From positions 1 to 29,948 of the IMG/VR virus record IMGVR_UViG_3300044949_000347: 29,948 bases of DNA; one strand, 5' to 3'. Below are positions 1 to 29,948 of this stretch, piece after piece. Source of the stretch: a virus. A program made the position numbers and the translations under genes. Under the pieces are notes generated by a model that worked only from the letters and a program-made list of their open reading frames with translations, made no database searches and was not told the DNA's origin. Position 1 is the first letter of the stretch. Every line of letters begins with the position of its first letter.

Positions 1-37
1 TTCTCTCAATCAGTTGACTTATTCTCTTATCTGCCAT
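1..37 (-). CDS. Tail-appendage protein, N-terminus only (cut by window edge)
   Basis: An ATG at 37 opens a frame that runs off the left edge after 12 codons, reading MADKRISQLIER. It starts 5 nt after the stop codon of the 724-aa tail protein and is on the same strand. Openings of the form MADK-I-QL are common at the start of tail-fibre and appendage proteins of Bacteroidota phages, from general knowledge. A fibre gene following the baseplate-like genes fits the position. Only 12 residues are visible, so the function is inferred from the opening motif and place. Confidence 0.5.
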   Translation of the reverse strand, partial: MADKRISQLIER

Positions 38-42
38 ATCGA

Positions 43-2217
43 TTAAATATAAAATCTAGAACTTCCGTTTTCCTGTAGCATGTAGGCATCATTCTCAAGA
101 AGGATGTAGTCATAGTCCACAGGGCTTACATTTCTCAGGATCTTGAATAGGGAAACGTAGGAAAGCCCGTTCGCTATCGGGTTGTATTTGTCTACCTTTT
201 CAAGTTGAAAGTAGTGAACACCTACCTTGACAATAGTCCTGAAATCAAGGTTTGAAATATCGGTAGGAGTTAGGTAGAAATATCCCTCTAAAAGCCTACT
301 ATTTCTGTCCCCTATCGAAGTGATTAGCCCCTCGTAATATTCCGTGTATAGGTTATTATTTTGAGGGTATAGACCAATGCTAAAATAGACCTCTCTAGGA
401 AAGGAAAACAGCACATCTGTTTGCGGCTCGATAGGATCATCTAGGTGACCTGCATAGGGATAGTTAGTATAGGCAATATTGCCCGAAGCATATCCGATAT
501 TCCATGAAGGGCAGTCGACCTGTGGCTTCCAATACGCTATTCTAGGCTTAAAGTTATCAGGTACTTTGACCCCATTCTCTACCTTGTAAAGGTGAATCAT
601 GATTCTACCTGCTACCTGCTCCCTCATTACAGGGGGGCTGAATACCACCTTGACAGTCTTTGTGTCAAGTATAAAATCATTGTCAATGATCGTCCTACTT
701 TCCCCGTATGCCTCATTGAATTTGGTCTTATAAGATGTAGACCAGTAGTCGCTATCATCATCAAAGGTAAGCCTGTATTCCTTTGCCGATAGTTCGGAAA
801 GAGGGGTTATAGTGATGTCCTGTGATTGGTCTAGTTTATCACTCCAATCAAGTGCCTGATCTTTGAAGGTTCTGTAGAACTCATTGTAGGGTACTATCTC
901 AAGGACATTTGTCCGAAGCCTGTCCTGAGTCACATAAAGATTGTACATCGAAATGATAGACTTCAAGAAATCCCTCTGCTTCATAGACTTTGGCAAGGTG
1001 TAGCCTATCTTCATGGTATCACCTTCCTCAAGTTCTACCGCCACGGGGACAGTATTACCGATCTTGAATGTCCCTCCAGGCTGAATCACTACCTCTGTCT
1101 GTAGTTGGGTATTCGTTCCTGATCCTGCAATCTCTCCGGTAAGCCTGATTTCAAAGTAGTCATTCAAGGCAAGATCAATGCCTCCACTTATTGAGACATC
1201 CCATGCATAGATTTGACCTGCAGAAATAAAGGAAACTAACTTGCTGCTGTACAAAACCTCAGATCCATTCTTTAAAACTGAGACAGTCCAAACATTGTCT
1301 GTATATCCTTGCAAAGCCTCCAAGAATATTTTAAAATTTAGGTTCAATCCCGTGTTTAAAGGCTGCGCTTTATTCCATGTGAATCGAGTGCCTGAGTTAG
1401 TAATGGTGAATCCTGAAGTCTCTACGGATGTAAATCCTAGCAGATGGGTAAAGTCAGGATCTGTAGTTACCTCTTGCTGAAATAGGTTAGTAGTCTGATT
1501 CAGTAGGGTAGTGCTTTCTCTTGTGATGGTCTTTTCCGCCGTGATCAGTAGCAACTTTCTGAAATAGAAACTTTCAAAGAAAGGTGCAGTTAGTTGAAAG
1601 TTAGCCTCGGCAAAGATTCGCTTCAAAATCTCGGTGACAAATACAGCAGGCTTGAAGTTCTTGATCTGGTAGGTGATTGAGTCAACTGAATAGCCATAAT
1701 CCACCAAGGGATAGACATAGTTCTGCGCTCCTTCTACCCATTCAGTCCTGCCCCAAGAGTTTTCAATATTGGTTCTGTTCCAGACGTGGTCATAGTCCGC
1801 AAAATTTAGTTCTGCCAGAGTCTTATCACCCAACTCATGAAGGATATCCCGAAGCCTACCAAACATATTGACCTCATAAGTGATGTCCCCTTCCCTTGAA
1901 TTGATCTTAGACATCCTTAAAACCCCGTCAAATATCTTGACGTTATCAAGGAAGATCTGAGCCTTTGCCTGTTTAGCAGGGTTAAAGTTTACCCCTATGT
2001 TGACATCCTCTTCATAGTAGTCATTGTTCACCGAAATATCAAAGATGTTCCCAAAAAGGCTTTGATTTTTTGCCGTGTTTGGCAGGATAATAGTCTTTGA
2101 ATAGGAAGTATTTCTCCTCTCAATGTCGCTAACATCAGCCACCGAGAAGGTGAAATCAACATCGATATCTCCAAGGGTATCCGCTTCGATCCCTTCTACG
2201 AATAGCCTTGCGCTCAT
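43..2217 (-). CDS. Large tail / baseplate protein (724 aa)
   Basis: A long, beta-rich, soluble protein with no signal peptide. The first 130 residues contain a phrase typical of Bacteroidota phage tail proteins: SYSKTIILPNTAKNQSLFG near residue 40, in which a Ser-Lys-Thr stretch, a proline, an Asn and an FG pair recur. The rest is rich in aromatic and charged residues, as expected of a distal-tail or tail-associated protein. Its start overlaps the previous gene by 4 nt (ATGA), so the two are probably co-translated. The position after the terminase, chaperone and neck genes and before a fibre gene supports a tail-tip role. The exact part (distal tail, Tal-like hub or baseplate wedge) cannot be decided by eye. 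Confidence 0.7.
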   Translation of the reverse strand: MSARLFVEGIEADTLGDIDVDFTFSVADVSDIERRNTSYSKTIILPNTAKNQSLFGNIFDISVNNDYYEEDVNIGVNFNPAKQAKAQIFLDNVKIFDGVLRMSKINSREGDITYEVNMFGRLRDILHELGDKTLAELNFADYDHVWNRTNIENSWGRTEWVEGAQNYVYPLVDYGYSVDSITYQIKNFKPAVFVTEILKRIFAEANFQLTAPFFESFYFRKLLLITAEKTITRESTTLLNQTTNLFQQEVTTDPDFTHLLGFTSVETSGFTITNSGTRFTWNKAQPLNTGLNLNFKIFLEALQGYTDNVWTVSVLKNGSEVLYSSKLVSFISAGQIYAWDVSISGGIDLALNDYFEIRLTGEIAGSGTNTQLQTEVVIQPGGTFKIGNTVPVAVELEEGDTMKIGYTLPKSMKQRDFLKSIISMYNLYVTQDRLRTNVLEIVPYNEFYRTFKDQALDWSDKLDQSQDITITPLSELSAKEYRLTFDDDSDYWSTSYKTKFNEAYGESRTIIDNDFILDTKTVKVVFSPPVMREQVAGRIMIHLYKVENGVKVPDNFKPRIAYWKPQVDCPSWNIGYASGNIAYTNYPYAGHLDDPIEPQTDVLFSFPREVYFSIGLYPQNNNLYTEYYEGLITSIGDRNSRLLEGYFYLTPTDISNLDFRTIVKVGVHYFQLEKVDKYNPIANGLSYVSLFKILRNVSPVDYDYILLENDAYMLQENGSSRFYI

Positions 2218-3395
2218 ATTACCTGTCTGGTGTTTAGTAGTTGGAATTCTACGTCAATTTCTAGGTTGAATAACTTATCCGAAGCAGTTTTCTTTACCTC
2301 GTATGTGGTAGCGTTTGGCTTCACTGGTATCCATGAAGGAGTGATGTAGTTATCATTTACCAAATTTAAATATACCAAAGGGGAAGAATACAGTTCCCTG
2401 AGAAGTTCCGCCTGCACGTCATTAATGTAGTCCGAAATGATTCTCCAATTCTGAGTTTCCTTTGTAAAGTAGATAGGGTTAACGTTCTTTACCACTATCC
2501 CATTCGCCTCGTAAATATCCCCGTTATAGTTTCTCTCATAGCCCTTCTTTTCAATCTGAAAACTAGTCTTATTCACTAGGTCAAAGTTGAAGAAATCATA
2601 AACCCCGTACTTATTCAGGTAGGCTATGCGCATCGGATCGTACCTGCCACAGGATTGAGTATATAGGGTTGCAAATTTGTACCTCCTTGCTGAGCCGTTA
2701 TTCCAATTCACGAATAATTGAATAGATGCTACACTACCGCCATAGGTCAAAGGAGTGATCTGAATGTAAGTGATGTGTGGGCTAGTTACTACGGTAGGTG
2801 TAATGTAGTAGGTCTGAGTGGTAGCGTTATTGTATGTAACCAATAGTTCGACATTGGTCAAAAGACCTGTATTGATAAAGCCGAAAACCTGAGCATCGGT
2901 CTCTCTTAGTTTGATAGTATCCCATGCAGTCAAAGGCTTGTATACTGTGTTGCTAGATCCCCAATACTGAGCCTGTCCTGAGTACCAATTTTTCAACTCA
3001 AGCAAAGGCAAAGCACCTGCGAAAGCGTACTTAGTTTCACTCACTACTTCACTAGCCAAAACGATAACAAATTCCCCATCAACTTCGTAGTATTCGTAGC
3101 ACTTCAGGTAGTATCCCTTGATAGCATTCTTTGAACTTGAGGAAGTAGCAGTCTCATAGAACCCCTTGCTGTAGGTAAAGTCAACAGAGACGTACTTAGA
3201 GACATCGAACTCCACAGGATCTCCAGGATCAGCAGGTGAATCATAGTATGCAGTAGTGACTAGTTCATCATCTGAGTTATAAACTTTTACCACATACTTA
3301 AAACCGATCTCCTCAGAGTTCGTGCTGCTTATCGTGTAGTTAATCCGATTGAATGCCGGAAGGATGTCTATGCTTGGTTCTACTAGGGTTATCAT
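2214..3395 (-). CDS. Tail / baseplate structural protein (393 aa)
   Basis: A beta-rich protein with many Tyr, Asn and Thr residues and no membrane segment. Its N-terminus (near residues 10-60) resembles an Ig-like or fibronectin-like strand pattern. It is bracketed by the gp10-like neck gene and the 724-aa tail protein, joined to both by 4-nt ATGA overlaps, which points to coordinated expression with tail parts. No catalytic motif is visible. I call it a tail or baseplate component from position and composition; the domain family is not recognised. Confidence 0.6.
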   Translation of the reverse strand: MITLVEPSIDILPAFNRINYTISSTNSEEIGFKYVVKVYNSDDELVTTAYYDSPADPGDPVEFDVSKYVSVDFTYSKGFYETATSSSSKNAIKGYYLKCYEYYEVDGEFVIVLASEVVSETKYAFAGALPLLELKNWYSGQAQYWGSSNTVYKPLTAWDTIKLRETDAQVFGFINTGLLTNVELLVTYNNATTQTYYITPTVVTSPHITYIQITPLTYGGSVASIQLFVNWNNGSARRYKFATLYTQSCGRYDPMRIAYLNKYGVYDFFNFDLVNKTSFQIEKKGYERNYNGDIYEANGIVVKNVNPIYFTKETQNWRIISDYINDVQAELLRELYSSPLVYLNLVNDNYITPSWIPVKPNATTYEVKKTASDKLFNLEIDVEFQLLNTRQVI

Positions 3396-4012
3396 TTGCT
3401 TATTCTTAAAACGAGTGAATCACTTCCAATGGTTTGAATGTCGACATTGAATTCAGGTGTCGCTTCATCGATTGATTTCTTGATGAATTGCCGCCCTTCA
3501 ATACCATACTTTTTGATGTAGTATGCTAATCTTTTTGCACTTGTTGAAATCTGAGGTAGTACATTTCTGCCCTCTATCAGGTTAGTCGCCTCTATCTCCA
3601 TGTTCTTCCTCTGCATCCATCCTTGCAACTGCTGTAAGGCTTCAGGAGGCATTCCGTAGGTCTTGAATTGGTAGAACTTTCCCTGATCATTCTTGTAGGT
3701 CTTCCGCTTGTTTTGAATACCCCTTACCCCCTTATCTATGTAGTCTGCATAGTCTACCCCTATTCCAATCTCAAGCCTGTATCCGGTCTTTGTTTCCTTT
3801 ACCCCTATCACAGAAAAAGAGGAAGACAATCTACCTGAATCCGCAGGTGTATTTTTGGCTAGGTTTTCAACTATGTTGATGCCTAGTTTGGTCATGGCAT
3901 CACTCACGTTTTTGATTAACGTGCCTTCTACAGCAGCGACATATTCGCTAGGCTCAAGTTTCCTTCCGCCTATGTTTAAATTCGCTACTTGAGTTTTTGT
4001 TGCAACTGCCAT
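3392..4012 (-). CDS. HK97 gp10-like neck / tail-completion protein
   Basis: A protein of 206 aa with the pattern of the HK97 gp10 family. A helical N-terminus is followed by NTPADSGRLSSSF (near residues 54-66), then a beta strand ending in YADYIDKGVRG (near residues 87-97). Family members take part in head-tail joining or tail completion. The C-terminal half is longer than in minimal gp10 proteins and has a basic helical segment. The start overlaps the end of the frameshifted chaperone by 28 nt, and its stop overlaps the next gene by 4 nt. A chaperone-neck-tail order is usual in siphophages. Confidence 0.75.
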   Translation of the reverse strand: MAVATKTQVANLNIGGRKLEPSEYVAAVEGTLIKNVSDAMTKLGINIVENLAKNTPADSGRLSSSFSVIGVKETKTGYRLEIGIGVDYADYIDKGVRGIQNKRKTYKNDQGKFYQFKTYGMPPEALQQLQGWMQRKNMEIEATNLIEGRNVLPQISTSAKRLAYYIKKYGIEGRQFIKKSIDEATPEFNVDIQTIGSDSLVLRISK

Positions 4013-4251
4013 TTCTTTAGTTGTGCTTCTTTGTCCTTGTTGTAATCCTTCAAATATGCTAGGGTATTCAAGTACTCCACTACCCTCAAATCATAGGCAT
4101 CATTTACCTTTATGTTCTGGAAGTCTGCGACCTGCTTAGTGCTAAATACCCAGCCCCACCTTGCCATAAATCCACTACCTTCTTCGCCATCTCCTGATTC
4201 ACCATTGAGGAGGTTATGGTATTGCTTATTAATTCGCTGAATAATTGACAA
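3985..4251 (-). CDS. Tail assembly chaperone, -1 frameshift extension (gpGT-like C-terminus)
   Basis: This reading frame has no good start of its own. It is reached by a -1 slip at the T9 run from the upstream 200-aa frame, giving a fused product of about 242 aa (154 + 88). After the junction it reads LSIIQRINKQYHNLL, then an acidic linker, then WGWVFSTKQ and a helical, charged C-terminus ending KKWQLQQKLK. A Trp-Gly-Trp followed by a helical LNTLAYLKD-type tail is what I expect in the C-terminal part of Bacteroidota phage tail chaperones. The frame ends inside the gp10-like gene. Alternatively the homopolymer length is a sequencing error or mutation and the gene is one continuous frame. Confidence 0.65.
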   Translation of the reverse strand: MSIIQRINKQYHNLLNGESGDGEEGSGFMARWGWVFSTKQVADFQNIKVNDAYDLRVVEYLNTLAYLKDYNKDKEAQLKKWQLQQKLK

Positions 4252-4712
4252 AAAAAAAGCATACAAGCATATACTTCTATGAATTTTGCCCCTAGCAAAT
4301 CATCTGCCACCACGTCATGAGGCACTACACCATAGCCCTGATATCTCTTTCCTTTCATCGGTAGAAAGAAGCACGCTGCAATTTTGTTGAGTTGCATGAT
4401 TTCACCGCTAAAAGCAAGAATGTCAATGTACTGACCTGCCGTGATCTCGTGTAGTTCATGGCAGAACTTGTACCTGTTATCCCCTACCTGCAAATAGTCT
4501 ACAGGTTTGGTCTGTGGAATATTATTGAAGAAATCCAACTTCTCTGCGTAGGTGTGCATTAAGTCCCTATACTTGTAGGTATCATAATGCTCCTCACTTT
4601 TACCCTCCACGATAGCAAGCATCTTTGCCTGCTTCTCAATGATGTTTAGATTTGCGTTAGTCTCGATATCGTACAGGCTGATGAACTGCCCGACAGTCAA
4701 TTTATCCCACAT
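4110..4712 (-). CDS. Tail assembly chaperone, zero-frame product (gpG-like)
   Basis: A 200-aa mainly helical protein beginning MWDKLTVGQF. Openings of the type WD-LTVGQF-LY are typical of phage tail assembly chaperones in this host group. It presumably binds the tape-measure protein during tail assembly, as gpG does in lambda. Up to the T9 run (codon 154) the frame looks conserved in character. The last 46 codons after the slip site overlap the extension frame and may be just the default termination route. The start is 33 nt downstream of the terminase stop. No other frame competes over the first 150 codons. Confidence 0.65.
   Translation of the reverse strand: MWDKLTVGQFISLYDIETNANLNIIEKQAKMLAIVEGKSEEHYDTYKYRDLMHTYAEKLDFFNNIPQTKPVDYLQVGDNRYKFCHELHEITAGQYIDILAFSGEIMQLNKIAACFFLPMKGKRYQGYGVVPHDVVADDLLGAKFIEVYACMLFFCQLFSELISNTITSSMVNQEMAKKVVDLWQGGAGYLALSRSQTSRT
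4251..4257 (-). other. Programmed -1 frameshift slippery site (U-UUU-UUU)
   Basis: On the minus strand the zero frame reads CTT TTT TTT TGT across nine consecutive T (4250-4258). This contains the canonical X-XXY-YYZ heptamer T-TTT-TTT. Slipping back one base continues into the 88-codon extension that ends at 3985. Only weak AT-rich hairpins are visible just downstream, with no clear pseudoknot, so efficiency is uncertain. Programmed slips between G and GT chaperone products are well known in lambda and many siphophages. Confidence 0.65.
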
Positions 4713-4744
4713 GATTAGAAATATATTTTTAAGGTTTGATGTAT

Positions 4745-5905
4745 TTATCTAAAGGAGTACTTCCCTAGATGACTATTCGATATCTTATTAACCACCGAAT
4801 ACCTGAGAGCATCCAAGGCATGGTTGAAATTGTCCACAGGCTTATTAGTCATCTGCCCATTCTTATCTTCGATATACTTGTAGTTCCGGAGTTCCTTAAT
4901 CAGGTTGTAACTTCCCTCCGTTGCATAAAGGTTGTATCTCCTGATGATGTCTATCCCTAGATTAATAGCACCCTTCACCACAGGTTTCACATTCCATCCC
5001 ATCCGGTAGATCTCCTCAATGCTTTTCGGCTCTGCTGAATCGGCATAAATCTCATTCGACTTATCTAGCCCCAGGCTCTGCATCTCTTTTGCTATGTCCT
5101 GATTGGTCATTCCTGTTCGGTAGATCAGTTCATCTACATACATGGCATCCTCTAAGATGTAAGTCCGCACCAATGCCGTAGGATCGTTGCTAAATCCAAA
5201 GTCCAAACCATAGGCTACAAGTTTAGCCTCCTTCGGGATCTGCTTGGTAGTACTGAAGGTATATACTAGAGATCTGCTCTGTCCCCTTTCACCTAGGCCG
5301 TAGACCCTCCAATAGTTTTCATCTATCTCCTTGAGCCTTTCGATTTCTGCCTTGATCTCAGCCCCTAAAAATGGGTTGTCCTTGTAGGTAGTCTGATAGA
5401 ATTCTACATCCTTTCTAGGTAGCACCTGGTCATAGATCCAGTGGAACTCCTCCGAAGGGTTAAAGTCAATTATTACCTTTTCATTTGTACGGAATAGCAA
5501 CTGCTGCCAATCTTCAAAGGTCAATTCATTAGCCTCATTTGCGAATAGTAGATCTCGCTTTCTACCCCTGATCTTCTGAGGCATATCCAAAGATATGAAT
5601 TCAATGGTATTGCCATTCAACTTGTATTCAGATGCAGTCTTTGAATGGTCATCTTCCGAGTAGATCTCGTGATCCTTGAGGATAGTTAAAAAGTCACGCA
5701 TGACAGTACCCCTCAAAGCAGGGTAGGTCTTCCGGCAGATGGTTATAATCTTACCGCTGTTCTTTTCGCAGTATGAAAAAATAATCCAGAGAAGGATATT
5801 GTAAGTCTTCCCTGATCTCGTGCCACCTTGCTGAACTACTATCTTGCTTTTGCTACTCTCAAGATGGCGGAATACCTTATTTGTTTTTATACTAATTGCC
5901 GTCAT
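4745..5905 (-). CDS. terL: Terminase large subunit (PBSX-type packaging ATPase-nuclease)
   Basis: The motor that pumps DNA into the prohead and cuts it. The ATPase domain shows Walker A GGTRSGKT at residues 27-34 and a Walker B-like DLLFANEANE at 118-127 with the catalytic Glu. The nuclease domain shows the three acidic clusters of the family: GLDFG (Asp235), YADSAEPK (Asp289) and HALDALRY (Asp365). At 386 aa it is near the short end for large terminases but complete in all motifs. The start overlaps the small subunit gene by 14 nt. The motif order fits the PBSX/Terminase_3 group. Confidence 0.95.
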   Translation of the reverse strand: MTAISIKTNKVFRHLESSKSKIVVQQGGTRSGKTYNILLWIIFSYCEKNSGKIITICRKTYPALRGTVMRDFLTILKDHEIYSEDDHSKTASEYKLNGNTIEFISLDMPQKIRGRKRDLLFANEANELTFEDWQQLLFRTNEKVIIDFNPSEEFHWIYDQVLPRKDVEFYQTTYKDNPFLGAEIKAEIERLKEIDENYWRVYGLGERGQSRSLVYTFSTTKQIPKEAKLVAYGLDFGFSNDPTALVRTYILEDAMYVDELIYRTGMTNQDIAKEMQSLGLDKSNEIYADSAEPKSIEEIYRMGWNVKPVVKGAINLGIDIIRRYNLYATEGSYNLIKELRNYKYIEDKNGQMTNKPVDNFNHALDALRYSVVNKISNSHLGKYSFR

Positions 5906-6233
5906 CCACGATCTTTACCTCGAATACCTTTTTACCATCAGCACCGGTGATCTCCTGCCGTTCTACATAGCCCCTCTTTTTAAGTTTGGTTTTGCAGGCG
6001 AAAATGATAGCAGTAGTATCTTTGTCCTTGATCTTTTCTACTAGGGCATCCTCCACAAAATCAGCAAAGTCTTCATCAGGCTCAATGGATTCCAATGCAG
6101 ATAGGAACTCAGAATCTTTGACCTTCCAATCGTAGAAAGTCCCCCTGTCCATATTGGTAGCCTTGCAGGCCTTTGATATGTTACCAAAGGCCTTTCTGTA
6201 GGCTTCAAGAAATGCTTTCTTTTTTAAGTCCAT
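5892..6233 (-). CDS. terS: Terminase small subunit (HTH DNA-binding)
   Basis: A protein of 113 aa directly upstream of, and overlapping, the large terminase. Residues 1-45 form a helix-turn-helix pattern (KKAFLEAYRKAFGNISKAC followed by a second helix with GTFYDWK) typical of small terminases that recognise the packaging site. The C-terminal half is acidic then basic (ADGKKVFEVKIVDD) and probably oligomerises and contacts TerL. The leader before its ATG is A-rich with no Shine-Dalgarno site. The function is inferred from the HTH fold pattern plus position. Confidence 0.8.
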   Translation of the reverse strand: MDLKKKAFLEAYRKAFGNISKACKATNMDRGTFYDWKVKDSEFLSALESIEPDEDFADFVEDALVEKIKDKDTTAIIFACKTKLKKRGYVERQEITGADGKKVFEVKIVDDGN

Positions 6234-6252
6234 TTTGTGGATTTTTGTCTAT

Positions 6253-6438
6253 TTAGTTGCTATTCTCTTCTGTAGCCTCAACTACTTCTACTTCTTTTTC
6301 CTCTACTTTGTTGGCTATCCCTGCATCATCTAGCAACTTCTTAAACAAGTAAGCAAGTTGAAAGATTCCTTCTTCTTCATCTAGGGTGATACTTACTACC
6401 TTTTTAGGGCTATTGAAATTCAATTGAAAATTTGACAT
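6253..6438 (-). CDS. Small acidic protein of unknown function (61 aa)
   Basis: Starts at the ATG at 6438 (MSNFQLNFNS), preceded by an A-rich leader. A longer in-frame version reaching 6507 would run back through that leader and into the preceding 41-aa gene, so I reject it. The N-terminal half is beta-like and the C-terminal third is very acidic (EEKEVEVVEATEENSN). It sits just before the terminase genes. I do not recognise a family. Confidence 0.6.
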   Translation of the reverse strand: MSNFQLNFNSPKKVVSITLDEEEGIFQLAYLFKKLLDDAGIANKVEEKEVEVVEATEENSN

Positions 6439-6470
6439 GATTTTTTTGATTTGATGTTTATGTTTTCTTT

Positions 6471-6596
6471 TTAATCCATCCACTTGCCATGAGTCCTGAG
6501 ATGCCAAAACCTATGCTTCAGCACCTCAAAGATCAGGGATGTAAGGCTGTCAGATTCATAGAATCCTTCCTCCACTTCTAGTTTGAACTTTGCCAT
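6471..6596 (-). CDS. Very short protein of unknown function (41 aa)
   Basis: An ATG at 6596 lies 2 nt after the stop of the SSB-tailed gene and opens a 41-codon frame, MAKFKLEVEE to HGKWMD. The tight spacing and a sequence that reads like a real amphipathic protein (acidic N-terminus, basic Trp/His-rich C-terminus) support translation. No family is recognised. It is part of the early operon upstream of terminase. Confidence 0.5.
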   Translation of the reverse strand: MAKFKLEVEEGFYESDSLTSLIFEVLKHRFWHLRTHGKWMD

Positions 6597-6598
6597 AG

Positions 6599-6898
6599 TT
6601 AGAAGGGTAGATCGTAGTCCTCAGCCTGGTAAGGAGTAGCAGGTGCAGTATTTTTGATAGGCCATTTTTCTTCCATTTTCTTAGCCTCCACCTCTTTCTT
6701 GTAATCATTCAAACTGATTGCCACATCCTTGCCGTATTCGTTCGGCTTATCGTAGATGTTTACATTCAAGTTGACATACTTCTTGCCGTTGTATGTGTAG
6801 GCGTGAGCCTCGGCATCGGATAGACATAGGGAAGCCGTGATCCAAGAATCGTTTCTTTTCTTCCCGTTTCCTAGTTTGGTTTTTGGTTTGCTGTCCAT
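6599..6898 (-). CDS. Candidate ssDNA-binding protein with SSB-type C-terminal tail
   Basis: A 99-aa protein ending in AEDYDLPF. The last residues match the acidic D-D-L/I-P-F tip through which bacterial SSB proteins recruit replication and repair enzymes. The basic N-terminus (residues 1-16) is followed by strand-rich sequence (SWITASLCLS, then YVNLNVNIYDKP) that could be a shortened OB-like core. A basic-acidic linker comes before the tail. It lies in the replication/recombination operon with ERF, RusA and helicase. The tail is seen directly. An ssDNA-binding role is inference, because the core is shorter than usual SSB domains. Confidence 0.55.
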   Translation of the reverse strand: MDSKPKTKLGNGKKRNDSWITASLCLSDAEAHAYTYNGKKYVNLNVNIYDKPNEYGKDVAISLNDYKKEVEAKKMEEKWPIKNTAPATPYQAEDYDLPF

Positions 6899-6905
6899 GT
6901 GTTTT

Positions 6906-7256
6906 TTATTTGGTTTTTCTTCTTCTCTTGATTGGCTTATTCTCTATCACCGGTGTCTCTGTGGTGAATGCTACCTCTACCTCCTGCAAAGCCTGTGCTG
7001 CTTCCTCTTCCTGCTGCTTTCTGTACCAAGTAGTATTTTGATCATTCGTGTACCATCCGTACAGGTAATTAACTAACTCAGCCCTGCATGAACTGCACCA
7101 ATGGCTGAAGTTGTGCTTCGGGTTAACGTAGGTAGTGTATAGGTGAATGAGTTCCGCGTATACTTCCTTGCTATAATTGCGAATGAAAGCGTGCTTTTTG
7201 TAGCATTCGTAAAGTTCAAAATGCTTCTTGAATAGTTCGTGATCTTCTGGAGTCAT
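6906..7256 (-). CDS. Unknown early protein with a CxxC motif (116 aa)
   Basis: A helical, Tyr-rich N-terminal half (residues 1-55) is followed by SHWCSSCRAEL near residue 55, a possible metal-binding His-x-Cys-x2-Cys unit. The middle is Glu/Gln-rich and the extreme C-terminus basic (KPIKRRRKTK). Proteins of this layout are frequent in early operons of Bacteroidota phages, but I know of no assigned function. The start overlaps the upstream membrane-protein gene by 4 nt. Confidence 0.6.
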   Translation of the reverse strand: MTPEDHELFKKHFELYECYKKHAFIRNYSKEVYAELIHLYTTYVNPKHNFSHWCSSCRAELVNYLYGWYTNDQNTTWYRKQQEEEAAQALQEVEVAFTTETPVIENKPIKRRRKTK

Positions 7257-7519
7257 GATTGAAATTTGTTAGTGAAATGATCCTCCACATTTAGATAGAT
7301 GAAGGGTACTATACTACTTATAAATATCGCTTCTAGCAAATCCGTTTTTAAGATTAGAAAAAACAGGCTAATCCAGAAGGACATACAGAAGGAGCAGGAG
7401 AAAGGCTTGACTAGTTTCCGCTTTGTTACCCTTGTAAATACCGCAGGAATATTCAGGATGTAAAAGTAAATCAAGGTAATCCCGATTGACCCTAGTATAC
7501 TAACTGCTGCTTGATACAT
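7253..7519 (-). CDS. Small membrane protein with CSFCMSFW motif (88 aa)
   Basis: Hydrophobic segments at about residues 6-28, 47-58 and 63-80 predict two to three membrane helices. Between the first two lies KPFSCSFCMSFW. A Cys-x2-Cys-x2-FW unit on the membrane edge resembles the DUF1360-type motif of small membrane proteins. The gene starts inside the end of the sigma-like gene (28-nt overlap). Its role in the phage is unknown; it could alter the host envelope early in infection. Confidence 0.6.
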   Translation of the reverse strand: MYQAAVSILGSIGITLIYFYILNIPAVFTRVTKRKLVKPFSCSFCMSFWISLFFLILKTDLLEAIFISSIVPFIYLNVEDHFTNKFQS

Positions 7520-7977
7520 TTTCTGATGTTTTTAATGGTTATAAAAATTGAAGTATGTGGAATGCCTGTCTGCTTTGATACCTTCCGGACTGATCCTAGT
7601 TCAACATACATTTTGAGGATCTCCTGATCGTACCAGTACAGACCCTCGACTATCTTTGAAATTGAGTCTGCTACCGCCTGGCTGTTGTCTATCTCCTCCT
7701 CTTCTTTGATAAACTTGACTATGTCATCAACCGGAACTAGGGCTGCATACATCCTGCCGAACTTCCCGTATTTGCTATTGGTTTGATTGCAGCAGATCCT
7801 CACTATCCAAAACTTGAAAACCTGCTTTCCTTTGGCTTCTAATTCCCTGAGTTTTTCCTGATCGTATTCTAGGACTATGACTGCTACCTCTTGCCGTAGA
7901 TCTTCCCATAGATCCTTACCTATGTTCTGGAAAACATATTTAAACTCCTGATCATATAGCCATCCGATCGCTTTCAT
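7492..7977 (-). CDS. RNA polymerase sigma-like factor
   Basis: A protein of 161 aa with the layout of a small phage-type sigma factor. Residues about 1-70 are helical (WLYDQEFKYVFQNIGKDLWE) and resemble region 2. Residues about 110-155 contain a region 4-like helix-turn-helix: a helix ending LYWYDQEILKMYVELGS, then VRKVSKQTGIPHTSIF and a recognition helix with IKNIRKC. It presumably directs host polymerase to phage promoters. It lies among regulators (Cro/CI-like gene just upstream) and before late genes. The similarity is weak by eye and an unrelated HTH activator is possible. Confidence 0.6.
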   Translation of the reverse strand: MKAIGWLYDQEFKYVFQNIGKDLWEDLRQEVAVIVLEYDQEKLRELEAKGKQVFKFWIVRICCNQTNSKYGKFGRMYAALVPVDDIVKFIKEEEEIDNSQAVADSISKIVEGLYWYDQEILKMYVELGSVRKVSKQTGIPHTSIFITIKNIRKCIKQQLVY

Positions 7978-8225
7978 TTTAGGCTAATTACTTCGCCTGT
8001 AGGAAGACCTGCATAGTCGCATAGCCATCCGTTCCATTCAAAGCGTACTTCCTTCTCTCTGCCCTTATATGAGGCTGCTAGAAGTCTAATTTGACTTTGC
8101 ACTAATTCGATACTTTGAAAACTACCTTTGCCCTTATTCATCCACTTAGACCACTCCCCATTTGAAAGCCTGTAGCGGATCTCAAGAGAGTAATCAAGTC
8201 TAGATTTTGGGAGCATTCTAGGCAT
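7974..8225 (-). CDS. Unknown early protein (83 aa)
   Basis: A small basic protein, strand-rich in the first half (SLEIRYRLSNGEWSKWMNKG) with a C-terminal strand pair (VRFEWNGWLCDYAG). It overlaps the Cro/CI-like gene by 8 nt and the sigma-like gene by 4 nt, so it is an integral part of this regulatory cluster. No catalytic motif or membrane segment is visible, and I cannot name a family. Confidence 0.55.
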   Translation of the reverse strand: MPRMLPKSRLDYSLEIRYRLSNGEWSKWMNKGKGSFQSIELVQSQIRLLAASYKGREKEVRFEWNGWLCDYAGLPTGEVISLK

Positions 8226-8427
8226 TCTGTTTCTTTTCTCTGATTACAACTTCTAATCCTATAGCCTCACATATCATTCTAAGATTGAAAAGGCTGATAG
8301 ATTCCCATCCATTCTCAACTTGGTTAATAGGTGCATGGCTTATGCCTAATTTCTTACAGAGTTCTAACTGAGTGAAGCCGCTTTTCTTCCTGGCTTGCCT
8401 GATAAATCTTCCTTCTTCTACGCTCAT
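8218..8427 (-). CDS. Cro/CI-type (XRE) helix-turn-helix regulator
   Basis: A 69-aa protein that is almost entirely an HTH_3 domain: RQARKKSGFTQLELCKKLG (helices 1-2), SHAPINQVENGW (recognition helix), and a final helix with LRMICEAIGLEV. It is the first gene after the promoter candidate at 8445-8473, so it may repress or activate its own transcript. The domain ending also resembles antitoxins of HipB/HigA type, but no partner toxin is adjacent. No integrase is present, so a lysogeny repressor role is not supported. Confidence 0.8.
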   Translation of the reverse strand: MSVEEGRFIRQARKKSGFTQLELCKKLGISHAPINQVENGWESISLFNLRMICEAIGLEVVIREKKQNA

Positions 8428-8444
8428 TTGGTTTGTTATTTATT

Positions 8445-8473
8445 CAAATATAGTATTAAAATTAATATCCAAT
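8445..8473 (-). promoter_or_regulatory. Bacteroidota-type promoter candidate for the regulator operon
   Basis: On the minus strand, ATTG (8470-8473) is followed by 17 nt and TATATTTG (8445-8452). This is a full match to the TAnnTTTG -7 box with a -33 TTG at allowed spacing. Transcription would start near 8440, about a dozen bases before the ATG at 8427. The surrounding stretch is very AT-rich. Confidence 0.6.
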
Positions 8474-8492
8474 CTAAAAGGATGAATTTTGT

Positions 8493-8834
8493 CTAAAAAG
8501 GTAACATTTTATAAATCCCCATCTGAATGAATTCTTCCCCTTTCTTGACAATGCACTTCCTGACATTTAACTCGAAGACCATTTTATCATTAAAGCCGTA
8601 CTTCTTTTGGGCTAGGTCTAGGGTGACTTTGATCCCGTTGTCAATATCGGAGGCTTTTGAACTGAAACCGAAAAACAATTCCACTCTAAGCATGACATCA
8701 GGATCTACTTTTCCTGCAGGCATCCTCAGAAGCATAGTTTTTTCATGCTCCCTGTAGGCTGCTGATTTGATCTTCCTACCTAGAAATGCCCCATTGACTG
8801 AAAGAGGCTTTTCATTGATCTTGAATTGTATCAT
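8493..8834 (-). CDS. rusA: RusA-family Holliday junction resolvase
   Basis: A 113-aa endonuclease with the RusA pattern. The N-terminal strand is followed by PLSVNGAFLGRK (residues 9-20) and a basic KSAAYREHE helix. The signature SDIDNGIKVTLDLAQKKYGFNDKMV follows in pieces (near residues 61-86), with Asp63, Asp65 and Asp84 as likely metal ligands. RusA cuts four-way junctions during recombination-dependent replication or before packaging. It fits the ERF/Gp157 recombination set in the same operon. Its stop is 58 nt before the next start, with a promoter in between. Confidence 0.85.
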   Translation of the reverse strand: MIQFKINEKPLSVNGAFLGRKIKSAAYREHEKTMLLRMPAGKVDPDVMLRVELFFGFSSKASDIDNGIKVTLDLAQKKYGFNDKMVFELNVRKCIVKKGEEFIQMGIYKMLPF

Positions 8835-9007
8835 CTGAAAGCCTTATAGAGTTGATCCATCCCGATAGTGTACAGGGCTACTATGACCATAAACAAAAGA
8901 CCGAATTCAAATTCAAAATGGAATAGGGCAAAGATAGAAAGCAAGGTAGACTGTATGCTGAACAGATCCTGCTTTGAAGGTGTAAAACTCTTGATTATCT
9001 TTTTCAT
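8831..9007 (-). CDS. Small membrane protein (58 aa)
   Basis: An ATG at 9007 opens a 58-codon frame that ends by an ATGA overlap with rusA. The N-terminus is basic (MKKIIKSFTPSKQD), followed by two hydrophobic stretches (SIQSTLLSIFALFHF and LLFMVIVALYTIG) with a short FEFEFG turn. This could be a hairpin of two membrane helices. It lies 3 nt from the methyltransferase gene. The function is unknown. Confidence 0.6.
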   Translation of the reverse strand: MKKIIKSFTPSKQDLFSIQSTLLSIFALFHFEFEFGLLFMVIVALYTIGMDQLYKAFR

Positions 9008-9010
9008 TTT

Positions 9011-10093
9011 TTAAATTTTTGAAAGCCATTGTAAATAAATTTCTGTAGCAATTTGTGCAGTCATTACTGGAGGCACAGACATTCCGATAAGGTAATGATA
9101 TTGAACTCCTTTAAAATTATAGTCTTGAGGATATGATCCAATACATGAACTTTCTATTTGATTAGGCTTTCTATATTCATCAAATAAATAAAATACATCT
9201 GCATTACTTGTGTATGTGTTAGGTGTTTCATTATAATATAAATAATAATTATTAAAGCAACTATGCCTATCTTCTACTCTTGTCAATGTATCTGCGAAAT
9301 TTTTATCTCCTTTTTTTCTTTGATTCCAATATTCAAACATTTTGCCTTTTGATGCTGGTCTATCATCTATACCATAAGTATAAAACTCTTTAAACTTTAT
9401 TTCAGGCTCTTTAAAATCTAAACCTAATTTAGGTAAAGATGTAAAGAAATCAACTTGCTCAAGGAAAGGATTTGCAAGATCTTTTCTCAAGCAAATAAAG
9501 AATACTCTTTCCCTTCTTTGTGGAACTCCCATTTTAGAAGCATCAAGTAGCCAATGCTGGCAATAGTATCCTGCCTGGTCAAACTCCTTATAAATCTTCT
9601 TAACATACTCAATAGCATTTCCTAGAAGTAAGCCTTTTACATTCTCAGCCACTACTACTTTTGGCTGCAGTTTTTTTGCTAGATCAATAAAATCAAAAAA
9701 CAAAGTATCAAGGACTTGATCAGCCTGGCCTTCTCTAAATTTCTTTTCCTTCCCCCAATCAGATTCCCTATTCCCTGCCATAGAAAATGAACTGCATGGA
9801 GGTGATCCATCTAGTATGTCAAGGTTATAAAGTTCTTCTGGAAGATCCTCTCTAAGTTTAAAGGTTTGAATACCCTCAAGAAAAGAATACTTTGGATTGT
9901 GATTAGCCTTATATGCTTCCATCATTTTAGGATCAATCTCATTGCATCCTAGTACATCAAAGCCGGCTAACTTGTAGCCCATTGTAGAGCCTCCACCACA
10001 GGCAAAGCATGAAAAAACTTTCCCTTTATCCTTAGTGAATACTGCATCCTTTAAATTCCATTTGTACGGGAATCTGTGCCTATTGTCTTTCAT
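9011..10093 (-). CDS. DNA (cytosine-5) methyltransferase
   Basis: A protein of 360 aa with all core motifs of C5 methylases in order: motif I FSCFACGGGSTMGYKLAGF (27-45) for S-adenosylmethionine binding, motif IV DGSPPCSSFS (95-104) with catalytic Cys100, motif VI ENVKGL (150-155) and motif VIII QRRERVFF (192-199). The C-terminal region (about 210-330) is the target-recognition part, followed by a motif X-like segment. It probably protects phage DNA from host restriction; no cognate endonuclease is nearby. The coding sequence looks more AT-rich than its neighbours, especially in the recognition region, suggesting later acquisition. Confidence 0.92.
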   Translation of the reverse strand: MKDNRHRFPYKWNLKDAVFTKDKGKVFSCFACGGGSTMGYKLAGFDVLGCNEIDPKMMEAYKANHNPKYSFLEGIQTFKLREDLPEELYNLDILDGSPPCSSFSMAGNRESDWGKEKKFREGQADQVLDTLFFDFIDLAKKLQPKVVVAENVKGLLLGNAIEYVKKIYKEFDQAGYYCQHWLLDASKMGVPQRRERVFFICLRKDLANPFLEQVDFFTSLPKLGLDFKEPEIKFKEFYTYGIDDRPASKGKMFEYWNQRKKGDKNFADTLTRVEDRHSCFNNYYLYYNETPNTYTSNADVFYLFDEYRKPNQIESSCIGSYPQDYNFKGVQYHYLIGMSVPPVMTAQIATEIYLQWLSKI

Positions 10094-11158
10094 TTAAAAT
10101 GGTGTTATATTTTCTTGATTGATTTCAAAATCTTCTATTCCTGATCTGTGAAACTTCTCTAATCTTGGCTCTTGAACCAGTTCAGAACCGGTTACTTTTT
10201 TCGCATTCTCAAAATAGTCAAAGCCATCCTTCCCCATGTACCTATTCTTCTTTCTATTGAAGTCTATCTCAATCTCAAAAGGTACACCTACCAATTTCTG
10301 TTTCTTAATCTTATCGGTTTTAATGATTACTGTGGTATCATTTGGATCAGTAGCCCTATTCGGTCTCCATACTGAGATAGAATTATCAGTAGAGTCTGCA
10401 AATGTACCACCTCCTTTGATTTGGTATAGACTAGGTGGAGGGTAGTTTCCATCCTTCTCCTTCCTAGGTGTAGTCTGGTGCATGACAAGGTGATAGGATA
10501 CATTATTCTTTCTAGTGAAGTTTATCCTGTCCATCATAAACCTAGAAGCGTATAGGTGTTCAGGCTCTCCTGCTGTCATCTCGTGCCGTATCTTTATGTA
10601 GGGATCTACTACCACAGCCTTCACGTCTTTCTCCCAAACTAGGAATTCAAAAACTGATTCAATCTGCTCAATGGTAAAATCAGGCACTCCGTTCTTTTCC
10701 GGATAGACAAAGTAGAAAGAGTCCTTAACCATGTCAAAAGCCTTCAAGTATTCCTGCTCAGATACATCAAAATTCTTGTAGAATCTATCTGTGCTTTTTC
10801 CTAGGATAGTGTGAATGATGTCATCAAAGAATTCATCAGGTGGATAGTTTTCAGGACTAAAGAATGCAAACTTCCATCCTTCATTTATTGCCTTTAATAC
10901 GCATAGAAAAATTAAGAACTGAGACTTCCCTTCATTATTATATCCTGTCCACAGGTTAAATTCTCCTGCCTTCCAAGACCACATTTTATTTTGAATACCT
11001 CCACTACTGATTTGGTCAATGTCCCTAACATAGGTCTTCGATCCTGCCTCCTTTCCTTTCCTGAAGTTCTGCAGCATTGAATCTCTCTGCCCTGCAAAGG
11101 TTTTGATAGATGCCTCGCAAAATTCCAGGTCAAAGGTCTTATCTGATTTCTTTTTCAT
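10094..11158 (-). CDS. DnaB/RepA-type replicative helicase (RecA-fold ATPase)
   Basis: A protein of 354 aa. Walker A is GYNNEGKSQ at residues 72-80. A Walker B-like strand VKAVVVDPY lies at 179-187, and VMHQTTPRK near 225-233 supplies the sensor His-Gln. The family moves along ssDNA at the replication fork. The N-terminal primase-binding domain of DnaB is absent, as in many short phage helicases. It follows the initiator and a small protein at near-zero spacing, giving the usual phage order of initiator, possible loader and helicase. A KaiC-like or RepA-type ATPase is the alternative label for the same fold. Confidence 0.85.
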   Translation of the reverse strand: MKKKSDKTFDLEFCEASIKTFAGQRDSMLQNFRKGKEAGSKTYVRDIDQISSGGIQNKMWSWKAGEFNLWTGYNNEGKSQFLIFLCVLKAINEGWKFAFFSPENYPPDEFFDDIIHTILGKSTDRFYKNFDVSEQEYLKAFDMVKDSFYFVYPEKNGVPDFTIEQIESVFEFLVWEKDVKAVVVDPYIKIRHEMTAGEPEHLYASRFMMDRINFTRKNNVSYHLVMHQTTPRKEKDGNYPPPSLYQIKGGGTFADSTDNSISVWRPNRATDPNDTTVIIKTDKIKKQKLVGVPFEIEIDFNRKKNRYMGKDGFDYFENAKKVTGSELVQEPRLEKFHRSGIEDFEINQENITPF

Positions 11159-11463
11159 TCAGCAAAGTGTTTATCTATATTCTCTTTCATCTCCTGATAG
11201 GCATTATTTCTTTCTGCTACATCTTTGAACCATTGCTTCTCAAATTGATTCCTTACCCTTATTTCATCTTGAAGCATCAAGGTAGTACCTTTTACCTCAT
11301 AATCCATGATATTGATTAAATTAATATATTTTTTTTGTAAGGAATAGAGCCTCTTTAAGTTGACTTCAATCAATGCCCAGTTCTTAGTTCGCTGTGCCTG
11401 TACTATCATGCCCCAAATATCTCTATTCAGTTCATTCATTTTCTGTATATCTTTCGCTTCCAT
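11155..11463 (-). CDS. Small helical protein between initiator and helicase (possible loader)
   Basis: The ATG at 11463 shares bases with the initiator's stop (TAATG), so I start here rather than at an upstream TTG. The 102-aa product is helical and charged (EAKDIQKMNELNRDIW, later LKRLYSLQKKYINLIN) with no motif I recognise. It overlaps the helicase start by 4 nt. A helicase-loader or accessory role is suggested only by its place between the two replication proteins. Confidence 0.6.
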   Translation of the reverse strand: MEAKDIQKMNELNRDIWGMIVQAQRTKNWALIEVNLKRLYSLQKKYINLINIMDYEVKGTTLMLQDEIRVRNQFEKQWFKDVAERNNAYQEMKENIDKHFAE

Positions 11464-12176
11464 TACCACCAATTATCTTCAATAGTAGACTTTGCGTACT
11501 TAGGCTTATGTACCTGTTTGCTTTCGCTGTATCCTGTGCTTGCATTATTCTTCAAGTAGAGATTGAATGAGTTCTGTGCTTTGCTTATAGTCATTGCTTC
11601 TCCTTCCTTCAGGATCTTCCAATTCTTAAAGGCTTCTTTTACCTTCTTTTCATCTAGGTTATAGATATACTGCATTCTAATAAAGAAAGATCTTTGCATT
11701 GGCTTTTCCTTACCCATCTCTTCCTCTACTTCATCTAAAGAGATAAAAGTCTCCTTACTTATTTCATTCTTTAATTCTTTTACTTCTTTAGTTGGTTTCA
11801 CTTGCGTTTCACTTGCGTTTCGTGTGCGTTTCACTTGCGTTTCACTATCGTTTCGCTCACCTTGGTAAGTATCATATTTACAGATAGTTAGCCGTGTTGT
11901 AACCGTTTCGCTTTTTAGTACGATCATTGAATCTTTTTCAAGCATTTTTAAAAACCTCAAAACCTTAGACTTATTGATTTTCCATCTATTCGCCCAAGTT
12001 TCATAGGAGTAAACTACCTCACCCCTATTAACTTCTAAAAGTTGACCCTTAATCAAAACCTTCTTTGGTTCTATGTTAGCCGACATCAAAATGTCAAGCC
12101 ACCATTTTAAATACTCAGGCTTTGACCAGACCCAATGCTCCTGAAGTTGTCTGTGTACTTTAATCCATCCGCTCAT
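11463..12176 (-). CDS. Replication initiator / replisome organiser
   Basis: A 237-aa protein. Residues about 1-105 begin GWIKVHRQLQEHWVWSKPEY and contain a winged-helix pattern (YSYETWANRWKINKSKVLRFLKMLEKDS), the usual N-terminal DNA-binding domain of phage replication organisers. A low-complexity linker at about 110-135 contains the near-repeat SETQVKRTRNA / SETQVKPTKEV, encoded by the iteron array. The C-terminal part is helical with a DnaD-like or primosome-loading character. As with lambda O, the protein probably binds the iterons inside its own gene and recruits the helicase downstream. A structured leader with a terminator ends 4 nt before its ATG. Confidence 0.75.
   Translation of the reverse strand: MSGWIKVHRQLQEHWVWSKPEYLKWWLDILMSANIEPKKVLIKGQLLEVNRGEVVYSYETWANRWKINKSKVLRFLKMLEKDSMIVLKSETVTTRLTICKYDTYQGERNDSETQVKRTRNASETQVKPTKEVKELKNEISKETFISLDEVEEEMGKEKPMQRSFFIRMQYIYNLDEKKVKEAFKNWKILKEGEAMTISKAQNSFNLYLKNNASTGYSESKQVHKPKYAKSTIEDNWW
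11795..11860 (-). repeat. Six tandem 11-bp iterons: probable replication origin
   Basis: Six adjoining 11-bp units at 11795, 11806, 11817, 11828, 11839 and 11850. The minus-strand consensus is GCAAGTGAAAC; three units are identical on that strand and all six keep GAAAC. A seventh looser copy (AAAAGCGAAAC, 11905-11915) lies exactly 55 bp, five repeat lengths, further. Eleven bp is about one helical turn and is not a multiple of three, so the period is kept at the DNA level, not for the protein. The adjacent 11760-11794 is AT-rich with all purines on one strand, as expected of an unwinding region. The layout resembles the lambda origin within gene O. Confidence 0.75.
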
Positions 12177-12180
12177 TTTT

Positions 12181-12220
12181 TGAAAATAAAAAAGCCCGAC
12201 AGGTGGAAGACTGCCAGGCT
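12181..12220 (-). terminator. Rho-independent terminator before the replication initiator
   Basis: On the minus strand AGCCTGGCAG (12220-12211) pairs with CTGTCGGGCT (12202-12193), a 10-bp stem with two G-U pairs and an 8-nt loop. It is followed by TTTTTTATTTT. It ends the preceding early transcript. The T-tract stops only 4 nt before the initiator ATG at 12176, so the initiator needs read-through. Confidence 0.85.
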
Positions 12221-12272
12221 CAGGTTAGTTTTAACCTATGGAATCATTCTCGCTTCCACACAGGAATGATTC
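12193..12272 (-). promoter_or_regulatory. Three-hairpin structured leader with complementary loops
   Basis: Reading the minus strand, hairpin 1 is GAATCATTC / GAATGATTC (12264-12272 with 12241-12249, 9 bp perfect, 14-nt loop). Hairpin 2 is AGGTTA / TAACCT (12232-12237 with 12222-12227, 4-nt loop). Hairpin 3 is the terminator. The loop of hairpin 1 contains GTGGAAG (12253-12259) and the loop of hairpin 3 contains CTTCCAC (12203-12209), a perfect 7-nt complement that could form a kissing interaction. It may be an attenuator for the initiator gene or a short stable RNA. A near -7 box (TATATTCG) lies just upstream, but no good -33 box is visible. Confidence 0.55.
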
Positions 12273-12303
12273 TTGAATGCACGAATATAATACTTTTTTT
12301 CAA

Positions 12304-12453
12304 TTATCCTACTAGATGCCTTTTTTTTAATTCAGCAAAGACAGTTCCGTAGCATCTACCTAATTCAATAGCAATGACCTTGATAGGCTTTCTATCCTGC
12401 CAACCTTCAAAGATTATCTGCTTTTCCTCTTCAGTTACCCTGCGCCTTTTCAT
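12304..12453 (-). CDS. Tiny helix-turn-helix protein (49 aa)
   Basis: An ATG at 12453 inside the end of the 121-aa gene (23-nt overlap) opens a 49-codon frame. It reads MKRRRVTEEEKQIIFEGW, then DRKPIKVIAIELGRCYGTVF and a basic end KKRHLVG. The spacing of the two helices and the GRCYGTVF turn resemble a homeodomain-like or resolvase-type HTH, as in small phage regulators. It is the last gene before the terminator at 12181-12220. The HTH pattern is seen; the regulatory role is inferred. Confidence 0.65.
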   Translation of the reverse strand: MKRRRVTEEEKQIIFEGWQDRKPIKVIAIELGRCYGTVFAELKKRHLVG

Positions 12454-12796
12454 GCTTATCTAGGATATCTTCTACTGCATTTAGGCAATCATGGAAGATG
12501 CTGCCCCCTTCATCGATAGCGGTGTGAAGTCTTTCGAATAAGGTCACAAATTCGTGAAACTGCTTGATAGTCGCTTCGCCATTATCGTAGCCCTCAAGGT
12601 ATCTAAAAGCCTGTGTAGACTTTTTCTTTAAAGCATTGATCATGTTCTTGTGCTTGGTCTGCAAATCCAGGTCAAAGAATTTGAGCATGGAAACATCCTC
12701 ATAGTAATCAAGCATGATCTCTTGCAGGGCTAGATACACCAAGTACTTCTGGGTACTACGGTGGTTTAGTTCGGTAATTATTTCTTCTCTGGTCAT
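12431..12796 (-). CDS. Helical early protein of unknown function (121 aa)
   Basis: A mostly helical, acidic protein (ITELNHRSTQKYLVYLALQE at the N-terminus, ending DILDKHEKAQGN). No motif is recognised. The start overlaps the HTH_39-like gene by 4 nt and the end carries the start of the tiny HTH gene. Its place in an early operon with regulators and recombination genes is all that can be said. Confidence 0.6.
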   Translation of the reverse strand: MTREEIITELNHRSTQKYLVYLALQEIMLDYYEDVSMLKFFDLDLQTKHKNMINALKKKSTQAFRYLEGYDNGEATIKQFHEFVTLFERLHTAIDEGGSIFHDCLNAVEDILDKHEKAQGN

Positions 12797-12999
12797 TTGT
12801 TCAGGTAGTATTTTGCTATGCGTTTATCGTTTACATTCACCATGTCGGTGACAATGTCAAGACCTTCCTCTCGTAGATTGGCTATCCTTGCGGATAACCG
12901 GAAGCAGCCAAACATATTCAAGGCATCTAGTTGGGTGATTGAGTAGCCATTCAATAGCCACCCTTTGATCAAGGCAGTCTGTGAGTCTGTGGATTTCAT
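12793..12999 (-). CDS. HTH_39-like DNA-binding protein (68 aa)
   Basis: Started at the ATG at 12999, which overlaps the upstream stop as ATGA. An earlier in-frame ATG at 13023 would add eight residues and a 28-nt overlap. The protein reads WLLNGYSITQLDALNMFGCFRLSARI then ANLREEGLDI, the characteristic HTH_39 (PF14090) winged-helix signature: Ile-Thr, Leu-Ala, FGC-RLSARI, LR-G. Such proteins are common in phage early regions and probably regulate or bind phage DNA. Confidence 0.75.
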   Translation of the reverse strand: MKSTDSQTALIKGWLLNGYSITQLDALNMFGCFRLSARIANLREEGLDIVTDMVNVNDKRIAKYYLNK

Positions 13000-13301
13000 A
13001 GCGTTGAGATAAATTTTTTGCAATCGTTTAGATTCTTTTCAAATTCTTCCTGAGTAATCTCCTTGTAGTTTTTCTCATTCACCATGTACTGCACATAGCG
13101 AATGTTTTCTACCCTTATGCTAGGGAATAACTCAAGGCTGAAGATCGTGTCCCTATTATTAGGGTAGTAAGTTACTGCCAGGCAGGTCTTATCATTTAGC
13201 AACTTGTAGAAGTTGTAATCGTGAATACTGAAGTAGGCAGATAGCGTGAAGTCCGCTTCTACTTCTACTGATTTGAGGGTTTTGATTGTTAGATTTTCCA
13301 T
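12996..13301 (-). CDS. Unknown early protein (101 aa)
   Basis: A small mixed alpha/beta protein. The N-terminal strands (MENLTIKTLKSVEVEADFTL) are followed by FSIHDYNFYKLLN, an apparent sheet region, and a helical charged C-terminus (EITQEEFEKNLNDCKKFIS). The A-rich leader reads AAAAAACCTATG. The stop overlaps the HTH_39-like gene as ATGA. I do not recognise a family. Confidence 0.55.
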   Translation of the reverse strand: MENLTIKTLKSVEVEADFTLSAYFSIHDYNFYKLLNDKTCLAVTYYPNNRDTIFSLELFPSIRVENIRYVQYMVNEKNYKEITQEEFEKNLNDCKKFISTL

Positions 13302-13314
13302 AGGTTTTTTGTGT

Positions 13315-13416
13315 TTAGATTAATTTAAGTCCTAGCATATAGCCTAGGGCAAAGATGGGAGACATGGCTACGATAAAGTAGAGGATTTTGCCTGTGATTT
13401 GAAGTGCTTTTTTCAT
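13315..13416 (-). CDS. Very small single-pass membrane protein (33 aa)
   Basis: MKKALQITGKIL is followed by YFIVAMSPIFALGYMLG and a short LKLI end, giving a basic N-terminus and one hydrophobic segment of about 20 residues. The start at 13416 lies 16 nt after the UUCG hairpin. Phages often carry such micro-proteins in early operons. The frame is short, so the call rests on the coherent amphipathic layout. Confidence 0.45.
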   Translation of the reverse strand: MKKALQITGKILYFIVAMSPIFALGYMLGLKLI

Positions 13417-13431
13417 CGGTGTAGAAAGTAA

Positions 13432-13445
13432 AGCCCCGAAGGGCT
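13432..13445 (-). terminator. UUCG-tetraloop hairpin, terminator-like
   Basis: On the minus strand AGCCC-TTCG-GGGCT forms a 5-bp stem with the very stable UUCG loop, followed by TTTACTTTCT. The stem starts 4 nt after the stop of the 58-aa gene. The T-tract is broken, so termination may be partial. The hairpin may instead protect the 3' end of the short transcript from the promoter at 13658-13688. Confidence 0.55.
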
Positions 13446-13449
13446 GTGA

Positions 13450-13626
13450 TTAGTTAAGGATTTTAGCAGCCCACTTCTCTGCATTCTTGAAATTTGAAAA
13501 GAACTTAGATTCTAGAACTTCAGATTCTCCCTTATAAACTTGACAATACAAAGCAATTACTGATTTTTCTCCATTTTGTCTGATCATCACTTCTTTTTTT
13601 CCTGTTGAGTTTGTTAAAATTTTCAT
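13450..13626 (-). CDS. Small early protein (58 aa)
   Basis: A 58-codon frame from the ATG at 13626: MKILTNSTGKKEVMIRQNG, then SVIALYCQVYKGESEVL and a helical end NFKNAEKWAAKILN. It looks like a compact sheet followed by a helix. It lies alone between the promoter candidate 13658-13688 and the UUCG hairpin 13432-13445, so it may be made in large amounts early. No family is recognised; a small host-takeover protein is a guess. Confidence 0.6.
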   Translation of the reverse strand: MKILTNSTGKKEVMIRQNGEKSVIALYCQVYKGESEVLESKFFSNFKNAEKWAAKILN

Positions 13627-13657
13627 GGTGTTTTTTGGTTAGAGTTATTTGATAGGT

Positions 13658-13688
13658 CAAATATCTTAGGAATAAATTAGAAAACAAA
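13658..13688 (-). promoter_or_regulatory. Early promoter candidate, copy 2 of a conserved element
   Basis: On the minus strand TTTG (13685-13688) is followed by 19 nt and GATATTTG (13658-13665), one base off the TAnnTTTG -7 box at standard spacing. Nearly the same sequence occurs at 16092-16122 (identical -7 box, 15 of 19 spacer bases, and the flanking AAATAT). It lies about 32 nt upstream of the 58-aa gene's ATG. Confidence 0.65.
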
Positions 13689-13693
13689 ATATT

Positions 13694-14023
13694 TCAACAA
13701 AATTTTTGAATTAATTTTTTATTTCGTGCTTCCTTGATCACCAGAGTCACATTCTTGACAGGCAAATCTAGATCCTCGGCAATTTCATAGTTATTGTAGC
13801 CCCAACAGGAAAGGGTTATTATCCTGTTCACCTGATCCTTTGGTAGTACTTCCATCAAGTTACTTCTTGAATTGCTCTTATTTACTAGCAGGATCTTATA
13901 GAGGATGTACTGTACCACGATATTCTTGACTCCCATGATCTCGGCTATCTTATTCCTTGTGTAGCCTTGAGCGTATAAATCCTTGACAAGGGGTGCTAGG
14001 CTTTGGTATTTGCAAGCAGCCAT
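13694..14023 (-). CDS. Protein with two helix-turn-helix motifs (109 aa)
   Basis: Two similar halves each carry an HTH pattern. Residues about 9-40 read LVKDLYAQGYTRNKIAEIMG then NIVVQYILYKI. Residues about 61-100 read VNRIITLSCWGYNNYEIAEDL then VKNVTLVIKEAR. The G-Y-N-x2-I-A-E core is repeated, suggesting an internal duplication. Probably a DNA-binding regulator, perhaps reading a repeated operator. Its stop lies 5 nt beyond the promoter element that starts the next transcript. Confidence 0.65.
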   Translation of the reverse strand: MAACKYQSLAPLVKDLYAQGYTRNKIAEIMGVKNIVVQYILYKILLVNKSNSRSNLMEVLPKDQVNRIITLSCWGYNNYEIAEDLDLPVKNVTLVIKEARNKKLIQKFC

Positions 14024-14133
14024 ATTCTTTCAAAAGTTTCATTGAATGGAAGTTTTTCTGTTTGGTAGGTAGATCTTATTCCCTTAGGTGCAAGGTCTCC
14101 TGGTCTCTGTATTTCTTTTCCTAGGTATCTCAT
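13996..14133 (-). CDS. Very short protein (45 aa)
   Basis: The ATG at 14133 overlaps the upstream stop as ATGA, and the frame ends 28 nt inside the double-HTH gene. The product reads MRYLGKEIQRPGDLAPKGIR, then TYQTEKLPFNETFERIWLL. It has no membrane segment. The tight junction is the main evidence that it is translated. The function is unknown. Confidence 0.5.
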   Translation of the reverse strand: MRYLGKEIQRPGDLAPKGIRSTYQTEKLPFNETFERIWLLANTKA

Positions 14134-14357
14134 TTGATTTCGTATGTTTTATTGTAGTATTCTTCACCTGATTCTTCTTTTGGATTGTCATTATGGTAGC
14201 CATAATCAAACCCCTCACAAATACCTTGATCGTAGGCATCAGTTATTTGCCGCTTTTCTTTTTTCTTTGCTTCATTTAAAATCATTTGCCAGGTAAATTT
14301 GTCTTTTGGTATTCCCCAAAGTTTTTCAAATAGGTAGTCTACTGCTGTCTTTTTCAT
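14130..14357 (-). CDS. Small early protein (75 aa)
   Basis: A helical N-terminus (TAVDYLFEKLWGIPKDKF) is followed by a charged helix (ILNEAKKKEKRQITDAYDQG) and an acidic Tyr-rich tail. The segment around the middle (EKxQIxDAYDQG) recurs in short proteins of Bacteroidota phages and prophages, from memory, without a known function. It overlaps Gp157 by 4 nt. Confidence 0.65.
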   Translation of the reverse strand: MKKTAVDYLFEKLWGIPKDKFTWQMILNEAKKKEKRQITDAYDQGICEGFDYGYHNDNPKEESGEEYYNKTYEIK

Positions 14358-14836
14358 TTGATTGATAGGTTAAAGTTTTCTACTAGTCTAGCACCCGTGA
14401 TAGAGTACCCTTCTTTGATTGCTTTTTTGATTGCTACTTTATCCGCTGTTATCGTGACCTTTTTCACCTGCCAATCTACCGGCAAAGCCTCTGGGATTTC
14501 TACCTCCACCGCCTCGGATCTTCTCAATGATATCTTGAATAGTGGGCTTTCTATCTTCTCTATTCCGCTTACTAGCATGGCCTTCTTTAGGCTTTCAGTT
14601 AGCCATGTAACCTTCTTATCCCTGCTTTCTTTCATTGCCTTGAGTCGCTTGATTTCGGCATCTATTTGATCCGCTTCGCTTTGATAGTTCGCTATCACCT
14701 TCGCATAGTTTATGCCTTTGCTTTGTAGTTGCTCCTGATTGATCAGCAATTCTGCTTCTAGTTCTGGAGTTAGTTCTTCGGTTTCAAGGAGGGCAGCCAA
14801 GTACTGCGCCTCCTGTGTCAATTGATACAAATTCAT
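14354..14836 (-). CDS. Gp157-family recombination-associated protein
   Basis: A protein of 160 aa with the siphovirus Gp157 layout. The long N-terminal coiled coil (about 1-85) contains repeated acidic helices and DAEIKRLKAMKESRD. A basic transition KKVTWLTESLKKAML follows, then a strand-rich C-terminus (FKISLRRSEAVEV, PVDWQVKKVTI) ending in GARLVENFNLSIK. Gp157 (PF05565) genes usually accompany ERF, as here with a 4-nt overlap. The role in recombination is not worked out; resistance-related annotations also exist for the family. Confidence 0.85.
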   Translation of the reverse strand: MNLYQLTQEAQYLAALLETEELTPELEAELLINQEQLQSKGINYAKVIANYQSEADQIDAEIKRLKAMKESRDKKVTWLTESLKKAMLVSGIEKIESPLFKISLRRSEAVEVEIPEALPVDWQVKKVTITADKVAIKKAIKEGYSITGARLVENFNLSIK

Positions 14837-15384
14837 AGTAGTCCTTCGATTATTTCTTTTTGATCATTTGTCAATGTGTATTTTTTTAGTGCCTCCTTGG
14901 CTGTTTTTTGCTGATATGGAGATCCGTTCAAGTACTGTACTATTCCTGCGAATTGATCTTCTGTAGGTGCTACCTTTGCAGGTGCAGGTGCTTGTCTCAA
15001 AGGCTTCATTGCTGCCTCGGCATCATCATCTGAAATGGCTAGATTCAGCACGCTTGTGATAGCATATCTCCTTGCATAACTGATAGCACTACCTTGAGCC
15101 TGTGGATCGTTCTGCCTTACTACTTGCAAGGTGTAGGTAGCAGAGATAAACTCACCGCTATCCGCGTGAATTAACATAGTGGTAAGCCCATCCCCATTAG
15201 GGAACTGAGATAGGACTAGCCCTGCCTTTTCCAATGGCTCTGCTATCTCTGTAATGATATGAGGAAGGCTTGCATAATTGGACTTGAAGAAGGGGTTCTT
15301 TGCATCCTTTGAAATGCGCCCAACCATAGCGTGAAACTTGGCTAGGGATTGGGTAAGGTTTTGGATTGAATTTGATTTCTCCAT
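14833..15384 (-). CDS. erf: ERF-family single-strand annealing protein
   Basis: A protein of 183 aa showing the ERF signature. An N-terminal helix leads to SKDAKNPFFKSNYASLP (about residues 25-41), then LPHIITEIAEPLEKAGLVL, and GSAISYARRYAITSVLNL with the following DDDAE (about 97-121). ERF proteins anneal complementary ssDNA during phage recombination and genome circularisation. The C-terminal 55 residues are a variable linker and a short helix. The A-rich leader contains a run of ACAAACAAACC before the ATG with no Shine-Dalgarno site. Confidence 0.92.
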   Translation of the reverse strand: MEKSNSIQNLTQSLAKFHAMVGRISKDAKNPFFKSNYASLPHIITEIAEPLEKAGLVLSQFPNGDGLTTMLIHADSGEFISATYTLQVVRQNDPQAQGSAISYARRYAITSVLNLAISDDDAEAAMKPLRQAPAPAKVAPTEDQFAGIVQYLNGSPYQQKTAKEALKKYTLTNDQKEIIEGLL

Positions 15385-15403
15385 TGGTTTGTTTGTTTGG
15401 TTT

Positions 15404-15670
15404 TTAGTAATTGCGTTCTATTTGTATTTCTAATTCCATGAGGATCGAAGCAGTAGGCTTGACCTCCACCACCTTCTCAAGATCTTCATCATAATATGAT
15501 AGGCTAGTAGTGTGATCTATGCTGATCTCCATTTCGCCATAGGCAGGAGCAAATTCGCTTTCATCTTCTCCTGTGTGTTCGATAGTGTAGTCTCCTTGCC
15601 AGACGTACTCCCTACCTTCGTAGGTGAATTCGATTTCTTGATCGTAGAAATTTTCTGTTTCGTAGTTCAT
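15404..15670 (-). CDS. Acidic early protein (88 aa) downstream of the ribozyme
   Basis: A strongly acidic, strand-rich protein (YETENFYDQEIEFTYEGREY, later EFAPAYGEMEISIDHTTS) without cysteines or membrane segments. Its ATG is 22 nt downstream of the predicted hammerhead cleavage site. The leader after cleavage would be short and A-rich. Acidic phage early proteins sometimes mimic DNA or block host nucleases. That is only a possibility here; no family is recognised. Confidence 0.6.
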   Translation of the reverse strand: MNYETENFYDQEIEFTYEGREYVWQGDYTIEHTGEDESEFAPAYGEMEISIDHTTSLSYYDEDLEKVVEVKPTASILMELEIQIERNY

Positions 15671-15686
15671 TGGTTTTTTGGTCTAT

Positions 15687-15738
15687 GGTTAAGACTGCCT
15701 TTCGGCAGTTTCGTCTATTCAAGACTCATCAGTTAACC
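15687..15738 (-). ncRNA. Hammerhead ribozyme (type I)
   Basis: On the minus strand, stem I 5' side GGTTAA (15738-15733) is followed by CTGATGA (15732-15726). Stem II is GTCT / AGAC with a TGAAT loop (15725-15713), then GAAA (15712-15709). Stem III is CTGCC / GGCAG with a GAAA loop (15708-15695), then TC (15694-15693), and stem I 3' side is TTAACC (15692-15687). Every conserved core base of the family is present, with the A15.1-U16.1 pair, the G10.1-C11.1 closing pair and a cleavable C17. Cleavage falls between 15693 and 15692. The open stem is stem I, so type I. It fills the gap between two early genes; the upstream stop codon ends just before stem I. Confidence 0.92.
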
Positions 15739-16050
15739 TTATGCAATCCAATCTGATATGCTTCCTCCGTATGACCAATCATTAGCATCACAAAACTGCT
15801 TCCATTCTGACCAAAATTTATTGCTCTTTTTGTCATAGCCTCCATTCATTAATTCTAAAGCATCTGATGCTTCATTGAATGCCTTAGTGTAGCATATATA
15901 GTCCCAAGAATATCCAGAATAAAGTAGGTTTCTACAAGTATTTGATCTTCTAGCAATTATTAGTAGCGTTTTGATAAACTCAGGATTTTTCACTTCTGAT
16001 TTCTCAATCATTACTTCGAATTTTGATTTGATGTCTATCCAGTTTGCCAT
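15739..16050 (-). CDS. First gene of the early operon, unknown (103 aa)
   Basis: Helical protein beginning MANWIDIKSKFEVMIEKSEV, with AFNEASDALELMNGGYD in the middle and a Trp-rich end (FWSEWKQFCDANDWSYGG). It is the gene nearest the promoter candidate at 16092-16122, and the hammerhead ribozyme follows its stop directly. Cleavage would separate its message from the rest of the operon. No known family is recognised. Confidence 0.6.
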   Translation of the reverse strand: MANWIDIKSKFEVMIEKSEVKNPEFIKTLLIIARRSNTCRNLLYSGYSWDYICYTKAFNEASDALELMNGGYDKKSNKFWSEWKQFCDANDWSYGGSISDWIA

Positions 16051-16091
16051 GATTTTTTTAGTTTTTGGTTTTATGTCCCTGTTTGATGAAT

Positions 16092-16122
16092 CAAATATCG
16101 AAGGAAAAAATTAGAAAAAAAA
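16092..16122 (-). promoter_or_regulatory. Early promoter candidate, copy 1 of a conserved element
   Basis: On the minus strand the -7 box GATATTTG (16092-16099) follows a 19-nt spacer behind TTTT (16119-16122), a weak -33. The spacer and flank match the 13658-13688 element closely (AGGAA-AAATTAGAAAA in the plus sense in both). A/T tracts lie upstream. It would start the leftward early transcript about 35 nt before the ATG at 16050. No convincing rightward promoter is visible in the remaining 16123-16204. Confidence 0.6.
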
Positions 16123-16204
16123 ATATTTATGAAAAAATTTTACACAAAAAGTGAGATTTTTTTCGAGTGTGCTTTTTTATGGTTATAACTTGCAAAAAAA
16201 AACT

Positions 16205-16456
16205 ATGCAAGAATCAGAAATCATTAACCCCTTCGGATACGGCAGAGCCTCTAAGATCATGGATGAAAACCGCAAGCCTGCTGAGTGGTGGGTAGACTAC
16301 ATCCAATTCAATGAGGTAGTATCTGAGAATGAGTTTTACATTCTTTTTGAGGATGGCTTCCTTATCAAGAAGGGAAGGTCAAAGTTCCAATCAAGTCAAT
16401 ACCTCAAAGGGGATAGGTTTAAAACTTTCAAGGAGTGCCATGAGTCAGAGATCTAG
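16205..16456 (+). CDS. Unknown protein, first gene of the plus-strand operon (83 aa)
   Basis: Started at ATG 16205 after an A9 leader. An in-frame GTG at 16151 would add residues encoded by the promoter region, so I do not use it. The protein reads MQESEIINPFGYGRASKIMD, with WWVDYIQFNEV in the middle and FKTFKECHESEI at the end. It is mixed alpha/beta, has no membrane segment and belongs to no family I know. Its end overlaps the next short gene by 17 nt. Confidence 0.6.
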   Translation: MQESEIINPFGYGRASKIMDENRKPAEWWVDYIQFNEVVSENEFYILFEDGFLIKKGRSKFQSSQYLKGDRFKTFKECHESEI

Positions 16457-16535
16457 ATCCTTCTTTAAAGTAGTTGGATTTTCTCTTATCTTTGCCTTGA
16501 TAGTTATAGCCATCTTTGAATATCTTATCCCATGA
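16440..16535 (+). CDS. Tiny single-pass membrane protein (31 aa)
   Basis: MSQRSRSFFKVVGF is followed by a strongly hydrophobic stretch (SLIFALIVIAIFEYLIP). The basic N-terminus predicts an N-in orientation. It overlaps the preceding gene by 17 nt and the following one as ATGA (16532-16535). Both junctions favour real translation. The function is unknown. Confidence 0.55.
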   Translation: MSQRSRSFFKVVGFSLIFALIVIAIFEYLIP

Positions 16536-16846
16536 ACTTTCACGAAAAAGTATATAAAGTCCTATCAGAGATAACAGATCTGCTAGTCTCTAAAAATCTC
16601 AAGTATGGAAACTCTGCCCTTGAGCCTATAGGCATCTTCTCAAAACTAGATCCTAGGGAAGGTCTGCTTATCCGCATAGATGACAAACTCAAGCGCATTA
16701 AAAATGGTAGCCTGGAAAAGGATGATGAAGATGTGATCAATGATCTGATAGGCTACCTAGTTCTACTCAAGATTCAAACACAAGAGGAAAGGTACAAAAG
16801 GAACAGGGAAAACAGGCTGAAAAATAGGATAGCAAATGAAGACTAA
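16532..16846 (+). CDS. DUF1599 / Nmad1-like protein (possible nucleotide-metabolism role)
   Basis: A 104-aa helical protein with NLKYGNSALEPIGIFSK (near 22-38), then LLIRIDDKLKRIKNG (45-59), an acidic DDEDVINDLIGYLVLLK segment and a basic tail. The KYGNS, RIDDKL-RI and DLIGYLVL blocks match, from memory, the DUF1599 family (PF07659, nucleotide modification associated domain 1). That family is structurally akin to MazG-like helical pyrophosphohydrolases. Asp49 and the Glu/Asp cluster at about 62-70 could bind a metal. It is the last gene of the rightward operon. Confidence 0.65.
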   Translation: MNFHEKVYKVLSEITDLLVSKNLKYGNSALEPIGIFSKLDPREGLLIRIDDKLKRIKNGSLEKDDEDVINDLIGYLVLLKIQTQEERYKRNRENRLKNRIANED

Positions 16847-16866
16847 TTCGAAAAAAATCCGAATTA
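16844..16866. terminator. Inverted repeat between convergent genes, possible bidirectional terminator
   Basis: TAATTCG (16844-16850) and CGAATTA (16860-16866) form a perfect 7-bp inverted repeat around an A-rich 9-nt loop. The left arm contains the stop codon of the plus-strand operon and the right arm the stop of the facing minus-strand gene. The stem is AT-rich and no clean T-tract follows on either strand, so termination is plausible but not certain. Confidence 0.4.
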
Positions 16867-17109
16867 ATCTAAATCATTTTCCTGATCTAGATGCAGGATC
16901 TCAGTCCTGATATCTTGATATCTGCCCTTGATCAAGCAGGAAGTATTGTCATAGAAGTAGATTATCTGAATGTCATGCAGTAACTCCTGAACATATTGGA
17001 TATCTCCGATCCTTACCATCCGCCTGCTCCATTCATGCTGAACTTCTAAACCCAAAGACTTCCAGTCAATGGTATTTCCAGACAGCATTACCTCTATTTC
17101 AATCCACAT
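16864..17109 (-). CDS. Unknown protein ending the lysis-module transcript (81 aa)
   Basis: A small mixed protein: MWIEIEVMLSGNTIDW, then MVRIGDIQYVQELLHDIQI and an acidic end ILHLDQENDLD. Its ATG shares bases with the stop of the spanin-like gene (TAATG). It is the last leftward gene before the convergent plus-strand operon. No membrane segment or known motif is visible. Confidence 0.55.
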   Translation of the reverse strand: MWIEIEVMLSGNTIDWKSLGLEVQHEWSRRMVRIGDIQYVQELLHDIQIIYFYDNTSCLIKGRYQDIRTEILHLDQENDLD

Positions 17110-17657
17110 TAAAACAATTTTTTAGATACCCCTACCTGATGCACTCCCTGTAGTGGTTGGAATTGGTATTCAAATAGGTACTTGTTATCAAGATATGAAA
17201 CTTTTGCGCTAGGTTGCAAAAGAGAATTCACTCCGGCACCTAGGTAGATTCCCTTCGTCTTTATGACTTTTGTCTCTGTTTTTGTTTCGGTTATTGTGTT
17301 GGTCACCACAGGTATTTTGAAATCGTTTGTAGCAGTCATTTTAAGGACTTCTCCAAGGACTTCACCGCTTACATGGGTACTTCCATACTCCGAAGGAAAG
17401 GAGGTCTTAAATAGGCTTATTTTAGGCTCATATTCTTTTAGTACTGTATCCCTTAAAACCTGAGTTTTTATCCTAGTTTTTGGCACATAAATAGTATCCA
17501 CTACATGAGAGTAAATTGTATCCGTTTCTACCTTCGTTTCTGTTTTATAGACTGTCTCTACTTCTGGTCTAGGGTAGATCACAAAAGCAAGAATTACACC
17601 TATCAAAAAAGAGATGGTAGCAATCCTGATCCGTTCATCATCTAGCATTTCTTTCAT
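17109..17657 (-). CDS. Membrane-anchored periplasmic protein, spanin-like candidate (182 aa)
   Basis: The short cytoplasmic N-terminus (MKEMLDDERIRI) is followed by one membrane helix (about 13-29, ATISFLIGVILAFVIYP). A long Thr/Glu/Lys-rich, valine-alternating region follows (VYKTETKVETDTIY, later ITETKTETKVIKTKG) that would form extended strands across the periplasm. The C-terminal strands (GIYLGAGVNSLL) resemble an outer-membrane or OmpA-like barrel piece. It is downstream of the endolysin and holin candidates and could span or disrupt the envelope, like a spanin. No lipobox is seen. A structural or superinfection role cannot be excluded. Confidence 0.55.
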   Translation of the reverse strand: MKEMLDDERIRIATISFLIGVILAFVIYPRPEVETVYKTETKVETDTIYSHVVDTIYVPKTRIKTQVLRDTVLKEYEPKISLFKTSFPSEYGSTHVSGEVLGEVLKMTATNDFKIPVVTNTITETKTETKVIKTKGIYLGAGVNSLLQPSAKVSYLDNKYLFEYQFQPLQGVHQVGVSKKLF

Positions 17658-17875
17658 TGAGTTATAAATAGGTCTTCATCGTAAAACATAGCCCTGAATT
17701 GATCTCTGCATTTTTGTAAGGTTTGGTACTCCTCATCCGTGAGATCCTCGTACTTTATCTGGTTTCTTAGCCATTGGTCAAAGTCATAAGTGATAGACCT
17801 TAACTTCTGCCCGTTTATGGCTGCTCGGAAATCTTCCTCTTCCTCCGGTAGGTTAAATGATAGTTCTACTTTCAT
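17654..17875 (-). CDS. Small acidic phage protein (73 aa)
   Basis: Reads MKVELSFNLPEEEEDFRAAI, then LRSITYDFDQWLRNQIKYE and an acidic Tyr/Phe-rich C-terminus. The opening (a strand, NLPEE, then an Asp-Phe helix with A-NG) recurs in short proteins of Bacteroidota and Firmicutes phages, from general familiarity, without an established function. It overlaps the neighbours on both sides by 4 nt. Confidence 0.65.
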   Translation of the reverse strand: MKVELSFNLPEEEEDFRAAINGQKLRSITYDFDQWLRNQIKYEDLTDEEYQTLQKCRDQFRAMFYDEDLFITQ

Positions 17876-18753
17876 AGCGGAAACTTATGGGAGTCTACTA
17901 ATATTTCATAATTCTCTGATCCTTCCCTTACTGATCTTCTGCCGTGTAGGGTTAATATCCTACCGCCTACAGGCTTGACAGGTGCGCCTCTCTCAATATG
18001 CCATCCATGCGAACCATCACCGTACTCTTCCTTGTAAGATCCCGTGATAGCAAGGTGAATCTGCTTCTGCTGTAATTCGTAGACCCGCTTCCCTTGGTTG
18101 TAGTGGAGGCAGTCCCTAACATCATTTCTACTAGCATTCTCGTGAATGTGACCCATCACGAATACATCCATATTCTCATAGGTCTCTAAGGCTCGTGTCA
18201 AGTTAATAGCACCCTTTGTGACTATTCCACCTCCACCTGATCCATGAAAATACTTCAGGCTTTTAGTCATGAAAGTATTGCTTTTGATCTCGTATTTTAA
18301 TACTATCCATCCGCCATATCCACCGGTAAAAACATTGCTTTGATTCTTGTAGTTGAATAGGTCTACAAATCTCTGAAGGATGTCTGTCTCCTGGTATTTG
18401 ATTATCGCAGTCTCATGATTCCCGTACCCTATCACAGTCAAGATGGATGCATAAGGTGACCACCATTCTACAGCCGTTTCAACTATGCTATCCAAGTACT
18501 TTGCATTGTTATGTTCAGGAAGGATGTCGCTTTTATTACCTCTTCGATCTCCCTTGCCCTGCATTAAACAGAAAAAATCCCCATTGATAAAAACAGGAAT
18601 TTGATTTTCAAGGCAGTAGTCTAGATGTCTCTTGAGCATATCCCTGTCACACTTTGGATTATCCCAATGAAGATCCGAAAGAAGGGCTACTCTGTTTTCC
18701 TCTTTGCTTAGTGAAAGAGAATGCACATTGCGTGCTATTTTATTTAATTCCAT
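17872..18753 (-). CDS. Calcineurin-like metallophosphoesterase
   Basis: A protein of 293 aa with the metallophosphoesterase motifs in order: SDLHWD (26-31, Asp27 and His29), GDFF (58-61), GYGNHE (109-114, Asn112 and His113), FHGSGGG (169-175) and GHIHE (201-205). These residues bind two metal ions and hydrolyse a phosphodiester or phosphate monoester. The substrate is unknown. Phage members may act on cyclic nucleotides, nucleic acid ends or ligated RNA, and 2',3'-cyclic phosphates left by a ribozyme are an imaginable substrate. The gene sits within the lysis cluster, with a 21-nt gap after the small membrane protein. Confidence 0.88.
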   Translation of the reverse strand: MELNKIARNVHSLSLSKEENRVALLSDLHWDNPKCDRDMLKRHLDYCLENQIPVFINGDFFCLMQGKGDRRGNKSDILPEHNNAKYLDSIVETAVEWWSPYASILTVIGYGNHETAIIKYQETDILQRFVDLFNYKNQSNVFTGGYGGWIVLKYEIKSNTFMTKSLKYFHGSGGGGIVTKGAINLTRALETYENMDVFVMGHIHENASRNDVRDCLHYNQGKRVYELQQKQIHLAITGSYKEEYGDGSHGWHIERGAPVKPVGGRILTLHGRRSVREGSENYEILVDSHKFPL

Positions 18754-18774
18754 TTAGGGAATATTTGGTTGCAG

Positions 18775-18963
18775 TTACTTTACGAACTTTTCAAACCTGC
18801 TCAATATGGTATCAGGGCTGAAGATTAAAACTAGGCCGATTCCTATCCCGAAAGAAGCATCAGACCAAGATACACTTTTGACAAAGACACTTAAGATACT
18901 AGCCAGAATTAGAATAATTCCTAGGGCTGTAGTCTTCCATGCTTTTAGGTTCTTCAATTTCAT
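18775..18963 (-). CDS. Small two-helix membrane protein, holin candidate (62 aa)
   Basis: The basic N-terminus MKLKNLKAWKTT leads to a helix at about 13-28 (LGIILILASILSVFV), a polar turn (KSVSWSDASF), a second helix at about 39-50 (GIGIGLVLIFSP) and a basic C-terminal tail (ILSRFEKFVK). Two helices with basic ends is a class II or III holin layout. It starts within the endolysin stop (ATGA). A second holin-like gene lies upstream of the endolysin, so one may be an antiholin. Confidence 0.6.
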   Translation of the reverse strand: MKLKNLKAWKTTALGIILILASILSVFVKSVSWSDASFGIGIGLVLIFSPDTILSRFEKFVK

Positions 18964-19385
18964 TGTACTATCCCTCTGTATTCTGCCTTCGCATCAAAGC
19001 AAGGGCAGGCTTTGTTTGCATTTGGAAAATCCCTATGCCCCTGAATGATTAGTTTCTTATTATCTGCCCACTCAATCACCTCTTTAATGCACAGCAAAAT
19101 TGCTTTTTTCTGCGCATCAGTTCTGTTATCTACAGGCTTTCCTTCCTTAGTGATTCCACCTATATAAGAAATGTGAATTGATTCTTTATTGAAACCCCTT
19201 ACCCCGTTTGCTACACCATTGAAATCCATGAGCCTATGAATCGTTCCATTAGGTTCAATCAGTAGATGATATCCTGGGGACTTCCATCCTAGCGTATCTT
19301 TCCAATGCCTTTGAATGGCTGCCACAGTAGCAGTAGGCTGAGATGCTGTGCAATGAATAGCAATATATTTAATAGGTTTTTTCAT
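18960..19385 (-). CDS. Endolysin: N-acetylmuramoyl-L-alanine amidase (amidase_2)
   Basis: A 141-aa single-domain amidase of T7-lysozyme type that cuts the bond between MurNAc and L-alanine in peptidoglycan. The zinc ligands visible are His11 (IAIHCTAS), His117 (QGHRDF) and a Cys at 127 or 129 (ANKACPCFDA). Tyr39 in SPGYHLLI corresponds to the conserved active-site Tyr. GFNKESIHISYIGG is the core strand. There is no signal peptide, so export depends on a holin. There is also no separate cell-wall-binding domain, as usual for phages of Gram-negative hosts. Confidence 0.93.
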   Translation of the reverse strand: MKKPIKYIAIHCTASQPTATVAAIQRHWKDTLGWKSPGYHLLIEPNGTIHRLMDFNGVANGVRGFNKESIHISYIGGITKEGKPVDNRTDAQKKAILLCIKEVIEWADNKKLIIQGHRDFPNANKACPCFDAKAEYRGIVQ

Positions 19386-19504
19386 CTTCCTTGACCCCTA
19401 TACTTTTTAGGTTTATTCAATGCCTTACTATAGGCCTTCTTTGCCTTTCCGTTTCTCCTTTTTCCAAAGGTCACTTTTACCTGCGCACTACTTCCCTTCT
19501 TCAT
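19382..19504 (-). CDS. Tiny, highly basic protein in the lysis cassette (40 aa)
   Basis: An ATG at 19504 overlaps the end of the holin-like gene by 17 nt, and its TGA overlaps the amidase ATG (ATGA). The product starts MKKGSSAQVKVTFGKRRNGK, with more Lys/Arg after it and a GQGR end; more than a third of residues are Lys or Arg. It could bind nucleic acid or act on membranes. The junctions support translation, and the basic FGKRR-GKAKK pattern looks like a recurring small phage protein, from memory only. Confidence 0.65.
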   Translation of the reverse strand: MKKGSSAQVKVTFGKRRNGKAKKAYSKALNKPKKYRGQGR

Positions 19505-19691
19505 CTTTCCTGCTGTCAAAAATTGCCTTTTCGTTTTTGATTTTATAAACTAGCCACACAATGGAAAGCAGCGAAATGATCATAGTCAAGACCACATTCA
19601 AGAAGTCTATTCCTATGGCTTGGAAAACATTCGCAAGGACTGCTACAAGTGTGGAGGGTACTCCTATTTCATCTTTCTGCAAGATATTCAT
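19488..19691 (-). CDS. Small membrane protein, holin candidate (67 aa)
   Basis: The N-terminal half (MNILQKDEIGVPSTLVAVLANVF...) is weakly amphipathic. It is followed by one strong hydrophobic helix at about 29-49 (FLNVVLTMIISLLSIVWLVY) and a charged cytoplasmic tail (KIKNEKAIFDSRKDEEGK). One membrane helix with a charged tail fits a class III holin. The gene is immediately upstream of the endolysin cluster. Two membrane proteins flank the endolysin, so which one makes the lethal hole cannot be decided. Confidence 0.6.
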   Translation of the reverse strand: MNILQKDEIGVPSTLVAVLANVFQAIGIDFLNVVLTMIISLLSIVWLVYKIKNEKAIFDSRKDEEGK

Positions 19692-19695
19692 TTCA

Positions 19696-20130
19696 TTATT
19701 CGGTAGGGATGGAACAAAGGTCTAGAGGCATTGGAGCAGTAACCTGTATAGTGATTGATACACCGGCTGTAAAGTCATCAAAGCGTTCTTGGAAAAATTC
19801 CAGAGTCGAGTTAGGAGCAGTATTAAAGGTGTAATCATTGTCAAGTTTTAATTTTGCTAGGACATCCAAAGCCACAAGCATCTGATCACTTTGAATCTGT
19901 AGCCTGTTGCTTTTGTCTTCAGTCAATAGATCAGCAAAGAGAAGGACTAGGTCATAGCGTAGAGTAGTAGAATTATAGATTGCAGGCCGTACCACAGTCC
20001 AAAGAACAGGGTACTGAATCTCTCCGCCATTATCTACATAGTCATAGATATCACCCTCTCCGAAGGTTCGGATCATTGGGTGCGCTTCTTGGATTGCTTT
20101 TAACTTTTTGACTAGGTCTACTAATGTCAT
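19696..20130 (-). CDS. Neck / tail-terminator-like protein (144 aa)
   Basis: An N-terminal helix (LVDLVKKLKAIQEAHPMIR) is followed by an acidic loop, a strand (YPVLWTVVRPAIY), RYDLVLLFADLL, a helix (QSDQMLVALDVLAKLK) and a C-terminal strand with ITIQVTAPMPLD. This alternation, with FTAGVSITIQV near the end, is typical of small neck or tail-completion proteins of Bacteroidota phages. It lies right after the head-tail connector gene. The neck role is inferred from place and layout. Confidence 0.55.
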   Translation of the reverse strand: MTLVDLVKKLKAIQEAHPMIRTFGEGDIYDYVDNGGEIQYPVLWTVVRPAIYNSTTLRYDLVLLFADLLTEDKSNRLQIQSDQMLVALDVLAKLKLDNDYTFNTAPNSTLEFFQERFDDFTAGVSITIQVTAPMPLDLCSIPTE

Positions 20131-20182
20131 GCTGCTTGCTTAGGAATTCTTTTAACTTTTTTTCGTTTTTAGAATAAGCCAT
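20051..20182 (-). CDS. Short overlapping frame of doubtful status (43 aa)
   Basis: An ATG at 20182, only 2 nt after the connector gene's stop, opens 43 codons (MAYSKNEKKLKEFLSKQHDI, then basic and Pro/Asn-rich). The frame fills the 54-nt gap before the neck gene but then overlaps that gene by 80 nt in another frame. The tight start spacing argues for translation; the long overlap argues against it. It might only deliver ribosomes to the start at 20130. Confidence 0.3.
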   Translation of the reverse strand: MAYSKNEKKLKEFLSKQHDISRPSQKVKSNPRSAPNDPNLRRG

Positions 20183-20184
20183 TT

Positions 20185-20778
20185 TTAGAATGGTTTTTTG
20201 TATCTGTTCCCTTGGTATCTTTCGCTGTATGGTCTGTGATCTTCATAGTCCCCACGGCCTAGATTGATAGCCACCTTGTACTGATTGCTCACAGGTTGGA
20301 TAGTAGTGACATCACTACCAGGATTCAAGTACTCAGGGTATAGGGTAGAGTTCGCACATAGGTAATTGATAGCCCGTTCTGCGTACCATTCTGCATATCC
20401 CTTGTAGTATTGACTAATGCTCTGCAATTCAGCAAAGGTAGGCTCTGTGATGTTCTCGCTTTTGCGCTTCACTACCCCTTTATTCACGAACTTGTACTGC
20501 ATTGCCATTGGCAATTCACCTAGGACATAGTTAAAAAGTGTATCTGTAAGGTAACTATCTAGCAAAGTCTTGTAGACTGCATTCCCTCCTTGACCTATAG
20601 TACCTGCCACTATCAAAGAGAGGATCTTATCATAAAGCGCAGTCCCGCAGATAGGATGTATATACCTATCTTGAGTCATCTTAATCACCTGAGTGACATT
20701 CTTCAGGTCAATATTTGCGGAGGCTACCGTGAAATCCTTGAAGGATTGTTCCGATATCATTAAAACATTTGCGCTCAT
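20185..20778 (-). CDS. Head-tail connector (adaptor) protein
   Basis: The start is taken at the ATG at 20778, which shares bases with the portal stop (TAATG), giving 197 aa. An upstream start would add 12 residues and a 37-nt overlap. The protein is helical: SEQSFKDFTVASANIDLKN, then QDRYIHPICGTALYDKIL, LLDSYLTDTLFNYVLGELP and a helix with YAERAINYLCAN. These resemble phage adaptor proteins (HK97 gp6 or DUF6712-like) that attach under the portal. The position directly after the portal agrees. Confidence 0.7.
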   Translation of the reverse strand: MSANVLMISEQSFKDFTVASANIDLKNVTQVIKMTQDRYIHPICGTALYDKILSLIVAGTIGQGGNAVYKTLLDSYLTDTLFNYVLGELPMAMQYKFVNKGVVKRKSENITEPTFAELQSISQYYKGYAEWYAERAINYLCANSTLYPEYLNPGSDVTTIQPVSNQYKVAINLGRGDYEDHRPYSERYQGNRYKKPF

Positions 20779-22781
20779 TATGATGTCTTTTCTACTACTA
20801 CATTTCTTTTCCACTCATGTCTGCAGAATGGAGTTCTTCTGCCCGTGTTTGGATTGGTGTACCATCCGCCACAAAGTTGAAATACGCTATAGCCTAACTG
20901 ATTGGATATGTTTTGAATCTCTTCTCTGGTAAAGAATAGCCCACTTCCGTACAACTTCTCGCACAAAGGTCTAGATCCGCTCTTTGCTGCCGGTACGTTT
21001 GGTCTTTCCTCATAGGAATAAAGCACCTTGAAGGAAGTCACAGGCTCAAGTCTTTTGATTGCTGCATCTCCTGTACGGGTTACCGATCTAGTGATCAAGC
21101 CTTCACGGCTAATCTTCTCTACTAGCACCTGATCATCTATCAAAGTATTGATTCTTGAGATCACGGAAGCCTCATCTATGCCTACAGCCTTGGCAATTTG
21201 CGGAATGGTCACAGCCTCATTTCTTTGAATCTGAGTGATAATCTTTTTCTGCACCTCATTGAGTAGGTACTCAGCAAATAGATCCTGCTTGATGAAGTCT
21301 TCCATGCTTGAGAAGTGCATCTTTGAAGATTCAATTACCTTGAATTTATCCTTTGATATCCCTTTGCCTTCAAACTTTTTAAGGATGTCTGCATCGTGTT
21401 CTGAGATACTACACTCAAGGTGTAGGTGATCGGAGAAAGCAGCAGCAGGTTCTGTAGCAATTTGTTCTGGAGTAGTAATATCAGTCCTTACAGGTAGACC
21501 AATCAATCCCCTCAATTCATTCACATCCATAGACTCAACTACCTTAGTAGCAATCAATGGGGAAAGGCTGTTCAAAGAGTTGATGATATCCTGTGCGCCT
21601 TGACTTTCTTTCTTCTCGATTGGAGCAAGTCCCAACTTCTCACGGATTTCATCCTGTGTCATGTTGGTAGAAATAATCTGCTCACTAAATTGAAAAGCAA
21701 TAGGCTCAGTTTTCTTGATCTCAAGTTCTGCTACGATATCATTAAACTTCAGAAGGTAATTCACTACCTCTTCAAGGCTTTGCTGCTTTGCGTTTACATA
21801 GGTGTTTTGGAATAGTTCGGATGCTTCCCGAAGTTCTGCTCTGCCACCTAATTGACCTTCTGTTTTAACCCCGAAAAGCATAGGGCTAGTCACCTTATGA
21901 CCGGTAAAAATCTCCTGCTGTACAGTCTTATTTAGTAGGTCGAAATGCTTGTCTAATTCAGTACCCGATAGGTCTACTATTGAAGGCTCGTTTTCTTTGC
22001 TATCATTGAAAGCAAGCATGAATTTTCCTGCGTTCTTTGACCCTGAGAATTTATCCTTGAATTGTCTCTCAATTCGATCCTCTTCCTCTTGGCTTACCTT
22101 ACCCCCATTCAAGTTGATTAACTTGCTTGAGAACATTCCATTGTTTATGGTGTTCAGGTGGTATTCCCCGATAGAGATGTCTAGTTCAATGTAGGAAATA
22201 GCCCCTCTGTAATCAGGTAGGGAGTAGGTATTTGCCCCTGCTCTGTATTCTTTAAAGTATAGGATCTGTGTGCCTGTAGTGTTATTAGGATCGAATGCAG
22301 GATAAGTCTCAAAATCAGGTCTTGGATTTACGTTATCGTTCTTGATCCAATTATCCGAAACGTAGAATTCACTATTGTCTAGGTTCGTTCTAACCTTGTA
22401 GTAGTCAACGTGATAAAGTTCTGCAATTTCACCGGTGCCTTTTGTCCAGATTACCTGAAGATAGTAGCCTCCAAAAATAGATAAATCGGTAACAAGTTTT
22501 TTAGTCAACTCATTAAGGCTTTCATCCTTGGTGTTGATTCGATCAATCAAGCCGAATGCTTTCGCCTTCTGCATTTCATCTTCTGCCTTGACAGTCCAAC
22601 CATTACCACAGATGTAGTCGACCTTGCCTGTTATAATAGCGTTATTCTTTGCGCTATTGTTGTAGATCCGCAGTAGGTAGTTTGGGTAGTCATTCTTTTC
22701 CCCGTAGTAAACGTATTCTTTCCCTTTTACTTCTTTGTAAACGGGTAGAGGAACTTGATCGAACTTAAATAACTTTATCAT
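20778..22781 (-). CDS. Portal protein with extra C-terminal domains
   Basis: A protein of 667 aa. Residues about 1-390 are the portal body: GEKNDYPNYLLRIYNNSAKN near 27-46, ICGNGW at 57-62, LSIFGGYYLQVIW near 100-112, and the wing or stem around residues 285-345 (GHKVTSPMLFGVKTEGQLGG). The portal forms the dodecameric DNA channel at a capsid vertex. After a linker, residues about 510-570 look like a winged helix. Residues about 603-660 form a small Cys/His unit (RPLCEKLYGSGLFFTREEI, then CGGWY and PFCRHEWK) like one seen at the end of minor head proteins. The extra 200 residues are longer than a minimal portal. Confidence 0.85.
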   Translation of the reverse strand: MIKLFKFDQVPLPVYKEVKGKEYVYYGEKNDYPNYLLRIYNNSAKNNAIITGKVDYICGNGWTVKAEDEMQKAKAFGLIDRINTKDESLNELTKKLVTDLSIFGGYYLQVIWTKGTGEIAELYHVDYYKVRTNLDNSEFYVSDNWIKNDNVNPRPDFETYPAFDPNNTTGTQILYFKEYRAGANTYSLPDYRGAISYIELDISIGEYHLNTINNGMFSSKLINLNGGKVSQEEEDRIERQFKDKFSGSKNAGKFMLAFNDSKENEPSIVDLSGTELDKHFDLLNKTVQQEIFTGHKVTSPMLFGVKTEGQLGGRAELREASELFQNTYVNAKQQSLEEVVNYLLKFNDIVAELEIKKTEPIAFQFSEQIISTNMTQDEIREKLGLAPIEKKESQGAQDIINSLNSLSPLIATKVVESMDVNELRGLIGLPVRTDITTPEQIATEPAAAFSDHLHLECSISEHDADILKKFEGKGISKDKFKVIESSKMHFSSMEDFIKQDLFAEYLLNEVQKKIITQIQRNEAVTIPQIAKAVGIDEASVISRINTLIDDQVLVEKISREGLITRSVTRTGDAAIKRLEPVTSFKVLYSYEERPNVPAAKSGSRPLCEKLYGSGLFFTREEIQNISNQLGYSVFQLCGGWYTNPNTGRRTPFCRHEWKRNVVVEKTS

Positions 22782-23140
22782 GCGCTTGTTGTATAGGTCT
22801 TATAAGTACCATTGTAGCCGTTGTATCTTACCACTCCTGTAGTAGATAGATTCGGTGCAGTCAATTCCATTTTCCCTGTGGCAATAATATCCGCACCGCT
22901 TCCCGTTTGGGTAACATAGTACCGCCAAAAGCCTACTGTGCTACTTGTAAAAGATGCTTCGCTGATTGCGAATTCTGAGTATCTATCTTTGAAATCACTC
23001 ACATCTGTTAGGTTTAAAGTCACTTCCTCCTTTGTTACTTCATGCTGAAATAGAAAGGTATAGGAATTGCTGCTCGTTTCTCGTTTATCAAATAGGGCTA
23101 TATAGATCACGCTATTTGCACCCTTCTCAATTATCACCAT
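22778..23140 (-). CDS. Small structural protein upstream of portal (120 aa)
   Basis: Started at the ATG at 23140 (MVIIEKGANSVIYIALFDKR). A longer frame back to 23221 would pass through the terminator at 23175-23201, so it is rejected. It is beta-rich: SYTFLFQHEVTKEEVTLNLT, then a strand series and ELTAPNLSTTGVVRYNGYNG at the end. Its stop overlaps the portal ATG by 4 nt. It may be a capsid decoration or tail protein; the family is not recognised. A weak promoter-like TTTG lies about 35 nt before the start. Confidence 0.55.
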   Translation of the reverse strand: MVIIEKGANSVIYIALFDKRETSSNSYTFLFQHEVTKEEVTLNLTDVSDFKDRYSEFAISEASFTSSTVGFWRYYVTQTGSGADIIATGKMELTAPNLSTTGVVRYNGYNGTYKTYTTSA

Positions 23141-23174
23141 ACCTTTAAATATTAAAACTCTTAAGTATGTACAC

Positions 23175-23201
23175 AAAAAAAACGCCCCCAAAATGGAGGC
23201 G
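23175..23201 (-). terminator. Rho-independent terminator after the tail-tube-like gene
   Basis: On the minus strand CGCCTCC (23201-23195) pairs with GGGGGCG (23189-23183), 7 bp with one G-U, around an ATTTT loop. Eight T follow (23182-23175). It lies 29 nt downstream of the tail-tube-like gene's stop and separates the capsid/tail-tube group from the portal group. Confidence 0.88.
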
Positions 23202-23229
23202 CTTTCACATCTAAACAACAAACCAAATA

Positions 23230-23733
23230 TTAATCAACAGGAGGAGTGCCAGTAAATAGGGCAGCAAGTTCTTTCTCGTTTCCTGTGAATGTCAAGGTGT
23301 AGCCGTTACGATCACCGAATGCAGTACCTGATCCTGAACCGCCACCGGTCAAATCAAGTCCATTATCAATTCCTAGAACCCAGGTCTTATTGTTATTATC
23401 CTGAACAAGGGCTACTAGTCTATTTTTAGCAAGTAGAAGGATCTCATTTCGAGTATTCACTTGCAATTTATTTAGGATGATCTCCAAGGTCTGAGCATAG
23501 AAAACAGTTCCATTCTGAACGTTGGTATTTACGGCTTCAGCAAAGTTGGAAGATTCTTTTACAAGATCGTACTTCCAGAAATATTTGCCTGAATCCATAG
23601 TCACACCGGTGTAAGTTCCGGCAGTACCTGTCCATGATGCAATATCTTCTACGGCTGCAAACCATACTGCCTTCAAACCACCGATAGAATCTTTGCAGTC
23701 AAGGGTATAGTTCTGAGTTAATGCGCAAGCCAT
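23230..23733 (-). CDS. Tail-tube-like structural protein
   Basis: A protein of 167 aa beginning MACALTQNYTLDCKDSIGG. It is sheet-rich with a long helical stretch (LEIILNKLQVNTRNEILLLA, near 82-101), followed by VQDNNNKTWVLGIDNGLDL and FGDRNGYTLTFTGNEK. This D-R-N-G-Y-x-L-x-F-x-G segment and the Cys-rich opening are regular features of a structural protein next to the major capsid gene in Bacteroidota phages. I read it as the major tail-tube protein; a capsid-associated role is possible. It is flanked by hairpins on both sides, consistent with a separately regulated abundant product. Confidence 0.65.
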   Translation of the reverse strand: MACALTQNYTLDCKDSIGGLKAVWFAAVEDIASWTGTAGTYTGVTMDSGKYFWKYDLVKESSNFAEAVNTNVQNGTVFYAQTLEIILNKLQVNTRNEILLLAKNRLVALVQDNNNKTWVLGIDNGLDLTGGGSGSGTAFGDRNGYTLTFTGNEKELAALFTGTPPVD

Positions 23734-23762
23734 ATTTTATTTTTTTAAAGATTAGTAAAATA

Positions 23763-23785
23763 GGGTAGGGGTGAATCCCCTACCC
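23763..23785 (-). terminator. Strong hairpin between capsid and tail-tube genes (partial terminator)
   Basis: GGGTAGGGG (23763-23771) and CCCCTACCC (23777-23785) form a perfect 9-bp stem with a 5-nt loop, 10 nt after the capsid gene's stop. The minus-strand continuation is TATTTTAC, a poor T-tract. It may therefore pause or partly terminate, or cap the 3' end of a processed capsid message. Confidence 0.55.
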
Positions 23786-23795
23786 GTGATTTGAA

Positions 23796-24752
23796 TTAAG
23801 GAGCAACATACTTCTTCCAGAATACTACTTCATCAGGGAAGGCAAGTTGACATCCTAGTTTGAACTCAACTACGAATCTCATTTCATCCGCCTCTTTTGC
23901 ATAGAACAATTCAAAACGATCTTGCTCATTCAAAAGGTCAGTACCTAGGTACATATTGCTCATAGAAAGACCTACTAGGTAATCAGTACCATTCAATCCG
24001 TTAACACCAATCAACTTGATGTTTGTGCCAGGAACTACTAGTTCCATGTTAGCAGCATCTACAGGGTAGTGGAAGTAGTTAGCCTCTCTCAAAGCAATAA
24101 CATACTCACGGAAAGTATCGTTACCGCAGAAGATCACTACATCATCCTTGTCCAAAAGGGCAGCAGGAAGGGCAGCGAATACCGCGTCTACAGCAGCAAT
24201 CACAGTAGAAGTAGTCAAGGTAGTAACTTGAGCAGAGTTTCCATTGATAGGATCACCTGAACCACCAAAGCCTAGAGCATTGATGATAGTAGCAAATCCT
24301 TGGAACTTGTTCAATTGACCATTTTGAGATGAAGTATCTCCCTGCCAAATAGCAGTCTCAAGGGCAGCACCGATTCTTGCTACTTTCTGAGCAGAGAATT
24401 CAGCAGCGTATGCCATGTAATCGTAGGTAGATCCTTCTCTCAAAGCCTTCTGAGTGTACTTAGCCTCGAATGCCTTAGGGCAGATGCTTTCCTGAATCTT
24501 GATTTTACCTACTGTGATAGTACGCTGAGTGATAGTGGTAGTTCCTGAAGAGTTGAATCCGCAAGTACCGCCAGCCTGGAATACAGCATCGGTAGTCATA
24601 ATGTTGATAGTCTCAGCGGATTTTACTCCGACCTGAACGTTACCAAGTGCTTCAATCAAAGAAGCAGTTTTTGCAGAGAAGATGGCTGCAGAAGTCAACT
24701 GCAATTCATTCTCCTTCACATAGTTAGTTAATCCTGATAAATCTAGTGCCAT
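23796..24752 (-). CDS. Major capsid protein (HK97-like fold)
   Basis: A protein of 318 aa. After a short N-terminal arm (LDLSGLTNYVKENELQL), it shows ICPKAFEAKYTQKALREGS (near 91-109), the spine helix AYAAEFSAQKVARIGAALET (near 114-133), and KDDVVIFCGNDTFREYVIAL (near 200-219). It closes with MRFVVEFKLGCQLAFPDEVV. The layout agrees with HK97-fold capsids of Bacteroidota siphophages. A separate scaffold gene (198 aa) and protease gene lie directly upstream, so an N-terminal delta domain is not needed. It is the most confidently placed virion gene after the terminase. Confidence 0.85.
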   Translation of the reverse strand: MALDLSGLTNYVKENELQLTSAAIFSAKTASLIEALGNVQVGVKSAETINIMTTDAVFQAGGTCGFNSSGTTTITQRTITVGKIKIQESICPKAFEAKYTQKALREGSTYDYMAYAAEFSAQKVARIGAALETAIWQGDTSSQNGQLNKFQGFATIINALGFGGSGDPINGNSAQVTTLTTSTVIAAVDAVFAALPAALLDKDDVVIFCGNDTFREYVIALREANYFHYPVDAANMELVVPGTNIKLIGVNGLNGTDYLVGLSMSNMYLGTDLLNEQDRFELFYAKEADEMRFVVEFKLGCQLAFPDEVVFWKKYVAP

Positions 24753-24756
24753 TTTT

Positions 24757-25353
24757 TTATTTGTTTTTTAATTTTTGAAATGCGCTTTGTAGGTTGGTAT
24801 ACCTGTCATTTTTTTCTACTTTCAACTGCTTTGCAAATTGGTTAGGGCTAGTGATAGGCTTATCACTTGGTTCTTTTGCAAGAGACTCAAGGACTACTGC
24901 GGACATCTTTACCGCTTCCTTTACCTCTTCTGCTTTCTCTTCCATTGCCTTCACCTTAGCAGTCAATTCTTCTACCTTTTTTTCAAGGTCACCCATAGCC
25001 TGTTCTACTTTGGCCATTGCTTCATCCTTCTTAGGATCTTCTTCAGCAGGTACTTCAGCAGCAGCCTCAATCTCTACTTCGATCTTAGGCTCTTCCTCTG
25101 CTTTCTTTACCTCTGCAATTTTACCTTCCTCGAGTACTACTACGATTTCACCTGATTCAAGTTGATGCTCCCCAACAGGTGCAGGGATTTGTGCCCCATC
25201 TTCACCGATTACAAAGATCGAACCCGCCTCAAGATCGTAGGCTACTACTGTGCCATCCACAAGTTTACCTTCAACAAGTGCGAAGGCTGCCTGCTTTTCT
25301 GCCTCTGAGAAAAGTAGTTTTTTGATTTCTACAAGTGCTTCTTTTGCGTTCAT
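24757..25353 (-). CDS. Scaffold-like protein
   Basis: A 198-aa protein whose middle (about 85-155) is a low-complexity Lys/Glu/Ala coiled coil (KKVEELTAKVKAMEEKAEEV), a usual sign of a capsid scaffold. The N-terminal 80 residues contain a strand-rich segment (VDGTVVAYDLEAGSIFVIGE) with a DGAQIPAPVGEH turn. A basic, Gln-rich C-terminal tail (QSAFQKLKNK) could contact the capsid protein. It sits between protease and capsid genes, as scaffolds do. It is probably cleaved during maturation by the protease upstream. Confidence 0.75.
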   Translation of the reverse strand: MNAKEALVEIKKLLFSEAEKQAAFALVEGKLVDGTVVAYDLEAGSIFVIGEDGAQIPAPVGEHQLESGEIVVVLEEGKIAEVKKAEEEPKIEVEIEAAAEVPAEEDPKKDEAMAKVEQAMGDLEKKVEELTAKVKAMEEKAEEVKEAVKMSAVVLESLAKEPSDKPITSPNQFAKQLKVEKNDRYTNLQSAFQKLKNK

Positions 25354-25376
25354 AATTGTAAATATTAAATTGATTT

Positions 25377-26417
25377 TTAATGTTCAATTTGAGAAAGTAT
25401 CTTGAAGATTTGCTGCATGATCTGCTCATCCTGAGTTACTACTTTATTGGTCTTCTCATATCGGAAAAGTCCCTCCACAGAAAAGCCTTTAAAAGTACCT
25501 GCCTTCACTTCGTTCCATATCTTCTCGTTATCAACTTTGAAAGACCCGAACCATGAGCCATTTGAGATATCTTCAAAACCTTTAGGAGGCATGATGCCTT
25601 TTTCTCGATCAATGATGTAGGATTCAAACATATAGACCCCATCTACCGGAGTGCTATGCTCTACATTTACCTTGCTTTGATATCCTTTCTTAAAGAATCT
25701 CTGTACTATCTTTTTGATCTCGGCAGCAGAGAAAGAAACGTAGTACTCCTCATCCTGATCCCTTCTGTAGATCGGTAGATCCGCTACCATCAAAGGCCCA
25801 GTCACGATTCTTTGATCTTGGTTTTCAATGCTGAACTTGTTAAAACCTACAGCCCGAAAGTCTTCCTGATTCATCTTGCTTTCTGCCCATCTAAGCATAG
25901 GTTCACCACCCCACAAAAGATATGAGATAGTCCCACAGGCTTCTGTGTCATCTGGGTTATAATACTCGGCTGCTCTACTTAGGTAGGAATAAGTCCTACG
26001 GATGGTCTCTCTAGAAAGGTTTTCACCATTCATTATTTGAGTCGCTCTGACCTTTCCTACCTGAGTAGCACATCTATTACCTATTTCTTCATTCAACCGA
26101 ATACCACGCTCGGCATTATCCTTGGCTGATTGAGGGTAGTCATTATATGAGTCTTCCTGAAATCTACCTTCCCATTGAGTCGAGCAGATAGCCACAGCCT
26201 GATCTGATTCTTTACCCTCATTGATCATATATTCAATGCATCTAGGTAGAAAATCTTCTTTGCTTTCCCCTTGGCTAGGCTCTACAAATTGCTGCGAAAA
26301 GGCTAAAAAGTTTTTCTGAATTGCAGGGTATTCTACTAAGGCAATGAAGTCTACTTCTTCTTCACCTTCGATAGTATCCCCGATCATCATTTCATATAGT
26401 GGTAGTTTCTTTTCCAT
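25377..26417 (-). CDS. Prohead serine protease, XkdF family, with an inserted segment
   Basis: A protein of 346 aa. The N-terminal 45 residues (VDFIALVEYPAIQKNFLAFS) and the C-terminal part are the XkdF protease (Peptidase_S78_2). His254 in KVNVEHSTPVDG and Ser313 in FKGFSVEGLFRY are the likely catalytic pair. Between them (about residues 50-185) lies an insertion with a Cys-containing motif (LPRCIEYMI...AVAICSTQWE) and a helical domain (CATQVGKVRATQ, then LSRETIRRTYSYLSRAAEYY, then CGTISYLLWGG). The protease matures the prohead by cutting scaffold and capsid. A role for the insert is not established. Confidence 0.82.
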   Translation of the reverse strand: MEKKLPLYEMMIGDTIEGEEEVDFIALVEYPAIQKNFLAFSQQFVEPSQGESKEDFLPRCIEYMINEGKESDQAVAICSTQWEGRFQEDSYNDYPQSAKDNAERGIRLNEEIGNRCATQVGKVRATQIMNGENLSRETIRRTYSYLSRAAEYYNPDDTEACGTISYLLWGGEPMLRWAESKMNQEDFRAVGFNKFSIENQDQRIVTGPLMVADLPIYRRDQDEEYYVSFSAAEIKKIVQRFFKKGYQSKVNVEHSTPVDGVYMFESYIIDREKGIMPPKGFEDISNGSWFGSFKVDNEKIWNEVKAGTFKGFSVEGLFRYEKTNKVVTQDEQIMQQIFKILSQIEH

Positions 26418-26428
26418 ATCTTTAAGTA

Positions 26429-28636
26429 TTAGAATCCTGCTCTACGTTCAATATCTGCTACCCTCTTCTGAGTTCCTGTGACTTCGCTTTCTACCACATA
26501 GGCTCTTATCGGAGGCTGATTCTGCATCATTGAACCCAATGCAGTTACAGGACTACTTCCCAAAGTTGGAACTGCTGAAGTCACGGCAGGAGCAGACGCT
26601 GTGATTGATGGAGCAGAAACTCCACCTCCTCCACCTGGTACTTTTACCCGTGTAATTTCTCTAATATTTTTAAGACCACCTGCAACCGCTACACCTGCCG
26701 CTACCGCTGCCAAAGTAGGTCCAGCCACAGGTATACCTACCATAGACTGATATGCCTTTTGAGCAGATAGATAAGTGTCTACAGTAGCCTGTGCGACCGC
26801 AAACGCTTTCCCTGCTGCCGTTTCTTTACCTACAAGATTAGAAAGACTTCCTAACAAGTCCCCAATCTTGGCGGCATTTGCCATCTTTGCTTCTTTTTCT
26901 TTTTTATCTAGTTCTATTCTAGCATCTGTATTTGCCTCTGTTGCTAAGTTATATTCCTCTTGAGAAATCAAATCATTTTTATACTGCTCATCAAGCAATG
27001 CTTGTTTCTGGTCAATCAAATCCTTTTGAATTTGGAAACTTGCCTCCGCCTCTTTCATCTCTGCATCTAGTTTAGCAATAGCCTTTTCTGAATTTGCTAG
27101 ATCAATGCTCTCTTGTAGGGTAGCAAGTGCCTGCTTTTCCTGCTGTGCAAGTTCTAGTTGTAGTGCTGTCTTTTGCTCAGAAGTTAGTTTCTCATTATTG
27201 AGAATTTCATCTCTCTGCTTTTGGTATTCAATCAGGATCTGCTCCCTTGCTTTTTCGTTTTCATCTGTGATTCCTTCAAGCCTTATCTGAGTTCTAATGT
27301 CATTCAATTGCTTCTGGAATTCTGCCTCTTTCTGTTCTTCCTCCTTTTGGAATTTATCCCGTACCGCCTGAAGTTCTTTGCTTCTTGCAGCCTCCAAACT
27401 GCCGTCATCCTTTACCCCTGCTTCATCTAGTTTCTTCTGCTTTTCAGCATAGGTTTTTCTGATTGCTTCCTCCTGCTGCTGCTGCTCGTTTAGCATTTTA
27501 GTTCTTGCTTCCTGAAGGATAGCCTCAGCCTCCATCTCCTTCTGCATCTGCTTCTCTCTTTCTGCACTTGCCTTTTCTCCGGCTGCTTTTTGGCCTTCCA
27601 TTACTGCCAAATCATAGCCTGCTCTTTGCTCCTTTAATCGGTCAAGAGTACCCTGCGCTTCTTTGATCGTAGCATCTCCCTCTTCCGCTACCGCTTCAGG
27701 ATCAAATACAAAAGAGGCTAGGTAGTTAGTGGTGTCATCTAGTAGACTAGTTGCTTCCTCAATGACCCCAAACTGCTTCAAGGCCATGCTGATATTATCA
27801 ATAGATCCTAGGATCATTGTCAATGGTAGAGACACGAATTTCAGTATCCCTGCAAGGATAGCCTGATTCCTTTTAGCCGCTTCTACCTGTGCTTGCTTAG
27901 TAGCCTCTGCATTTTGAAGATTGATTTCTGCCGATTTGATAGCCTCATCAGTTTGTGCCATCTTCAACTGAAGGATTTCTTCCTCAGATTTTCCCTGAAG
28001 TTTCAATTGATTAGTCTGCCCATCAATTGCCTCAAGTTTTTCCTGATTTGCTGCTAGGTCTTTTTGGGTCTGTTCATTGAGTTTTTTCTGCTCACTTGAT
28101 ACACCACCCACCAAAGCCATGATGTCTTCCCAATAGGCCACTAATAAGCCCACAGCCACTACCAAAGCACCAATCCCCGTAGAGATCAAAGCCTTTTTAA
28201 ATCCGTTTGCTCCTGCCGTTAATCCCTTAAAGGTGATGCTCAACTGCTCACCTACTTTGCCTATGTCTTTCAACTGAGAAAGCCCCTGAGAAAGTGCCAT
28301 TGCAGACTGAACTTTCAAGAGTGCTTTTTCTACATCTTCAGATTCGTTACCGAATAAAGCCATAGCACCCTGAACCGCTGCAATACCTCCGGCTGCTGTG
28401 GAGGCTGCCGTAGTCAATGCCTGAAATCTTTTGCCTGGATCAAATAACTGAGCCGCCTCATTGGCTGCATCAATCTCATCACGAATGCCTGCTACCTTCT
28501 GCGCTGCCTGTACCGCTTCATCACTTAGTTCACCGTACTTTTGCCGTGCTTGTTGTAGTTCTTGAGTCGCTTCCCTTAATTGTTTCTTCAGGGGTTTGAC
28601 ATCCGCATCTAAAATGATCTTATTTTCTTCAGCCAT
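26429..28636 (-). CDS. Tail tape-measure protein
   Basis: A protein of 735 aa. The coiled-coil start (VKPLKKQLREATQELQQARQ) is typical of tape measures and is followed by an Ala-rich helical region. Hydrophobic segments lie near residues 150-165 (TGIGALVVAVGLLVAYW) and 265-280. A very long Glu/Gln/Lys coiled coil (about 340-580) follows, and an Ala/Gly-rich C-terminal part with AGPTLAAVAAGVAVAGG near residue 650 precedes a Gly run. It sets tail length and carries the DNA channel. By the usual scale of about 1.5 angstrom per residue, a tail near 110 nm would be expected. It lies far from the chaperone gene, which is unusual. Confidence 0.75.
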   Translation of the reverse strand: MAEENKIILDADVKPLKKQLREATQELQQARQKYGELSDEAVQAAQKVAGIRDEIDAANEAAQLFDPGKRFQALTTAASTAAGGIAAVQGAMALFGNESEDVEKALLKVQSAMALSQGLSQLKDIGKVGEQLSITFKGLTAGANGFKKALISTGIGALVVAVGLLVAYWEDIMALVGGVSSEQKKLNEQTQKDLAANQEKLEAIDGQTNQLKLQGKSEEEILQLKMAQTDEAIKSAEINLQNAEATKQAQVEAAKRNQAILAGILKFVSLPLTMILGSIDNISMALKQFGVIEEATSLLDDTTNYLASFVFDPEAVAEEGDATIKEAQGTLDRLKEQRAGYDLAVMEGQKAAGEKASAEREKQMQKEMEAEAILQEARTKMLNEQQQQEEAIRKTYAEKQKKLDEAGVKDDGSLEAARSKELQAVRDKFQKEEEQKEAEFQKQLNDIRTQIRLEGITDENEKAREQILIEYQKQRDEILNNEKLTSEQKTALQLELAQQEKQALATLQESIDLANSEKAIAKLDAEMKEAEASFQIQKDLIDQKQALLDEQYKNDLISQEEYNLATEANTDARIELDKKEKEAKMANAAKIGDLLGSLSNLVGKETAAGKAFAVAQATVDTYLSAQKAYQSMVGIPVAGPTLAAVAAGVAVAGGLKNIREITRVKVPGGGGGVSAPSITASAPAVTSAVPTLGSSPVTALGSMMQNQPPIRAYVVESEVTGTQKRVADIERRAGF

Positions 28637-28658
28637 TGGGTTAGGTTTTTAAAGGTTA

Positions 28659-28679
28659 GGGGAATCGTTTTGATTCCCC
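28659..28679 (-). repeat. Hairpin between 48-aa gene and tape measure
   Basis: GGGGAATC (28659-28666) and GATTCCCC (28672-28679) form a perfect 8-bp stem with a 5-nt loop, 5 nt after the 48-aa gene's stop. The minus-strand continuation (TAACCTTTAAAAACC) has no T-tract, so it is more likely a processing or stability element than a terminator. Confidence 0.5.
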
Positions 28680-28684
28680 ATGTT

Positions 28685-28831
28685 TTATTCTGCTTCTGCT
28701 TCTTCCTTCGGGTTCTGCTCCTGCACTTGCTGTGCTAGGAATTGCATGAAGGACATCCCGTACTTGGTTGGCAGTTCTTGCGCCCATGCTTCTAGCATTT
28801 TGATTTGGTCTTCGTTAAGCGTGATTTTCAT
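28685..28831 (-). CDS. Small acidic protein before tape measure (48 aa)
   Basis: An ATG at 28831 opens 48 codons: MKITLNEDQIKMLEAWAQEL, then YGMSFMQFLAQQVQEQNPKE and an acidic end. It is an amphipathic helical protein. The A-rich leader (AATAAAAACAAAATG) is typical of this phage. Its position before the tape measure hints at a tail-assembly role, but this is not shown. Confidence 0.6.
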   Translation of the reverse strand: MKITLNEDQIKMLEAWAQELPTKYGMSFMQFLAQQVQEQNPKEEAEAE

Positions 28832-28838
28832 TTTGTTT

Positions 28839-29948
28839 TTATTTGGTTTTAAGTAAATCTATTTCTGCTCTCATTTCATTTATAATCTCTTGCTGTTCTT
28901 GAATAGCCTTAATCAACATAGGTACAAAAACTGAGTACTTTACTGACTTGGTGGTAGTACCTTTGCTTACTCTTTCCTTAGTAGTTACTACTTCACCTTC
29001 CTCATTTAGCACCTCGTTTCCTTCTTCATCCAATTGTGGAACTTCTACCTCTTCGAAGTCTTCAGATTCGGAAACCATTGCAGGGAATACCTCTTCTAGT
29101 TCTTGAGCAATTACCCCGATTTGCTTAGTCTCTTCGCCTATCAAATTGTAATTTCTTACTTTTACTTTTAGAAGGTCATCAAGTTTAGGGGTAGCATCCT
29201 CAATATTCTCCTTTAATTTGATATCAGAAATTGCACCATAAGATCCGTTTGTGTTTGTTACATTCCCGTTTGAACTAACTATGAATCTTGTGGCTGTTGA
29301 ATCAACACATTCAATAAAAAAATCAACATTATTGTTTCTTGTTGAACCGTATACAATAGCAAGGCCATAAGGCGAAGATGTATTAATATTATTTACAACT
29401 AAAGCAGCACCATCTCCTTTGTTTGCTCTTAATTCATGACCTGTTCCTGTAGCACTCAAATAAGAACCTGTAGTACTAGCCTTTAAAGCCCCCCCCGAAG
29501 TGATGCGCATTCTTTCGGTGGTATTTGTGTCAAACCTCATGAAGTTTGAAGTGGTATTATAAAGGATTTTGCCTAGTTCCACATTTGTGGTATTTGTCAT
29601 CCTTATAATTGCTTCATTGTTTGAAACAATTGTCACAGCGGAATTGCTTGCACCTGAAGTATTTTGACCTATGAAAACCTCATCACCTACACCTGCTATT
29701 GGAGTTCCTGATTTTAATGAATGGATTAAACCCCCAGGACTAGCCGTGCCGATGCCTACGTTGCCTGCATCTGTAATATGCAAGAATGATGAAAGACCAC
29801 CGCTTACCACACTAAATGCTCCCGTAGTTAAAACCCTTACATCATTAGTCCCAGAAGGGATGCCAATCATATCAGTAATTAAACTACCGCTAGTTCTTGT
29901 TGCTCTATAAAATTGACCATTACCTACAACAAAACTCGTAGCCGTCAC
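28839..29948 (-). CDS. Tail fibre/spike with S74 intramolecular chaperone (5' end outside window)
   Basis: The frame is open to the right edge, so the N-terminus is missing; residue numbers below count from the edge. The visible part is a glycine/asparagine-rich trimeric-fibre region with short strands (DAGNVGIGTASPGG and similar). It ends in a Peptidase_S74 domain from about residue 238: ISDIKLKENI with the self-cleaving Ser241 and Lys246, then KVRNYNLI, IGVIAQELEEVFPAMV and a terminal coiled coil (EQQEIINEMRAEIDLLKTK). S74 domains fold trimeric fibres and cut themselves off. It is a receptor-binding candidate. Confidence 0.88.
   Translation of the reverse strand: MTATSFVVGNGQFYRATRTSGSLITDMIGIPSGTNDVRVLTTGAFSVVSGGLSSFLHITDAGNVGIGTASPGGLIHSLKSGTPIAGVGDEVFIGQNTSGASNSAVTIVSNNEAIIRMTNTTNVELGKILYNTTSNFMRFDTNTTERMRITSGGALKASTTGSYLSATGTGHELRANKGDGAALVVNNINTSSPYGLAIVYGSTRNNNVDFFIECVDSTATRFIVSSNGNVTNTNGSYGAISDIKLKENIEDATPKLDDLLKVKVRNYNLIGEETKQIGVIAQELEEVFPAMVSESEDFEEVEVPQLDEEGNEVLNEEGEVVTTKERVSKGTTTKSVKYSVFVPMLIKAIQEQQEIINEMRAEIDLLKTK

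Follow-up and report, generated by a model that had tools for sequence, protein, structure and literature searches.

Hammerhead ribozymes of phages have been proposed to process transcripts to the length of an operon or a single gene (Perreault et al. 2011, PMC3088659). Prophage hammerheads cleave in vitro, and a set from A. tumefaciens also does so in E. coli; no cleavage in vitro was seen for 4 of 18 consensus hammerheads (Perreault et al., PMC3088659). In the haloviruses HF1 and HF2, an early polycistronic transcript carries a hammerhead immediately ahead of its first ORF, and the 5' end of the transcript maps no more than 3 nt from the cleavage site (PMC3088659). The Theta ribozymes of gut phages (PMC10879173) are also self-cleaving RNAs in phage genomes, but they have an HDV-like fold and are associated with tRNAs, whereas the RNA described below is a hammerhead. 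What purpose hammerheads serve in phages is listed as an open question in a 2017 review (PMC6155905).

We analyzed a 29,948-nucleotide virus record from IMG/VR (IMGVR_UViG_3300044949_000347), here called the window. A reading of this DNA from its letters, the sequence-only reading, had claimed a type I hammerhead with a complete core, stems of 6, 4, and 5 bp, and C17 at 15693, fitted between a stop codon and a start codon so that a 22-nt leader would remain on the downstream gene. Each of these elements is present as described. Written 5' to 3' on the minus strand (15738 to 15687), the motif is GGTTAA-CTGATGA-GTCT(TGAAT)AGAC-GAA-ACTGCC(GAAA)GGCAGT-C-TTAACC, in which every core position is matched (C3 U4 G5 A6 N7 G8 A9, G12 A13 A14, A15.1-U16.1, and H17); the A15.1-U16.1 pair comes on top of the 5 bp of stem III, and stem I is open. 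The UAA of the 103-aa gene (15741-15739) abuts the motif, and positions 15692-15671 precede the ATG of the 88-aa gene at 15670. The elements, all on the minus strand, are as follows, with their basis in parentheses.

15687..15738, minus strand: the whole type I hammerhead ribozyme (sequence, fold, covariance model)
15739, minus strand: one A of the conserved A-A mismatch, also the last base of the stop codon of the 103-aa gene (family comparison)
15733..15738, minus strand: stem I, 5' strand GGTTAA (partner strand 15687-15692)
15726..15732, minus strand: core CUGAUGA, C3 to A9 (sequence)
15713..15725, minus strand: stem II, GTCT/AGAC, with the pentaloop TGAAT of the U-N-A-N-U type (sequence, family comparison)
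15710..15712, minus strand: core GAA, G12 A13 A14 (sequence)
15694..15709, minus strand: stem III, ACTGCC(GAAA)GGCAGT, including A15.1-U16.1 (sequence, fold)
15693, minus strand: C17, with predicted cleavage between 15693 and 15692 (sequence and established hammerhead chemistry)
15687..15692, minus strand: stem I, 3' strand TTAACC, the would-be 5' end of the downstream mRNA (sequence)
15686, minus strand: the other A of the A-A mismatch (family comparison)
15671..15692, minus strand: the 22-nt leader predicted on the 88-aa gene once the RNA is cut (sequence)

The segment 15681-15741 folds with an energy of -17 kcal/mol (z = -3.98). The mean probability of the predicted pairs is 0.95 for the isolated ribozyme, 0.59 to 0.84 when it is flanked on both sides, and 0.46 in a nascent RNA that ends at the ribozyme. 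Dinucleotide-preserving shuffles of the window (20,560 of them, 616 Mb on both strands) reached stems of 6/4/6 with loops of any size in only 2 hits. We built a covariance model from 41 relatives, leaving out the window copy; it scores the motif at 77.5 bits (E = 9.5e-19) as its sole match within the window, and a search of the window for further hammerheads of types I, II, and III found none besides 15687-15738.

At the gathering score, an Rfam search of the window returned no match. The hammerhead models, which the sequence-only reading had proposed as a check, do match the motif, but below their thresholds. With relaxed limits, RF00163 (Hammerhead_1) reaches 24.5 bits (E = 4.8e-4), short of its gathering score of 34 bits, so the motif is not to be filed as a member of RF00163, although 34 bits is the curators' threshold and no feature of the class. 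We rejected assignment to RAGATH-1-hammerhead (RF03152), which scores 30.5 bits against a gathering score of 56.3 and has its 5' hairpin mismatched and placed inside the 103-aa ORF. These subthreshold scores are what would favor a chance resemblance. That explanation is scarcely credible, being refuted by the shuffles, by the leave-one-out model hit, and by the selection on core and stems documented below; moreover, a whole covarying subfamily is likewise subthreshold, with 12 loci holding about 40 copies that give no hammerhead match at the Rfam gathering score. The element at 15687-15738 is almost certainly a real type I hammerhead, and probably an active one.

Among described systems, the clustered prophage hammerheads (A. 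tumefaciens ardA, C. scindens, A. caulinodans) resemble the window copy in lying on the sense strand between genes and in their proposed role. The window copy indeed sits on the sense strand between genes of one transcription unit, the criterion used by Perreault et al. 2011. It differs in being a single copy within an inserted cassette, in a 30-kb record that may be a fragment, and in combining an A-A mismatch with a U-N-A-N-U loop II and a stem I that recurs across a genome and is linked to a leader motif. Relatives of the window ribozyme elsewhere form arrays, as the prophage clusters do. The hammerhead of HF1 and HF2 (HHphage) also lies a few nucleotides before an early-gene start codon, but it has a variant core and precedes the first ORF, whereas the window ribozyme has a gene before it. 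The Schistosoma mansoni type I hammerhead (RF00163) shares the topology, the core, the 6-bp stem I, and the 4-bp stem II, the tertiary contact being a predicted one in our case; the RF00163 consensus has a hexaloop II, as opposed to the pentaloop UGAAU of the window, and the S. mansoni ribozyme resides in satellite DNA instead of a phage operon. The suggestion that splitting an operon in this way would be a notable novelty is weakened by Perreault et al. 2011, who propose the same processing and describe the HF1/HF2 case. What is new, as judged by comparing sequences, is a putative tertiary lock, the link between a genome-wide stem I and a leader motif, and a polymorphism between cassette and empty site.

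We searched IMG/VR with a pattern of the core and part of stem II, which occurs in at least 120 stretches, and all three stems form in 115 of the loci listed. Setting stem I to GGTTAA/TTAACC in a second pattern likewise gave at least 120 stretches. From the loci examined, we collected 288 distinct type I copies. Cultured phages yielded nothing comparable: a blastn search of the 58-nt ribozyme against 50,697 cultured or deposited phage records returned only short fragments (E >= 1), the 2.1-kb region had no DNA match among cultured phages, and the 88-aa gene had no relatives there. A search of bacterial genomes with the strict pattern found none, and among GTDB genomes the GGTTAA form is found in 3 MAG contigs only. 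The hammerhead of the window is part of an abundant, little-catalogued phage subfamily that sits between small genes. Since this form is common and about 40 of its copies are missed at the gathering score, current Rfam models miss it.

Two variants were encountered in the same searches. Eight loci hold a second form, with stem I CTGTCT/AGACAG, a GTAG tetraloop II, and a distal mismatch that is mostly U-C; its sequence is near-invariant across contigs, in contrast to the GGTTAA form. Seven other contigs, which have terminase genes in common with the window, carry hammerheads of the GGTTAA form in which stem III is long and rich in A+T (ATAAAGGCCC...).

We evaluated selection in 26 orthologous copy pairs picked by flank similarity alone, which avoids the stem requirement built into our scanner. 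Across the 12 core positions, only 2 of 312 comparisons showed a change, as opposed to 623 of 3,844 in the flanks (p = 3e-20). Changes in the stems comprised 31 two-sided compensations, 17 one-sided changes that kept the pair, and 9 that broke it. Counts from a larger alignment agree, with 100% pairing that is partly built in since the scanner selected for stems. Such a pattern of change is that expected of RNAs kept for cleavage. The compensatory stem conservation anticipated by the sequence-only reading thus holds across the subfamily, where the core is frozen, but no orthologue of the window copy itself was found.

The same reading had suggested that an A-A mismatch above stem I, followed by two more pairs, could supply the loop contact that natural ribozymes need. 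A part for the mismatch in such a contact is supported statistically. Among the 254 copies whose stem I has 6 bp, 215 carry an A on each side immediately past that stem, and the window copy combines this mismatch with the loop II UGAAU. When stem II has 4 bp, the A-A mismatch occurs with a pentaloop in 168 copies and a tetraloop in 9, whereas among copies with other mismatches (mostly U-U, U-C, and C-U) tetraloops outnumber pentaloops by 30 to 3 (Fisher p = 5e-25, uncorrected for common descent). All of the A-A pentaloops have U at both ends, and 152 of the 168 have a central A. The coupling supports a stem I/loop II tertiary lock that would involve the A-A mismatch. The further pairs are ruled out as a family feature by their near-chance frequencies (62 of 254 relatives at positions -2/+2 and 86 of 254 at -3/+3).

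The placement of the copies among genes is regular. A long frame ending at the ribozyme with the next start no more than 150 nt downstream was found in 223 of 288 cases in the sense orientation and in 64 of 288 in the antisense orientation, and the cleavage site lies a median of 24 nt from the start codon (288 copies). The flanking genes are small (median 80 and 87 aa) and mostly without a Pfam family. Most copies have the stop codon at stem I or within it, with a median offset of +1 nt; in L260, a distant relative of the window where a copy matching the window copy in stems I and II follows a different gene, the UAA is within stem I. A ribosome terminating at the abutting stop codon could hold the ribozyme open. 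This proximity is what would favor regulated cleavage, in which ribosomes stopping beside stem I keep the ribozyme open and so tie the extent of cutting to the translation of the cassette gene, or in which a ligand or protein sets it. We consider such regulation very improbable, as the tight packing of stop codon and ribozyme may be mere compactness and the window copy has no ligand-like domain.

All copies are on one strand in each of the 62 multicopy loci, with a median spacing of 583 nt, and whole records hold up to nine copies each. Stem I sequences are 0.39 identical between contigs and 0.80 within a contig, and none of 2,000 label permutations reached the latter value. The corresponding values are 0.60 and 0.50 for stem III and 0.55 and 0.61 for stem II, the between-contig value of stem II being inflated by the search pattern. 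Recent duplication as the source of the shared stem I is disfavored, since the other two stems of these copies show no, or only slightly, greater similarity than between contigs. Among the arrays are five loci from five genomes that carry four to nine type I hammerheads on the same strand with the same or a similar stem I.

The 3' strand of stem I recurs in leaders that have no ribozyme. In contigs with TTAACC ribozymes, TTAACC was seen 44 times at 12 to 32 nt before ribozyme-free starts, with about 6 expected, and among ribozyme-free relatives of the 88-aa gene it preceded starts 23 times, with about 3 expected. The excess is weak in genomes with other stem I sequences (14 versus 5.5 to 7.4), so that the leader motif accounts for the stem I sharing only in part. 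Most simply read, the motif is the older element, to which the 5' strand of the ribozyme is fitted. Ribozymes of the subfamily would split one long message into mRNAs with similar short starts. As individual cases, we noted TTAACC about 20 to 25 nt ahead of ribozyme-less starts in five loci and in the leaders of three others. A stem I common to all copies in a genome might also let any cut upstream RNA capture any leader. We regard it as a long shot that the ribozymes are interchangeable in this sense, with free GGUUAA ends that bear a cyclic phosphate ligating any 5'-OH-UUAACC leader, so that mRNAs are partly rejoined in new orders, or with the shared sequence serving as a common 5' tag recognized by phage or host factors.

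The locus itself is organized as follows.

16065..16210, minus strand: presumed promoter region of the operon (the promoter itself is a prediction)
15739..16050, minus strand: 103-aa cassette gene, absent from relatives at the same site (annotation, comparison)
15681..16064, minus strand: 384-bp insert relative to locus L129, containing the 103-aa gene, the ribozyme, and the leader (alignment)
15404..15670, minus strand: 88-aa downstream gene, with 64 relatives (annotation, similarity)
14833..15384, minus strand: ERF-type single-stranded-DNA annealing protein (annotation)
14354..14836, minus strand: Gp157/Mu Gam-like protein (annotation)

Neither the 103-aa gene nor the 88-aa gene has a Pfam, PHROG, or PADLOC family. 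The former has a single weak relative, in L294 (35% over 54 aa), where no ribozyme was found; relatives of the latter occur in 64 loci and are up to 100% identical. No ribozyme was found upstream of the 88-aa gene in any of the 62 readable flanks or elsewhere in the 64 records. A region like 16065-16210 lies directly before the 88-aa gene in four relatives. One of these, L129, aligns with the window on either side of 15681-16064, and the two alignments overlap by about 11 nt of A-rich leader. Overall, the promoter region directly precedes the gene in 14 of the 62 readable relatives, a small ORF with a UUCG/GAAA hairpin intervenes in 27, and a small ORF without a hairpin intervenes in 21. The hairpins lie between the variable small ORF and the 88-aa gene; we observed GCCC-UUCG-GGGC-UUU or CCCC-GAAA-GGGG at the place of the ribozyme in those 27 relatives. 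Simple scans of the interval between the 103-aa and 88-aa genes found neither a terminator-like site nor a second promoter of the relaxed TTTG/TAnnTTTG type, and an intrinsic terminator was rejected for want of a T run after the ribozyme stem. Elsewhere in the window are a C-5 cytosine DNA methylase (9011-10093, minus strand) and a portal protein ORF (20778-22781, minus strand) with a C-terminal winged-helix match to HTH_24, unusual for a portal; the related contig L260 carries a 533-aa ORF (2595-4196, plus strand) that reads like a GroEL-type chaperonin.

By these comparisons, the putative ribozyme is an arrival with the 103-aa gene as an insert, and the promoter-proximal slot is a cassette site, with the ribozyme one of several things found at cassette ends. 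The claim that the ribozyme separates the first gene from the ERF/Gp157 operon stands as to position, but not as to conservation with those genes. It belongs to the inserted 103-aa cassette and is no fixed operon-splitting device of the ERF/Gp157 module, since relatives keep the 88-aa gene yet lack the ribozyme. By the condition that the sequence-only reading had set for its own refutation, the element is therefore dispensable for the module; this speaks against a role conserved with these genes, though not against its being active as a ribozyme.

The hairpins found at exactly the same place in 27 of 62 relatives raise the idea that the element is a 3'-end stabilizer or mild insulator, for which structure matters, as for the GCCC-UUCG-GGGC hairpins, and cleavage is incidental. 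This is improbable, as a plain hairpin would not hold C3-A9, G12-A14, A15.1-U16.1, and a pyrimidine or A at position 17 while its stems vary, and the missing T run speaks against it as well. The empty site raises another alternative, that the ribozyme travels as a passenger with the cassette: it would cleave, and would serve the cassette through a defined 3' terminus and a portable junction, but would have little effect on the core genes; the junction would recombine into A-rich or TTAACC leaders. The 384-bp insert with a leader repeat at both ends, the ribozyme-free 88-aa relatives, the small hypothetical ORFs that flank the copies, and the TTAACC leaders without ribozymes all fit this account. 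We nonetheless judge it unlikely, because strong purifying selection, acting on the core and the stems throughout the subfamily, indicates that cleavage is retained for a reason in many places, and because the regular order of stop codon, ribozyme, 24 nt, and start codon would be left unexplained.

We consider it quite probable that the element is a functional hammerhead that accompanies an accessory gene and whose cutting separates the cassette message from the core message, and an operon-splitting ribozyme is the likely description at this locus. A transcript from a promoter near 16.1 kb would run through the 103-aa gene and the ribozyme into the 88-aa, ERF, and Gp157 genes, and the RNA would cut itself between C15693 and U15692. 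General hammerhead chemistry yields a 2',3'-cyclic phosphate and a 5'-OH. The upstream message would thus have the folded ribozyme as its 3' end, closed by a 2',3'-cyclic phosphate and placed directly behind the stop codon, and the downstream message would begin with 5'-OH-UUAACC, 22 nt ahead of the ATG. Stability and translation of the cassette gene may in this way be decoupled from the core recombination module, and the core genes would keep a short leader resembling that of their insert-free relatives. Since the ribozyme is a singleton that is absent from all relatives of the downstream gene, any benefit to this phage is conjectural.

Because the Rfam models miss a common phage form, surveys that use them undercount hammerheads. 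The phages described here provide a natural experiment, in which the same gene neighborhood occurs with a ribozyme, a plain hairpin, or nothing, arrays extend to nine copies, and stem I tracks a leader motif found throughout the genome. This set lets one ask whether cleavage separates the stability and translation of cassette mRNA from those of core mRNA.
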